Assembly (NCBI RefSeq): GCF_900100865.1 | Contig: NZ_LT627734.1 | Location: 1,302,001 to 1,366,000, forward strand | Source: Candidatus Aquiluna sp. UB-MaderosW2red | Lineage (GTDB): Bacteria; Actinomycetota; Actinomycetes; Actinomycetales; Microbacteriaceae | Direction of reading: 5' to 3' | Length of the DNA: 64,000 nucleotides | Shown: piece by piece, positions 1 through 64,000 of the stretch | Position numbering within the stretch: position 1 is the stretch's first letter | Layout: each line of letters opens with the position of its first letter | The notes under the pieces: model-generated | Databases searched by the model: none | What the model saw: the letters and a program-made list of their open reading frames with translations, nothing else | Told to the model about the DNA's origin: nothing | Made by a program: the position numbers and the translations under genes

Positions 1-1272
1 CCTAGGCTGGGCCCCCAAATGCGAGGCGAGAAGAAACTCAATTGAATCTTTACCGGTGGCTTCAAACTCGGCCAATTCGCCAACCGAGATGACCAGCGCC
101 GAGCCGCCCATCGCGAGTTGCGAAAGCTCCACGCTCACCAAATGGCTAAGTCGTTCGCTTGCAGAAATGCGGGCCTTGGTCAACCCAAGAGCGGCCTCGG
201 TTAAAGCCGAGAGCTCTGCTGCGAGTTGCTTTTCTAAATTCTCAAGCTGCTCATCAGAGGAATCGAGATTCAACATCTGCAGTCGAAGCGCTGGCAAAGA
301 TTCCACTAGCTCATCACAACTCCTGCCGTGTTTGCGCTCGAGTGAAATAAGCTCCGCCCTTCTGGAGAGTAACTTCTGCAATAAAGAGGGGTCTGCATCT
401 AGGTCTGAGAGGTAAGAGGATAAATCCGCAGCAACCTCACCAGCGAGCATGCCAATCTCCTTGAGTCGCTCGCTCAGGGCCAGCAGAATTGGATCGCTGG
501 ATAACTCAAGGGCCTTGCGCGCCGACGCAGCAAGCGACATAACATCCGAGCTGGTTTCGGAGCTAAGAGCATCGTGAGACTTATCTGCTGCCTCGCGAAG
601 AGACTCCACATTTCCTAGTCGCTCAACTTTTTCTGATAGCTCCTCTAGCTCTCCGAGAAAGGGATCGAGGGCTTCGATGTCAAATATCAGCTCTCGAAGT
701 TTCGACAGTGCCACTTGTTCCTCGGCACTACTGCCTCTAATGCGTTTTAGCTGAGCAGCCAAGGCTCGATGACTTAAATAATTTCCCGAGTATGTGCTCA
801 ACGCCTTGGCGAGTTCAGCTCCGCCGAAGGCGTCAAGGGCTTCACGCTGAGCGCCCGCAGAGCGCAATCGCAGTTGATCTGATTGCCCGTGAACGGTAAC
901 CAACTGATCGGCAATCAGAGACAGAACGGAAATGGGTACCGAAGCCCCAGAAATTGCCGCCTTTGACCTGCCGTCTTGCGAAACCGTTCGATTCACGATC
1001 AGCTCACCTTCTGAAAGATCAGCACCAAGATCAATAAGTTGCTCGGAGAGTGACGAATCCACCCCGAACCAACGTCCCTCTGCAAAAAGCGAGCTCTCAC
1101 CATTGCGAACCGAACCAGAGTCTGCTCGTCCGCCAAGCAGAAGATTCAAGGCTGTTAAAACCATGGTCTTTCCAGCGCCAGTCTCCCCCGTCAGTGCGGT
1201 GAAGCCTGCTGAAAGATTCAACTGCGCCGAACTTATTACTCCGAGGTTTCTTATTGAAATTGACTCAATCAA
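1..1272 (-). CDS. recN: DNA repair protein RecN, 3' end outside window
   Basis: SMC-like ATPase that acts on double-strand breaks during recombinational repair. The first 424 codons are visible; the C-terminal Walker B part lies beyond the window. The N-terminus carries a Walker A motif, GETGAGKT, at about residues 29-36, followed by LNLLLGGRAD, typical of RecN. The middle is charged, helical and coiled-coil-like. The start is a TTG overlapping the nadK stop by four bases (TTGA), with CGGAG eight bases upstream. It is the last visible gene of a nadK-tlyA-like operon, an arrangement common in actinobacteria. RecN is often SOS-controlled elsewhere, but no LexA box is visible here because the gene is embedded in the operon. 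Confidence 0.93.
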   Translation of the reverse strand, partial: MIESISIRNLGVISSAQLNLSAGFTALTGETGAGKTMVLTALNLLLGGRADSGSVRNGESSLFAEGRWFGVDSSLSEQLIDLGADLSEGELIVNRTVSQDGRSKAAISGASVPISVLSLIADQLVTVHGQSDQLRLRSAGAQREALDAFGGAELAKALSTYSGNYLSHRALAAQLKRIRGSSAEEQVALSKLRELIFDIEALDPFLGELEELSEKVERLGNVESLREAADKSHDALSSETSSDVMSLAASARKALELSSDPILLALSERLKEIGMLAGEVAADLSSYLSDLDADPSLLQKLLSRRAELISLERKHGRSCDELVESLPALRLQMLNLDSSDEQLENLEKQLAAELSALTEAALGLTKARISASERLSHLVSVELSQLAMGGSALVISVGELAEFEATGKDSIEFLLASHLGAQPR

Positions 1273-2165
1273 TTCGGGGACTCCGGACCCCTCCAGCCAA
1301 CAACTGGCAGGGCGAATTTTCTGACCAAGCGATCCGTGAAGGGAGCGTCACTCAGCACAATCATTGGTATTGAGGTATCCGATTTATAAACTTCGACCCT
1401 GGATCCGGGGCTCAAATCAAAGCTGCGCCTACCATCACACCACATCACTCCAGCACTCGCACTTCGAGCAAGGACCTCGATGGCAATCTCCGTGTTTGTG
1501 CCTAAAACAAGTGGCCGCGCAAATAGGGCGTGTGCGCTCAGGGGGACAAGCAGAAGCGCTTCGACATTTGGCCAGACAACCGGTCCTCCAGCGCTAAAGG
1601 CGTAAGCCGTGGATCCGGTGGGAGTTGATACCAGTACACCATCGCAGCCAAATGCCGCCAGTGGCCGACCATCCACCTCCATGACTACCTCGAGGACCCG
1701 CTCACGAGCACTTTTTTCTACGGTCACCTCATTGAGTGCCCAGGAATTAAAAACCTCAACACCTGAAACCATCACCGAAACTTCGAGGGCGACTCGGTTT
1801 CTAACTTTGTAATCCTTTTGAGCAAGGGCGGCGATTGCCGCGTCCAGACCAATAAGTTCCGCCTCTGCCATGAATCCGACGTGACCCGTATTGATTCCAA
1901 GAATAGGGACATTTTTCCCAAAGGTTAGTTCGGCAGCTCGAAGGATGCTCCCGTCACCCCCTAAGACCACCACGGCTTCGAGCTTCTGGGAATCATATTC
2001 GACTCGAGACTCAATCTCGGCCCCTTGAGATTCAAGCCTGGATAGCTCGCCCGGTTCAAAAAGGCAGCTCAGCCCGTTGGCTGAGAGCAGCTGGCAGACA
2101 TCCGAAACCAAGCTCGCCTGCGTCTGCGACTGAGCATTGGTAACTAGAAGAATGTTGCGGCTCAT
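1269..2165 (-). CDS. nadK: NAD kinase
   Basis: Phosphorylates NAD to NADP in the cytoplasm, supplying cofactor for biosynthesis. At 298 residues it is normal length. The diagnostic GGDGS motif is in VLGGDGSILRAAEL near residue 70, followed by NTGHVGFMAEA and the substrate-binding stretch STPTGSTAYAFSAGGP. The start ATG overlaps the tlyA stop (ATGA), and the stop overlaps the recN start, so tlyA-nadK-recN are probably translationally coupled. This order is common in actinobacteria. Confidence 0.97.
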   Translation of the reverse strand: MSRNILLVTNAQSQTQASLVSDVCQLLSANGLSCLFEPGELSRLESQGAEIESRVEYDSQKLEAVVVLGGDGSILRAAELTFGKNVPILGINTGHVGFMAEAELIGLDAAIAALAQKDYKVRNRVALEVSVMVSGVEVFNSWALNEVTVEKSARERVLEVVMEVDGRPLAAFGCDGVLVSTPTGSTAYAFSAGGPVVWPNVEALLLVPLSAHALFARPLVLGTNTEIAIEVLARSASAGVMWCDGRRSFDLSPGSRVEVYKSDTSIPMIVLSDAPFTDRLVRKFALPVVGWRGPESPN

Positions 2166-2959
2166 TTGCCCTTGGCCAACCTCTCAATTTCTTTAGACCA
2201 TTGTTGCCGATTATTTTCCCGATTTGGCGTTATCCACAACAAGAACTCCACGTTTCCGTGGGTCCCTTTTAGGCTCGAAGTTGTCAACCCGGAGATTTCA
2301 TACCCCAACTGCACCGCATTATCGGCCACCTGGGACATTGCCCTCGCCTTCTCCCGCCAGTCAGTAACTATTCCGTTGGCACTAAGCGAGTGCTTTCCAA
2401 CCTCAAATTGAGGCTTCACCAAAAGCACCATCGGCGCTTTTGGTGCAAGCTCTGCTAGCTGACTTAATACCAGCGTAAGAGAGATAAAGCTCAGATCCGC
2501 AACCACCAGTGAGAAATCAAGATTTTTGCCAACAAGCTCTTTTAAGGAGCCAGGGGTTAGGTCGCGAAGGTTGCACCCTTCAAGAGAAATGACTCGCCCG
2601 TCATTTTTCAATTCGGCAACTAGCTGGTCGTGACCTACATCCACCGCAACTACCCCGTGTGCGCCCTGTTCAAGAAGAACCTGAGTGAAGCCTCCGGTAG
2701 ATGACCCAGCGTCAAGACACCAGCCAGTTGGGGTCACTCCGAACTCAATCAGCGCCTCAGCTAGCTTCTGTCCAGCCCTAGAGACATAGTTAGCCCCCTC
2801 CGTCAGGTTGACTAGGTCAGTCTCTTCGATTTTCGCTGAGGACTTTGTTGCCAACTTCCCGTTGACTTCAACCCTGTTCTGCGAGATTAGCTGCGCGGCC
2901 TGAGACCTGGAGCGCGCAAGCAGTCTCACGACCAACTCGATGTCTAGTCGCTCAGCCAA
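2162..2959 (-). CDS. tlyA: TlyA family rRNA 2'-O-methyltransferase
   Basis: The TlyA family methylates ribose 2'-OH groups on 16S and 23S rRNA (C1409 and C1920 in mycobacteria) and affects sensitivity to cyclic-peptide antibiotics such as capreomycin. An N-terminal S4 RNA-binding domain (about residues 1-60: LDIELVVRLLARSRSQA) precedes an FtsJ-like SAM-binding domain with CLDAGSSTGGFTQVLLEQGA near residue 80. Length of 265 is normal. The start is a TTG directly abutting the stop of the 37-codon ORF upstream, so its translation probably depends on reinitiation. Confidence 0.94.
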   Translation of the reverse strand: MAERLDIELVVRLLARSRSQAAQLISQNRVEVNGKLATKSSAKIEETDLVNLTEGANYVSRAGQKLAEALIEFGVTPTGWCLDAGSSTGGFTQVLLEQGAHGVVAVDVGHDQLVAELKNDGRVISLEGCNLRDLTPGSLKELVGKNLDFSLVVADLSFISLTLVLSQLAELAPKAPMVLLVKPQFEVGKHSLSANGIVTDWREKARAMSQVADNAVQLGYEISGLTTSSLKGTHGNVEFLLWITPNRENNRQQWSKEIERLAKGK

Positions 2960-3073
2960 TTAGTTGAGCAATTCTTCGATGCGAGAGATTACCCCGACAA
3001 GTGCGTCAATCTGAGCCTGCGGCTCTAAGTCCTCAATAACTTCCAATTCCTGCAGAATCGGGTTTAAGTTCAT
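2960..3073 (-). CDS. 37-residue conserved-position small protein
   Basis: Short ORF filling the gap between the HAD phosphatase and tlyA. It reads MNLNPILQELEVIEDLEP... and ends ISRIEELLN. An AGGA ribosome-binding sequence lies about nine bases before the ATG, and the stop directly abuts the TTG of tlyA. It is acidic and probably one or two amphipathic helices. A small hypothetical gene sits at the same position in mycobacteria (between the Rv1692-like phosphatase and tlyA), which supports it being real. Function unknown; it could simply couple translation into tlyA. Confidence 0.7.
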   Translation of the reverse strand: MNLNPILQELEVIEDLEPQAQIDALVGVISRIEELLN

Positions 3074-3082
3074 AAATAATTC

Positions 3083-4063
3083 CTAACTAAAAAGAGCCGG
3101 CTCGACGTCTAATGCATAAATCGGCGTACCGCAGGTCCAGATTAGCTCGCTTGCGGCCCTTAAGGCGTCTAACGATGCAGGGTCGCCTCGAGAAACCAAA
3201 ACCTTGCCCGCCAAAAGCTCAACCTCTGTTTTATTAACCCGAATTCCGTACTTGGTCTTTTTTGACTTTGGGTAATCAAGAAGCAATTCGCTCAAGTCCC
3301 CAAGAATAAACTTTGGTCTATCCTCAATATTGGCCCCAAGCAGCTCTTTGCGAGTTGCTATTCCTGTCATAACGCAAGCCGAGTCGATTCCAAAGTTATT
3401 TGCCCCCCTGATATCGGTATCGAGACGATCTCCAACAAATAGCGGATTCGAGATTTCCAACTCGTCGATTGCGGATCGGAATATTGGAGCGAATGGCTTT
3501 CCTGCCACGTCAGGAAGTATTCCAACAGCGGTATGAACGGCAGAGACAAGAGTCCCATTTCCGGGCGCTATGCCGTCTTCTCTTGGAATGGTCCAGTCTT
3601 GATTGGTGGCAATCCAGATTGCACCATTTTGAATTGCGTAGCTCGCCTGGGCAAGATCATCCCAAGAAACATCGTGGTTAAATCCCTGGATCACTGCCTT
3701 TGGTAGTTGCTTATGTGAATCTACAATCTCAAAACCAGCCTCCAACACGGCAACCCTCAGGCCTTCCCCTCCCACGACCAAGACTTTTTCACCAACATTT
3801 ATTCGCTCAAGGAGCATCTTCGCTCCAGCCCGAGCGGAACCAATCAGACTTGATGAAGTTGCCGGTAATCCAAAACCAGCTAATTGCTCAGCCATGGATT
3901 CTTGGGTTCGCGACGCATTATTAGTAACATATCCGACCTGCAATCCCCTTGCATGCACGGCGAGGATACTCGAGACTGCGTTTTTTACTGGCTCATTACC
4001 TAAATAGACAACTCCATCAAGATCCAATAACAGAGAATCGTAACCACTAATCAGCTGAACCAT
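3083..4063 (-). CDS. HAD-superfamily (NagD-like) sugar/glycerol phosphate phosphatase
   Basis: Cytoplasmic phosphatase of the HAD IIA (NagD/4-nitrophenylphosphatase) class. The nucleophile motif LLLDLDGVVYLGNEPV is near the N-terminus, motif II is in VGYVTNNAS, and motif IV is in PLFVGDRLDTDIRGA. A C-terminal extension of about 60 residues resembles the tail of the mycobacterial Rv1692-type phosphatase. The ATG at 4063 is chosen because a perfect AGGAGG lies four bases upstream; a longer GTG reading from 4087 has no such support. It overlaps the end of the repeat protein by 17 bp. Exact substrate cannot be read from sequence; glycerol-3-phosphate is the best guess by family. Confidence 0.9.
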   Translation of the reverse strand: MVQLISGYDSLLLDLDGVVYLGNEPVKNAVSSILAVHARGLQVGYVTNNASRTQESMAEQLAGFGLPATSSSLIGSARAGAKMLLERINVGEKVLVVGGEGLRVAVLEAGFEIVDSHKQLPKAVIQGFNHDVSWDDLAQASYAIQNGAIWIATNQDWTIPREDGIAPGNGTLVSAVHTAVGILPDVAGKPFAPIFRSAIDELEISNPLFVGDRLDTDIRGANNFGIDSACVMTGIATRKELLGANIEDRPKFILGDLSELLLDYPKSKKTKYGIRVNKTEVELLAGKVLVSRGDPASLDALRAASELIWTCGTPIYALDVEPALFS

Positions 4064-6167
4064 TTGGCCTCCTAGGCTTTGAATCACCTCGGTCGAATCG
4101 CTTACGCTCTACCGGCCTCGAATCGCTGGGCCTGGCAGGTTTTTGATCTGAAGATCGGGCGGGCCTAGCGTCACCATCGCGCCTCGGACGGTCATCCTTT
4201 GGACGATCGCCGGCTGGCCTGGAGGGCCTGCCGGAGTCACTGCCCGGTCTGGAGTAACTTCCTTCGCGGCGTGGCCTATCCTCATAACTTCTTGCTGGCC
4301 GATCGCCACGATCTGACTCGGGCCTTGGCCTTGAAGGGCGTGAATCAGAATCACGATTTGGGCGATCGCCGGCTGGCCTGGAGGGCCTGCCGGAGTCACT
4401 GCCCGGTCTGGAATAACCTCCTTCGCGGCGTGGCCTATCCTCATAACTTCTTGCTGGCCGATCGCCACGATCTGACTCGGGCCTTGGCCTTGACGGGCGA
4501 GAATCAGAATCACGATTTGGGCGATCGCCGGCTGGCCTGGAGGGCCTGCCGGAGTCACTGCCCGGTCTGGAATAACCTCCTTCGCGGCGTGGTCTATCCT
4601 CATAACTTCTTGCTGGCCGATCGCCACGATCTGACTCGGGCCTTGGCCTTGACGGGCGAGAATCAGAATCACGGTTTGGGCGATCGCCGGCTGGCCTGGA
4701 GGGCCTGCCGGAGTCACTTCCCGGTCTGGAATAACCCCCCTCACGGCGTGGTCTATCCTCATAACTTCTTGCTGGCCGATCGCCACGATCTGACTCGGGC
4801 CTTGGCCTTGATGGCCGAGAATCAGAATCACGGTTTGGGCGATCCTCAAAACTGCGACGAGGTCGCTCATCGCGATCGCCGGCTGGCCTGGAGGGCCTGC
4901 CGGAGTCACTTCCCGGTCTGGAATAACCTCCCTCACGGCGTGGTCTATCCTCATAACTTCTTGCTGGCCGATCTCCACGATCTGACTCGGGCCTTGGCCT
5001 TGATGGCCGAGAATCAGAATCACGGTTTGGGCGATCCTCAAAACTGCGACGAGGTCGCTCATCGCGATCGCCGGCTGGCCTGGAGGGCCTGCCGGAGTCA
5101 CTTCCCGGTCTGGAGTAACCTCCCTCGCGGCGTGGTCTATCCTCATAACTTCTTGCTGGCCGATCGCCACGATCTGACTCGGGCCTTGGCCTTGACGGGC
5201 GTGAATCAGCATCACGGTTTGGGCGATCGCCGGCTGGCCTGGAGGGCCTGCCGGAGTCACTGCCCGGTCTGGAGTAACTTCCTTCGCGGCGTGGTCTGTC
5301 GTCACGATCGCCCTCGCGGCGTGGCTTATATTCTTTTTTCTCTGGTTTCATGGTCGCGTCGAATTCCTCGCTGGTTGGGATGCTGATCTCCTCGAAAACG
5401 TCAAAGAGCTCGCCATCCTGAGTTGCTATTGCGGTCTCTGCTCTTTCAGCCAGAGCATCCCACTCGTCGCCATCGCGCCCCAATTCCCGGAGGCATTCGG
5501 CGTAGGCGCGAAAAAGGGCAGGGGATTGTTCGTGGACGCGCTTTGGAGACAGCTCAGGGATCTCAAGCTCCTGAAGCGCCAACTTTGCTTCGCCCATGTC
5601 GAGCCTGGCTCCAGAAAGCGCGATAGCAAGATTAATCCGAATTCCGACCGGCAAAGAAGTTCGGTCAACACCAACTACTGCTTCCAATGCTCGCTTCGGG
5701 CGTTCCATCCCACGCTCAGAATCTACAATCAGCGGTAGCTGCTCATTGGAGGCAGAAAGTCTTCGATGAGTAAGGAGCTCTCGCAGAGCCAAGGAGAAAT
5801 CACCAATTGCGTATGCCGTGAGACCAAGGGTTTCATGAGCAATCGCCAAACGGCCAGCTCTCCTAGACGCAGCTAATGCATGCTTATGGGCCAACTGGGG
5901 ATCATCGTCGATCAAAAGAGACACCATCGCGAGGTGCCGGGCAGTCATCTCAGCATTTTCGGCGGTTAAAGTCTTAAGTTGCACCCGAGCCCCGATGTCC
6001 AGATCCTCTGGGGTGATCGCGCTAGGAATCAGGGGGGACTTTTCGTCGGTGCGAACGCGCTCTACGCGCTTTTGCCACTCCGGACGCTCCGATTCATTGC
6101 GCTCGCCTCGACCCGAAGGACCCTCAGGCCTTTCATTCGGCCGTTTGCCTCTGCCGCGTTCTTCCAT
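4047..6167 (-). CDS. TPR-like protein with a large arginine/serine/proline tandem-repeat tail
   Basis: A 706-residue protein in two halves. Residues about 50-270 are helical and TPR-like (RLAIAHETLGLTAYAIGDFSLALREL and similar), corresponding to the actinobacterial hypothetical found beside the Rv1692-type phosphatase. Residues from about 285 to the end are low-complexity R, D, S, P and G, dominated by seven copies of a 53-residue unit containing SYEDRPRREGGYSRPGSDSG. Two copies carry an extra 11 residues (DERPRRSFEDR). The tail is strongly charged and disordered, like RGG-type RNA-binding tails, so RNA or ribosome association is plausible but unproven. AAGGAG lies just before the ATG. No enzymatic motif is visible. 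Confidence 0.85.
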   Translation of the reverse strand: MEERGRGKRPNERPEGPSGRGERNESERPEWQKRVERVRTDEKSPLIPSAITPEDLDIGARVQLKTLTAENAEMTARHLAMVSLLIDDDPQLAHKHALAASRRAGRLAIAHETLGLTAYAIGDFSLALRELLTHRRLSASNEQLPLIVDSERGMERPKRALEAVVGVDRTSLPVGIRINLAIALSGARLDMGEAKLALQELEIPELSPKRVHEQSPALFRAYAECLRELGRDGDEWDALAERAETAIATQDGELFDVFEEISIPTSEEFDATMKPEKKEYKPRREGDRDDRPRREGSYSRPGSDSGRPSRPAGDRPNRDADSRPSRPRPESDRGDRPARSYEDRPRREGGYSRPGSDSGRPSRPAGDRDERPRRSFEDRPNRDSDSRPSRPRPESDRGDRPARSYEDRPRREGGYSRPGSDSGRPSRPAGDRDERPRRSFEDRPNRDSDSRPSRPRPESDRGDRPARSYEDRPRREGGYSRPGSDSGRPSRPAGDRPNRDSDSRPSRPRPESDRGDRPARSYEDRPRREGGYSRPGSDSGRPSRPAGDRPNRDSDSRPSRPRPESDRGDRPARSYEDRPRREGGYSRPGSDSGRPSRPAGDRPNRDSDSRPSRPRPESDRGDRPARSYEDRPRREGSYSRPGSDSGRPSRPAGDRPKDDRPRRDGDARPARSSDQKPARPSDSRPVERKRFDRGDSKPRRPNGSAD
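4195..5335 (-). repeat. Seven-copy coding tandem repeat, 159-bp unit (two units 192 bp)
   Basis: Within the tail of the TPR-like protein, the landmark gatcgccggctggcc begins at 4205, 4364, 4523, 4682, 4874, 5066 and 5225. The spacings are 159, 159, 159, 192, 192 and 159 bp. All are multiples of three, so copy-number change keeps the frame. Units are nearly identical at the DNA level, including at silent positions, which points to recent duplication or gene conversion. Because the period is in frame, long open frames also appear on the opposite strand and in a shifted frame; these are by-products. Confidence 0.95.
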
Positions 6168-6202
6168 TATTTAACTCCTTGAGCAATTTTTGGCTTAAAT
6201 AG

Positions 6203-6231
6203 AAAAGGCCACCCCAAAAGGAGTGGCCATT
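6203..6231 (-). terminator. Rho-independent terminator of the rrn operon
   Basis: On the minus strand GGCCACTCC-TTTT-GGGGTGGCC forms a nine-pair stem (one U-G wobble) followed by TTTTCT. It lies just downstream of 5S and upstream of the repeat-protein gene. Confidence 0.9.
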
Positions 6232-6241
6232 TCTAAAGTAA

Positions 6242-6359
6242 GTCCGGCGGTGTCCTACTCTCCCACAAGGTCCCCCTTGCAGTACCATCGGCGCTGAGAG
6301 TCTTAGCTTCCGGGTTCGGAATGTGACCGGGCGTTTCCCTCTCGCTATGGCCGCCGAAA
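6242..6359 (-). rRNA. rrf: 5S ribosomal RNA
   Basis: The minus strand reads from GTTTCGGCGGCCATAGCG through the conserved CCGAACCCGGAAGCTAAG to GGACACCGCCGGAC. Length is about 118 nt and the terminal stem can form. It is the last gene of the rrn operon, before the terminator. Ends are accurate to a few bases. Confidence 0.95.
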
Positions 6360-6463
6360 CACTATTGAAGCACGTGAATCGATTAAGCATAAGCTTAGTA
6401 TTCGGTTCTCGAACGTACTTCGAGAACCACACAGTGGACGCAAGCAAAAGTTTTGAAGTTGTA
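6360..6463 (-). other. 23S-5S spacer with a perfect 10-bp hairpin
   Basis: Between 23S and 5S, 6404-6428 is GGTTCTCGAA-CGTAC-TTCGAGAACC, a perfect inverted repeat. It is a plausible RNase processing stem for releasing 5S. No tRNA is present. Confidence 0.75.
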
Positions 6464-11464
<5,001 letters not shown>

Positions 11465-11962
11465 AAAATTGTTTCACTGATAAATCAGCAAAGCATTTAC
11501 GAACGCCTCGGAAATGAGGCGATCAATTTGATTTGGCTTTCGAACTGTCTACTGACAATTCTGTTTTGTATCTTTATCCAAAAAGGATCTCTGCCAGAAC
11601 AAGTTCTGACCGAGGTTTTTGGCATCGACATTGTGCACGCTGTTGAGTTCTCAAAGATCGGATGCACCTGATTTCATCTTTCGAATCAGCCTCAGGGCAA
11701 CTTCACAAGCCTACCGATTTCCAGCTCTTTGTCAACTCCTGGTAACCCAGAAATCTTCATCAAAATTTTGATCGGAAGACCTAAATCCTAGACACTAAAA
11801 ACGTCGACCACAAGGGCCATTTTAGATCTTGGAAGTGTTGCACTTGAACCGGCAATCTCAATGGATTCTGCCTAGCTTTGGTCAACTCGGTAGAGCTTAG
11901 TCACGATTTAGTCACGCTGTCAAATCAAACCCGAGATTGTTCAATAAATCTTTCGGAACCCG
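11465..11962 (-). promoter_or_regulatory. rrn leader and promoter region
   Basis: A stretch of 498 bp between tyrS and 16S with no gene. On the minus strand three candidate promoters are spaced through it: TTGACA-N18-TAAGCT (11894-11923), TTGTGG-N17-TAGGAT (11785-11813) and TTGACA-N16-TAGGCT (11708-11735). The last is closest and strongest. Downstream is a nut-like box TTTGAGAACTCAACAGCGTG (about 11634-11656), a CAGAAC-AA-GTTCTG repeat (11595-11608) and a CGCCTC-N6-GAGGCG hairpin (11504-11521). This matches the multi-promoter, antiterminated rrn leaders of actinobacteria. Confidence 0.75.
11708..11735 (-). promoter_or_regulatory. Main candidate rrn promoter
   Basis: TTGACA (11730-11735) and TAGGCT (11708-11713) are separated by 16 bp on the minus strand, about 245 bp before 16S. 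It precedes the nut-like box. Confidence 0.7.
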
Positions 11963-13264
11963 CTATTTCACTAGGAAAAGTGCCGCTAAATTCTTTTTGC
12001 CACGCCCTAGGACTGCCATAGAATCGTGCAGAAAATCCGTCATCTGATCATCCACGGACTCAACTTTGATTTTATTGAATGTAACCGCCCCCTGTTCGAT
12101 TGCTCGCCTGGCCGCCGAGTTCGATTCAGAAAGCCCCGTTTTCACCAATGCCTCGATAACGGAAGTGCCGTTCTGAACCTCAATACCAGGCAACGCATTC
12201 AGAGCGTTTCTGAGAGTTTTTTCATCCAGCGCCCGAATTTCACCTGAGCCAAATAATGCGGAAGAGGCTGTTTCAGCCATCAACGCCTCTTGTTTGGAGT
12301 GCACAAGCTCAACAACCTCAAGTGCCAGCCTTTTTTGTGCTTCGCGCCTGAAGGGCTCGTCCAAGACCTTCTGGGCGTAGTCCTGAATCTCTAGGCGGGT
12401 AAGGAAAGTGAAAACCTTAAGTCTGTCGATCACATCGGAATCGTCTGTGTTCAACCAAAACTGATACATCGCATAGGCGCTGGTAAGCGATTCATCAAGC
12501 CATATGGCATTCCCCTCGCTTTTGCCGAACTTCTTTCCATCGGAATTGGTTATCAAGGGCGTGGCAATCAAGTGCACACTTTTACCCTCAACCTTGTGAA
12601 CCAGATCTGATCCCGAAGTAAGGTTGCCCCACTGATCGCTTCCGCCAGTTTGCATCGAGCAGTTATAACGCCTATTCAGCTCCAGAAAATCTAGGCCTTG
12701 CAAAATTTGGTAACTAAACTCCGTGTAACTAATGCCAGCATCCGAATTAAGGCGGGCGCTAACCGAGTCTTTAGCAAGCATTTTTCCGACCCGATAGTGC
12801 TTCCCGATCTCTCTCAAAAAATCGATTGCGCTGTATTGACTAGTCCAATCGAGGTTGTTGACCATCTTGGCCGCGAATGGTCCCTCAAAATCGAGGAACC
12901 TAGCATTTTGGGCAGCCAAACGCTCCACCCAATCCGCGACCGTCTCCCTGGTATTCAAGGTGCGCTCCGCATTCGGCTTTGGATCCCCGATTAGGCCAGT
13001 AGCTCCACCCACCAAGGCAAGCGGAAAGTGGCCGGCCAATTGAATCCGACGCATCGTCAGTAACTGCACCAAGTTCCCAAGGTGCAAAGAGGGCGCGGTT
13101 GGGTCAAAGCCGCAGTAATAAGTCATTGGCCCGACGCTGAGCGCAGCTCTAAGCTCTTTTTCGTCAGTGGATAGTGCAATTAGCCCCCGCCACAAGAGCT
13201 CATCAATAATGTGTTCGAAACTCGAATCATTCCGTTGAGCCCTAAGAGTTTCTAAGGTTGCCAC
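11963..13264 (-). CDS. tyrS: Tyrosyl-tRNA synthetase
   Basis: Class I aminoacyl-tRNA synthetase that charges tRNA-Tyr. GFDPTAPSLHLGN near residue 52 is the HIGH-type motif, and KFGKSEGN near 235 is the KMSKS-type motif. A C-terminal S4-like domain (SAARRAIEQGAVTFN) binds tRNA. At 433 residues it is the usual bacterial TyrS size. The start is GTG directly after the argH stop, so it is translated from the argH transcript; the same argH-tyrS order occurs in other actinobacteria. It is the last gene of the long infC-to-tyrS run. Confidence 0.97.
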   Translation of the reverse strand: MATLETLRAQRNDSSFEHIIDELLWRGLIALSTDEKELRAALSVGPMTYYCGFDPTAPSLHLGNLVQLLTMRRIQLAGHFPLALVGGATGLIGDPKPNAERTLNTRETVADWVERLAAQNARFLDFEGPFAAKMVNNLDWTSQYSAIDFLREIGKHYRVGKMLAKDSVSARLNSDAGISYTEFSYQILQGLDFLELNRRYNCSMQTGGSDQWGNLTSGSDLVHKVEGKSVHLIATPLITNSDGKKFGKSEGNAIWLDESLTSAYAMYQFWLNTDDSDVIDRLKVFTFLTRLEIQDYAQKVLDEPFRREAQKRLALEVVELVHSKQEALMAETASSALFGSGEIRALDEKTLRNALNALPGIEVQNGTSVIEALVKTGLSESNSAARRAIEQGAVTFNKIKVESVDDQMTDFLHDSMAVLGRGKKNLAALFLVK

Positions 13265-14665
13265 TTAGCCCTGCTTTCTCGGTGCCAATTTGCGCAACGC
13301 CAATAGTTGCTCCAAAACCTGAGGTAACGCAGTCCCGCCGGCTCCGTCTCTTGACCTAATAGCGCTTGTAACGCTCATTACCTCGCGCACCTCTGGCCTT
13401 AGGTGTTTAGAAATTTTTTGCAATTCCGAGTCACTCACCTGATGCAGCTCGCAATTTTGTGCTTCGCAAAGTTTGACCAGATTGCCCGTTATCTCGTGAG
13501 CATCCCGAAAGGCGACTCCCTGCTTTACTAGCCACTCCGCCACATCGGTGGCCAAAGAAAACCCCCTTGGAGCTAGCTCTTCGAGCCTCTCACGATCAAA
13601 TTTCAAGCTTGCCACCATGCCGGTGAAGGCCGGAAAGACAAGCAGCAAAGTATCCACCGAGTCAAATAAGGGCTCCTTGTCCTCTTGCAAGTCACGGTTA
13701 TAGCTCAGCGGCAATCCCTTGAGGGTGGCTAAAAGACCGCTGAGGTTACCAATCAGCCTTCCAGACTTGCCCCTGGCAAGCTCAGCAATATCTGGATTTT
13801 TCTTCTGTGGCATGATCGAAGACCCGGTGGAAAAAGAGTCATCTAATTTGACATAACCAAACTCGTAGGTTGACCAAGCAATGATCTCTTCGGAAAATCT
13901 CGAAAGATCGATGCCAATCATCGCGCAGATGAAGACAAATTCGGCAACCAGATCCCTGGCCGAAGTGGCATCCATGCTGTTCTCAGTCGGAGCATCGAAC
14001 CCGAGCTCCTGGGCAACCAGGTTCGGGTCTAAGCCCAGTGTGTTTCCCGCCAGCGCGCCTGCGCCGTAGGGGGATTTCTTGGCACGCTTTCGCCAATCCT
14101 CAATCCGCTGCAAGTTTCTTACTTGAGGCCAGGCGTGTGCCAACAGGTGATGAGATAGCAACACCGGCTGAGCATGCTGGAAGTGGGTGCGACCCGGCAT
14201 TGCAACCCCAACATGATCCTCGGCCTGATCGCAAAGTGCGCCCAAATATTCGGTTAGCTCAATTTGCAACAGATCCGCAGCCTCTAGCATAAAGCTGCGC
14301 ACAAGCGTTGCGATTTGGTCGTTTCTTGAACGACCAGCCCTAACCTTGCCAGCAACATCTGCCCCCGCAATTTCAATCAGACCGCGCTCCAGGGCTGCGT
14401 GAACATCTTCTTCTTCCGGCTTTGGCCTGAAGGAACCCGAGCGAACCCGCTTATCAAGCTCAATGATGGCTTTTTCTAGAATTGCTAGCTCATCAGCATC
14501 AAGGTAGCCTGCCGCACTCAGCGCCTTGATGTGGGCGCTGGTTCCCAAAAGGTCGTAGCTTGCTAAGCGCCAATCGAAGTGGGTGGATTTACTCAGTGCC
14601 GCCAGCGCATCTGCAGGCCCGGAGGCAAACCTTCCACCCCAGAGTGCATCATTACTTTGAGCCAT
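13265..14665 (-). CDS. argH: Argininosuccinate lyase
   Basis: Last step of arginine synthesis: argininosuccinate to arginine and fumarate. Fumarase/aspartase superfamily signature GSSIMPQKKNPD is near residue 280; AGRSRNDQIAT and TGRTHFQHAQP-type motifs (here MPGRTHFQHAQP) are present. Length of 466 is standard. It lies downstream of a GNAT gene rather than argG, and argG is not in the window. Confidence 0.97.
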   Translation of the reverse strand: MAQSNDALWGGRFASGPADALAALSKSTHFDWRLASYDLLGTSAHIKALSAAGYLDADELAILEKAIIELDKRVRSGSFRPKPEEEDVHAALERGLIEIAGADVAGKVRAGRSRNDQIATLVRSFMLEAADLLQIELTEYLGALCDQAEDHVGVAMPGRTHFQHAQPVLLSHHLLAHAWPQVRNLQRIEDWRKRAKKSPYGAGALAGNTLGLDPNLVAQELGFDAPTENSMDATSARDLVAEFVFICAMIGIDLSRFSEEIIAWSTYEFGYVKLDDSFSTGSSIMPQKKNPDIAELARGKSGRLIGNLSGLLATLKGLPLSYNRDLQEDKEPLFDSVDTLLLVFPAFTGMVASLKFDRERLEELAPRGFSLATDVAEWLVKQGVAFRDAHEITGNLVKLCEAQNCELHQVSDSELQKISKHLRPEVREVMSVTSAIRSRDGAGGTALPQVLEQLLALRKLAPRKQG

Positions 14666-14690
14666 TTATAAACCAACCAATCTTGAGTAA

Positions 14691-15248
14691 CTAGGAGTTT
14701 ACTAATTCGGCTCCGCGCCATTCGCTTTTCAAAAGGGCATAGGTTTCCATGGTGCAGTATTCGCCCTTGAACCACTCCCGATCAATCTCGGTGGCTTCTA
14801 GTCGAAACCCAAGCCGCCTGAGCACTTTGCTCGATGGCAAATTTCTCTGGTCAACCTGAGCTGTGATACGACGAGCGGGCAGGAACTGAAATATCCAGTC
14901 GATAAAAAGACCCAGCGCTTGAGTCACAAAACCCCGGCCTGAAAAGACGGGGTTAATTACATACCCGACTTCGACCATGCCGTTCAGCTGGCTGCGATAA
15001 AACATTTTTAGTTGACCGATCACACCATGGTTTAAGTGCTCAATTCCTAAGACCAGGTCATCACCATCTTTTTTAGGAACATGCTGGTCAGACACTTCAG
15101 TGAGAAAAGTATTCACCCCTTCGATGCCCCTCGGCTCCCAGGGGATAAATCGACAAACTTCGGGGTCAGAAAAATACGGCAGCATGTTTTCGGCATCAGA
15201 AGTCCTAAGAGTTCGGAGCCTCAGCTGATTCGACTGAGCTATTTGCAA
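14691..15248 (-). CDS. GNAT-family N-acetyltransferase (RimJ/RimL-like)
   Basis: A 185-residue acetyltransferase of the RimJ/RimL type. The N-terminus LRLRTLRTSDAENMLPYFSD is typical, and GYVINPVFSGRGFVTQAL is the acetyl-CoA pyrophosphate-binding loop near residue 95. The C-terminal strand is in NLPSSKVLRRLGF. The start is a TTG immediately after the argF stop, giving tight coupling. It occupies the place where argR/argG stand in many actinobacterial arg operons. The substrate is unknown; ribosomal protein, another N-terminus or a small molecule are all possible, and membership in arginine synthesis is only suggested by position. Confidence 0.85.
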   Translation of the reverse strand: MQIAQSNQLRLRTLRTSDAENMLPYFSDPEVCRFIPWEPRGIEGVNTFLTEVSDQHVPKKDGDDLVLGIEHLNHGVIGQLKMFYRSQLNGMVEVGYVINPVFSGRGFVTQALGLFIDWIFQFLPARRITAQVDQRNLPSSKVLRRLGFRLEATEIDREWFKGEYCTMETYALLKSEWRGAELVNS

Positions 15249-16172
15249 CTAGGCCTGCCTCGAGAGCCACAGCATCAGAGCCTTCTGCGCGTGCAGCCGA
15301 TTCTCGGCTTCATCCCAAACCAAGGACCTTGGACCATCAATCACTTCCGCCGACACTTCATAGCCGCGGTAGGCAGGCAGGCAGTGCAGAAAAACGACAT
15401 CCTCGGCTGCCTGATCCATTAGGGCCTGATCTACGGTGTAGTTGGCAAAAGTTTCGAGCCGTGCGGCCTTCTCGTGCTCCATTCCCATTGACACCCAGGT
15501 GTCAGTAGCAATCACGTGAGCACCCATGACAGCATCCTCGGGCTTTTCGAATACCTCGATGTTGCGACCAAACTCTTTTGCAATCTCTGAGGCCCTAATA
15601 ACGACCGCCTCCTGAGGCCTAAAACCAAATGGTGCTGCGATCGAGACATCCATCCCGGCTAACGCGCAGGCAACCAAATAACTGTTCGCCATGTTATTAT
15701 TGGCATCGCCGATATAGGCCAGTTTCAAGCCTTGAGTCTTACCAAAGTGTTCCTTGATGGTGAGCAAGTCGGCTAATAGCTGGCAGGGGTGCCAGTCGTC
15801 CGAAAGCGCATTAATCACCGGCACAGAAGAGTTTTGCGCCATTTCTTCCAAGCCAGATTGTGCATATGTGCGCCAAATAATCTGAGCCACCATGCGCTCC
15901 AAAACCTTAGCCGTATCAGCAACCGATTCTTTTGCCCCAAGCTGCGATGAACCACTATCGATTATCAAGGGCACTCCCCCAAGATCCGATATTCCAGCGG
16001 CAAATGAGACCCTAGTGCGGGTCGAAGTCTTATCGAAAATCACCGCGACTGTCTGAGGTCCAGCAAAAGGCTTCTGGCTGAAGCGATTCTTCTTGAGCTC
16101 AATAGCCAGCTCAAGAATTTCCAACTGCTCGGCACTTGTTAGGTCGTCATCTTTTAGAAAGTGTCTAGTCAT
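15249..16172 (-). CDS. argF: Ornithine carbamoyltransferase
   Basis: Makes citrulline from ornithine and carbamoyl phosphate. STRTR at residues 50-54 binds carbamoyl phosphate, and FLHCLPAYRG near residue 264 holds the catalytic cysteine. Length of 307 is normal. It follows argB by only two bases; no argD lies between them as it does in many actinobacteria. Confidence 0.97.
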   Translation of the reverse strand: MTRHFLKDDDLTSAEQLEILELAIELKKNRFSQKPFAGPQTVAVIFDKTSTRTRVSFAAGISDLGGVPLIIDSGSSQLGAKESVADTAKVLERMVAQIIWRTYAQSGLEEMAQNSSVPVINALSDDWHPCQLLADLLTIKEHFGKTQGLKLAYIGDANNNMANSYLVACALAGMDVSIAAPFGFRPQEAVVIRASEIAKEFGRNIEVFEKPEDAVMGAHVIATDTWVSMGMEHEKAARLETFANYTVDQALMDQAAEDVVFLHCLPAYRGYEVSAEVIDGPRSLVWDEAENRLHAQKALMLWLSRQA

Positions 16173-16174
16173 GT

Positions 16175-17062
16175 TTACCTCATTACCTGGGTACCGACCC
16201 CAGCTTCGGTGAATATCTCCAGCAAAATACTGTGCGGCTCTCGCCCATCAATAATGTGCGCCTTCGGCACGCCGCCATCGATTGCCATCAAACAAGCTTG
16301 CATCTTGGGAATCATCCCCGATTCCAAAGATGGAATCAGTTCTCTCAGCTCCGCCACGTTTATCTCGGAAACCAATGAGCCTCGATCCGGCCAGTTCGCG
16401 TATAAACCCGCAACATCGGTTAACACCATTAGCTTCTCGGCACCGAGTGCAACTGCAAGTGAGGCCGCAGCCAAATCCGCATTTACGTTTAGAAGCTCGC
16501 CTTGGATTGTGGGTGCCACCGTTGAAATTACCGGCACCTTACCTTGATCCAGAGCGCGCAAGACTGCCCTCGGGTTTACGCTCCTCACCTCACCCACCAG
16601 TCCCAGGTCAACATCGCCCTCGGGGGTCTTTGCCTTTACCTTTTCGGCTCTAAAGAGGTTCTCGTCCTCACCCGATAAGACCGTGGTTTCCGCCCCGGCC
16701 TGCTGGATTAGGTTCGCCAGTGCAGCGCTAACTTGATTTCGGAGCACATCTTTCACCACCAAAATAGTGTCTTTGTCCGTGTAACGCATGCCGTGCCGAA
16801 ATTCGGTCTCAATTCCCAGCTCGGCAAGCCGAGCAGTGATTTGCGGGCCACCACCATGGACAACCACCGGCCTAATCCCGACAAACCTCAGATAGGCCAT
16901 GTCCTGGGCAAAAGCCAACTGCAAGGCCTCGTCGACCATAGCGTTGCCACCAAATTTAATCACGACAATGCGTCCGTGAAACTCCCTCAGCCAATCAAGC
17001 GATTCGATCAAGGTTTCCGCCTTGATTCGCACTAGCGATTTATCTTGATTAAATGGAATCAT
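16175..17062 (-). CDS. argB: Acetylglutamate kinase
   Basis: Phosphorylates N-acetylglutamate, the second step of arginine synthesis and the usual arginine feedback point. Amino-acid kinase fold motifs: VVIKFGGNAMVDE near the N-terminus, VVHGGGPQIT near residue 70, and the C-terminal GGVPKAHIIDG. Length is 295. The start ATG overlaps the argJ stop by one base (TGATG). An N-terminal helix of about 25 residues resembles that of arginine-sensitive hexameric forms, so feedback inhibition is plausible. Confidence 0.97.
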   Translation of the reverse strand: MIPFNQDKSLVRIKAETLIESLDWLREFHGRIVVIKFGGNAMVDEALQLAFAQDMAYLRFVGIRPVVVHGGGPQITARLAELGIETEFRHGMRYTDKDTILVVKDVLRNQVSAALANLIQQAGAETTVLSGEDENLFRAEKVKAKTPEGDVDLGLVGEVRSVNPRAVLRALDQGKVPVISTVAPTIQGELLNVNADLAAASLAVALGAEKLMVLTDVAGLYANWPDRGSLVSEINVAELRELIPSLESGMIPKMQACLMAIDGGVPKAHIIDGREPHSILLEIFTEAGVGTQVMR

Positions 17063-18216
17063 CAGCTTGAGTATGCACTGTTCTCTTCAACATAGGCATG
17101 AGTGAGATCGTTGGTGACCACGGTCACGTCCTGGTCGCCTGCGAATAGGTTGATAAAGATATCTACTTTTTTAGGACTCAGATCAACTAAAGATCTGCTA
17201 CCTGCTGGTTCGCCCTTTGAAGAAATCAGCACCCCGTTGATGGAAACATCGATGTCATAAGGGTCGTAGCTGGCTTTTGTAGTGCCAATGGCCGCCAGGA
17301 TTCTGCCCCAGTTGGGATCGTTGCCATAAATCGCAGCCTTGAATAAGTTATTGCGCGCAATAGCTCTGGCAACCTCGAGGGCCTCGCCTTCGGACGCGGC
17401 ACCCACCACTTTGATGTGGATATTATGGCTCGCACCCTCGGCATCATCCAAGAGCTTAAGGGCGAGCTCCTGGCACATTTCAATGAGTGCACTTTTGAAT
17501 TCCGCAAGATCAACAGTGGCAGCCGATGCACCCGAAGACATCAGAGTCACCTGATCGTTTGTGGACATGCAGCCATCGGAATCCAGCCGGTCAAAACTCA
17601 ACCTTGTTGCTTCGCGAAGCGCTGAGTCCAGGTCCCGTGCCTGAACATTAGCGTCGGTTGTGATAACCACAAGCATGGTGGCTAATCCCGGCGCCAACAT
17701 TCCAGCACCCTTAGCAATGCCGCCGAGTCGCCAACCGGTAGAACCCTGACGAACTGCCAATTTAGGAACCGAATCGGTTGTCATGATTGCCAATGCGGCC
17801 GACTCTCCCCCGGAATCGGACAAATCCTGAAAGGCCCTGTTCACGCCAGCGAGCACCTTGGCTCGATCTAGCTGCTCCCCGATCAACCCGGTTGAGCAAA
17901 CTAAAACATCACTTGAGGAAACACCCAATAACTCAGCTACTAGCTCAGCGGTGGCGTGGGTGGTCTGAAACCCTTGGCTGCCGGTATAGCAATTCGCTCC
18001 CCCGGCATTCAACACAATTGCCGAAGCCTGGAGATCTTTTATAACCTCTTCGGACCAAATAATTGGATTGGCCTTGGCCCGATTGGTTGTGAACACGGCC
18101 GCAGCATTTTTACTTGGCCCGCGATTCGCTATCAAGGCAAGATCTTTTTTGCCAGAGGACTTTAGTCCGCATGCCACGCCAGCCGATTCGAAGCCCAACG
18201 GATATGTGACGCTCAA
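17062..18216 (-). CDS. argJ: Glutamate N-acetyltransferase / amino-acid acetyltransferase
   Basis: Recycles the acetyl group from acetylornithine to glutamate, and in bifunctional forms also uses acetyl-CoA. The self-cleavage site [14 protein letters not shown], with the nucleophilic threonine in ATML, is near residue 185. C-terminal signatures [14 protein letters not shown] and [10 protein letters not shown] are intact. Length is 384. The start is TTG overlapping the argC stop (TTGA); no strong ribosome-binding sequence is seen, so translation is probably coupled. Confidence 0.96.
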
Positions 18217-19259
18217 GGAGCCACGCCGATTGCCGTAAGTCCCGATTCCTCGGCTAAACCAAGCGAAAGATTCATCGACTGAATTGCAGCTCCCGCGGTC
18301 CCTTTGACCAGATTATCAATTGCGCAAATAATTGAAACGCGGCCGGCGTGCTCGTCATAGCTCAATGAAAGTTGGGCATTATTCGCACCCAAAACCGCCT
18401 TAGTGGTGGGAAGCTGCCCCTGAGGTAGGACCTGAACAAATCGCTCCGGACCGTAGGCATTCTCGTAGACCGAAATCAAAGATTCAAAACTAAAACCCGG
18501 GGCCGGCCTTGCGGTGCAAACCGCCAGTATGCCGCGAGACATCGGCACCAATACCGGAGTAAACGACACGCTTACCGCTTTAGCTCCGGCCCAGCGAAGA
18601 TTCTGTTCTATTTCAGGAGTGTGGCGGTGGCTTCCACCAACACCGTAGGCCCTGGCTGAACCCATCACCTCGCTGGCCAAAAGATCTGGCTTGAGGCTCT
18701 TGCCAGCACCGGAGGTGCCGACAGATAAGACCGCCACCAAGTCCTGGGCCTCAATCAAGTTGGCACCAATCGCTGGGGCTAGAGCTAGGGTGATTGCTGT
18801 CACATTGCATCCGGGCACGGCAATCCGATTAGCCACGCTCAGCTGATCACGCTGCCTCCCAACCGAATTCAAGACCAGCTCCGGAAGGCCGTAGCTCCAG
18901 GTGCCAGCATGTTTTGACCCGTAGTATTTCTCCCAGTCGCTAGCTGATTCCAACCGAAAGTCCGCACCGCAATCAATCACCAATTTAGTGTCGCCCAAAC
19001 CACTGGCAATCTCAGCGCTTTTCCCATGAGGAAGCGCCAGAAAAACAATATCGTGACCGGCAAGATTGGCGGCGGTGGTCTGAACTAGTTGACGCTCCGC
19101 AAATTGCGGAATATGAGGGGCAAAAAGACCGAGCTTTTCTCCAGCATTATTATTTGCCGTGACCGCACCGAGCTCTAGGTTTGGGTGATTGGCAATCAAG
19201 CGCAGCAGCTCCGAGCCAACATATCCGCTTGCCCCGGCAATCGCTACTTTATAAATCAT
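18213..19259 (-). CDS. argC: N-acetyl-gamma-glutamyl-phosphate reductase
   Basis: NADPH-dependent third step of arginine synthesis. The N-terminal Rossmann motif is [13 protein letters not shown], and the catalytic cysteine lies in [15 protein letters not shown] near residue 150. The histidine region [11 protein letters not shown] is intact. Length is 348. The ATG shares one base with the pheT stop (TGATG), so there is no room for a separate arg promoter or operator between pheT and argC. Confidence 0.97.
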
Positions 19260-21757
19260 CAGGCCCTCAGGGTCGCTTGAAATCTCTCGAAAGCCAAAGC
19301 TACCGCTTTATCTCTGGCGTCGGTGGCCTCGATTTGAGTTAGCGTGCGATCCTGGGCTCTGAATACCAGCGAAAACGTAAGTGATTTTGAACCGGCAGCC
19401 ACGCCAGTGCCGCGGTAATCATCAACCAGTCGAACCTCTTCTAGAAGCTCTCCTGCACCCTCGTAAATCGCCTCAGAAACCTCACCCGCCGGCACCTTGA
19501 TACCAACTACCAAAGATAAATCCTGGGTTGCCGCAGGCATAATCCTAAGTTCGCTGGCAACCAAGACCTCCGGAGCCAAAGCAAACACAGCGTCCAGGTT
19601 TATTTCGTACACCCCAACTCGGCGGGGCAGGTGGAGCTCTTCGCTGATGGCAGGATCAAGCTCTCCGACATAGCCCACCGACTTACCGAGTACAAAAACT
19701 TCACCAGCACGACCCGGGTGAAAACCGGGAACTACTTTTTGGGTAATAGTTGCCCGAATGCCAGCAGCGGCGATGACGGTGCTCACGGCGTCAATGGCTT
19801 GAGGATAGCCAGCTTCAATGGCTTTTTGCCCCGGAGCCTGAAGAATCCAATCGCCTAGGAGCACCCCTGCTACGTGTTTTGGTTGCTCAGGAATGCTTTC
19901 GTTGAGGACCCTGAGATCTGAAGCGCTTGGTCTTTGCCCCCCAAGCGGCAAACTGGAAACTCCTTGCCCTTTGGGCTCTAGAAACACCGATCCCTCTTCG
20001 TAAAGAGCGAGCGAAGTCAGGCCTCTTGAAATATTTCGCTGTGCAGCTATTAACAGTGGGGCAATCAGCGAGCGCCGTAGTTCCGGGAACTCCGATTGCA
20101 TCGCATTCTCCAGCACCACAGCAACCCCTTTATTGAACCAAGAGTTTTGCTCGGTGGAAACAAACGGGTAGTTCAAGACCTCGACGTGGCCCGAACCCGA
20201 AAGGGCCGCAACCACCCTTCTGCGGAATTTTTGTCGAGCTGTTAGGCCCCTTCCCGGCGGAGCGGTTGGGATTCTAGAAGGTATTAGGTCATACCCCAAG
20301 AGCCTCGCAACCTCTTCAACCAAGTCGGTTTTGTGCTTCAAATCAGGGCGCCAACTCGGTGCGGTAACGCTCAAGAAGTCAGTTTTATCAACGACCTCGC
20401 AACCGATTTCGAGGAGCACTTCGGAGATCTGCGATTTGGTGTAACTAACCCCGACGAGTTCACCAGCAAAACCAATAGGAAGTTCGATGGTGGTTTTCGA
20501 GACTGGAATCGAAAACTCAGCGCCAAAATTAGTAACTCTTCCACTGGCAAATTCTTCGAGAAGGGCTGCCGCGCGGTAAAGAGCATACAGGCCAACCTCG
20601 GGGTCAACGCCGCGTTCGAATCGCTTGGATGCTTCCGAAGGAAGCTTGTGTCTGCGGCTTGAGCGGGCGATTGAGATCGGATCAAACACTGCGGCTTCTA
20701 GAAGAAGATCTGTGGTGCCATCCGATACCTCTGTGGAGAATCCACCCATCACACCCGCCATACCAATCGGCCCAGATTCATCGCAAATTACCAAGTCTTC
20801 GACACTGAGCTTTCGAACCTTTTCATCCAGGGTCTTCAGTTGCTCCTCGGCCAGGGCGCGGCGCACCGAGATGCCCCCGGAAATCTTTTGCTGATCGTAG
20901 GCGTGCAATGGTTGCCCAAGCTCAAGCATCACGTAGTTGGTAATGTCTACCGCGATTGAAATCGAGCGCATTCCTGCAAGTTGCAACCGAGTCTTCATCC
21001 AGTCGGGGACCAGTGCCTTGGCGTTGATGCCAGTAACGCTCAAGAGCCTGAATCTAGAGACACCAGGAATCCCGTGAATCGGAGCCAAATCATCGATTAC
21101 CAGCGGAAAACCGGTCGCCCGGGACACCTTTACCCGACTAGCTGGGTCAGTGAATAAGACTTTCGATGCGTGCGAATATTCTCTGGCGATACCCCGAATC
21201 GATAGACAGTAGCCACGGTCTGGAGTGACGTTTACCTCGGCGGCAGACTCGTTAAGCCCCAAAAGTGCGAGGGCGTTTGTTCCGACCTCGGGATCTAAAT
21301 CCACAGTTATCAGGCGCAAAATACCATCATGTTCATCAGAAAGGCTTAGCTCCCTAGCTGAGGCGATCATGCCGTCAGAGACATGCCCGTAGGTCTTGCG
21401 TGCCGAGATCACAAAGTTCCCAGGTAAAACCGCTCCGGGCAGCGATACAACCACCTTGTCACCAATCAGAAAATTCGAGGCTCCACAAACAATTCCGCGC
21501 ACATCACCGCCGCCATCAGCTGCGAGTTCGCCGTCCCTCGCGACTCTTACCTTGCACCAGCGAATGGTTTTACCGTTGGACTGTGGCTCATCAGCAAATT
21601 CCAACACTTCGCCCACCACGATTGGGCCGGAAAGCTCTCCGCCGTGGGAACCCTCTTCTTCCAGACCCACCTTGACCAACTGCGCCATTACGGAATTGGG
21701 GGTGGCCTCTTTTTCAAGATCAACTGACTCTCTGAGCCAGCTCAGCGGAATGCGCAT
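19259..21757 (-). CDS. pheT: Phenylalanyl-tRNA synthetase beta subunit
   Basis: Beta chain of the heterotetrameric PheRS; carries editing and tRNA anticodon-binding domains. Visible domains: N-terminal tRNA-binding OB fold (about 40-150), B3/B4 editing domain ([22 protein letters not shown] region), B5, and a C-terminal ferredoxin-like anticodon-binding domain ([15 protein letters not shown]). About 832 residues, a normal length. ATG at 21757 is chosen (TGATG with the pheS stop) over a TTG one codon upstream. Confidence 0.96.
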
Positions 21758-22791
21758 CAAATCACGCTCCCAAATTGCCTCGAAAAGCGCACGTCCGCCT
21801 CGACCATATCGTGCATGTCTCGAACACCATTTCTAAACATCAAAGTTCGTTCAATCCCCATGCCGAATGCGAAGCCCGAGTACACATCCGGATCAATTCC
21901 GGCTGAAAGCAGAACGTTTGGATTCACCATTCCACAACCGCCCCACTCGACCCAGCGAGCACCGCCCTTGGCGCCCGGGTGCCAAACATCCAGCTCGGCC
22001 GATGGCTCAGTGAATGGAAAAAAGCTGGGACGCAATCGAATCTTGGCTTCCTCCCCAAACATCACCCTGGCGAAAAACTCAAGGGTGCCCTTGAGGTCGG
22101 CCATCGTCAGTCCCTTATCGATTGCCAATCCTTCGACCTGGTGGAAAACGGGTGTGTGGGTGGCGTCAAGCTCGTCGGTCCGATAAACCCGACCCGGACA
22201 TAAAACGTACATCGGCAGCTCGCGCTCCAGCATCGAACGCACCTGCACCGGGGAGGTGTGTGTCCGAAGTAGCAGGTGATTTTCTACTGGTGTAACAAAA
22301 AAGGTGTCCTGCATGGCCCGTGCTGGGTGATCCGGGTGAAAGTTCAGCGCGTCAAAGTTGAACCATTCATTCTCAAGCTCTGGTCCATCGGCAATTTCCC
22401 AACCCATGCCAATGAATACATCGCTAACCTGATCCATCAATAAAGACAACGGGTGCCTTGCTCCCACTGGTGCATAACGAGCGGCTGCGGTGATATCCAT
22501 GCGCTCCGCCTCTAGGGCTAGAACCGCGGCTACTTGCTCTAGCTCTCGCTCCTTGGCCTCAAAGGCCATCGAGACTTGAGCCTTAGCTCCACCAATAAGC
22601 TTGCCAGCTTGAGCCTTCAGATCATTTGGCATCGTCTTGATTGAGGCATTCAGCAAGGAGATGGCGGAACCCTCCCCAATAATCCCAGGCTTTGCAGCCC
22701 TGAGATCGGAAATGCTGCCAAGTCGCGCAATCTCGGAGAGCGCAACTTCTAGCGCGCTTTCAACGCTCTGGGGGTCTAGTTCTTCAGTCAC
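21757..22791 (-). CDS. pheS: Phenylalanyl-tRNA synthetase alpha subunit
   Basis: Catalytic alpha chain of PheRS (class II). Motif 2 is in CPGRVYRTDELDATHTPVFH and motif 3 in GFAFGMGIERTLMFRNGV. The N-terminal helical tRNA-binding arm covers the first 100 residues or so. Length is 344. It begins nine bases after the SpoU methylase, so it probably belongs to the infC transcript. Confidence 0.97.
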   Translation of the reverse strand: MTEELDPQSVESALEVALSEIARLGSISDLRAAKPGIIGEGSAISLLNASIKTMPNDLKAQAGKLIGGAKAQVSMAFEAKERELEQVAAVLALEAERMDITAAARYAPVGARHPLSLLMDQVSDVFIGMGWEIADGPELENEWFNFDALNFHPDHPARAMQDTFFVTPVENHLLLRTHTSPVQVRSMLERELPMYVLCPGRVYRTDELDATHTPVFHQVEGLAIDKGLTMADLKGTLEFFARVMFGEEAKIRLRPSFFPFTEPSAELDVWHPGAKGGARWVEWGGCGMVNPNVLLSAGIDPDVYSGFAFGMGIERTLMFRNGVRDMHDMVEADVRFSRQFGSVI

Positions 22792-22800
22792 TGTGCAAGT

Positions 22801-23601
22801 TTAGCGATTGCTATTCATTTGAAAAGCTGATGCGTACAGGCAGACCGATGCGGCAGTGGCCAAATTCAGCGATTCGGCTGAGCCATAAATGGGTAATGCA
22901 ACCACCTGATCGCAAAGTTCGAGAAGATTTTCCGCAATCCCATGCGCTTCATTACCAAATATCCAGGCCGTCGGCTTAGCCATAACTTCATCCGAAATTT
23001 GATTAATTAACACGCCACCCGAAGCCGCAGCAAACACTTGAATCCCGCGCTTTTGCAGCTCAGCAATCAATTCAACCGGATCCTGGTTTATCACCGAAGG
23101 GAGATGCAAAATACTTCCGGCAGTTGACCGAACGACCTTTGGGTTATAAAGATCGACCGACTCTTTAGTAAAAATGATGCCGTCGGCCCCGGCAGCATCC
23201 GCTGCACGCAACACTGTCCCAGCATTCCCCGGATCTCTCGCTTTATCCAAAATAGCCAAGAGCTTTGGCTCGGTGGCCAATAACTCGTCCAATGTGACAT
23301 CGAGGTGACTGAGAACCGACACGATTCCCTGAGGAGTCTTAGTGTCGCTGATTTTGGTCATGACTCGTTCTGACACCAAGGTCACTTTGATGCCTTCTGA
23401 TTCAAGATCAGTCAGCAGATTGTCGTAACGGTCTTGAGCCAGCTCTGTGGCAAAAATTTCGTGAGCAAGACCCGGAGATTCAACTAATTCCTTGAGACCC
23501 TGGGGTCCTTCAAGCAAAAAGAGCCCGGTTTCAAACCGGGCGTCTTTTTGTGAGAGTTGAATTATCGACCGGACCCTTGCATCGCTCGGGTCCTGAATCA
23601 T
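22801..23601 (-). CDS. SpoU/TrmH-family RNA 2'-O-methyltransferase
   Basis: SPOUT-class methylase, probably acting on 23S rRNA or tRNA. The N-terminal L30e-like substrate-binding domain (about 1-95) precedes a SpoU domain with motif 1 DPGNAGTVLRAADAAGADG, motif 2 WIFGNEAHG and motif 3 YGSAESLNLATAASV. Length of 266 matches the TsnR-like proteins found between rplT and pheS in actinobacteria. It overlaps the rplT stop (TAATG). The target nucleotide cannot be told from sequence. Confidence 0.92.
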   Translation of the reverse strand: MIQDPSDARVRSIIQLSQKDARFETGLFLLEGPQGLKELVESPGLAHEIFATELAQDRYDNLLTDLESEGIKVTLVSERVMTKISDTKTPQGIVSVLSHLDVTLDELLATEPKLLAILDKARDPGNAGTVLRAADAAGADGIIFTKESVDLYNPKVVRSTAGSILHLPSVINQDPVELIAELQKRGIQVFAAASGGVLINQISDEVMAKPTAWIFGNEAHGIAENLLELCDQVVALPIYGSAESLNLATAASVCLYASAFQMNSNR

Positions 23602-23984
23602 TAGCTGACCTTTTGGGCGTTCACGTCCTTGGGCAAAGCAGCCTTGGCCTGAGCCACGATTGCGGAGAAGGTGGCGGAATCATGAATTGCCATGTCTGAC
23701 AAGATGCGACGATCCACCTCAATGCCGGCGAGCGCTAGGCCCTGGATGAAACGGTTATAGGTCATGCCGTTTTGGCGGACACCAGCATTGATGCGCTGAA
23801 TCCAAAGCCTGCGGAAATTACCCTTTTTCTTGCGACGGTCGTTGTATGCATAAACGTAGGAGTGCAGCAACTGCTGCTTGGCCTGACGGTACAAACGTGA
23901 GCGTTGACCACGGTAACCGTGAGCGCGCTCCAAGACTGTGCGACGTTTTTTGTGCGAGTTGACAGCATTTTTTACTCTTGCCAT
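23601..23984 (-). CDS. rplT: 50S ribosomal protein L20
   Basis: Large-subunit assembly protein; binds 23S rRNA early. The 127 residues include the family start [19 protein letters not shown] and the signature [20 protein letters not shown]. It follows rpmI by 23 bases in the standard infC-rpmI-rplT order. Confidence 0.98.
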
Positions 23985-24007
23985 GATCTAATCCTTTTCT
24001 CGCTGGC

Positions 24008-24202
24008 CTAGCGGCCTAGCTGCCTTTTTAGCTTCTTGAAATCTGCTGGTGACACAACCTGGTCGGCGTTCAGGCGACGCTTGCGCCTGGAGGACATGTG
24101 CTCTTGGTTGTGGCGCATGTTTATTTGCTGCTTCATCAGCTTGCCGCTGCCAGTAAAGCGGAACCGCTTTTTGGCGCCCGAGTGGGTCTTCATTTTCGGC
24201 AT
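24008..24202 (-). CDS. rpmI: 50S ribosomal protein L35
   Basis: Small basic large-subunit protein, 64 residues. [20 protein letters not shown] is the family N-terminus. It lies nine bases after infC, with GGAGACATC before the ATG. Confidence 0.98.
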
Positions 24203-24211
24203 GATGTCTCC

Positions 24212-24793
24212 TTATTTATCTTCTGTAGCTGAAGCCGGTTCGGCTTTTTGCTGAGCCTTTTTAGCTTCGGCTCTGGCCTCTGCTTTGTTCTTTAGCGGCC
24301 CAATCACCATGACCATACTGCGGCCGTCGATAGATGGGTTTGACTCCACGATTCCGAACTCGGTTACTCCTTCGCTGAGTCGGCGAAGCAGTCTCACACC
24401 CATTTCTGGACGAGACTGCTCGCGACCTCGAAAGACAACCATGACCTTCACCTTGTCGCCAGCCTTGAGGAATTTTCGAACCTGTCCAACCTTGGTTTCA
24501 AAGTCGTGATCATCGATTTTTAGACCGAAGCGCACCGTCTTTAGAACTGTGTTGACCTGATTCTTGCGAGCTTCGCGAACCTTTTGCGCTGCCTCGTATT
24601 TGAACTTGCCGTAATCCATAATTTTGCAAACTGGAGGAACTGAACCGGGAGAAATCTCGACTAAGTCGAGGTCTGCTTCTCGGGCCAATCTCAGTGCTTG
24701 ATCGATGGCAACTACGCCAACCTGCTCCCCAGCTGGTCCAACTAGTCGGACCTCTGAGACGCGAATACGGTCGTTAATGCGCGGATCGCTAAT
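24212..24793 (-). CDS. infC: Translation initiation factor IF-3, AUU start
   Basis: Prevents premature subunit joining and checks start-codon pairing on the 30S subunit. The family N-terminus ([19 protein letters not shown]) is encoded from 24793, where the first codon is ATT, preceded by AGAGGAG six bases upstream. No ATG, GTG or TTG fits in frame at that point; a TTG 35 codons later would remove the N-terminal domain. A rare AUU start is the known autocontrol device of infC, since IF-3 rejects non-canonical starts. Both IF3-N and IF3-C domains are intact; length is 193. Opens the run infC-rpmI-rplT and onwards. Confidence 0.93.
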
Positions 24794-24971
24794 AACTTGC
24801 TCCTCTAGGTATTCGTTTTAGCCCGCGCGAATGCGCATAGAAACAAAAACTCTCAAACCCAGTCAATCTATTTAGCGATTGCAAGGTGGGATCGTAATCC
24901 ACTTCTTACCGAGCATTAGCCCGGAGCCTCAGGTAGCCTAGCAGAGCAATTTCCCAAATGAAAGAGGAATC
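24794..24971. promoter_or_regulatory. Divergent control region between infC and the DUF1844 gene
   Basis: A 178-bp gap that must hold the promoter for the long infC-to-tyrS run. On the minus strand TTGACT (around 24861-24866) with a TTTCTA about 17 bp later is a modest candidate. On the plus strand TAGCCT near 24934 is a possible -10 for the DUF1844 gene. No convincing hairpin attenuator was recognised. Confidence 0.4.
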
Positions 24972-25292
24972 TTGGACGAAAATCTATCTCGCGATATCGC
25001 AGAAGTTCCTGCGGTAGAGATTATCAACACCGCTTGCGTGCACCTCATGAGCGCCGCCGCGGTGCAATGCGGGCTTGCAGAAGATACTCCCGCCGATTTG
25101 GATGAAGCCAGAAAACTCATTACCGCCTTGGCCGGCCTAATTACCGCAGCAGCACCTGAGATTGGCGATCAGCACGCTAGGCCGCTAAGAGATGGCCTAC
25201 GCTCGCTACAACTTGCTTTTCGGGAAGCTTCCTTGATTCCGGATGCACCAGGCAAGGGCCCGGGCGAAAAGTTCACCGGACCGGTGAACTAG
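24972..25292 (+). CDS. DUF1844 domain protein
   Basis: A 106-residue protein of the DUF1844 family. The N-terminal half (VPAVEIINTACVHLMSAAAV) is the conserved helical core, followed by a second helix with ARKLITALAGLITAAAPEIG. The start is TTG with AAAGAGGA a few bases upstream. It lies divergently next to infC, a position shared with other actinobacteria. Its 3' end overlaps the convergent sseB gene by four bases. Function unknown. Confidence 0.85.
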   Translation: MDENLSRDIAEVPAVEIINTACVHLMSAAAVQCGLAEDTPADLDEARKLITALAGLITAAAPEIGDQHARPLRDGLRSLQLAFREASLIPDAPGKGPGEKFTGPVN

Positions 25293-26035
25293 GCGGGCAC
25301 CAATCGCACAGAAATTGAGTCAACCAGGGCCAAGAACTCTTGAGATTGCAATTGGCCGCTGAAATCGCCCAGCATATTCTGTAATGCTTCCGAATCTAGA
25401 CCAGGCTGAAGTGCAACCTGGATTATGAGCTCATTACCCTCGAGTGTTCCCTTGGGATCGCCATCCAGTAATTCAACAGCCCTAATGACCTGCTGCCCCT
25501 TGGCCACGGCCAAAATAAGCTCCAAGACTCGCGGATTCAAATGTGGTGGCAACCAAGCTAGACCTTGGGCAATCGCCGGCAGCCAGGTCTTTCGCAACGC
25601 AATTCGCGCCCCAGCCGGATCGATAACCACTCGCTCGTGCCCCTCGCTGGCAGCTGCCAAGGCGATTTTTGCGCCCGGGGTCGGAACCGGACGAGCACTG
25701 GAATTCCAAAGTGTGAGCTCATTGGTGCAAGAAAAAGCGGGGATCGCCGTTTTACCATCAGGGGTTGCCACCGCGACAATCCCGAGGTCAGCACTTTTTT
25801 CAACCAGCAGGCCGTGTGGGCCCATCTGCGTCTCACCAACCGTTGCTAGAAGTGGTATCAATAGGCGAGTTCTCGAGACCACCGCGACCAAACGAGCCTT
25901 ATCCAATGGCACTTGGCTCAAAGCGGACGCTAGTTCATCAGGAGCGCTGCCGTCATCACCAGCCCAACTGTTCGACTGAAACTCGCGTCCCTGCCAAGGA
26001 ACTCCCGCTGAGTCGTGATACTTATCAAAGGCCAC
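25289..26035 (-). CDS. SseB-family protein
   Basis: A 248-residue protein with an SseB N-terminal domain (ELASALSQVPLDKARLVAVVSRTRLLIPLLA and the ALVVATPDGKTAIPAFSC-like stretch) and a C-terminal SseB-type region ending DSISVRLVPA. It begins on the last base of the priA stop, so it is probably co-transcribed with the his genes. The family is named from enterobacterial SseB, but its role in actinobacteria is unknown. Confidence 0.85.
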   Translation of the reverse strand: MAFDKYHDSAGVPWQGREFQSNSWAGDDGSAPDELASALSQVPLDKARLVAVVSRTRLLIPLLATVGETQMGPHGLLVEKSADLGIVAVATPDGKTAIPAFSCTNELTLWNSSARPVPTPGAKIALAAASEGHERVVIDPAGARIALRKTWLPAIAQGLAWLPPHLNPRVLELILAVAKGQQVIRAVELLDGDPKGTLEGNELIIQVALQPGLDSEALQNMLGDFSGQLQSQEFLALVDSISVRLVPA

Positions 26036-26757
26036 TAGTTGGCAATTTCTAGAGCCTGGGTCAGAGTGAATCTTCCGGCATACAGTGCTTTGCCCAAGAT
26101 GGCGCCCTCTAAGCCGAGAGGAACCAGTTCCCTCAAGTCGTGGATGTCTTGCAAAGTCGAGATACCTCCAGAGGCCACGACCGGCTTATCGGTGTGCTGC
26201 ATTACCTTTTTTAGAAGCTCTATATTTGGCCCCCGAAGCGTGCCGTCTTTGGTCACATCGGTCACCACGTAGCGAGCGCAGCCGGCTTGTTCCAAGCGCT
26301 CCAAAACCTCAAATAAGTCTCCGCCTTCTTTAGTCCAACCCCTGGCTGCCAAAACACTGCCTCTGACATCCAACCCAACCGCAATCTGATCGCCATATTT
26401 TTGAATAACATCAGCGGTCCAGTCTGGATTCTCCAGCGCCGCCGTGCCCAAATTGACCCTGTACGCCCCAAGCGATAGCGCTGCCTCTAAAGACGCATCG
26501 TCACGAATGCCACCCGAAAGCTCAATCTTGGTAACCCCCGCGGCCCGCACCACCTCGGAAATCACGCTTCGATTCTCTCCCCTACCAAAGGCTGCATCAA
26601 GATCCACAAGGTGAATCCACTCTGCGCCCTGAGATATCCAATCTTGGCTGGCCGCTAACGGGTGACCGAAATCCTCTTCGCTACCAGCCTCGCCTTGGGT
26701 TAGCCGCACCGCCTTGCCATTTGCCACATCAACTGCGGGTAAAAGTTCTAGTTTCAC
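26035..26757 (-). CDS. priA: PriA: bifunctional HisA/TrpF isomerase
   Basis: (Beta-alpha)8 isomerase that converts ProFAR in histidine synthesis and, in actinobacteria, also phosphoribosylanthranilate in tryptophan synthesis. The start [17 protein letters not shown] carries the first catalytic aspartate; GGIRDD and [14 protein letters not shown] hold the phosphate loop and second aspartate; ARGWTKEGG contains the tryptophan typical of PriA rather than HisA. The start is GTG at 26757 with TAGGAG four bases upstream; a longer reading would run into hisH. Length is 240, the family norm. Dual use is inferred from family and motif. Confidence 0.93.
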
Positions 26758-26764
26758 GATGCTC

Positions 26765-27394
26765 CTAAAGGGTCTTGATCCAGTTTTGCAAAAGCTTGAG
26801 TCCCGCCTCACCCGATTTCTCGGGATGGAACTGAGTGGCCGAAAGTGGTCCATTTTCCACTGCAGCCAAAAAACGCTCGCCGTGGGTGGCCCAGCTCAGT
26901 GCGGCGGGCACGAAGGGGGGAATGATGTCCAATTCCCATCTTTTGGCCGCATAGCTATGGACAAAATAAAACATTTCGTTCTCAATCCCCCTAAACAGCT
27001 TGGAGCCCTCATCAACCTCAAGAGTTGCCCAACCCATGTGTGGGAGAAGCGGGGCTTCAAGACGCTCGATTACTCCCGGCCACTGCCCCAAGCCTTCCGC
27101 CGAGTCACCGTGCTCATCCCCGGAGCTAAACATCACCTGCATGCCAACGCAAATTCCCAAGACCGGCTTCCCTGCAGCCAGCCTTTTATCCACCAGGCGA
27201 TCGACCTGCTTGGCTTTCAGTTTTTGCATCACCGCCGAGAAAGCTCCAACTCCGGGAAGCACCAACCCATCCGCCTCAAGAGCAACTACTGGGTCATCAG
27301 TCAGGATAGCTTCTGCGCCCGCGGCCTGGAGCGCTTTTAGGGCAGAGTGAATGTTGCCGCTGCCGTAATCGAAAACAGCGACTTTTTTACTCAA
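26765..27394 (-). CDS. hisH: Imidazole glycerol phosphate synthase, glutaminase subunit
   Basis: Class I glutamine amidotransferase that feeds ammonia to HisF. The N-terminus [13 protein letters not shown] is typical, the nucleophile is in [10 protein letters not shown], and the His/Glu pair is in [10 protein letters not shown]. Length is 209. The start is TTG overlapping the hisB stop (TTGA). HisF is not in the window. Confidence 0.96.
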
Positions 27395-27990
27395 AGACTT
27401 CCCTTGGTGGAGGGCACTCCACTGACACGTGAGTCCATTTCAACCGCCTTGCGCAACGCCCTGGCCAGTGCCTTGAACTGGGCCTCGGCAATGTGATGCG
27501 GATCCCGGCCGGCTAAAAGGGTGACGTGCAGAGTAATCCCCGCGTTCAAAGCAATTGCTTCGAAAACGTGGCGCACTAGCGAACCCGTAAAGTGACCACC
27601 AATTAGGTGAAATTCAAAACCCTGCGGCTCTCCACTGTGAACCAAAAAAGGCCTCCCAGAGACATCGACCACAGCCCTGGCAAGCGCGTCATCCAGAGGC
27701 ACAGTCGCATCGCCGTAACGAGCTATCCCCGACTTGTCCCCGAGTGCCTCCCTAAGTGCTTGGCCGAAAACAATTGCCACATCTTCAACACTGTGGTGCG
27801 CATCTATCTCTACGTCGCCTGTCGCCTCCACCTTGAGGTCAATAAGGGAGTGCTTTGACAAAGCGGTCAACATGTGGTCGTAAAACGGAACTCCGGTAGA
27901 AATCTCGCTGATTCCAGTGCCGTCGAGATTCAGCTCAAGCGATATTTGGGACTCAGAAGTTGACCTAGATAGCTTTGCTGTGCGACTCAT
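27391..27990 (-). CDS. hisB: Imidazoleglycerol-phosphate dehydratase
   Basis: Mn-dependent dehydratase of histidine synthesis. Both metal-binding motifs are visible: [14 protein letters not shown] near residue 65 and [18 protein letters not shown] near 165. At 199 residues it is the monofunctional type, without the histidinol-phosphatase domain of enterobacteria. It lies 30 bases after hisC. Confidence 0.97.
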
Positions 27991-28020
27991 TCGAAACCTT
28001 TAGTTGGGATTGCTCTAAGT

Positions 28021-29091
28021 TTAGTCAAGCATGATGGCTAATTCCGCAAGCAGTTTTGTAGTTTCCGACTCGGTGCCGGCAGTGAACCGCAAAGTGTTGG
28101 GTATTCCAACGTTTCTAATCAAGACCCCGCGCTCTAGAAGCTTCTCGAACACTTCGTTTGAATCCTGGAAACCCTCAACCAAAACAAAGTTCGAATCTGA
28201 CCGAAAAGCGCGCAGTCCCATCTTGGTGACCTGCTGGATTATCCGATCGCGTTGCCCCTTGATTTGTGCGACATTTTCGAGCAAAAGCTCTGAAAAAGAA
28301 AGCGCTGCAAGAGCAGCCGCCTGAGTCAGCGAGGAAAGATGATATGGCAAGCGCACTATGCGTAATGCGTCAATTGCTGTTGCATCGGCTGCCACATAGC
28401 CCACTCTCGCCCCTGCAAAAGCAAACGCCTTGCTCATGGTGCGCGAGATCATTAACCTCGGCCTTCCTGAGAGCAGCGAAAGTGCAGACTCTTCTGCTGA
28501 GAATTCCGCGTAGGCCTCATCGACAATCAGGATTCCATCAAACGCCTGGTAGGCGGCCTCAATAACAGCCAGCGAAATAGGTGTCCCAGTTGGATTATTT
28601 GGAGAGCAGAGTAGGACAATCCCCGGATTCGAATCCCTGATCTTCTCGGCTACGTAGTCTGCACTCAGTTCAAAATCCGCTTCTCGCTCAAACTCCTCAT
28701 AAGGAGTGAGAGAGATGCGCGCAATGTTGGGATACATCGAATAGGTCGGTCCAAAGCTAATCGCGCTGGAACTTGGACCACCGAAAGCTTGAAAGGCCTG
28801 CAAAAGAATCTCGTTGGAGCCGTTTGCAGCCCATAGTTGCTCTGGCGCTAGACCAAAACCCAGATAGTCCGCTAACTTACCCCTGAGCTGCATGAATTCC
28901 CGGTCAGGGTAGCGATTCAGGCCAATCACCTCAGCGGCAAGACGCTGGATAATCTCCAAGGCGACCACCTCGGGAATTCCAAATGTATTTTCATTCACAT
29001 TCAGAGCCACTGGGACGTTTATTTGAGGTGCGCCGTAGGGCACCTGACCCTTCAGGTCAGGTCTGAGCGGGATTTGGTTGAAGTCGGTCAC
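28021..29091 (-). CDS. hisC: Histidinol-phosphate aminotransferase
   Basis: PLP-dependent class I/II aminotransferase. LLCSPNNPTGTPIS binds PLP, LIVDEAYAEF follows, and the Schiff-base lysine is in SRTMSKAFAFAGARVGY. Length is 356. The start is GTG, with only a weak ribosome-binding sequence. In many actinobacteria hisD precedes hisC; here hisD is absent from the window and hisC opens the his run. Confidence 0.95.
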   Translation of the reverse strand: MTDFNQIPLRPDLKGQVPYGAPQINVPVALNVNENTFGIPEVVALEIIQRLAAEVIGLNRYPDREFMQLRGKLADYLGFGLAPEQLWAANGSNEILLQAFQAFGGPSSSAISFGPTYSMYPNIARISLTPYEEFEREADFELSADYVAEKIRDSNPGIVLLCSPNNPTGTPISLAVIEAAYQAFDGILIVDEAYAEFSAEESALSLLSGRPRLMISRTMSKAFAFAGARVGYVAADATAIDALRIVRLPYHLSSLTQAAALAALSFSELLLENVAQIKGQRDRIIQQVTKMGLRAFRSDSNFVLVEGFQDSNEVFEKLLERGVLIRNVGIPNTLRFTAGTESETTKLLAELAIMLD

Positions 29092-29121
29092 TCTCTAAGG
29101 GTAGCTAATAAAAACTAGGGT

Positions 29122-29415
29122 CTAGGGCAAAGCGATTCTTTGACCCGGCTCGAGATTGACTGACTCTAGGGCGTTTAGAAGCACGACCTCGGAAATCCAG
29201 TCTCTGGGATCCGCTTTGGGAGCGTGCACCGCGGCGAGTCCCCACAGCGAGTCTCCGGCTGTAACGGTTAGGAATTCAAGTTCGCCCGTGGAACCCGATC
29301 CAGCCATCGAACCGGTGATGCTGGAGGCCGCGAATCCCGCAGTCAGGACCACAATTGCTAAGCCACGAAAAAGCTTGCGGGGGTTGGTAATTCGATACTT
29401 TGTGATTGCAGTCAT
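29122..29415 (-). CDS. LysM membrane protein divergent from lexA, probable SOS division inhibitor
   Basis: A 97-residue protein with an N-terminal basic stretch and one membrane segment (about residues 15-35, LFRGLAIVVLTAGFAASSI), then a short linker and a single LysM domain (FLTVTAGDSLWGLAAVH ... LNALESVNLEPGQRIALP). LysM proteins divergent from lexA are SOS-induced division suppressors in other Gram-positive bacteria (DivS, ChiZ/Rv2719c, YneA). ATG at 29415 is chosen; a TTG six codons earlier is possible. A SOS box lies right after its -10 element, so LexA control is very likely. The specific role is inferred from context and architecture. Confidence 0.8.
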   Translation of the reverse strand: MTAITKYRITNPRKLFRGLAIVVLTAGFAASSITGSMAGSGSTGELEFLTVTAGDSLWGLAAVHAPKADPRDWISEVVLLNALESVNLEPGQRIALP

Positions 29416-29448
29416 CTTCCGACTCGCTTTCAAATCGATTATTTGTTT

Positions 29449-29462
29449 CGAACACTTGTTCT
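29449..29462. promoter_or_regulatory. SOS (LexA) box for the LysM gene
   Basis: CGAACACTTGTTCT matches the Gram-positive consensus CGAAC-N4-GTTCG with one mismatch. On the minus strand it follows the -10 element by one base, so LexA would block the start site. Confidence 0.85.
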
Positions 29463-29463
29463 A

Positions 29464-29491
29464 ATTGTAGAGATAAATGTCACTAAAGCAA
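29464..29491 (-). promoter_or_regulatory. Promoter of the LysM gene
   Basis: TTGCTT (29486-29491) and TACAAT (29464-29469) are 16 bp apart on the minus strand. The SOS box lies directly downstream. Confidence 0.7.
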
Positions 29492-29551
29492 GATATATTC
29501 TCTATTTTTTCTCGGAATCATCGAAAATGTGTTTGAATCTTGGTGCACTTG

Positions 29552-29565
29552 CGAATACAGTTTCG
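29552..29565. promoter_or_regulatory. Weak second SOS box upstream of lexA
   Basis: CGAATACAGTTTCG differs from CGAAC-N4-GTTCG at two positions, 46 bp before the lexA ATG. A further two-mismatch site, CGAAAATGTGTTTG, is at 29522-29535. Either could serve LexA self-repression. Confidence 0.5.
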
Positions 29566-29611
29566 ACATAAGTAGTAAAGCGATACCCTCATACATTTTG
29601 GAAGGTCAAGC

Positions 29612-30232
29612 ATGGACACCACTAATCTCAGCGCTGTGCAGCGAAGAATCCTTGACGTGATTCGCGAATCAATGAATGATCGCAACTACGCACCATCAAT
29701 GCGCGAAATAGGCGAATCGGTAGGACTCTCATCCACTGCAAGCGTTTCGCACCAACTCAATAAGCTCGAATTACTCGGTTTCATAAGCCGGGACCCCCGT
29801 CGCCCACGCACCATTGACCTTCTGGGCGAAGAAACGGAAACCGAAATGTTCAGGGCAGACGCCGCAATGGTTCCCCTAGTTGGCCGAATCGCCGCCGGGA
29901 TACCGATCACAGCTGAGCAAAATGTCGAAGATGTTTTTGCGTTACCAAGGCAATTAGTCGGTCAGGGCGACTTGTTCTTATTGCGAGTCGTCGGAGAGTC
30001 AATGATTGATGCAGCCATCTGCGACGGCGACTGGGTAGTCGTAAGACAGCAACAAACCGCCGAAAACGGAGATATAGTGGCGGCGATGCTCGAGGAGGAA
30101 GCAACTGTAAAGACCTTCAAACAGCGAGATGGCCACACTTGGTTACTTCCTAGAAACTCAGCTTTTGAACCGATCCTTGGGGATCACGCTGTGATATTGG
30201 GCAAAGTGGTAGCGGTTCTTAGGGCCGTGTAG
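29612..30232 (+). CDS. lexA: LexA repressor
   Basis: SOS regulator, cleaved when RecA filaments form. The N-terminal winged helix ([17 protein letters not shown] ... [20 protein letters not shown]) recognises the SOS box. The cleavage site Ala-Gly is in [12 protein letters not shown] near residue 93; the catalytic serine is in [17 protein letters not shown] and the lysine in [11 protein letters not shown]. Length is 206. GGAAGG precedes the ATG. The 3' end overlaps the convergent hflX by 14 bases. Confidence 0.97.
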
Positions 30233-31652
30233 CGAAGCCCGACAACTCATTCGCTAAATCTGGTCGCACCAACGCATGAATCTTTGTCCCTGCTTCAACG
30301 TATTCAAAATTCAACACCTTGCCACTGAGGTGGGTCCTAGAGACTAAATCGCCCCGGTCATAGGGAATCAGGCCAAAAAACTCAACATCTGGCCTCGGCA
30401 AGAACTCCGCGATGCGCTTTTCAAGTTCGTTAATTCCCAATCCTGTGCGAGTGGAAATCAACAGGCAGCCTGGAATCAAACCTCTGAGCAGCACCGCATC
30501 TGCCTCAGAGATAAGGTCTGACTTATTAAAAACCACGAGCTCCTCAATAGCCGATGCTTCGACATCTCTAATGACAGCCCTCACGGTTTTTATTTGACCC
30601 ATGGGGTTCGGGTCTGTGGCGTCCACCACGTGGATAATCAGGTCAGCTGCCGATATTTCCTCAAGTGTGGACCTGAAAGCCTCGACCAGCTGGTGCGGGA
30701 GGCTTCGAACAAAACCAACCGTGTCGGCAAGGGTGTATTCGCGGCCATCCAGTGTCTGGTGCTTGCGAATTGTTGGATCAAGAGTTGCGAAAAGAGCATT
30801 CTCGACCAACACCCCGGCTTTAGTGAGCCTGTTCAGAAGTGAGGATTTACCAGCGTTTGTATATCCTGCGATCGCCACCTGTGGCACCTTGGATTTCTCA
30901 CGAGCGGAGCGCTTCACATCACGAGCCTGCTTCATCAAGGAAATCTCTCGCCTGAGCTTGGCCATTCTGGTATTGATGCGGCGCCGATCGAGCTCAATCT
31001 TGGTCTCACCTGGCCCCCTAGAGCCAATACCAACACCTCCCGCGGCTTGACCACCGGCTTGCCTTGACATTGAGTCACCCCAACCACGCAACCGGGGCAA
31101 TAGATACTCAAGCTGGGCTAACTCGACCTGCGCCTTGCCCTCACGGCTCTTGGCATGCTGCGCAAAAATATCCAAAATAATCGCGGTGCGATCGACCACC
31201 TTGATTTTGACGACATCTTCAAGCGCGCGACGCTGGGACGGGCCCAATTCCCCATCTGCGATTACAGTGTCAGCGCCTAGCGCTGCCACTAATTCGCATA
31301 ATTCTTGCGCCTTACCCTTACCAAAGTAGGTAGCTGGGTCCGGCTTCGGCCTTCTTTGAAGGACCCCATCCAGCACCTCAGCGCCGGCGGTCTCAGCCAA
31401 GGCGGCTAACTCTCTGAGCGAGTTTTCGGCGTCGGTGATGGTTCCGCTACCCCAGACCCCGATTAAGACCACTTTCTCCAAACGAAGTTGCCGGTACTCG
31501 ACATCGGTGATGTCTTGAAGTTCGGTAGACAGCCCCGGAACTCGCCTGAGCGATTCGCGCTCTTCAAGATCTAGCTGGTCGCCATCAAATTCAGACTCGG
31601 GGGCGGCTGCTCCGCGCCGGAGAATGCGGTCAATCGTGGATTCAGATTCCAT
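30219..31652 (-). CDS. hflX: GTPase HflX
   Basis: Ribosome-associated GTPase that splits stalled ribosomes. An N-terminal HflX domain (about 60-230) with [19 protein letters not shown]-like sequence precedes the G domain: G1 [13 protein letters not shown]3 DTVGF, G4 NKSD. Length is 477. It lies 36 bases from the divergent methylase gene, so promoters are compact. Confidence 0.95.
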
Positions 31653-31688
31653 TGTTCTAAAAGCCTAGGCCTGCATTAGGTTTGTGTC

Positions 31689-32297
31689 ATGGTCGCGCAG
31701 CATTATTTCAGCTCAGACCCCCAAAGCTCTAAGAGAACAAGCGATGTTGAGTTCGAAGTTGGTGGGGTTGAATTTTCGCTCACGGCAGCAAGTGGGACTT
31801 TCAGTGCAACAAAACTCGATCCCGGAACCAGAGTGCTTCTGAAAGAACACCGTCACTTCCCCAAAAGCGGCAACGTCCTGGACCTGGGTTGCGGTTGGGG
31901 TCCGATATCGATAGCAATAGCAAAGCTGAATCCAAACACGGTTGTTTACGCATTGGATGTGAATAATAGAAGCCTTGAACTCACCATGGAGAACGCCAAG
32001 CGCAGCGATGTTGAAAACATCAATCCAGTTTTGGCGCTCGATGTCCCAGACGATTTAGAATTTCAAGCTATTTGGTCAAACCCACCAATTCGCATTGGAA
32101 AACAAGCTCTCCATGAGCTTTTGCAGGCTTGGCTTCCGAGGCTCGCAATTGACGGCGTTGCAATGCTCGTGGTTCAAAAACAACTAGGGGCCGATTCATT
32201 GCAGCAGTGGATCGCCGATTCATTCGAGAATTTCAGTGTCGAGAGGGTCAATACTGCAAAGGGTTATCGGATTATTAGAGCTCTACGGACCCGGTGA
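31689..32297 (+). CDS. RsmC-like class I methyltransferase
   Basis: A 202-residue SAM-dependent methylase with the MTS domain of 16S rRNA guanine methylases (RsmC family). Motif I is [17 protein letters not shown], the acidic end of strand 2 is in VVYALDVN, and the catalytic NPP motif is [13 protein letters not shown]. It lacks the N-terminal duplicated domain of enteric RsmC, as is usual for the short actinobacterial/Firmicute form. It overlaps the convergent dapF by 23 bases. rRNA as substrate is inferred. Confidence 0.88.
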
Positions 32298-33144
32298 ACA
32301 CCAACTCTGCAGCTCCGCTTATGCCAACATGCTCACCGTCTTCGGTGGCAAACATTCGAACGGCGACCTCTCCGCCCGGCACCCTTACCTTCCAGAAATT
32401 TTGACCATTACCAGCCCAGTGCCTTATGGCCAAAGCGGCGGCGGCGACACCTGTGCCACAGCTCATTGTCTCGCCCACTCCACGCTCGTGCACTCTCATG
32501 GTGAGCGAGGCGACACCCTCTTTGATAAGCGGTTCATCAAGCACTACGAACTCAACGTTGGCACCGTTTGGGGCCTCGGGGTCTAAAACTGGAGCCTTCG
32601 AAAGCTCTAGAGAGCTGAGTTCCTCTTGGTCAGCTAAAGCTACGACTATGTGGGGGTTACCAAGATTTATCGCAAGTCCCGGCCTAGCTACACCCAGACC
32701 TCCCACGCGAACAAGATATTCGGTCTCAGTGACTCCCCAACGGCCAAGATCCACCGCGAATCCAGAAGCTGTCGCCGTGACGTCTTTGATGCCGTTTCTT
32801 GTAGCTATTGGCAAAGTGCTGCCATCGGTCAGCTCAGCGAGTGAATTAGACAGTAGGTAACGGGCAAAGACCCTAATCCCATTGCCACACATTTCGGCCT
32901 TAGACCCATCAGAGTTCCGATAGTCCATGAACCACTCAGCGTTCGGCTCTTGCTCGAGCAGCCCCCTGACTTCAGCTGAATTTTCGGTCCGAACGGCAAA
33001 AATTAACCCATCCGCGCCAATGCCGAAATGTCGATCACAAAGCTTCCGAATCTCCGCCTCAGTCAGAGCCATCTGCCCCGCCAGATCCTGAATCAAAATA
33101 AAGTCGTTGCCGGTGCCGTGGCCCTTTGTGAATGTGATGGTCAT
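32275..33144 (-). CDS. dapF: Diaminopimelate epimerase
   Basis: Converts LL- to meso-diaminopimelate for lysine and peptidoglycan. The two catalytic cysteines are in [16 protein letters not shown] and [14 protein letters not shown]. Length is 289. The ATG overlaps the miaA stop (ATGA). DapA and DapB are also in this window but in separate clusters. Confidence 0.96.
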
Positions 33145-34061
33145 TGAGTCAGCCTAATTTGATTCATCGCATCTTCAATCACAGTATCTGAAGAATTCAC
33201 CCAATTAATTCTCTTATCGCGCCTAAACCAGGACATTTGCCTTCTGGCGTATCGATTGGTCAGCGATATGGTCTCAAGTTGAGCCTCTTGTTCGGTCAGC
33301 TTTCCCTCAAGTTGGGAAAAAGCTTGGAAATAACCGATTGCCATTCTGGCAGTTCTCGAAAGCTCCCAGCCCTGCTGAAGGATGCCGCTAGCTTCCCCGA
33401 CTAGCCCCTGCTCCCACATGTGTAAAACTCTTTTTTGGATACGCGCCTTGAGGATGTCTCGGTCAACAGAGATGCCAATCTGAATTGTCGGTCTCCAGTA
33501 TTCTGGCTGGGGCAGCGCAGACAAATAACTAACTCCGGTTATTTCAATAACCTCCAAGGCCCTGATAACTCTCCGGGCGTTCTGAGCCGGAATTCTGGAT
33601 GCTGCAACCGGATCTTTTTGCTCCAAAATTTTATGCAGCTCGAAAACGCCAATTTCTTCCCGAAGTTTTTCAAATCTGGACCTAATCTCAATGTCAGTCG
33701 GCGCGAACTCCAATTGATCCAGAGCGGCGGCAACGTAAAACATGCTTCCCCCAACCAAAATCGGTTGGATGCCGCTTTTTAACAGTTCGGTCAGCTTAGA
33801 ACGGGCCAGACCCTGATACTCGACCGCAGTCATCTCTTGGCTAAGACTGATTTCTCCGATTAGGTGATGCTTGACCCCGCGCTGCTTTTCCGGAGCGAGC
33901 TTCGCAGTACCGATATCAAGACCCCTGTAAAGCTGCATAGCATCTGCGTTTACAACCTCAGCTGGCTGACCGGATTCGATAAACCGGGTTGCAATATCAA
34001 TTGCCAACTCAGACTTGCCGCTCGCAGTTGGGCCTAAAACCGCGATTACATCAAAACTCAA
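33141..34061 (-). CDS. miaA: tRNA dimethylallyltransferase
   Basis: Adds a dimethylallyl group to A37 of tRNAs reading UNN codons. P-loop [29 protein letters not shown] and the [12 protein letters not shown] signature are present. Length is 306. The start is TTG, overlapping the miaB end by 11 bases. MiaB then methylthiolates the same base, so the neighbours work in sequence. Confidence 0.96.
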
Positions 34062-35511
34062 TTGCCGCCTTCACGCTGAGACCGAGCGAAACCTTGCCCG
34101 AACCCACCGCCGGAACTCCGCAACTTTCTAGCTCTCTTCTGTCATGAGCATCCCCGCCAGGGGTTCGTCTCAGCTGATAGTTTCCACCATCGGCAATCAG
34201 GTGGTAGGGAGCTGCCTGCGACACGGTAACCGTCACGACATCCCCCGGTCTTGGCCTAGCCTCTGAGTCGGGAACCTCGAAGTGAACCAGACGATTATCC
34301 CGAGCTCGCCCAGATAATCGATTGGTATTGGCGTCCTTGCGCCCCTCACCATTTGCAACCAAGACCTCGACCTGTTTTCCAATTTGCTGCTTGTTTTCCT
34401 CCCAGGCAACCTGATTAACCACTTGCAATAAGCGCTCGTAGCGATCCTGAACTACATCCTTGGGAATCTGATCAGCCATTTCACCGGCGGGGGTTCCGGG
34501 ACGAATTGAGTACTGATAGGTATAGCAAATAGAGAACTTTGCCGCCTTGACAACTTCTATGGTCTGCTGGAAGTCCTCTTCGGTCTCGCCAGGAAAGCCC
34601 ACGATGATGTCTGTGGAGATCGCAGCATCCGGAATTGCAATTCTCACGCGATCCAATATGCCCAAGTACTTATCGGAACGATAACTGCGGCGCATGGCCT
34701 TGAGAATCCGGTCGGATCCAGATTGCATTGGCATGTGAAGCTGGGGCATAACATTTGGCGTCTGAGCCATGGCCTCAATCACATCGTCCGTAAAGGCGGC
34801 CGGGTGTGGCGAGGTGAATCTCACTCGCTCTAGACCTTCAATGTCGCCACAGGCCCTCAGAAGCTTAGCAAAGGCACCCTGGTCGCCGAACTCGACCCCG
34901 TAGGTATTCACATTTTGCCCCAAGAGGGTGACCTCAATGGCTCCGTCCTCAACCAGCGCCTTGACCTCCGCTAATACGTCCCCGGGCCTTCGGTCCTTTT
35001 CCTTGCCTCGAAGCGAGGGCACAATGCAAAAGGTGCAGGAGTTATTGCAGCCCACAGAAATCGAGACCCACCCGGCATAAGCAGAATCTCTTCTAGTTGG
35101 CAGCGTTGATGGGAAAATCTCAAGCGACTCGAGAATCTCGATTTGCGCTTCCTGATAATGTCGAGCTCGCTCCAGCAGAACTGGCAGGGAACCCATGTTG
35201 TGGGTCCCAAAGACAACATCCACCCATGGCGCACGTTGAATGATTACGTCTTGGTCTTTCTGGGCCAGGCAACCCCCGACAGCGATCTGCATGTTTGGGT
35301 TGGCCTCTTTTTTCGGAAGCAGCATCCCAAGGTTCCCGTAGAGCTTATTGTCGGCATTCTCTCGCACGGCACAGGTATTAAAAACCACTAAGTCCGGATC
35401 GCCATCACTAAATTTATCATATCCAGCGGACTCGAGAAGGCCAGAGATGCGCTCAGAGTCGTGAACATTCATCTGACACCCGTAGGTGCGAACTTCATAA
35501 GTTAGGGACAT
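34051..35511 (-). CDS. miaB: tRNA-2-methylthio-N6-dimethylallyladenosine synthase
   Basis: Radical SAM methylthiotransferase acting after MiaA. The N-terminal UPF0004 domain has its cysteines in [23 protein letters not shown] and GGCLAQ. The radical SAM cluster is [11 protein letters not shown], and a C-terminal TRAM domain precedes a tail of about 60 residues. Length is 486. Each expected cluster cysteine is present. Confidence 0.96.
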
Positions 35512-35522
35512 TGAAAATGATT

Positions 35523-36008
35523 TTACCCTGAAGCTTGCGCTTCGCGAATTGCACGAGTTGTTATTGCAGAACTGAAGCCGCGACGCATGAGGAAGCCCGA
35601 GAGTCTCCGGTAGCGCACATCCGGTTCCAGTTTCAATAAACGCTGATATCTTGAGATTGCCAACTTATTGGCAATCTGCTGCTCCTGCTCCTGATCAAGA
35701 TCAGAAAGAGCCTCTGCGATTAGATCATCGGCAACGCCTTTTTGTCTCAGCTCACGCCTTAGAGCCATTGCCGACTTCCCACCCGTGGCCAACTTTGAAA
35801 CCACAAATGCCCTTGCAAATTCGGCGTCGTTTATCAGCTGAGCCTCTTCAAAACGATCTAGAAGCGGCAGCGCCACATGATCTGGGATTTCGCGCTTGAC
35901 AAGTATTTGAGCCAGCTGCTGCTTGGTCTTCATGCTCCGAGAGATTTGGTAAAGCAGGACGTTCCTGGCCCGCTTTTCCAACTTCTCATCCGAGGGTTCG
36001 CTTGCCAT
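35523..36008 (-). CDS. recX: RecA regulator RecX
   Basis: Small helical protein that caps RecA filaments. At 161 residues it has the three-helix repeats typical of RecX ([55 protein letters not shown]). It lies 41 bases downstream of recA, the standard order, so it is probably co-induced from the recA SOS promoter. Confidence 0.92.
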
Positions 36009-36049
36009 CTCACTCGCTACCGCTGGAGATTTACTTTGATAGCGGATGG

Positions 36050-37129
36050 CTAGCCGTCATTCGCCGCTTTGGCGACTTTAGTCACCACGGGCAGTTCGAC
36101 TTCCTCTTTTGGAAGGTCAGCGACTGGACGTGGGACTCCAATACCTAGCTTCACCTTGATGCGCTGCTCGATAGTGTTGGCGATCTCCGGGTTCTCTTTG
36201 AGAAACCTTCGGGAGTTTTCCTTCCCCTGACCCAGTTGCTCACCTTCAAATGTGTACCAAGCGCCCGACTTTTTTACGATTTCTTGATCGACACCAAAGT
36301 CGATGAGGCTACCTTCACGAGAAATACCCTCACCAAACATGATGTCGAATTCGGCTTGCTTAAAAGGTGCGGCGAGCTTGTTTTTAACCACCTTCACGCG
36401 CGTACGGTTACCGACTGCGTCCGTTCCGTCCTTCAAGGTTTCAATTCTTCTGATATCAAGCCGCACGGAGGCATAGAACTTCAAGGCCTTACCTCCCGAT
36501 GTGGTTTCTGGAGACCCGAAGAAGACGCCGATTTTCTCACGCAACTGGTTGATAAAGATTGCAGTGGTCTTTGTATTGCTTAGCCCGCCCGTTAGCTTTC
36601 GAAGCGCCTGGGACATCAATCGGGCCTGCAGGCCAACGTGTGAATCTCCCATTTCGCCCTCAATCTCGGCTCGTGGCACTAAGGCCGCTACAGAGTCGAT
36701 GACGACTACATCTATCGAGCCGGAACGAATCAACATGTCCGTAATTTCCAAGGCCTGCTCACCAGTATCAGGCTGGCTGACCAAAAGGGCATCGATGTCC
36801 ACACCGAGCTTTTTTGCATATTCCGGATCAAGAGCGTGTTCCGCGTCAATAAATGCAGCCACGCCACCATTGCGCTGAGCGTTAGCAATGGCGTGCAGGG
36901 CCAGAGTCGTCTTTCCCGAAGACTCGGGTCCATAAATCTCTACGATGCGACCCTTTGGCAGGCCGCCAATTCCCAAAGCAACATCCAGCGCTATTGAGCC
37001 AGTCGGGATTGCCTCAATTGGTGATCTTTCCTCAGTGCCAAGGCGCATAACTGAGCCCTTGCCGAATTGACGATCAATTTGAGCTAGTGCAGTTTCTAGT
37101 GCTTTTTCACGCTCGGATGGAGATGGCAT
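36050..37129 (-). CDS. recA: Recombinase RecA
   Basis: Strand-exchange ATPase and SOS coprotease. Walker [12 protein letters not shown] is near residue 66, [11 protein letters not shown] is Walker B, and the L2 region is in [20 protein letters not shown]. Length is 359 with a typical actinobacterial tail and no intein. A near-perfect SOS box lies 129 bp upstream. Confidence 0.98.
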
Positions 37130-37250
37130 TTAGACCTCTTTCTGGCTCATGGGCCGTTGATACCCATGAAGCTACGCTGTGCCGCCAACATTTTGATGCC
37201 ACCAACAAAATCTGTGGATAACTCTCAAAATCCTGTGCTGGTAAAACACT

Positions 37251-37278
37251 AGGCGTTCGAACAAAATTTCGAATGAAT
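37251..37278 (-). promoter_or_regulatory. recA SOS promoter region
   Basis: On the minus strand CGAAATTTTGTTCG (37258-37271) matches the SOS consensus with one mismatch. A possible -35 TTCGAA overlaps it and TAGTGT lies 16 bp further. LexA binding here would shut recA-recX. Confidence 0.8.
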
Positions 37279-37506
37279 TTATTCGGCGTGTCTTTTAGTC
37301 GCCAATTTCCCTTGCCAACGTTCCTTGGGCACATCCAAGTGCCTGCAGATGGCCAGCCAAATTTCTCTCGGATCCTCGCCTTGGCTCAGTAGTTCGTTGG
37401 GGGTCGCGTCTCTAAGTTCAGTGAGCCTGGTGTCCGAGGCTATGACACCCGAAAACCCAGCACCAAACTCGTCATTTATCAGCTCGTGAAATTGACTTAG
37501 TTTCAA
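37279..37506 (-). CDS. DUF3046 protein
   Basis: A 75-residue actinobacterial protein. Conserved features include MKLSQFHELINDEFG at the start, ELRDATPNELL in the middle and the PREIWLAICRHLDVPKERWQG end. It regularly sits between clgR and recA. Function unknown. It ends immediately before the recA SOS box. Confidence 0.9.
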   Translation of the reverse strand: MKLSQFHELINDEFGAGFSGVIASDTRLTELRDATPNELLSQGEDPREIWLAICRHLDVPKERWQGKLATKRHAE

Positions 37507-37523
37507 TTGAAATGAAGTTGGGT

Positions 37524-37835
37524 CTAGGAATAAAGCGATACTTCGGTCACGAATGCATCTGGGACCGTGTCTGGAATGTAGGTGTCATCTATGTAGATGC
37601 CCTCAAGCGCAGCGACTCGATCGGAGACCTCGCGCATGACCAGAGAAAGTGGAACGGAAAGCGCCTCGGCTACCGAAGCCAAAATCTCTGAGGAAACCTC
37701 TTTTTGGCCACGCTCGACTTCAGAAAGGTATCCCAAAGCCACAGATGCCTTCGCGGCCACCTGCCTTAGGGTCTGGCCCTGTCGCTGCCTGTGCGAACGC
37801 AAGACATCTCCAATTTCTAACCTAAGAATTACCAA
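37524..37835 (-). CDS. clgR: ClgR-like XRE-family regulator
   Basis: A 103-residue DNA-binding protein. An XRE helix-turn-helix spans residues about 8-62: GDVLRSHRQRQGQTLRQVAA and GYLSEVERGQKEVSSE, the latter a hallmark of the ClgR group that controls clp protease and recX genes in actinobacteria. The C-terminal tail YIDDTYIPDTVPDAFV is short. The start is probably TTG at 37835. The position ahead of DUF3046-recA matches other actinobacteria. A palindrome overlaps its candidate promoter. Confidence 0.85.
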   Translation of the reverse strand: MVILRLEIGDVLRSHRQRQGQTLRQVAAKASVALGYLSEVERGQKEVSSEILASVAEALSVPLSLVMREVSDRVAALEGIYIDDTYIPDTVPDAFVTEVSLYS

Positions 37836-37851
37836 GTTTTCACCATGCCTC

Positions 37852-37890
37852 TAACTTATCCTGTGGACTAAAAAGATACTCAATGTATCT
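37852..37890 (-). promoter_or_regulatory. clgR promoter with overlapping palindrome
   Basis: AGATAC-TCAAT-GTATCT (37874-37890) is a perfect 6-bp inverted repeat. On the minus strand TTGAGT inside it, N17, then GATAAG forms a candidate promoter, so the palindrome covers the -35. It also overlaps the cinA stop. Confidence 0.55.
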
Positions 37891-38395
37891 GACTGTTTCC
37901 TGACTCTAAACCCCAAAACTCATCCAAATGTTCCCCCAATACCAGAAGTGCCGCAGCTAGGGATTGCGACCTTATCTGCTCTCGATCGCCCTGGAATTGA
38001 AACGCTCGATGACCAGCGCCTCTGGAGGAGCTAAAACCAATCAACACCTCGCCGACCTCGCTTCGGCCAACCGGGTCTGGACCGGCCACTCCGGTGGAAG
38101 AAAGCCCAATGACCCGGGAGATGTTTTTAGTATTGGCAAGAGCAAACTTGTCGCGCACCGAAGTGGCCATAATCATGGCAACTTTTGAGTCAACCGGGCC
38201 CACTTTTGCCAGGAGCTCGCTTGGAACCCCGAGCAAATTTTGCTTCACATCGTTTTGATAAGCGACAATTCCACCTAAGACCACTCTGGAGGCACCGGGT
38301 GTGTCAATCAGCCTTGCGCAAATAAGACCCCCGGTGACCGACTCGGCGATTGCCAGAAAAAGCCCTTTTTTTTCTAAGCGCTCAATCAGAGTCAT
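37880..38395 (-). CDS. cinA: CinA C-terminal-domain protein (nicotinamide-nucleotide amidase family)
   Basis: A 171-residue CinA-C/PncC-type amidohydrolase that converts NMN to NaMN in pyridine-nucleotide recycling. FLAIAESVTGGLICARLIDT and the SSTGVAGPD core are the active-site motifs. The ATG at 38395 overlaps the pgsA stop (ATGA) and matches the family N-terminus; a 29-residue upstream extension lies inside pgsA and is rejected. The name cinA comes from competence induction, but competence is not implied. Confidence 0.92.
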   Translation of the reverse strand: MTLIERLEKKGLFLAIAESVTGGLICARLIDTPGASRVVLGGIVAYQNDVKQNLLGVPSELLAKVGPVDSKVAMIMATSVRDKFALANTKNISRVIGLSSTGVAGPDPVGRSEVGEVLIGFSSSRGAGHRAFQFQGDREQIRSQSLAAALLVLGEHLDEFWGLESGNSQIH

Positions 38396-38940
38396 CTTTG
38401 AGGCCTGAGGTACTGCAGGCCGGTGTACAGGGTAAGCGCCACGGCCAGATAGATCATGCCGGTGGTCAAATACTCGAACCAAGCACCGAGAAAGTCAAAC
38501 GGTGCCAGAGCCATGGAAACCGCAATAATCTGGATAACAGTCTTGAGCTTCCCACCGCCAGAGGCAGAAATTACGCGCCTTTTATAGACCGCGAGACGGT
38601 AAATAGTAATGCCGAACTCTCGAACCAAAATCAAAATAGTGGCCCACCACGGCACCGCATCCTGAATTGAAAGAGCCACCAGGGAGCCCGACAGGAGGGC
38701 CTTATCGGCTATTGGATCGAGGATCTTCCCAAGATTAGTGACCAGGTTTCTCTTGCGCGCAATCGCGCCATCAATGCCGTCTGTCGAAGCGGCCAAAATC
38801 AATAGGGCCAGTGCGATAAGCCGCATCCACATTGAATCCCACTGGGTCAAAATCAACCACAGCACAAAAGGAACCACCAGGATTCTTGAACTGGTAATTA
38901 GGTTCGGCGTCTGCCGATAAAAAAAGCCTCTAGTTTCCAT
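38392..38940 (-). CDS. pgsA: CDP-diacylglycerol-glycerol-3-phosphate 3-phosphatidyltransferase
   Basis: Integral membrane enzyme committing CDP-DAG to phosphatidylglycerol. The CDP-alcohol phosphatidyltransferase motif is [12 protein letters not shown]...[10 protein letters not shown] near residue 55. About five to six membrane segments in 182 residues. It overlaps the ftsK end by 11 bases. Some actinobacterial paralogues act on inositol phosphate, but this position and length favour PgsA. Confidence 0.93.
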
Positions 38941-41425
38941 CGCCTCGACCGGTTAGTTGCCACGCGTCTTCATCTGGATCTTCGTCCTGGTGGCCGAGAT
39001 CCCCCTCGAATACCGCTGTAGTCTGACCTGAAACCTTGGCAAAAAGTGCCGGTACATCATCGGGCTTTATTAAAACGTCTCTGGCCTTAGAGCCCTCTGA
39101 GGGTCCAACCACTCCCCTGGATTCCATCAGGTCCATGAGCCTTCCAGCCTTAGCAAAACCAATTCTGAGCTTGCGCTGGAGCATTGAGGTAGATCCAAAT
39201 TGCGAATTAACCACCAAATCAACCGCTTGCAAGAAAACATCGAGATCATCCCCGATATCGGCATCCACCGTTTTAGTTGGAGCACTGGCCGTCACATCGC
39301 TACGGTACTCAGGCTCCATTTGGGCCTTGACGTGATTCACGATCTTGTGGAGCTCCTCTTCGGAGACCCAAGCGCCCTGAACTCGCAGAGCCTTATTGGA
39401 CCCCATAGGAGAAAACAGAGCGTCTCCCTGCCCAACCAATTTCTCGGCACCGGGTTGATCCAAGATAACCCTCGAGTCGGTAAGCGAGGAAACCGAAAAT
39501 GCCAGCCTGGAAGGAACGTTCGCCTTGATCAGGCCGGTCACCACGTCCACCGAAGGCCGCTGGGTGGCCAGTACCAGGTGAATGCCCGAAGCCCTGGCCA
39601 ACTGAGTGATTCGCACAATTGAATCCTCCACATCTCTTGGCGCGACAATCATCAAATCAGCCAGCTCGTCTACCACTACAAGCAGATAAGGGTATGGCTG
39701 TAGGTCTCGCTTAGAACCCTCTGGGACCTTTATGTCTCCGGCTACGACAGCTTTATTGAAGTCATCAATGTGCTTAAAGCCAAAGCTCGCTAAATCGTCA
39801 TAGCGCGAGTCCATCTCCTTGACGACCCACTGCAATGCCTCGGCAGCCTTTTTGGGGCTTGTGATAATGGGGGTAACCAGGTGCGGAACACCTTGGTAGA
39901 CCGACAGCTCCACCCGCTTCGGATCTACTAAAACCATCCGCACCTCAGAAGGTTTCGCCCGCATCAAAATTGAAGCAATCATTGAATTAACAAAGGAAGA
40001 TTTACCGGCGCCGGTAGCTCCGGCGACCAAAAGGTGAGGCATCTTTGCCAGATTGGCAATTAGGTAGCCCCCTTCAACATCTTTACCAACACCAATCGTC
40101 AAAGGGTGGGTGGAATTGGCCGCATTTTTAGACCGCAGCACGTCTCCTAGAGAAACAGTTTCCCGATCGGTATTAGGTATCTCAATACCAATTGCACTTT
40201 TACCCGGGATCGGAGCCAATATCCTGACTTCGCTCGAGGCAACCGCGTATGAAATGTTGTTACTCAGCCTTGTAACGGCCTCCACCTTCACGCCCGGCTG
40301 CAATTCGACTTCGTATCTAGAAACGGTTGGGCCGCGCAAAAAGCCAGAGACCTTTGCGCCAATTTCGAACTCTTGGAAAACGGCATTAATAGCGATGACT
40401 ACCTGGTCATTCACCGCGCTTCTTGATTTGGGAGGGGAGCCGGCAGCCAAAATGTTCAAACTTGGCAAGGTGTAAGTTCGCTTTTGCTTGGTTGGGCTCG
40501 TGCCCTCAATCAGGGCTATCGGCTCAGTCAGGTTTTCCTCCTGAGTCAAAAATTCGAGATTGGAAGCCTCCGCCTCCAGGGTTACCTCAGGGTATGGCTG
40601 GGCTAACTCCTGTGCGACAAACTCATCGATGTCTTGCACCACCGCGGTATCAAAAGCGTGGCTATTATTATCGCTTCGCTTGAACCACTTCGATGTCTTG
40701 CCATCAAACGCGTCAGAAATATCAGGTTGGGTCGAGACTCCAAATAAGAACTGCTTGAAACTGATGAGCCTGGGTTTGATCTGCGAGGGAGCGGTTCCGG
40801 TCATGACAAGGATAGAAATAACCGCCAGTAGGACCAGAACCGGTGTTGCTCCGAACACGGTCAGCACCGAGTTCAATGGACCACCAATTAACCAACCGAA
40901 TAATCCTCCAGCCTTGGCTAGCCCCTCGGCACCATCTGAGTTGGGGCTCGGGGTGCCCCCAAAGATGTGAAAAAATGCGGAGATTACCGAAAGAAACAGC
41001 CAAAAGCCGATCGCAAACCTGGAGCTGTCCCTAACAGAAGCCGGGTGTCTGAATAAGTAGAAAGAATAAACAAAAAACACGGCTGGCAGCGCGAAAGCAA
41101 CTAGCCCAAAAAGCATCCCAAAACTATAGGAATGTAAAAAACTGGCCCAGGTTTCATTGATGAAAAACCAAGCTACTAACGCTCCCAAGACTGAAAGTAA
41201 AAACACAAAGAACGGCGCGCCATCTCGCCTATCTTCCTTGGGGAGTTTCTCAGTGCTGAAAGCCCTGATTAATCCTCCCAGGCCATGGGCCAAGGCCATG
41301 TATCCTCCGGCGAAAATGGCGCCGGAGTTAGCTCGTTGGGGTTTTTGGATTGCACTAGAGCGTGACGCTCGGCGCGCAGGTGTTTTAGCGCCCGGGCGCC
41401 TAGGTGGAGGAGTCTTTGAAGCCAT
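38930..41425 (-). CDS. ftsK: DNA translocase FtsK
   Basis: Septum-bound ATPase that pumps DNA for chromosome segregation. An N-terminal membrane domain with about four to five hydrophobic segments (residues 35-230) is followed by a moderate linker, then the RecA-like motor: Walker [17 protein letters not shown] and Walker [13 protein letters not shown]. The C-terminal gamma winged helix ([20 protein letters not shown]) reads KOPS-type polarity sequences. Length is 831. It is separated from rnj by 36 bases. Confidence 0.96.
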
Positions 41426-41461
41426 TAGATAAAGGTATCAACGCTTGGGAGCATTTTGGCC

Positions 41462-43141
41462 TTAGGCACCGCGCTTCGAGGAAACCACAATTGGAATAAT
41501 CATCGGCTTTCTGCGGTGAGCCTTTGCGACCCAATTACCTACGGTTCTTCGAATGACCTGCTGCAAGCCGTAGGTGTCGCGCATGCCACCGGCCTGAGCC
41601 TCAGCAAGCGCGTTCGAGATAGCCGGCAAAATGTCATCGAAAACGTGATCGTCCTCGGCGTAGGCTCGGGCCCTGATTTCGGGACCCTCAACAACCTTGC
41701 CATCTTTGTCTACCACCGCAAAAATAGAGATAAAACCCTCTGCGGCAAGAATCATACGATCTTTTAGATCGTCTTCTGTAATCTTGCCAACGGTCTTCCC
41801 ATCGACATAGAGCATTCCGCAGGGAACTCTCCCAACTACTTCTGCGATGCCGTCTTTGAGATCAATAACCACGCCGTCCTCAACCACTAAAACGCGTTCT
41901 TTGGGCACACCGGTTCTTATGGCTAGTGCCGCGTTCGCATCGAGGTGGCGGAACTCTCCGTGAATCGGAATTACGTTTTTAGGCTTCAGAATGTTGTAGC
42001 AGTAAAGGAGCTCTCCGGCTGCGGCGTGACCAGAAACGTGCACCTTGGCATTTCCCTTATGAACAACGTTGGCGCCAATTCGAGTTAGGCCGTCGATTAC
42101 CTTATAAACCGCGTTCTCGTTGCCGGGAATCAAAGATGAAGCCATCAAGACGGTGTCTCCCTCGCCAATGGAGATTTGGTGCTCGCGATTCGCCAACCGA
42201 GAAAGAACAGCCATGGGCTCGCCTTGACTCCCGGTGGACATCAACACCACCTTGTTATCGGGGTAGTCCGGAATCTGACGCATCTCGATGATTGACTTAT
42301 CTGGAACCTTGAGAAAACCTAACTCCTGAGCGATGCCCATGTTGCGAACCATGGAGCGTCCTACAAAAGCCACCTTGCGGTTATTCGCAACCGCTGCATC
42401 AATAACCTGCTGCACTCGGTGAACGTGAGAAGAAAACGATGCCACCACGACCTTGCCCGGTGTCTTAGCAATCACAGATTCGATAACCGGGCCAATGTCG
42501 CTTTCAAGCGGAGTAAACCCAGGCACATCAGCATTGGTGCTGTCAACCATAAACAAATCCAGGCCGGCTTCTCCGATGCGAGCGAAGGCTCGAAGATCCG
42601 TGAGTCTTCCGTCAAGTGGTAGCTGGTCCATCTTGAAGTCACCGGTGCCCAAAACGGACCCCGCTTCGGTGCGAATCAAAACCGCGAGCGAGTCTGGAAT
42701 CGAATGGTTAACAGCTATAAATTCTAGGGAGTAAGGCCCCACCTGCTCGATCTCCCCTTCTTTTACGGTGTGAGTAAAGGGGTTGATGCGGTGCTCTTTG
42801 AGCTTGGCTTCAACCAAAGCGAGAGTGAGGCGCGAGCCTAATATTGGAATGTCCTGGCGCAGCCTCAAAAGGTATGGAACACCGCCGATGTGATCCTCGT
42901 GACCGTGGGTTAGAACGATGCCGGCTATTCGGTCGAGCTTGTCTTCCAAATAACTAAAGTCGGGCAGAATCAAATCGACACCGGGCTGAGTCTCTTCGGG
43001 AAAAAGCACTCCGCAATCCACAATCAGAATCTGATCGTTGATTTCGAAGACAGTCATGTTTCTACCGATTTCACCCAGGCCACCGAGTGGCACAATTCTG
43101 AGCGTGCCCTTGGCAAGTTTTTCTGGTGCTTTGATTTCCAT
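41462..43141 (-). CDS. rnj: Ribonuclease J
   Basis: Metallo-beta-lactamase/beta-CASP ribonuclease with 5'-exo and endo activity; the main mRNA and rRNA processing nuclease where RNase E is weak. Metal ligands sit in LTHGHEDHIGGVPYLL. The beta-CASP motifs and VHVSGHAAAGELL are visible, with a C-terminal dimerisation domain. Length is 559. It shares one base with the dapA stop (TAATG), the classic dapA-rnj pairing of actinobacteria. Confidence 0.96.
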   Translation of the reverse strand: MEIKAPEKLAKGTLRIVPLGGLGEIGRNMTVFEINDQILIVDCGVLFPEETQPGVDLILPDFSYLEDKLDRIAGIVLTHGHEDHIGGVPYLLRLRQDIPILGSRLTLALVEAKLKEHRINPFTHTVKEGEIEQVGPYSLEFIAVNHSIPDSLAVLIRTEAGSVLGTGDFKMDQLPLDGRLTDLRAFARIGEAGLDLFMVDSTNADVPGFTPLESDIGPVIESVIAKTPGKVVVASFSSHVHRVQQVIDAAVANNRKVAFVGRSMVRNMGIAQELGFLKVPDKSIIEMRQIPDYPDNKVVLMSTGSQGEPMAVLSRLANREHQISIGEGDTVLMASSLIPGNENAVYKVIDGLTRIGANVVHKGNAKVHVSGHAAAGELLYCYNILKPKNVIPIHGEFRHLDANAALAIRTGVPKERVLVVEDGVVIDLKDGIAEVVGRVPCGMLYVDGKTVGKITEDDLKDRMILAAEGFISIFAVVDKDGKVVEGPEIRARAYAEDDHVFDDILPAISNALAEAQAGGMRDTYGLQQVIRRTVGNWVAKAHRRKPMIIPIVVSSKRGA

Positions 43142-44121
43142 TAGCGAGTGGTCCCTGCAATCTTTGGTAGCGCTCCGCCAGCTGCGGCGTTGCGGTTTGG
43201 GCGGAAGTTATCAAAGCTCAATCCCGGAACCGAGATAACCTGGTCGATGCCGGCTTCGATGGCTGCTGCCTCGGAATCCTCCGGACCAACCAGCGGCAAA
43301 CGAACCCGTGGAGAGTCGATTTGGCCAAGTCCGTGCAAGACGTACTTGGCGGCAACCGTGCCCGGCACGTGATTCATGATTGCCCGCTGTAGAGGCTCGA
43401 GTGCGTTATGGACCTTCAGCGCAGCGTGAAAATCATTCGCGTTTGTGGCATCAATCATGGCTCGGTAGGCGTGCGGAGCAATGTTGGCTGTCACGCCAAT
43501 CAGCCCAGTAGCGCCGATTGACAAATGCGGCAATGCATAAGAATCGTCTCCCGAAAAGTACATCAGTCCGGTTTCCAGCATCAACCTAGAGGCCTGAGCC
43601 AAGTCACCCTTGGCGTCTTTGACCGCCACAATGTTGGGGTGCTTTGCGGCTCTATGAAAAGTATCCGAAGCAATCGCCACACCGGTGCGCCCAGGAATGT
43701 CGTAAAGCAAAACTGGCAAATCGGTGGCATCGGCAATCAACCTGAAGTGGGTCAAGATGCCAGCCTGGGTAGGCTTATTGTAATAAGGGGTGACAATCAT
43801 CACTCCATCGGCTCCAGCCTTTTCGCTCTCGCGGTAAAGCTGAATGGCATGGGCAGTCTCATTCGAACCGCCACCGGTAATGATTTTTGCTCGGCCAGCC
43901 GAGACAGCCTTCCCCACCTCGACCAATTTGATTTTCTCCGGGTCGGTCAGGGTTGATGTCTCACCAGTTGTGCCGGTAACTACGATGCCGTCCGCGCCAT
44001 TGGAGATCACATAGTCAATATGACGCTCAGTGGCGGCCCAGTCGACCTCCCCCTCGGGGGTCATGGGTGTGACAAGTGCCACTAGCACCTGGCCGAAGAT
44101 GTCTTTTTGAACCTGAGTCAT
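43141..44121 (-). CDS. dapA: 4-hydroxy-tetrahydrodipicolinate synthase
   Basis: Condenses pyruvate with aspartate semialdehyde, first step of the DAP/lysine branch. The tyrosine is in LLYDIPGRTGV and the Schiff-base lysine in NIVAVKDAKGD. VTGTTGETSTL forms the substrate loop. Length is 326. AAGGAG precedes the ATG. It is divergent from the SulP gene across 54 bp. Confidence 0.96.
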   Translation of the reverse strand: MTQVQKDIFGQVLVALVTPMTPEGEVDWAATERHIDYVISNGADGIVVTGTTGETSTLTDPEKIKLVEVGKAVSAGRAKIITGGGSNETAHAIQLYRESEKAGADGVMIVTPYYNKPTQAGILTHFRLIADATDLPVLLYDIPGRTGVAIASDTFHRAAKHPNIVAVKDAKGDLAQASRLMLETGLMYFSGDDSYALPHLSIGATGLIGVTANIAPHAYRAMIDATNANDFHAALKVHNALEPLQRAIMNHVPGTVAAKYVLHGLGQIDSPRVRLPLVGPEDSEAAAIEAGIDQVISVPGLSFDNFRPNRNAAAGGALPKIAGTTR

Positions 44122-44175
44122 CCGATTAGCCTACTCAACTCCTTCTTGGTTTGAACTAGGAGTAGGGTCAAGAGT

Positions 44176-45435
44176 GTGCGGTTCCCAAAGCAAAAAGCTC
44201 ACTCCTGGGGTCCCGCTGTAATTTTTAGGAATTTGATTGCCGGATTGACGGTGGCCGTTGTGGCTCTTCCGCTCGCTTTGGCTTTCGGAATTGGCTCTGG
44301 GCTTGGTGCCCAAGCCGGCTTGGTCACAGCGGTGATTGCCGGAGTTGTTGCCAGCGCATTAGGGGGCAGCAAATACCAAGTCTCTGGACCCACCGGGGCA
44401 ATGACCGTGATCCTGATCCCCATTGTCGCGAGCTACGGGGTGAGCGCCGTGCTGCAAGTTGGGCTAATGGCAGGGGGCATTTTGATACTCGCCGCCTTAT
44501 TCAAGCTGGGGCAACACATCCATCGACTACCAACGGCCTTGATTGAAGGTTTCACTGCGGGAATTGCGCTGGTCATCGCGATGCAGCAGGTGGCGTTCGT
44601 GCTGGGCGTGAAGCTTGAAACTGGCGAGCACATCTGGCAAAACGTCATTCTGGAATGGCAAACCTGGCTTCGCGAGCCGATGTGGGCACCGGTGGTTATC
44701 GGTTTACTGGCGCTAGTGGGAAATATTCTTGGGTCAAAATTTTGGCCAAAACTGCCGCTCGCCCTTTTGAGCGTGGTCGCCCTCACGATGATTGCAAATG
44801 CGTTGAGTTTAGACCTCACTCGGATTGGCGATCTGCCATCAACATTCGCTTTGCCAGAATTGGATTTTCTATCGGGAGGGAATTGGCTTTTACTGCTCGG
44901 GCCAGCCTTGGCGGTCGCATTTCTCGCGGGTCTCGAGAGCCTTTTGAGCGCGAAGATATCAGACCGAATGGCGCAATCCGGGGAACATAATCCGAACCGT
45001 GAGCTATTTGGTCAAGGGGTGGCGAACCTGATTGTGCCATTTTTCGGCGGAGTACCCGCCACCGCAGCACTTGCTAGAACTGCGGTCAACGTCCGAGCCG
45101 GAGCGACCTCGAGGCTCTCCGCTATCAGTCATGGAATATTCCTATTTCTGTTTGTGCTTCTGGTCTCCAGCTGGATAGCTCAAATTCCCCTGGCGGCACT
45201 CGGTGGGGTTCTGATTGCTACCGCTTGGCACATGGTGAAAATCCAGGAGCTACGGTTCACGGCTAGAAGATCGACCTTAGATGCAATGGTGCTCTTCACC
45301 ACAATCACAGCTACCGTGTTTTTGGATCTGATAAGTGCATTGGCTATCGGCCTATTGATTTACTTAGCGTTGCGAAAAACAAAACTCTCAAAGCACAAAA
45401 TTCAAATCGATGCGCTTGAGACGCTCGGTGACTAA
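44176..45435 (+). CDS. SulP-family anion transporter lacking a STAS domain
   Basis: Inner-membrane anion transporter of the SLC26/SulP type, 419 residues with about 10-12 membrane segments. The N-terminal signature FRNLIAGLTVAVVALPLALAF and SKYQVSGPTGAMTVIL mark the core; later GVANLIVPFFGGVPATAALARTAVNVRAGA is conserved. The protein stops soon after the last membrane segment, where family members usually have a cytoplasmic STAS domain. The start is GTG. Substrate could be sulfate or bicarbonate and cannot be decided from sequence. Confidence 0.88.
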   Translation: MRFPKQKAHSWGPAVIFRNLIAGLTVAVVALPLALAFGIGSGLGAQAGLVTAVIAGVVASALGGSKYQVSGPTGAMTVILIPIVASYGVSAVLQVGLMAGGILILAALFKLGQHIHRLPTALIEGFTAGIALVIAMQQVAFVLGVKLETGEHIWQNVILEWQTWLREPMWAPVVIGLLALVGNILGSKFWPKLPLALLSVVALTMIANALSLDLTRIGDLPSTFALPELDFLSGGNWLLLLGPALAVAFLAGLESLLSAKISDRMAQSGEHNPNRELFGQGVANLIVPFFGGVPATAALARTAVNVRAGATSRLSAISHGIFLFLFVLLVSSWIAQIPLAALGGVLIATAWHMVKIQELRFTARRSTLDAMVLFTTITATVFLDLISALAIGLLIYLALRKTKLSKHKIQIDALETLGD

Positions 45436-45443
45436 TTATTGGG

Positions 45444-46172
45444 CTACGGAGCTACCCGGCCGTTTTCGTTAAACGACTCGTAGCTGAGCGGCATGAGCTT
45501 GGCCCAAGCGTCTTCCATCTTCTCGGCGCACATCTCAATCTCGCGCTGGGGATATGAGGGGAAATGGGTTCCCTCGCGCTTTGTGCGTAAAGATAAGAAG
45601 TTCATCAGTGAGCGCGAGTTCATCGTGACGTACATGCTCGAGTAAATGTTCACTGGTAACACAATTCTCGCCACCTCGCGGGCAACGCCAGCCACAAGCA
45701 TCCGCTGATAAGACTCATAGGCGGCTCGTGTAATGGCCATGGTTTCTTGAGCGACAAGAGCGGCTTGCTCGGCTGTCCCGTCCTCAAAATCGTATGCCCC
45801 TGGCTTTCCTACCTGAATCAGCTTCCTGTCTGGGCCTGGAACATAAAACACCGGCTGCAGCTCACGGTAGCGACCGGATTCCTCGTTGTAACTGGCGATC
45901 CGGTGCCGCATGAACTCGCGAAATACAAAGATTGGGGCCTGCACATAAAACGTCATTGAGTTGTGCTCGAACGGGGAACCGTGACGATCGCGCATCAGGT
46001 AATTAATCAGTCCCTTATCGCGCTTCTGCACCTCTACATCGGTCTCACGCGCGCTGTCCAATGTCAGTTCGCCCATGGTTGAAACCCGAGCTGCGAACAA
46101 TACGTCTGCGTCCCGGGCACTTGAGCGAACCAGCTCAACGGTCACGTCGGATCTAAATTTAATTTCGGTCAC
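45444..46172 (-). CDS. thyX: Flavin-dependent thymidylate synthase
   Basis: Makes dTMP using FAD and methylenetetrahydrofolate. The diagnostic RHR-x7-S motif is RHRIASYNEESGRYRE near residue 90. Length is 242. The start is GTG. Its 3' end lies nine bases from the convergent SulP gene. ThyX replaces ThyA in many small genomes; no thyA is in this window. Confidence 0.96.
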   Translation of the reverse strand: MTEIKFRSDVTVELVRSSARDADVLFAARVSTMGELTLDSARETDVEVQKRDKGLINYLMRDRHGSPFEHNSMTFYVQAPIFVFREFMRHRIASYNEESGRYRELQPVFYVPGPDRKLIQVGKPGAYDFEDGTAEQAALVAQETMAITRAAYESYQRMLVAGVAREVARIVLPVNIYSSMYVTMNSRSLMNFLSLRTKREGTHFPSYPQREIEMCAEKMEDAWAKLMPLSYESFNENGRVAP

Positions 46173-46251
46173 CTCGAAAGTTTAAGGGAGTCGGAAAGTA
46201 AAAAAGCGCAACACACCGATTTTGCACAAGCAAATCAAATAGCCTTTCAAG

Positions 46252-46698
46252 GTGTTACCTAATACAAGTCTGATCTGGGCCGGTTTGCTATTTGCAATTG
46301 CAATTGCACTCGGAGCAGGCTTCAAGGTTTTCTCGGGCAGGGGACGACGTGTCAAGACCCTGGAATCCATCAACCTGAGCAGACTAAAAGTGAGTAAAAA
46401 CGGGGTGCCGGTAACCGAGTTCGGCAAAAAAGCCACCCTGGTGCAATTCTCCACCGAGTATTGTGGCCAATGCCCCGGGGTTAGAAGATCACTTTCACAA
46501 TTAGAATATCGGCACGGGAACCTCTTATATGTTGAGGTTGACATCACCCAACGACTTGACTTAGCAGCCCATTTTTCGATCAGCCAGACCCCAACCGTTT
46601 TCATCCTTGATGAAATTGGCACAATAAAGTTCCGCATTGGCGGAGTACCGAAATCGGCCATCATCAGAGCCGAGCTTGAGAAACTAGGAGCACTATGA
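46252..46698 (+). CDS. Membrane-anchored thioredoxin-like protein
   Basis: A 148-residue protein with an N-terminal membrane segment (LIWAGLLFAIAIALGAGF), a short linker and a thioredoxin domain with active site STEYCGQCPGVRRS and the cis-proline loop SQTPTVFIL. Presumably the domain faces outside the membrane, but topology is not certain. The start is GTG without an obvious ribosome-binding sequence. It overlaps the DUF4395 gene (ATGA); this pair recurs in actinobacteria, suggesting a joint redox role at the membrane. Confidence 0.85.
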   Translation: MLPNTSLIWAGLLFAIAIALGAGFKVFSGRGRRVKTLESINLSRLKVSKNGVPVTEFGKKATLVQFSTEYCGQCPGVRRSLSQLEYRHGNLLYVEVDITQRLDLAAHFSISQTPTVFILDEIGTIKFRIGGVPKSAIIRAELEKLGAL

Positions 46699-47138
46699 CC
46701 CAGCCACAGAGAATAGATCCGCGCGGCCCACGATTTGGGGCGGCAATCACATCCGTTTTTGCCATCATTGCATTTGGCTTTAGCCTGGATACCTGGCTTT
46801 ATGCCTGGCTGATTTTGTGGCTACTATTTGCTCTTTTCGCACTTAGTGTGTTCGGCAAAAACATCACTCATCCCTATTCGTATTTATTTCAAAAATTTGT
46901 TCGCCCGAGACTTGCGGCCCCGGCCGAACTTGAGGATCCACGCCCCCCACACTTTGCTCAGCAGGTGGGATTGAGCTTTGCAGCTTTCGGGGTCATTTCG
47001 GGCTTTGTTTGGCCACTCGGGGTCACAATCGCAGCCGCATTCATATTCCTCGCGGCGTTCCTAAATGCATTCTTTGGGCTGTGCCTAGGTTGCCAGATGT
47101 ACTTGGGGCTAAGAAGACTTGGTCTGCTTCGCCAATAA
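46695..47138 (+). CDS. DUF4395 membrane protein
   Basis: A 147-residue protein with about four membrane segments and the DUF4395 signature: IDPRGPRFGAAITSVFA near the start and a C-terminal GLCLGCQMYLG with two cysteines. The cysteine pair beside a thioredoxin gene suggests an electron-transfer partner like DsbD or DoxX, but this is inferred. The 3' end overlaps the convergent TPR gene by 30 bases. Confidence 0.85.
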   Translation: MTQPQRIDPRGPRFGAAITSVFAIIAFGFSLDTWLYAWLILWLLFALFALSVFGKNITHPYSYLFQKFVRPRLAAPAELEDPRPPHFAQQVGLSFAAFGVISGFVWPLGVTIAAAFIFLAAFLNAFFGLCLGCQMYLGLRRLGLLRQ

Positions 47139-47555
47139 AATAGCGTGGCGCATGGCTGACCTAGCGCGCTTTCTATCCCCTGACGCGTCATAGCCTTCCG
47201 ACAACCTGACCCAGCTCTCCCAGTTCTCGGGGTCGGCTTCGGCAATTGACTTGGCACCCTCAAAGGCGATTAGTGCGCTTTGTTTCACGGCCTTACCAGA
47301 GGGCCTGAGCTCGACCATGAGCTCTGGCACACCGGCCTTTCGGGCCCTAAGCACTAAGGCCTGAGCTGCTAACCCAAAGCGCAGTTCCATATAGAGCGAC
47401 CAAATCCCAAGAATTGGGAAAACCAGAATAAGAAGCCCCATTGCCTTGGCAATCCAGTTCGGATCTGCAATCAAAACTACGCCGCGACTACCAAGCAAAA
47501 TCATGTAGGCGGCGGTCAAAAGACTCATAATCAGGACCCAGATTTTTGTGCTCAT
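47109..47555 (-). CDS. Membrane protein with TPR-like tail
   Basis: A 148-residue protein with two hydrophobic segments near residues 5-25 and 35-55 and a soluble C-terminal helical part containing ENWESWVRLSEGYDASGDRKRARSA-type TPR helices. No enzymatic motif. It follows dapB by four bases and is likely co-transcribed with it. Found beside dapB in related actinobacteria; function unknown. Confidence 0.75.
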   Translation of the reverse strand: MSTKIWVLIMSLLTAAYMILLGSRGVVLIADPNWIAKAMGLLILVFPILGIWSLYMELRFGLAAQALVLRARKAGVPELMVELRPSGKAVKQSALIAFEGAKSIAEADPENWESWVRLSEGYDASGDRKRARSAMRHAILLAKQTKSS

Positions 47556-47559
47556 AAAC

Positions 47560-48279
47560 CTAAACGACCTTATCTAGGCCAACATGCAAGCCAGTTGCAG
47601 AAACAGCAAACTCGATGGCTAGCCGAATCCCGTTTGAGTAGGCCCTGAGCGAAGAGACCTCATGGGAGATGTTCAACACCTCGGAGTCGCCGCCAAAAAG
47701 AACATCCTGTTTGGCGCTAATCCCCTGGACTCTTATTGAGTGAATCGGAATCCCCGCTACTACCTCACCGCGAGCTCTTTGATCCACCCCGGTTAAAAGC
47801 GGTTGCACCATGCCCGATCGCGCCTTGGAAATCTCTTCGGCGGTGCGGACAGCGGTTCCCGATGGAGAGTCAATTTTGCCGGCGTGGTGAGCCTCAATTA
47901 TTTCGATCGAATCAAAATACTTTGCGGCCTGAGCGGCGAAACCCTGAGCCAGCATTGAACCAATTGAAAAATTTGGAATTACCAACACTGCAGCCTTTGG
48001 ATGAAGGGCCAGCAGTCTATCCAGGCCCGCTAACTTATTCTGATTCCAGCCAGAGGTTCCCACCACGATTTTTTGATCGTGCTCAATTGCAAATTCCACC
48101 ATCTTCGGGCTCACATCTGGCAGTGTGAAGTCAACAATTACATCGGCACCCAGCATTTGGGATATCTCCGACTCAGAGTTGAGTTTCGCGTGTAGAGACA
48201 GATTTGCAGCGTCGTTGACGAGCTCCAGAGTCAAGGCGCCCATGCGACCACTGGCTCCCAAAATGGCAACACTAATCAT
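47560..48279 (-). CDS. dapB: 4-hydroxy-tetrahydrodipicolinate reductase
   Basis: NAD(P)H reductase, second step of the DAP pathway. The Rossmann motif GASGRMGALTLELV is at the N-terminus, and the substrate-binding motif EAHHAGKIDSPSGTA is intact. ATG at 48279 matches the family start and gives 239 residues; a 17-residue upstream extension overlapping the M16 peptidase is rejected. It lies 13 bases after the peptidase gene. Confidence 0.94.
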   Translation of the reverse strand: MISVAILGASGRMGALTLELVNDAANLSLHAKLNSESEISQMLGADVIVDFTLPDVSPKMVEFAIEHDQKIVVGTSGWNQNKLAGLDRLLALHPKAAVLVIPNFSIGSMLAQGFAAQAAKYFDSIEIIEAHHAGKIDSPSGTAVRTAEEISKARSGMVQPLLTGVDQRARGEVVAGIPIHSIRVQGISAKQDVLFGGDSEVLNISHEVSSLRAYSNGIRLAIEFAVSATGLHVGLDKVV

Positions 48280-48292
48280 GCTAAAGACCCTA

Positions 48293-49606
48293 TCAACTGT
48301 GAGCTGAAAGAGAGACCAAATCTGGACCAACCGCGACTAACGACCTTGAACCTGAGGCAATCCGCTGCGCAACCCTTTGCACATCATCCAAACTCACGGT
48401 GCTAAAACGCTCCATGATTTCCGATGTGGAAAGGTACTCCCCCGAACCAATCTCTGCCGAAAGCAGCCGGTTCATGCGAGCCATTGAGCTTTCATAACGA
48501 AGCGCCAAGCCCCCAGTTAGGTTTCCCATGGCCAAATCCAGCTCACCCTTTGTCACGCCATCTTGAACTACCCCATCGAAAATCTCCCGCATCAAGAGCG
48601 TGACTTTTTCGGCGTTCTCGGGAGCCGTGCCGGCATAAATACCAAAATACCCAGCGTCAGAATAGCCCTGCTGGTAAGAGTAGGTGGAATAGGCCAGCCC
48701 ACGCTTTTCTCTGATCTGCTGATATAATCGAGAGCTCATTCCACCACCCAAGATGGTGTTCATGATCCCCACCGCGTAGCGGTCGGGATCCATGCCGTGG
48801 ATGCTCTGAAAGCCCAAAATAACATTGGCCTGCGCCACGTCTTTTTCTAAAATTCTAAAAGGCTCGGCGGCGCTCAAGGTATCTGGAACCTGAGAGCGCC
48901 TTTGAGTTGGATGACTAATCCCCGACAACCAACCAACTTTGCCTAATTCTTTTTCAACCAGCCTCAACACCTCGGCGTGAGGCACTCCGCCGGCAACCGT
49001 GATCACCAGGTTTTCGGGGATGTAGTGCTTTTTATAGTGGTTGTAGACCGCCTGTCGGCCAACCTCATTGATAGTTTGTTCGGTGCCACCAATTGGCCTG
49101 CCGAGTTCGTGGTTTGGCAACAGTGCTTCAGCCAAATTTTCGTGTGCAACATCCTCTGGGTCATCCTCGTTCATCGCAAGCTCTTCGAGAATCACGGTGC
49201 GCTCTAGATTGAAGTCAGCTTCATCGAGTCTGGCCGAGGTAAACATGTCCAACAAGACATCAAGTGACAAACCCAAAGCAGCGTTGGAAACCCGAGCGTA
49301 ATAGCTGGTGTATTCCTTGGCGGTGGCGGCGTTTGAGGATCCACCAACAGAATCGAAAGCAATAGAGATATCAAGCGGCGACCTTGTTGGTGTGCCCTTG
49401 AATAGTAAATGCTCTAAAAAGTGAGTGGAACCGAAGTGACCCCCGGTCTCATCTCTTGAACCAACCGCTACCGAAACGGCAACTGCTACAGAGGGTGCAC
49501 CGGGAATCTCTTCGGTTAATACGCGAACACCGCTGGGCAGCACCGTGCGATTAACACGGGCTGCCTCAGCGGTGAACTCGACTGAATCTCTAAGTGAGAA
49601 GAGCAA
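48293..49606 (-). CDS. M16-family zinc metallopeptidase
   Basis: Insulinase/processing-peptidase family protein, about 437 residues. The inverted zinc motif HFLEH is in STHFLEHLLFKGT; a distal glutamate is in LERTVILEELAMNEDDPE. The C-terminal inactive half has the R/Y-containing signature region (GLAYSTYSYQQGY). It lies between pnp and dapB, a common actinobacterial arrangement. The start is uncertain: TTG at 49606, just after the pnp stop and 12 bases after AAGGAG, is preferred, but an ATG at 49633 or a start at 49666 inside pnp is possible. Confidence 0.9.
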   Translation of the reverse strand: MLFSLRDSVEFTAEAARVNRTVLPSGVRVLTEEIPGAPSVAVAVSVAVGSRDETGGHFGSTHFLEHLLFKGTPTRSPLDISIAFDSVGGSSNAATAKEYTSYYARVSNAALGLSLDVLLDMFTSARLDEADFNLERTVILEELAMNEDDPEDVAHENLAEALLPNHELGRPIGGTEQTINEVGRQAVYNHYKKHYIPENLVITVAGGVPHAEVLRLVEKELGKVGWLSGISHPTQRRSQVPDTLSAAEPFRILEKDVAQANVILGFQSIHGMDPDRYAVGIMNTILGGGMSSRLYQQIREKRGLAYSTYSYQQGYSDAGYFGIYAGTAPENAEKVTLLMREIFDGVVQDGVTKGELDLAMGNLTGGLALRYESSMARMNRLLSAEIGSGEYLSTSEIMERFSTVSLDDVQRVAQRIASGSRSLVAVGPDLVSLSAHS

Positions 49607-49607
49607 A

Positions 49608-51824
49608 CTACTCGCTTGCTCCTTCGGCACCATCTTCAACAACTGGGGAAAGCGATAGCTTGCCACGGTCGTCTACCTTGGTGATTTCAACCTGAAGCTT
49701 CTGACCAACCTCGAGAATGTCTTCGACGTTCTCGACGCGCTTGCCGCCTGAGATCTTCTTCAGCTCGGAAACATGCAGCAGGCCGTCCTTACCGGGCATC
49801 AGTGAGATAAACGCACCGAAGGTGGCTAGCTTCACGACGGTACCTAGGAAGCGCTCACCAATCTCAGGAACGTGTGGGTTTGCGATTGCGTTGATGGCAG
49901 CCCTAGCCGCATCAGCACTCTCACCATTGGTGGCACCAATGTAGACGGTTCCATCATCTTCAATTGAGATGTCGGCCCCGGTCTCGTCCTGGATCTGGTT
50001 GATCATCTTGCCCTTTGGCCCAATGACCTCGCCGATCTTGTCAATTGGAATCTTGACTGCAATCACTCTAGGTGCGTACTTGGAAAGCTCATCTGGCTCC
50101 TCGATCGCTTCGAGCATCACATCAAGGATGTGATTACGAGCGTCTCTTGCCTGGTTTAGCGCACTGGCCAAAACCGAAGCTGGTATTCCATCCAACTTGG
50201 TGTCTAGCTGGATTGCTGTGATGAAGTTACGAGTTCCGGCAACCTTGAAGTCCATGTCCCCAAGCGCATCTTCAGCGCCCAAGATGTCGGTCAAAGCCGC
50301 GTACTGAATCTTGCCATCGACAGTGTCTGAAATCAGGCCCATTGCGATACCTGCAACTGGCGCGCGAAGTGGCACACCAGCATTTAGTAGCGAAAGAGTT
50401 GAAGCACAAACTGAACCCATTGAGGTTGAACCGTTTGAGCTCAGCGCCTCAGATACCTGACGGATTGCGTAAGGGAATTCCTCACGAGACGGTAGAACTG
50501 GAGCCAGTGCGCGCTCGGCCAATGCACCGTGACCAATTTCGCGACGCTTTGGAGTGCCCACGCGGCCAGTTTCACCAGTTGAGTAAGGAGGGAAGTTGTA
50601 GTGGTGCATGTAGCGCTTTGACTTTTCCGGGGTCAAGGCATCTAGCTGCTGCTCCATCTTGAGCATGTTCAAGGTGGTGACACCTAGAATCTGGGTCTCC
50701 CCGCGCTGGAAGATGGCCGAACCGTGGGTGCGAGGAATAACTGCCACCTCTGCATCCAATGCACGAATATCGGTTAGACCGCGGCCATCAATTCTGATGC
50801 CCTCTTTCAAAACTCGGTCGCGCATTACCTTTTTGGTAGCTGACTTATACGCACCAGAGAACTGCGACATCTGCTCTTCGGTCAAAGTGGTAGCAACCTC
50901 TAGCTTGACCTTTGCCTTGAGTGCATCATCGGCATCCTGACGAGACTGCTTATCGGCAATCTGGTAAACGGTCGCGAGCTCTGCACCAGCAGATTTCACA
51001 ACAGCTGCCAACACCTCTTCGGTGTAAGGCAAGAACACTGGGTAATCAGCGGTTGGCTTTGCAGCCTGCTTCGCTAGGTCACTCTGGGCACGAACCAATT
51101 CCTTGATGAAAGGCTTTGCAGCCTCAAGACCCTGCGAGACAACCTCTTCGGTTGGAGCCAAAGCGCCACCGGCGATTAGGTCCCAACTCACGTCAGTAGC
51201 CTCAGCCTCGACCATCATGATGGCAACGTCTTCTTTGCCATCTTCGATTACAACGCGACCAGCGACAACCATGTCAAACACGGCGTTAGCTAGCTGTGAG
51301 TACTTAGGGAAGGCTACCCACTGACCATCGATCAGTGCAACACGAACACCAGCAATCGGGCCGGAGAATGGCAAGCCAGCTAGCTGGGTTGACATTGAAG
51401 CTGCGTTTATTGCCACTACGTCATAAAGCTCATCTGGCTCAATCGACATAACGGTCACAACGACCTGAATTTCGTTTCTAAGACCATCAACAAAGGACGG
51501 GCGAAGCGGTCGGTCAATCAAACGGCAAGCAAGAATTGCTGCCGTTGACGGGCGACCCTCACGGCGGAAGAACGAGCCTGGGATCTTGCCCGCGGCATAC
51601 ATGCGCTCTTCAACATCGATTGTTAGTGGGAAAAAGTCAAAGTTGTCCTTTGGCTGCTTTGATACTGACGTGGCAGAGAACAACATGGTCTCTTCGTCAA
51701 TGTAGACAGCCGCAGCTCCCGCTGCCTGCTGTGCCAAACGGCCAGTCTCGAACCGAATTACGCGCTTGCCGTGCTTACCGTTGTCAATAATCGCTTCTGC
51801 GAATTTAATCTCTGGGCCTTCCAT
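49608..51824 (-). CDS. pnp: Polyribonucleotide nucleotidyltransferase
   Basis: Trimeric 3'-5' exoribonuclease. Two RNase PH domains (about 10-240 and 330-560), a KH domain with [19 protein letters not shown] and an S1 domain ([18 protein letters not shown]) are all present. Length is 738. GAGGAGGGG precedes the ATG. PNPase usually follows rpsO directly; here about 4.5 kb of defence genes separates them. Confidence 0.97.
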
Positions 51825-52104
51825 AGCCCCTCCTCTTTATTTTTCGCACGCAAATACCCACAAGGCAATTCGCATTGTTTTGCTGCGCGCTGGAGGCGAG
51901 TTACTACTCGCAAGTGAAGTGCCGGCCGTCAGTAAAACCAATTGGGGACATTGACCCAATAAATTCCACCGAAGACCCGCCTTCGGAATCTCCTTTATAA
52001 AGTCTAACGACTAGGTAACGAAATGGCTAGGAACTCCACGCCTAGTGCGCCATTTGAGTCTTCAGTCCACTCATAATGTCCGTGGCAAAAAGTAAGCTTG
52101 CAAT
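51825..52104. promoter_or_regulatory. pnp 5' region with small hairpins
   Basis: A 280-bp region between the divergent pnp and methylase genes. It holds a perfect GCGAGT-TACT-ACTCGC hairpin (51896-51911), about 70 bp before the pnp ATG, and a CCGAAG-N5/6-CTTCGG stem near 51971-51988. The first could be a pnp autocontrol structure, as PNPase leaders form stems cleaved by RNase III elsewhere. No strong promoter or tRNA was recognised. Confidence 0.4.
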
Positions 52105-53364
52105 GTGAAATCAAACATCCACTTGAGTCCCCCCTCAGCCATCGAGCTCTTCGCCGGAGTCGGCGGTTTCCGTCTTGGACTAGACGAGGCGGGATGGCGC
52201 ACCATTTGGTCGAACCAGTGGGAACCTGCGACAAAGGCTCAGCACGCTTCCTCGTGTTACGTTCGAAATTTTGGGGACGATGGCCACTCAAACCGAGACC
52301 TTGCAGTTGAAGTGGCGCACTCGGAAGAGGACGATTCGTTGATTCCGCAAGCAGACCTCATTGTTGGCGGGTTTCCATGCCAGGACTACTCCGTTGCCAA
52401 AACCGCTGGCTCCTCAAAGGGACTGGAGGGGAAAAAGGGGGTGCTCTGGTGGGAAATTCACAAACTTGTTTCGCAGAAAAAGCCAAAATTCGTTTTTCTT
52501 GAGAATGTCGACCGCCTACTCAAGTCACCATCCGGTCAAAGAGGGAGGGACTTCGCCATCATGCTGCGCACCCTTGGCGACCTCGGTTACCGAGTTGAAT
52601 GGCGAATCGCAAATGCCGCAGAACACGGTTTTCCCCAAAGGAGAATTCGCGTTTTTATTGTGGCAACCCTTTCGGAACTAGCCAACAAGTTCGAAGAGTT
52701 TTCCGCCAAAAGCATTGAAACTGGAATTCTGGGGAAAGCACTAAAGTCGCACATCCAAGGTGAAGTGATGAATTTCAGGCTAGACACTGACTTAGTTCGA
52801 CTTTCCGACGAGTTCAATCTCGGCGGAAAAACAAGTCCGTTTCTCGAGGGTGGCGTCTACGAGAACGGATCGGTCTTCACCTCCAAAATCGAAACCGAGG
52901 AGCCCGTCGCGAGAAAAGTGTTAGGGGATATTCTTCTTGATGAAGGTGATGTGCCTTCCTCGTTTTTTGTTGATGAGGCCAAGATTGGCGAATGGGAATA
53001 TTTAAAGGGCTCAAAAAAAATAGAGCGAGTAACAACATCCGGCCACAAATACCTCTACTCGGAGGGGAGGATGGCGTTTCCTGACTCTACAGAAAAACCC
53101 AGCAGGACAATTCTCACAGCGGAGGGCGGGACATCTGCATCCAGATTTAAGCACGTAATTCTCACCTCATCCGGTCACAGGCGACTGACCCCAATCGAGC
53201 TGGAAAGACTAAATGGCTTTCCAGACAATTGGACTAAATACGATGCTCAGGGAAATGAGCTTTCTGACTCCAGGCGAGCATTTTTTATGGGAAATGCACT
53301 GGTTGTCGGACTCGTCACTATGGTCGCTTCCGAGATAAAAAATCGTCTTAATTCTTTGAAATAA
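52105..53364 (+). CDS. DNA cytosine-5 methyltransferase (type II restriction-modification)
   Basis: Transfers methyl groups to cytosine C5 in a specific DNA sequence. Ordered motifs: I IELFAGVGGFRLGL (13-26), IV GGFPCQDYS with catalytic Cys near 92, VI FLENVDRLL (131-139), VIII FPQRRIRVFI (176-185), a target-recognition region about 190-320, then SRTILTAEGG and X GNALVVGL. Length is 419. The start is GTG with no clear ribosome-binding sequence. The 3' end overlaps the convergent nuclease gene by 17 bases. The target sequence is unknown. Confidence 0.93.
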   Translation: MKSNIHLSPPSAIELFAGVGGFRLGLDEAGWRTIWSNQWEPATKAQHASSCYVRNFGDDGHSNRDLAVEVAHSEEDDSLIPQADLIVGGFPCQDYSVAKTAGSSKGLEGKKGVLWWEIHKLVSQKKPKFVFLENVDRLLKSPSGQRGRDFAIMLRTLGDLGYRVEWRIANAAEHGFPQRRIRVFIVATLSELANKFEEFSAKSIETGILGKALKSHIQGEVMNFRLDTDLVRLSDEFNLGGKTSPFLEGGVYENGSVFTSKIETEEPVARKVLGDILLDEGDVPSSFFVDEAKIGEWEYLKGSKKIERVTTSGHKYLYSEGRMAFPDSTEKPSRTILTAEGGTSASRFKHVILTSSGHRRLTPIELERLNGFPDNWTKYDAQGNELSDSRRAFFMGNALVVGLVTMVASEIKNRLNSLK

Positions 53365-54022
53365 GGCCGTAAGTAGTAGTGCCTCGCTTTTCATGGCGCA
53401 TCACAAACGTTTCTGGCGCCTCAAGGCCAATGATTAGAATCGGCACTGTCAGAACATCCCTTAGGGGAATCAAATGGCTCACGTAGTCTTCGTAAACTCC
53501 GATGGCGCCATCGAAGCCTCCTGCTTCTTGCAAAGCCCTGGTAGCTGTTACAACCACACCAACAGAAGTTTGAATTGCTTTTTCAACGTGATTCAGCTCG
53601 CTGGCTAGGACTGGCTTCAGTAAATTCCAAGCAATTGATCCACTGTGATTGAATGCGACCTCCATTGATATTCCAGTCTGGTCGGCATCCCCATACGGCC
53701 TCGAGTCCGACGCGGGAAGCTTGCAGCTCTTAGCAAAATCCAACCGCCACTTACCTTCTCCAAAATCAGCATCTCTAAATATTGGGGCCTCTACCCTCCA
53801 ACCCGCGATTACAAGTTCAGATTTGAGCAGCTTGTTAATCGATTCGGAGATTGATTTCTTTGCTTTACCCGGAACCTCATAGTTGTACTGGAAGTGTTCA
53901 ATCAATCGCTCCTCAGTCACGTTTTCCAGAGATTCAAAAATCTCACGCAAAAGTTCTGAGTACTCCTTGGTGTTCTCCAAAATCTGAAGTGCGTGCCTAT
54001 GTGAAAAAGTTCGAAATTTCAT
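53348..54022 (-). CDS. BglII/BstYI-like type II restriction endonuclease
   Basis: A 224-residue protein resembling the BglII/BstYI fold in order of features: FSHRHALQ at the start (cf. YSHLNG), a helical arm, then WRLDFAK (D95), MEVAFNH (E121), SVGVVVTAT and the end TVPILIIGLEAP. The expected D...E-x-Q/E active site appears as D95 (or D114)...E121-V-A, so the third position is alanine and there is an insert before E121. It faces the C5 methylase tail to tail with overlapping ends, typical of a restriction-modification pair. Family assignment is by eye. GGGGG lies before the ATG. Confidence 0.7.
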   Translation of the reverse strand: MKFRTFSHRHALQILENTKEYSELLREIFESLENVTEERLIEHFQYNYEVPGKAKKSISESINKLLKSELVIAGWRVEAPIFRDADFGEGKWRLDFAKSCKLPASDSRPYGDADQTGISMEVAFNHSGSIAWNLLKPVLASELNHVEKAIQTSVGVVVTATRALQEAGGFDGAIGVYEDYVSHLIPLRDVLTVPILIIGLEAPETFVMRHEKRGTTTYGLISKN

Positions 54023-54290
54023 AGCCCCCTACTTTCTATCCAGCTTCAACCATAAAGCAACCAACCTGCACTTTTGGCATCCCAAGTTGCCAATAGGCGC
54101 AGTGAGCGCAAGACAAGAAGGCTTGGGCGCCCAACAATCAAGCAGTGAAACGGGAGTAATCTTTTCAACCATAGCCAATACACGGGGGGCGATACCGTCG
54201 AGCCATCAGTAGCAAGGCAGGTGGATACTGCTCGCGCCTCTGTTCCTTTTTTGTCAAGTGGCTGATACGCCGGAAAGTTAGCAAAATGGT
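54023..54290 (-). other. Gap between nuclease and rloB; possible small ORF
   Basis: This 268-bp stretch has no recognisable gene or tRNA. It carries the body of an 82-codon reading frame that starts with an ATGA overlap on the rloB stop, and it must hold any separate promoter for the nuclease. TTGACA occurs near 54256 on the minus strand but no good -10 follows. Confidence 0.4.
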
Positions 54291-54294
54291 TCAT
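54046..54294 (-). CDS. Uncertain 82-residue ORF coupled to rloB
   Basis: Begins with an ATG that overlaps the rloB stop codon (ATGA). The middle is rich in leucine and tryptophan (YWLWLKRLLPFHCLIVG), which could be a membrane segment, but overall composition is not clearly protein-like and no family is recognised. It may be a small third component of the RloAB module or chance. Low confidence. Confidence 0.2.
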   Translation of the reverse strand: MNHFANFPAYQPLDKKGTEARAVSTCLATDGSTVSPPVYWLWLKRLLPFHCLIVGRPSLLVLRSLRLLATWDAKSAGWLLYG

Positions 54295-54878
54295 GCCCCG
54301 TCAAGAACTAAAAGCTTTTCTACAAATAGGTGCACCTCCGAACCCGCCTGGTTATCCGAAGACCTGCTCACCAGCCTCGCCCTACTTCGCACAATCGCCA
54401 GCTGGATGGCTTCCAGATCAAACTTTTTAGCCTCAAGCCCTTTATTGGACTCGTAATAGTTTGGCCAGTGCTGTGTGAGCCGTTTCTTGAGCTCGACTCT
54501 ACTGAGCTCACGGCCCTCTTCGAAATGCAATAGCAGCCAGTATTCAAAGGATGGGTTAGACATTGCTTTGTGGCGGATCTGCCCCTGACTCTCCCATCGC
54601 AACACTGCCTCAATTTGCTCAGGCGGCCAGTCGTCCTTGTCAAAGATGATCCAAATTTCACTGAACTTCGTCTCGGACTCTCTTTTAGTTGCTCGCTTCA
54701 CCAGTGCCTGTGGGCTTGTGCTCGTGCTGGCCGGATCAGTAATGAGTGTGACGTCAGAGTCGCGAGTGAGGTCTTTTAGCAAGTTGATGTATTCAACCTC
54801 GGTTTTGTTGCCCTCTGGGATTATGTAGATTGACCGCTTGATTCGCCTGGCGGGCGCAGTCGCTCTTTTTCGCCCCAT
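54291..54878 (-). CDS. rloB: RloB/AbiLii-like TOPRIM protein
   Basis: A 195-residue RloB-family protein, the putative nuclease effector of the RloA-RloB (AbiL-type) phage-defence module. TOPRIM-like acidic residues are visible: E22 in IIPEGNKTEVEY and D80/D82 in IIFDKDDW, followed by the family signature SNPSFEYWLLLHF (107-119). The N-terminus is basic (GRKRATAPARRIKRS). It starts 21 bases after rloA, so the two are one unit. Nuclease activity is inferred from the TOPRIM fold, not shown. Confidence 0.88.
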   Translation of the reverse strand: MGRKRATAPARRIKRSIYIIPEGNKTEVEYINLLKDLTRDSDVTLITDPASTSTSPQALVKRATKRESETKFSEIWIIFDKDDWPPEQIEAVLRWESQGQIRHKAMSNPSFEYWLLLHFEEGRELSRVELKKRLTQHWPNYYESNKGLEAKKFDLEAIQLAIVRSRARLVSRSSDNQAGSEVHLFVEKLLVLDGA

Positions 54879-54899
54879 GGGAAAACTCCAGACTGTTTG

Positions 54900-56258
54900 T
54901 TAGACCGCCATAAGATCAGGCACCGCTCCGAATCTCCCACTCAAATACATCTTTCGAAGATCGTGGTCGTAGCGAACGCCCTCAAATTCCATCACAGCGT
55001 ACAACTCCGACTGCATGGTGCGTTTCGACTTATCCACAAGCCATATTTCATCTCTGCGAAATAGGCTTGTGGTGAGTAAATCAGTGTCGTGCGTAGTGAA
55101 GATCAACTGCCTCCGTGAGTCACTGTTGAGGCTTGCTAGGAATCTAGAAATAAGCGCTCTTGATGCCAAGGAGTGCAGACTGGAATCAAGCTCGTCTATC
55201 ACCACCGTGAGTTCCATGCCCTCTTGCATGAGTTTCTGGAAAACTGGCAGCAGAGCCAGTGCTCGCTTGGTGCCATCAGACTCGCTTTGGATACTCAATG
55301 AAACTTCGTCTCCGGCCAAACTCTCTCGCGTAACGGTCAGCTCGCTCGCATCCGGTTCAGGCCTACTCCATTGCTCAGATACCTTTTTGGCAGAATCCCT
55401 AAGTGCAACCAAATCCTCCGAGAGCTCGCTACTGATACCCAGCTGCAAAGCTGACAGCTTTTGCGTCAGCTCAGAGAGTGCAGGTGAAAGCTGTTCGTAG
55501 ATATCCGACTGCAGCTTGGTGAACACCTCAGCTATCGCGGGGTCGAGGGAAATCGTCTTGATGTCAAAACCTAGGCTCCCAAAGTCAATGCTGGTCAAAG
55601 AAGTCAGGGCTGCGGCATCAAGGCTCTTCAATAGTCCCTCTGGTGTCCGTGCTTGTGAGGCTGGGGGTGGCAGGATCAACAATGAATTCGTTAGCCAACT
55701 TACTGGAGCGGCTAGGGCTGAGACGCTTTGACAGCCAGACAAATTAAGCAGAAGCTGGTTTGGCCTGAGTTGTTCAAGACTAAGTTCATCAAGTTCATGC
55801 CCTAGCCCTTTAAATTTTGGACCCCAAATAACTTCACTGCCTTTTCTTGCGAACACAAGTGAAAGCTTGCCTATCCCTCGTTCAAGCTTCTCCTGAACTA
55901 CCAAGCCCTCATGAATTGCCACTTGATAGTTGTATTTGAATCCTTCAGTTAGAAACTCAATTTCAAATTTAGTTGGCCGCTTGGCGAACACTGACTCAAA
56001 AGCAAAGTGCCTACCCGAAATGTCGCTCAAATCGGGCTGTGCTTTGGTCACTAGCCCCCTAAGAGCTGACAAAGCAGACACCAAATTGGATTTACCGGCA
56101 GCGTTGGCGCCAAAAATGGCCGCCACCGGCAAAACACTCAATGAGCTAGAGACCTTAGCTACCCTTTCGCGGTGATTCCGCTCCTTGGTGGCCTGCATGC
56201 TCAAGGTTGCCTCTTCCCCATAAGAGGACCAATTCTCAACGCTAAAGTCAATAATCAC
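54900..56258 (-). CDS. rloA: RloA/AbiLi-like AAA ATPase
   Basis: A 452-residue SMC/ABC-type ATPase, predicted sensor partner of RloB. Walker A GANAAGKS is near residues 50-57, an SDGTKRALALL signature-like loop near 327, Walker B TVVIDELDSSLH near 351, and TTHD near 388. The end LSGRFGAVPDL is the usual RloA/AbiLi tail. GTG at 56258 is chosen because GGAG lies six bases upstream; a TTG four codons earlier is possible. A perfect palindrome sits in its promoter. Proteins of this type are anti-phage abortive systems in the AbiL and related OLD/PARIS-like classes. Confidence 0.88.
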   Translation of the reverse strand: MIIDFSVENWSSYGEEATLSMQATKERNHRERVAKVSSSLSVLPVAAIFGANAAGKSNLVSALSALRGLVTKAQPDLSDISGRHFAFESVFAKRPTKFEIEFLTEGFKYNYQVAIHEGLVVQEKLERGIGKLSLVFARKGSEVIWGPKFKGLGHELDELSLEQLRPNQLLLNLSGCQSVSALAAPVSWLTNSLLILPPPASQARTPEGLLKSLDAAALTSLTSIDFGSLGFDIKTISLDPAIAEVFTKLQSDIYEQLSPALSELTQKLSALQLGISSELSEDLVALRDSAKKVSEQWSRPEPDASELTVTRESLAGDEVSLSIQSESDGTKRALALLPVFQKLMQEGMELTVVIDELDSSLHSLASRALISRFLASLNSDSRRQLIFTTHDTDLLTTSLFRRDEIWLVDKSKRTMQSELYAVMEFEGVRYDHDLRKMYLSGRFGAVPDLMAV

Positions 56259-56276
56259 TCTAATCTCCAATCTTTG

Positions 56277-56312
56277 TTAGAGTTTATGAGATTTTTTCTC
56301 ATAAACAAAGCC
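56277..56312 (-). promoter_or_regulatory. rloA promoter with internal operator-like palindrome
   Basis: GTTTATGAG-N7-CTCATAAAC at 56282-56306 is a perfect 9-bp inverted repeat. On the minus strand TTGTTT, N16 and TAAACT frame it as -35 and -10, so the palindrome fills the spacer. It looks like a repressor site, or an RNA hairpin if transcribed. Confidence 0.6.
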
Positions 56313-56347
56313 TAAAGATTGGCCTGTGGAAAACCCCTGGGAACTAG

Positions 56348-56382
56348 AAAACCCTCGGCGTGTATACACACCGAGGGTTTCT
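56348..56382 (-). terminator. rpsO terminator
   Basis: AACCCTCGG and CCGAGGGTT arms flank a GTGTATACAC centre, making a long near-perfect stem (56350-56379) followed on the minus strand by TTCT. It could work in both directions. It now ends rpsO before the inserted defence genes. Confidence 0.8.
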
Positions 56383-56395
56383 AAGTAAAAACTAT

Positions 56396-56665
56396 TTATC
56401 GACGAAGACCTAGGCGCTCAATGAGTGCACGGTAACGAGCGATGTCAACCTTTTGAAGGTAACCCAAAAGGCGGCGACGCTGTCCAACCATAAGCAACAG
56501 ACCACGACGCGAGTGGTGGTCGTGCTTGTGCTCTTTTAGGTGCTCGGTGAGGTCCAGGATGCGGCGGCTCAGCACTGCAACTTGTACCTCAGGAGAACCG
56601 GTGTCACCCTTTGAGGTGGCATATTCTTCGATGATCTGAGTCTTTACCTGTGGGTCTAGAGACAT
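56396..56665 (-). CDS. rpsO: 30S ribosomal protein S15
   Basis: An 89-residue primary 16S-binding protein. The signature is in [39 protein letters not shown] precedes the ATG. The leader contains hairpins suited to S15 autocontrol, and the gene is followed by a strong terminator instead of pnp. Confidence 0.98.
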
Positions 56666-56808
56666 TTACTGATCCTTTCGTCCGCTGCGCGGCGCAATAA
56701 ACATTGGGTTTATTGCTCTATTTATCCGCGGCCGTTACACGGCAACCTGAGAAGTTTAGAGGGTAAAGCGCGAATGCGCTAGGCAGGTTCAGAAGGACTT
56801 GAGACCTT
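56666..56808 (-). promoter_or_regulatory. rpsO leader with two consecutive hairpins, candidate S15 autoregulatory RNA
   Basis: On the minus strand GCAATAAAC-N5-GTTTATTGC (56694-56716) is a perfect 9-bp stem, followed within two bases by CCGC-GCA-GCGG, then the AAAGGAT ribosome-binding sequence. S15 represses its own mRNA through leader structures in several phyla, so this is a good candidate. A plausible promoter lies further upstream but was not resolved. Confidence 0.6.
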
Positions 56809-57381
56809 CTAGGCTGTGGTTCCCTCATCGCCCGGCTCCAGAGGGGTTGGTTCGACGTATTTATTGCCATTGTAAAAAGAGCGCGATTTCTTGGTGGTCA
56901 TAATCAAATACGCCACGATCACCACTGCAAAAAGCGCAAATAACGGAATCACCAAGAAGATGATTGTCATCAAGGTTGCTGAGGAAAGCTCTTGGCCCAG
57001 GACCGCGTCGTTCAAAAGCACCACAACACCGATCGAAGCAAACACTCCGTAAATTACTGGCGCGAGCTGCAACAGCAACCACTTGGCACTGAATCCTGCA
57101 TCGTGGAACCTTCTGGCTAACACCGAAAGGTCAGGTAAGAAAAACAACAGTGTTGCTATCGAAGTGAGCGGTGTCGGCGCCGAAAGGGCAGCGGCTAAAT
57201 CCGTGGCTAGATCTCCGGAGGTGGCCATAGTTGCCGGCCAAATAGCGTTTTCCACGGTTCCAAGAACTAGAGACAAAAGGATGCGGAACAACACCCAATA
57301 CCAGAACTCACTTCTGGAGGCCTTGCCCCGAAAGTTCACAAAGTTCTTGAAGCCAGATTTCACCGAATCCACAAAATTCAT
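56809..57381 (-). CDS. DUF805 membrane protein
   Basis: A 190-residue integral membrane protein of the DUF805 family. The family start FVNFRGKASRSEFWYWVLF is present, with LPDLSVLARRFHDAGFSAKWLL in the middle and about four membrane segments. The C-terminus has RSFYNGNKYVEPTP. It lies ten bases from ribF. Function unknown; family members are broadly distributed. Confidence 0.9.
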   Translation of the reverse strand: MNFVDSVKSGFKNFVNFRGKASRSEFWYWVLFRILLSLVLGTVENAIWPATMATSGDLATDLAAALSAPTPLTSIATLLFFLPDLSVLARRFHDAGFSAKWLLLQLAPVIYGVFASIGVVVLLNDAVLGQELSSATLMTIIFLVIPLFALFAVVIVAYLIMTTKKSRSFYNGNKYVEPTPLEPGDEGTTA

Positions 57382-57390
57382 ATGCTAAAG

Positions 57391-58317
57391 CTACTCCCCC
57401 AGGGCCTTGGAGGCCGCTTTTACATCGCTAGCAATCTGCTCAACGAGTATCTCTAGAGTTTCATATTTCGCCCAGCCGCGAACCCGAGTGACAAACTCGC
57501 ACCTGACAATTTGACCGTATAGATCTAAGTCATCCCGGCCAATCACGTGAGATTCAAGAAGCCTGGGCACCGCTGCCACGCTGTCGTTCGTGCCGACTGA
57601 ATGGGCGGCTCGGTAGCGAACTCCATCGGCCACCAGCCAGCCAGCGTAAACTCCGTCCGCGGGCAGTAACCCTTCACTATCGCGCGCGAGATTAGCGGTT
57701 GGAAAACCTAAAGTTCTGCCAAGTTTGCGACCGTGCTCTACCTCACCGGTCACGCTGTGGTTCGTGCCTAATAAAACAGAGGCGGTCGCGACATCGCCAA
57801 CTTCTAACAACTCTCTCACCCACGTGCTCGATATTCTTTTATCGCCGAACATCACATGCGGCAGCTCGCGCGCCCTGAAGCCGTGCTTGAGCCCCAACTC
57901 CCTGAGCTCCGAAATCCCGCCCGCACCCTTGGAGCCAAAACGAAAGCCCTTCCCCACGAACACCATCTTGACCCCCAGTGGGACCAGCTGAGTAATAACA
58001 AACTCTTCCGGGCTCAGACTCGCGAGAGCTTTGTCAAACATGAGGGTAAAAAGGACATCCACCCCGATCTGCTCCAGCAGCTCCGCTTTTTGTCGCGGCC
58101 CAATTATCGCCTTGGGGGCGCTCACCGGATCTAAAGTGAATTTGGGGTCGCGATCGAAAGTCAAAACAGACGAGGCATAGCCGGCCTCTTCTGCAAACTC
58201 GATTAACTCATGCACCAATTGACGATGCCCCAAATGGACGCCATCAAACTTACCTATCGCTAGAGCTAAACCGGAATGATTCGGCGGCAACTGAGTTGCT
58301 AGAGAAATCTCAAGCAC
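57391..58317 (-). CDS. ribF: Bifunctional riboflavin kinase / FAD synthetase
   Basis: Makes FMN then FAD. The N-terminal nucleotidyltransferase domain has GKFDGVHLGHRQLVHELI (HxGH-type) and ISSTWVRELLEVGDV; the C-terminal kinase domain has GRTLGFPTANL. Length is 308. The start is GTG, overlapping the upstream membrane-protein gene by eight bases. It lies in the truB-ribF neighbourhood usual for bacteria. Confidence 0.96.
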   Translation of the reverse strand: MLEISLATQLPPNHSGLALAIGKFDGVHLGHRQLVHELIEFAEEAGYASSVLTFDRDPKFTLDPVSAPKAIIGPRQKAELLEQIGVDVLFTLMFDKALASLSPEEFVITQLVPLGVKMVFVGKGFRFGSKGAGGISELRELGLKHGFRARELPHVMFGDKRISSTWVRELLEVGDVATASVLLGTNHSVTGEVEHGRKLGRTLGFPTANLARDSEGLLPADGVYAGWLVADGVRYRAAHSVGTNDSVAAVPRLLESHVIGRDDLDLYGQIVRCEFVTRVRGWAKYETLEILVEQIASDVKAASKALGE

Positions 58318-58693
58318 GGCGCTTCACAAGCCAGGCCAAGCCGAGAATCGGAAGCACCAGCGGAACATATCCATATCCCATCCCAAAATTAGACCAAACC
58401 GAAGGGTGCCCGAACAGCTCGGGGTGCGAAACGCTCAGTGTTCCAACCGCCAAGACTCCCACCAACTCAAATGTCACCGCTGCGAAGGCTATCTTGCGCC
58501 AAGCCGGTCCTGATTTGGCCAGCGATATTGTGGCGAGAATATAAATAATCGCGGCTATTGCGGATAGGGAATAGGCGAGTGGGGCCTGATCGAACTCACG
58601 CAGGAGTTGATAACTCGCCCGAGCAGTTGCGGAGATTGCAAAGACACCGTAAACGGCGATTAGAAGTCTGCCGACCCCGAGATTTTGTTTCAT
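58310..58693 (-). CDS. Small integral membrane protein
   Basis: A 127-residue protein with four predicted membrane segments (about 10-28, 40-60, 68-86 and 106-122) and a conserved-looking loop HPELFGHPSVWSNFGMGYGY. It overlaps ribF by eight bases and lies ten bases from the next membrane-protein gene. It resembles actinobacterial hypothetical membrane proteins encoded between truB and ribF. Function unknown. Confidence 0.8.
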   Translation of the reverse strand: MKQNLGVGRLLIAVYGVFAISATARASYQLLREFDQAPLAYSLSAIAAIIYILATISLAKSGPAWRKIAFAAVTFELVGVLAVGTLSVSHPELFGHPSVWSNFGMGYGYVPLVLPILGLAWLVKRRA

Positions 58694-58703
58694 CAGCTAA
58701 ATC

Positions 58704-59084
58704 CTAACTACCTACAACCGGATTGACTCCGGTCCAGATCTGCACCATTCGAACCAACATCACAGCGACTGTCAAAAGAGCCGCCCCCATCACGACGTTC
58801 GACCACTTGGAGCGCTCTACCAAGGCCCATAAACCGCCTGCCACCGGTATAAGTAGAGCCACGATCAAATATCCAAAAAACTCCCAGGTGTCGATGGCGG
58901 CCCGCCCGCCCAAAATCACAAGGCTGATTGAGGCAATCAGCTGCATCAACAAGCCGAACTCGGCGATCGCCATAATGGAGATCGAAAAGCCGCTTGGCTT
59001 TCTACCGAGAAGACCCATGCCGATAAGCAGCAATCCTGCCGGCACTAATAACCACAACTGCGCTAGGTACCACCACTCAAGCAT
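58704..59084 (-). CDS. Small integral membrane protein
   Basis: A 126-residue protein with about four membrane segments (WLLVPAGLLLIGMGLLG, AEFGLLMQLIASISLVILG, YLIVALLIPVAGGLWAL and ALLTVAVMLVRMVQ). The ATG overlaps the truB end by eight bases. No enzymatic motif. It may form a pair with the next membrane protein. Function unknown. Confidence 0.8.
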   Translation of the reverse strand: MLEWWYLAQLWLLVPAGLLLIGMGLLGRKPSGFSISIMAIAEFGLLMQLIASISLVILGGRAAIDTWEFFGYLIVALLIPVAGGLWALVERSKWSNVVMGAALLTVAVMLVRMVQIWTGVNPVVGS

Positions 59085-59946
59085 CTTGCACCGCGGGGAA
59101 AACCACTAGGGACCTATATTTCAAGCCGGCACTTTCCAAAATTGCAACCAGGTCTCCCTTGGGCGACACCCCGCTGACGCGAAAATCTCCAGACAGGTCG
59201 ATTTGCCTGCCAAATCTCAGATCTCGCTCCTGCTCCAGAGTCAGCGCCACGCTTGGATAAATCTCCGCTGCAGCAAGTTCTAAATCTGTCACCAAGATTT
59301 CGCCGTCAAGTTGGCAAGCAGAATCTAATGAGTAGTCGCCGACTTTAGTTCGACTTAGCGCAGTTAGGTGGCCGCCAACCTCGAGCCGAGCTCCAATGTC
59401 TCTTGCGAGCGCCCTAATGTAGGTGCCTGATGAGCAATCCACCAGGACGTCAAAATCTAAATAATTATCCAAAACGCGAACTTCAGAGGTCCGCTCAAAC
59501 CGGCGAATTGTGATATCTCTGGCCAAAAGCTCAACCGTTTTCCCCTCGCGCACCAGATCGTAAGCCCTTTTGCCATCCACCTTTATTGCACTCACACTCG
59601 AGGGCACCTGAGAGATTTCTCCGGTGAGCCTTGCAATCTGTAAGTCAATTTGCTCGGGGGTTATGCCAGATGCGTCTCTGGAGCCAATTATTTCGCCCTC
59701 GGCATCATCAGTTTCGGTTATTGCTCCCAGCCGAATCGTTGCCAGATACTGCTTATCGACGCCGATTAGAAACTGCAGCAGTTTAGTTCCAGACCCCACC
59801 CCAATAATCAATAATCCGGTGGCCATCGGATCGAGGGTGCCAGCATGGCCAATCTTTTTGGTTTTTAGGATTCTGCGCAGTCTTGCAACCACATCAAAAG
59901 AAGTGAAGCCCTGGGGTTTAGCAATCAGGGCAATGCCATTTGGCAT
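59077..59946 (-). CDS. truB: tRNA pseudouridine-55 synthase
   Basis: Makes pseudouridine 55 in tRNA. The catalytic aspartate is in HAGTLDPMATGLL near residue 40; further motifs are KQYLATIRLGA and SSGTYIRALARDIG. Length is 289 with a C-terminal extension. The ATG shares one base with the rbfA stop (TAATG). Standard nusA-ylxR-infB-rbfA-truB order. Confidence 0.97.
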   Translation of the reverse strand: MPNGIALIAKPQGFTSFDVVARLRRILKTKKIGHAGTLDPMATGLLIIGVGSGTKLLQFLIGVDKQYLATIRLGAITETDDAEGEIIGSRDASGITPEQIDLQIARLTGEISQVPSSVSAIKVDGKRAYDLVREGKTVELLARDITIRRFERTSEVRVLDNYLDFDVLVDCSSGTYIRALARDIGARLEVGGHLTALSRTKVGDYSLDSACQLDGEILVTDLELAAAEIYPSVALTLEQERDLRFGRQIDLSGDFRVSGVSPKGDLVAILESAGLKYRSLVVFPAVQDA

Positions 59947-60377
59947 TAGTCCTCCTGCACCCTTGGCTTCACGTATGGATCGGCATCGCCAGCCGGCTTC
60001 GCGTTCCTGGAGAGTTTTTGAACCTCTTCATCGCGACGTTTAGCTTCGGCCAATAAATCAGCGAGCGCCGTTGCAACTTCTGGAACATCATCTCGAATCA
60101 ACTCGATGGTTGGAGTCAAGCGAATCGAGAGCTTATGCCCAATCTCGCCGCGAATCCGACCCTTGTTTTTCTCCATAACTTCAATGGATTGTTCGATATC
60201 ATCATCGCTACCCATTACGGTGTAGTAGATCTTCGCGTGCATCAAATCAGGAGTTACTCGAACATCGGTGATGGTGACAAAGCCCAGGCCGGGGTCTTTT
60301 ACAACCTTGACCAAAGCCTCAACCACCAAAACCTTGATGCGCTCGCCTAGTTTGCGAGCTCTTCCATGATCAACCAC
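59946..60377 (-). CDS. rbfA: Ribosome-binding factor A
   Basis: 30S maturation factor, a KH-like domain protein. The N-terminus has KLGERIKVLVVEALVK and the core VTITDVRVTPDLMHAKIYYTVMG; the tail is charged. Length is 143. The start is GTG sharing one base with the infB stop (TAGTG). Confidence 0.95.
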   Translation of the reverse strand: MVDHGRARKLGERIKVLVVEALVKVVKDPGLGFVTITDVRVTPDLMHAKIYYTVMGSDDDIEQSIEVMEKNKGRIRGEIGHKLSIRLTPTIELIRDDVPEVATALADLLAEAKRRDEEVQKLSRNAKPAGDADPYVKPRVQED

Positions 60378-63031
60378 TAGGCCCTCGGCTTCTCCACCAT
60401 TTCAAAGGCTTCGATGACGTCATCGACCAAGAGGTCCTTGAAGTCTCCCAAACCAATTCCACACTCGTAGTCGGTCTTCACTTCGGTGGCATCATCCTTG
60501 AAGCGCTTTAGCGATTCAATCTTGAGCCCGTCCTTGATAACTTCACCCTTACGAAGAACCCTGGCCATTGCGTTACGTCGCATTAGACCCGAGCGAACAT
60601 AGGAGCCAGCGATGATGCCGAACTTGGAGGACTTGAAGATGTCTCTGACCTCTGCGGTTCCAAGCTGTTTCTCCTCGTATTCTGGCTTGAGCATGCCCTT
60701 GAGCGATGCTTCGATGTCGTCCAGCACGTTGTAGATGACGGTGTAGTGACGGATATCGACACCCTCACGGTCGGCGCGCTCCTTGGCCTTATTATCTGGC
60801 CTGACGTTGAAACCAATGATTACCGCCGAGTCGACGGTGGCTAGGTTAACATCCGACTCGGTAATCGCACCAACACCGCGGTGGATGATTCGAAGCTGAA
60901 CTGAATCGTCGACCTCGATCTTCATCAAGGAATCCTCCAGGGCCTCAACAGCACCTGAGACATCTCCCTTGATGATGAGGTTTAGTGACTCGACCTTGCC
61001 GTCTTCAATCGCCTTAGCAAAGTCCTCAAGCGATAGTTTCTTGCGGGTCTTGGCCAGAAGTGCGTTGCGATCTGCAGCCTCGCGCTTCTCAGCGATCTGG
61101 CGAGCTTGGCGCTCATCCTCGGCAACCACAAAGGTGTCACCGGCACGCGGCACCGATTGCAATCCAAGCACCTGTACTGGTCTCGATGGAGTTGCCTCTA
61201 TTAGTGAATCGCCGTTTTCATCAAACATGGCGCGAACTCGGCCGTGAGAGGAACCTGCCACAATGGCGTCTCCGACTCGCAGGGTTCCAGACTGAATCAA
61301 CACTGTCGCGACTGAACCTCGGCCCCTATCGAGGTTCGCCTCGATTGCCACACCGCGAGCATCGCGGTCTGGATTGGCGCGCAAGTCAAGAGCTGCGTCC
61401 GCGGTCAGGAGCACCGCATCGAGCAACCTGTCAATACCTTCGCCCTTGAGAGCCGAGACGTTCACGAACATAACGTCGCCACCGTACTCTTCGGCCACTA
61501 GGCCAAACTCGGTGAGTTGCTGACGAATCTTATCGGGGTTAGCGCCTTCTTTATCAACCTTGTTGACCGCAACCACGATTGGCACCTTGGCGGCCTGAGC
61601 GTGGTTCAGCGCCTCAATGGTCTGAGGCATCACACCGTCATCGGCTGCCACGACCAAAATTGCGATGTCGGTAACCTGAGTACCACGAGCACGCATTGCA
61701 GTAAAGGCCTCGTGACCCGGGGTGTCGATAAAGGTGATTGCCCTATCTAGACCTTCGTGAGTGGTGTGTACCTGGTAGGCACCGATGTGCTGAGTAATGC
61801 CACCGGCCTCACTCGCTACGACATTGGCGTTACGGATTGAGTCCAACAACCTGGTCTTACCATGATCAACGTGACCCATGACAGTAACAATCGGAGGCCT
61901 AGCCTGAAGATCTTCATCTTCTTCCTGCTCTATGCCGGTTGAGATATCCAAACCGAAGCCATCGAAAAGCTCTTTTTCCTCGTCCTCTGGGGACACCACT
62001 TCAATCTTGTAACCAAGCTCGACGCCAAGAATCTGGAAGGTGTCCTCATCCAAAGATGCGGTAGCGGTAGCCATTTGACCCAAGTGGAACAAAACCGTAA
62101 TTAGCTGACCCGGGTTGGCGCCAATCTTGTCGGCAAAGTCCTGAATGGATGCCCCCCTGCGCAAGCGCAACACGGTGTTTCCGTCCCCGCGCGGCACCAT
62201 GGTGCCACCAAGACTCGGTACATCTCTTTGTTCAAACTCTTCTCTCTTGGTGCGCTTTGACTTGCGAGCCTTGCCGCGGGCACCGCCCTTACCGAAAGCA
62301 CCTGCTGTTCCAGCACCTCGGCCACCGCGACCCGCTGGTCCCGGCCTGCCCGCTGGAGCGCCACCCGGAGCGCCGCCTGGTCCGCCACCAAAGCCTGGGC
62401 GTGGAGCGCCAGCACCCGTGCCGGCTGGTCTAGGAGCGCCACCCGGGCGAGGTGCACCCGGTCTGGCTGGAGCGCCGGTTTGACCAGGTCTTGCCGGAGC
62501 GCCACCTGGGCGTGGTGCACCTGGTCTGGCCGAACGGCCCATGCCCTGGTTGGCACTAAAAGGATTATTGCCGGGCCTTGCCATTGGGCGAGGAATACCC
62601 ATGCCCTGAGCAGAGCTAAAGGGGTTGTTGCCGGGCCTTGGAATACCCAAAATCGATGAAGCTGCCGCAGCGGCAGCCTCGGCTGCTTGCGGTTCTGCTG
62701 CTGCAGAGTCTGAGGAAGAAGGGGTTGAAGCAACTGGAGAAGGTGCCGCTGGAGCTACTTCCGCGGGAGAAGACTCAACTGCGACCTCGGGAGCAACCGG
62801 GGTCGGAGCAGCGGGCTTTGGGGTCGCTGGCTTACTGACTTTGGACTCGGGAGCTTTCTCAGCGGGCTTCTCAACCTTGGGAAATGATTTACGAAGCTTG
62901 GCCGCTACCGGCGGGGCAATCGTGGAAGAACCACCTTTTACATATTCACCGAGCTCTTCGAGCTTTGCTAGGGCGACCTTTGTGTCAATGCCAAGTTCCT
63001 TGGCCAAATCGTATACGCGTGGAAGCGCCAA
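60377..63031 (-). CDS. infB: Translation initiation factor IF-2
   Basis: GTPase that brings fMet-tRNA to the 30S subunit. An N-terminal IF2-N-like segment ([25 protein letters not shown]) is followed by a long low-complexity Ala/Pro then Gly/Pro/Arg linker (about 80-270, with repeated [11 protein letters not shown]), then the G domain with [16 protein letters not shown] and NKVD, and the C-terminal domains. TTG at 63031 is chosen because AGGAG lies eight bases upstream and it matches the family N-terminus; an earlier TTG at 63061 adds ten unlikely residues. Confidence 0.95.
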
Positions 63032-63104
63032 TTTCTTTTCTCCTGTCTGGGGCCTACCCAAACAGGGCAGGCGTTAGTGCTGAGGGGCTCTCATTTCGAG
63101 TAAC

Positions 63105-63383
63105 TCATCGTGATTTCAGCATGTTTTCTGCCTTATTCCTTAGCCAGGCTTCGAACTCAACCAAATCGGTTGCACCCAAAGCTCGTTGAAAACCTTTTCT
63201 ATCGATAGCCAGCTGCGAACAACTCTCGTGGAACCAAGCACCTCGGCCGGGAAGATTCCCGTCCTGATTGATCTTGATGGTGTTTCCAACTAGAACAACT
63301 CGCATTAGATTTTCGACTGAATCGCGCTGGCGACAGCCAACGCAGGTTCTTATCGGCTTTAGTCTAAGCCCAGATGCCACCAA
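63105..63383 (-). CDS. ylxR: YlxR (DUF448) RNA-binding-like protein
   Basis: A 92-residue protein of the YlxR family, encoded between nusA and infB in most bacteria. The signature is PIRTCVGCRQRDSVENLMR near the start and GRGAWFHESCSQLAIDRKGFQRAL later. It is suggested to bind RNA or act as a regulator. The start is TTG at 63383 or the GTG right after it, with AAGG from the nusA end upstream. Confidence 0.92.
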   Translation of the reverse strand: MVASGLRLKPIRTCVGCRQRDSVENLMRVVLVGNTIKINQDGNLPGRGAWFHESCSQLAIDRKGFQRALGATDLVEFEAWLRNKAENMLKSR

Positions 63384-63388
63384 AGTGA

Positions 63389-64000
63389 CTAACCTTCTAA
63401 AATGCTGTCGGGCTGAATGTCAATCTTGGCTCCGGTTAGCTTCGCCGCAAGCCTCGCATTCTGACCCTCTTTGCCGATTGCTAGGGATAATTGAAAATCA
63501 GGAACCAGCACCCTTACCGCCTTGGTGGCGTGATCAATGATGTAGGAGTCGGAGACCTTGGCTGGAGACAAAGCGTGCGCGACAAACTTAGCCAGGTCCT
63601 CAGAAAAGTCCACCACGTCAATTTTCTCATCGTGCAGCTCCGCACTAACAGCTCGAACTCGCTGACCCAGTTCCCCGATGCATGCACCCTTGGCGTTGAT
63701 GCCTGGCTCTCGAGCTATGACTGCAATTTTGGTTCGATGGCCAGCTTCCCTAGCAATCGACGCAATTTCAACCTGCCCGGAGAGCACCTCTGGGACCTCA
63801 AGCGCAAAAAGTTTGCGAACTAGGTTCGGGTGAGTTCTGGAGACGGTGATTTGAGGACCGCGCAGACCCCGCTGAACGCTGGTCACATAAACCCTGATTC
63901 TGGAACCATGCGCGTAGTTTTCTCCAGGGACCTGCTCTTCCGGAGGCATCATGGCCTCGATGGAACCGAGATTCACATAAACCATATTTGACCTGGTGCC
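63389..64000 (-). CDS. nusA: Transcription factor NusA, 5' end outside window
   Basis: Elongation, pausing and antitermination factor. The reading frame is open to the window edge; about 203 C-terminal codons are visible. They cover the end of the S1 domain ([22 protein letters not shown]) and both KH domains ([20 protein letters not shown] and [19 protein letters not shown]). It ends soon after KH2, as short actinobacterial NusA proteins do. Probably acts on the rrn leader boxes seen upstream of 16S. Confidence 0.95.

Follow-up and report, generated by a model that had tools for sequence, protein, structure and literature searches.

A TPR protein with a disordered repeat arm, encoded right behind the rRNA genes in Aquiluna and in many other actinobacteria

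Our results revealed a little-studied TPR protein whose gene lies right behind the rRNA genes in many actinobacteria, among them Candidatus Aquiluna sp. UB-MaderosW2red, in which a stretch of 64 kb (the window) was analysed. This protein represents a conserved actinobacterial family and is not the oddity of a single genome. Our results also suggest that it carries an arm of adjustable length, made of in-frame tandem repeats, which would hold the protein near newly made rRNA.

The gene and its repeat array

The array is located on the chromosome, together with the rrn operon and the genes that surround it. The TPR gene is directly upstream of the genes for a HAD hydrolase, TlyA, NAD kinase and a protein that we take to be RecN, and the same order was present in the fetched regions of relatives. 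TlyA, encoded downstream, belongs to an rRNA methyltransferase family. The features are as follows:

4047..6167, minus strand: ORF of the rrn-linked TPR protein with a disordered C-terminal arm, 706 aa, ATG start
5397..6059, minus strand: predicted TPR solenoid core, residues about 37-257 (AF2, PDB alignments, column identity)
4050..5396, minus strand: disordered C-terminal arm, 449 residues, R/P/S/D-rich (composition, charge-hydropathy, pLDDT)
5142..5300, minus strand: repeat unit 1, 53 residues
4950..5141, minus strand: repeat unit 2, 64 residues including the 11-residue insert
4758..4949, minus strand: repeat unit 3, 64 residues including the 11-residue insert
4599..4757, minus strand: repeat unit 4, 53 residues
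4440..4598, minus strand: repeat unit 5, 53 residues
4281..4439, minus strand: repeat unit 6, 53 residues
4200..4280, minus strand: partial repeat unit 7, 27 residues
5031..5063, minus strand: 33-nt insert (DERPRRSFEDR) of unit 2, placed by hand from unit coordinates
4839..4871, minus strand: 33-nt insert (DERPRRSFEDR) of unit 3, placed by hand from unit coordinates
6207..6228, minus strand: terminator-like hairpin, then TTTTCTATTT, between the 5S and the TPR gene (hairpin scan)
6175..6180, minus strand: likely ribosome-binding site AAGGAG, 7 nt 5' of the ATG (read from the sequence)
6242..6358, minus strand: 5S rRNA, the sole copy found in the genome
6460..9560, minus strand: 23S rRNA
9943..11465, minus strand: 16S rRNA
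3083..4087, minus strand: HAD-IIA family hydrolase; the listed ORF overlaps the TPR gene end (ORF, Pfam/NCBIfam)
2162..2959, minus strand: TlyA-family rRNA 2'-O-methyltransferase (TIGR00478, above its cut-off)
1269..2165, minus strand: NAD kinase (Pfam/NCBIfam)
11963..13264, minus strand: ORF upstream of the rrn operon, whose protein reads as what we take to be TyrS; syntenic in the relatives' fetched regions

The original prediction was of seven near-identical, in-frame units of 53 residues. Near-identical in-frame repeats are indeed present, as six full units (53, 64, 64, 53, 53 and 53 residues, running from 5300 down to 4281) and a partial seventh of 27; the two longer units owe their 64 residues to the DERPRRSFEDR insert, whose DNA is the same in both. 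The array is real and exceeds chance. Run on the whole window, TRF returned only two rows, both being this array (4198-4844, period 159, score 1189; 4680-5228, period 192, score 1042). With the insert removed, every pair of full copies showed differences, at 3-10 of the 159 nt, and 12 of the 14 variable codons among the full copies were silent (13 of 15 including the partial copy). Thus, the proposed identity down to silent sites did not hold, the differences falling mostly at silent codons, and the proposed recent expansion holds loosely: since the copies show silent divergence and none is identical to another, the array is fairly young, not brand-new.

The fact that the copies can be told apart makes a simple assembly duplication less likely. 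Long near-identical repeats are error-prone, and the contig of one relative stops inside its tail (L006/L019), but the full copies differ by at least 3 nt pairwise, the genome is in one contig and 99.97% complete, and arrays are present in many other genomes. An inflated or collapsed copy number is therefore extremely improbable.

Two further long ORFs overlie the array (398 aa on the minus strand, 395 aa on the plus strand). They are most simply explained as by-products of a repeat period divisible by three (159, 192), and a second gene within the array was rejected because the alternative ORFs follow from these periods. Of the five other reading frames, four had 12 or 13 residue-changing variable codons and 0 or 1 silent ones; in one opposite-strand frame 10 of 13 were silent, a frame that the codon test alone would allow.

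The protein, its relatives and their place behind the rRNA genes

The core is predicted to be a TPR-type helical solenoid. Its AF2 model had a mean pLDDT of 92.8 and 11 helices, and the best PDB alignments of the model were with TPR proteins (Z up to 15.5, rmsd 2.9, 169 residues), in agreement with the TPR base originally proposed. Note that the fold is generic: TPR chains head the PDB fold-match lists, no function was named among the matches listed, and Foldseek with the core model gave no match at E<=0.001. The core alignment has a mean column identity of 65% in 26 rows, 12 of whose 26 members matched TPR_2 in Pfam (best E 0.00074). The window protein itself matched 0 Pfam families at E<=1, TPR models included, and nothing in NCBIfam, as expected of the uncharacterised protein it had been taken for; the PDB sequence search returned 0 solved relatives.

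The arm is a long low-complexity disordered region built of repeated units, containing R (25%), P (16%), S (15%), D (14%) and K (2%), with 84 RP/PR, 36 RS/SR and 41 DR/RD dipeptides. Composition, charge-hydropathy and low pLDDT over the repeats (about 34-41, with no secondary structure in the predicted model) all support the disordered, charged tail that had been described. The description of this tail as RGG-like was incorrect, as its 449 residues contain 0 RGG. A phage origin was rejected, since neither core nor arm had a PHROGs match and the core was found in 288 of 299 family genomes, with one match each. Judged by its conservation and position, a surface protein seems unlikely.

The gene has a single match in its own genome. 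Phylum-wide, strong core matches were found in 85 of 198 genomes, many of which contributed rows to the search profile. Of 150 loci that were evaluable, non-redundant and complete, 129 had a same-strand 5S within 400 nt upstream of the gene (15/15, 18/18, 57/62, 20/26 and 19/29 in five groups assigned by search origin) and 21 had none; these loci were best-scoring or hand-picked matches, with no random draw and with Microbacterium over-represented. A later phylum-wide batch, from 39 of the 85 strong-match genomes, hand-picked and with none among the previous loci, was 5S-adjacent in 29 of 37 evaluable loci, 8 having no 5S within 400 nt. Thus, the rrn neighbourhood that had been pointed out is confirmed and recurs across the phylum. 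Before the count of 150 we dropped 43 of 220 loci because they repeated a core, 19 of 177 as incomplete and 8 of 158 at contig edges; the tree covers 85 of the 158 loci. The rRNA and HAD/TlyA genes were searched with the window's own sequences, by which diverged copies can be missed. The start codon was set to the first ATG/GTG/TTG found 25 nt or more past the 5S, so that gaps are lower bounds and N-arm lengths upper bounds. Under the words searched, no description of the rrn-TPR gene link was found in the open-access literature, and the literature matches listed include no Aquiluna report of the repeats.

In mycobacteria, the printed gene list of the lprJ-recN cluster has the TPR protein Rv1691 before its cluster partner, tlyA, ppnK and recN (PMC3072309), and MSMEG_3754 is printed as its orthologue (PMC7092591). 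Both resemble the window protein in TPR type and in their place before tlyA, the NAD kinase gene (ppnK) and recN, which suggests, from the gene order in that list, that the window protein belongs to the Rv1691 family. Unlike the printed cluster, the window locus has an rrn operon directly upstream and a long repeat arm on the protein. Class-level relatives of 280-309 aa matched the core profile and had short arms only.

In the 700-nt region scanned for hairpins, 2 terminator-like sites were found, compared to 1.0 expected in shuffles, and the fold of the hairpin stretch (around 6207..6228) had a z-score of -5.1. A hairpin followed by Ts was present in 77 of 129 gaps, compared to 1-4 in five mononucleotide shuffles. 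The promoter scan gave 0 sites, with 0.4 expected in shuffles, and is thus little informative. These results bear on the possibility that the rrn position provides strong, growth-coupled expression and nothing else, the protein being a general TPR hub or chaperone and its arm a solubility or crowding device. In support of this, the TPR fold is generic, the hairpin and Ts would make read-through limited and tunable, and the M. smegmatis protein is present in a printed ClpC1 interactome table (PMC10433963). However, of the 24 evaluable order- or phylum-level regions in which the 5S adjoins the gene, 10 had no HAD or TlyA found within 3 kb, indicating that the rrn link is not merely via the HAD/TlyA block; in one genome the gene is duplicated, with a 5S 66 nt upstream of each copy (L272, L273); and the mycobacterial protein was recovered with crosslinked RNA polymerase, as printed in PMC7092591. 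We consider this explanation possible but on the whole unlikely.

Arm variation and selection

The basic arm is found at the N-terminus, opposite an acidic C-terminus, in the remaining Microbacteriaceae and in other families of the order; the Aquiluna/Rhodoluna relatives carry their longer basic arm at the C-terminus. All 152 N arms with 20 residues or more had a net positive charge. N-arm length ranged from 3 to 726 residues. Arm length was expected to vary between strains without frameshift. The period was divisible by three in 539 of the 543 arrays in the relatives' arms, in accordance with the second part of this expectation; as to the first, with one genome per species, arm length varied between some close relatives and not between others. 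The unit sequences differ by lineage, as judged by eye and from TRF periods, and deep members can be nearly armless (e.g. L207, L213, L216, and in the later batch L267, L284, L285).

To analyse selection, neighbouring copies were compared in one array per arm (period at least 24), excluding neighbours more than 20% different and codons with multiple changes. In the genus (5 arrays) there were 28 silent and 6 changing codons, and in other Microbacteriaceae (47 arrays) 737 and 146, with a silent share of 28-29% expected under neutrality; relative to the neutral expectation, the changing-to-silent ratio was thus about 0.08 in both, and 0.16 across the order's other families, from comparisons that are not independent of each other. 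The repeat DNA therefore drifts while the repeat protein is conserved, as in the window itself (12/14), and the mostly silent differences indicate that selection keeps the repeat unit. This reduces the probability that the low-complexity arm is largely neutral, a product of slippage and recombination, with the TPR core alone functional, an explanation that we find quite improbable. Units that look unrelated between lineages, the wide range of N-arm lengths, the C arm of only 6 residues in one genus relative (L017) and the lone Rhodoluna-like array tested (0 silent, 1 changing difference) fit that explanation; the ratios above, the uniformly positive N arms and the periods divisible by three, although coding by itself requires the latter, argue against it.

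Similar arrays have been described in the archaeal Borg elements, where in-frame tandem repeats are fast-evolving, independently arising and under strong selection, and their amino-acid repeats commonly disordered; as printed, they are on extrachromosomal elements and often in extracellular or membrane proteins (PMC9879509). The window array is likewise in-frame and disordered, with drifting DNA and a conserved repeat protein. Unlike the Borg repeats so described, it belongs to one chromosomal, rrn-linked family with repeat arms in many lineages, and no Borg element is involved.

A candidate role near new rRNA

The 5S linkage, the disordered positive arms, the selection on the units and the printed RNA polymerase pull-down (PMC7092591) lead us to favour, tentatively and at somewhat less than even confidence, an rrn-operon-linked TPR adaptor with the repeat arm serving as a multivalent tether to RNA. 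In that pull-down, as printed, MSMEG_3754 recovered no DNA, and the authors propose that it might just be associated with RNA; the RNA-binding role originally suggested thus gains support as a candidate. The TPR solenoid would grip a protein partner and the arginine-rich arm would bind nascent rRNA or pre-ribosomal particles, thereby concentrating the partner at the site of rRNA synthesis and assembly. As the first cistron past the 5S and hairpin, the gene would probably be expressed by rRNA read-through, tracking growth rate. The length of the arm depends on in-frame tandem duplication. Lineages differ in copy number, in unit sequence and in which terminus bears the longer basic arm, and valency, rather than a fixed sequence, may be what counts.

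Some observations run counter to such a tether. The rrn adjacency could be explained by expression level or gene-block inertia, and a formaldehyde pull-down is no proof of RNA contact; its authors add that the bound DNA may have been too little to detect (PMC7092591), and the ClpC1 interactome table (PMC10433963) lists the protein too. The net charge of the window arm is only +0.07 per residue, R being interleaved with D/E, some members are nearly armless and some loci have no 5S. The Pfam and NCBIfam searches found no RNA-binding domain, and the fold matches are generic TPR.

The pull-down could also be read as evidence of a direct rRNA-transcription factor, riding RNA polymerase on rrn in antitermination or pausing and having no part in ribosome assembly. 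MSMEG_3754 is on the high-confidence list of the formaldehyde-crosslinked anti-RNA-polymerase pull-down of M. smegmatis, and the gene sits at the end of the very unit that would be acted upon. However, ribosomes and many other proteins were in the same pull-down (PMC7092591). Since, in addition, no known transcription-factor domain was found in Pfam or NCBIfam, this role is very doubtful.

A bolder and rather unlikely extension of the tethering adaptor is that the gene behind rrn in Actinomycetota encodes the scaffold of a nucleolus-like compartment. This TPR hub, which has an Arg-rich, basic arm and often also an acidic tail, would gather rRNA as it is made, along with RNA polymerase and with factors for assembly such as TlyA; in-frame repeat expansion would retune valency, and the basic arm could switch terminus with function kept. 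RNA-binding proteins with RGG/GAR arms, such as nucleolin, carry an Arg-rich, repetitive, disordered arm. As in nucleolin, many relatives of the window protein pair a basic arm with an acidic stretch on one protein; unlike the RGG/GAR proteins, the window protein has an arm free of RGG and a TPR core, and its RNA binding is putative. In the nucleolus-like RNA polymerase/NusA clusters at rrn, multivalent factors are concentrated on rRNA transcription, an idea that may extend to the TPR protein, which is known here from its sequence and predicted structure.

If the tethering adaptor is right, an uncharacterised protein would be genetically tied to rRNA synthesis across much of Actinomycetota (strong matches in 85 of 198 genomes). 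The family would be a natural system in which to learn what disordered arms must conserve, since unit sequence, length and terminus change among relatives, whereas charge sign and position behind rrn are mostly kept. As arm length comes in countable units, a dose-response by repeat number would be directly testable.

A repeat array in the disordered arm of a TPR-like protein

TRF detected just one tandem repeat in the 64 kb window, reporting it in two rows; it lies in a TPR gene that has a single match in its own genome (1.66 Mb, one contig, 99.97% complete). Anchored on the translated gene, the array consists of six full units of 53, 64, 64, 53, 53 and 53 residues and a partial seventh of 27 residues. 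The repeat pattern of the original prediction is real and sound as an observation, but its seven full units were six plus this fragment. The extra length of both 64-residue units comes from one 33-nt insert, whose DNA is the same in the two. The features of this region are:

Window 4047-6167, minus strand: TPR gene (706 aa), with the array in its C-terminal arm
Window 5300 down to 4200, minus strand: repeat array, placed with the translated gene as anchor
Window 4109-5305, minus strand: further ORF of 398 aa, open across the array
Window 4199-5386, plus strand: further ORF of 395 aa, open across the array

The copies had also been described as identical at silent sites, which was not borne out: with the insert removed, pairs of full copies show 3-10 differences over 159 nt, and 12 of the 14 codons that vary among the six are silent. 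When the partial copy is included, 13 of 15 are silent, against a chance expectation of 28%, and among copies 2-6 no difference alters a residue. A period divisible by three is the simplest explanation for the two additional ORFs. One opposite-strand frame over the array also has 10 of 13 variable codons silent. Six of the window's eight GCGATCGC palindromes fall in the array (window 4362-5230), compared to 1.5 expected in the whole window; this excess probably results from codon choice at G-D-R, and the word could act as a seed for recombination between units.

Matches to Pfam and NCBIfam models were absent for the protein itself, and the Pfam TPR model gave weak matches in 12 of 26 alignment members. 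In support of the proposed TPR-like base, residues about 37-257 are predicted to form an all-helical solenoid (mean pLDDT 92.8), and the solved chains aligning best with this core model are TPR proteins (MamA: Z 15.5, rmsd 2.9, 169 residues). Foldseek searches with the core gave no match at E<=0.001, and a PDB sequence search returned no relative. The predicted disorder of the tail was likewise upheld: the 449-residue C arm (R 25%, P 16%, S 15%, D 14%, K 2%) plots as disordered in the charge-hydropathy comparison, and a full-length model based on 12 sequences (mean pLDDT 48.2, pTM 0.28; core only 41-87 by blocks) shows no secondary structure in the repeats, where pLDDT is about 34-41. The tail cannot be called RGG-like, since the arm contains no RGG.

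The longer basic arm changes terminus between lineages

The core was matched in 17 of 22 genomes of the genus (11 of 13 among those at least 90% complete), 288 of 299 of the family and 146 of 149 of the order. Across the phylum, a family-built profile matched 53 of 148 genomes and a broader one 136 of 198 at E<=0.001. Of the latter, 85 of 198 were counted as members (E<=1.5e-36, with most of the model covered), some having supplied rows to the profile; the remaining, partial matches (E>=7e-12) were treated as generic TPR matches. From 220 loci we obtained 177 distinct cores, 158 of them with complete ORFs, in five groups assigned by search origin.

Arms, arrays and 5S position in the five groups. 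N and C arms precede and follow the core; arm lengths are medians in residues, and positive and negative refer to net charge. Silent:changing counts compare neighbouring copies (number of arrays in brackets; silent expectation 28-29%).
Group; loci with TRF arrays in arms; silent:changing; N arm; C arm; 5S within 400 nt
Aquiluna-like; 8/16; 28:6 (5); short, 34, positive 15/15; 113, positive 15/15; 15/15
Rhodoluna-like; 4/18; 0:1 (1); positive 18/18; positive 13/17; 18/18
Other Microbacteriaceae; 64/64; 737:146 (47); 292.5, positive 64/64; at least 20 residues: positive 0/62, below -0.15 per residue 61/62; 57/62
Other families of the order; 18/29; 74:31 (12); 230; below -0.15 per residue 25/25; 20/26
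Rest of the phylum (arms mostly shorter); 4/31; 32:3 (1); 47, maximum 432, positive 26/26; 5, positive 1/6; 19/29

The array period was divisible by three in 539 of 543 cases. From one lineage to the next, the units show no obvious resemblance: an EKREFKPRDG-type unit of 10 residues occurs in the 92-residue arm of the locus closest to the window's in the core tree, and the unit of L027, also an Aquiluna relative, has 49 residues (147 nt x 3.3). Independently arising repeats that are under selection and create disordered regions are described for Borg elements (PMC9879509).

Arm length is variable in some lineages and constant in others, in a comparison of genomes taken one per species and hence not of strains. 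N arms measure 411 and 444 residues in a pair with cores 94.9% identical in DNA, 286 and 356 in a pair at 92.3%, and 313, 420 and 394 in three strains bearing the name Aurantimicrobium minutum (core DNA identity 81-83% for two compared pairs); the C arms of L021 and L027 (84%) measure 138 and 233. Arms are equal in three pairs at 92.6-94.0% (L009/L010, L028/L030 and L101/L102) and 2 residues apart in L063/L066 (90.0%). In Candidatus Aquiluna sp. IMCC13023 (L019/L006) the contig stops inside the tail, and arm lengths from draft genomes are therefore unreliable.

In the core tree (85 of the 158 loci), the Aquiluna-like and Rhodoluna-like loci share one branch (support 100/98), adjoining the other Microbacteriaceae. 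As the tree is midpoint-rooted, we can only infer, as the simplest reading, that the older layout paired a long basic N arm with an acidic C arm and that in the Aquiluna-/Rhodoluna-like clade the longer basic arm then moved to the C-terminal side.

The acidic tail of the other Microbacteriaceae often carries [DE][DE]Vxx[ILV]L (frequently EDEVRELLGED), present in 37 of the 61 C arms that reach 30 residues or more, many from close relatives, against a shuffle mean of 0.4 (largest 2). It begins 17-76 residues from the C-terminus (L082, L051, L067, L091, L061, L073 and others) and was found in 0/14 Aquiluna-like, 0/16 Rhodoluna-like, 0/21 other-order and 0/4 other-phylum arms. This may be a docking motif that disappeared along with the acidic tail.

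Position of the TPR gene behind the 5S gene

The minus-strand order in the window is TyrS, 16S, 23S, 5S, TPR gene, HAD hydrolase, TlyA, NAD kinase and RecN; TyrS and RecN are presumed names that we assigned by reading the proteins, and the HAD ORF as listed overlaps the end of the TPR gene. The adjacency to the rrn operon that had been pointed out extends well beyond this genome. Here, the single 5S copy lies 74 nt before the TPR start codon; among the 158 loci, 136 have a same-strand 5S upstream (median distance 73 nt; 129 within 400 nt, 7 farther), 14 lack one over an upstream stretch of at least 400 nt, and the remaining 8 lie at contig edges, giving 129 of 150 evaluable loci within 400 nt. 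A further batch (40 loci from 39 hand-picked genomes, 3 at edges) gave 29 of 37, with 2 farther and 6 without. Long, nearly perfect repeats mark the N arms of two deep-branching loci (L253, L261), neither with a 5S found upstream.

Forty neighbourhoods overlapping the 158-locus set were also taken. In the 35 that were evaluable, 5S and HAD/TlyA were found together in 14 and neither in 6; 5S alone was found in 10, a search of 3 kb revealing no HAD/TlyA, and HAD/TlyA alone in 5. One genome has two equally scoring TPR copies (L272, L273), each 66 nt behind a 5S, with HAD, TlyA and NADK found behind just one; perhaps the rrn operon and this gene were duplicated as a unit.

The gap between 5S and the TPR gene contains a terminator-like hairpin with a T-run (fold z-score -5.1; 2 such sites in 700 nt compared to 1.0 expected). 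Among relatives, 77 of 129 gaps have a hairpin followed by Ts, whereas five mononucleotide shuffles gave 1-4. A scan for sigma-70-like sites found none in window 5900-6600, where shuffles predict only 0.4. Expression of the TPR gene by read-through from rrn is likely. We place the proposal that the protein is an RNA tether somewhat short of an even chance: the arm would contact RNA, the core would bind a partner, and the protein would act on rRNA maturation or ribosome assembly. The main rival to this proposal, that the rrn position serves expression only, seems less probable to us.

The protein was previously known only as uncharacterised or as a TPR protein. The lprJ-recN cluster comprises lprJ, Rv1691, Rv1692, Rv1693, tlyA, ppnK and recN (PMC3072309). 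An anti-RNA-polymerase pull-down following formaldehyde treatment placed MSMEG_3754, given as the Rv1691 orthologue, on its high-confidence list, from which it was picked for validation (PMC7092591); it is also entered in a ClpC1 interactome table (PMC10433963). Another source mentions Rv1691 just as an entry among the tabulated partners of a different protein (PMC11754781). The literature searched contained no report of the rrn-TPR link; within it, the rrn linkage looks new, as do the terminus change and the selection acting on the repeats. The array is one episode within a conserved, rrn-linked TPR family that bears repeat-built arms in many lineages.
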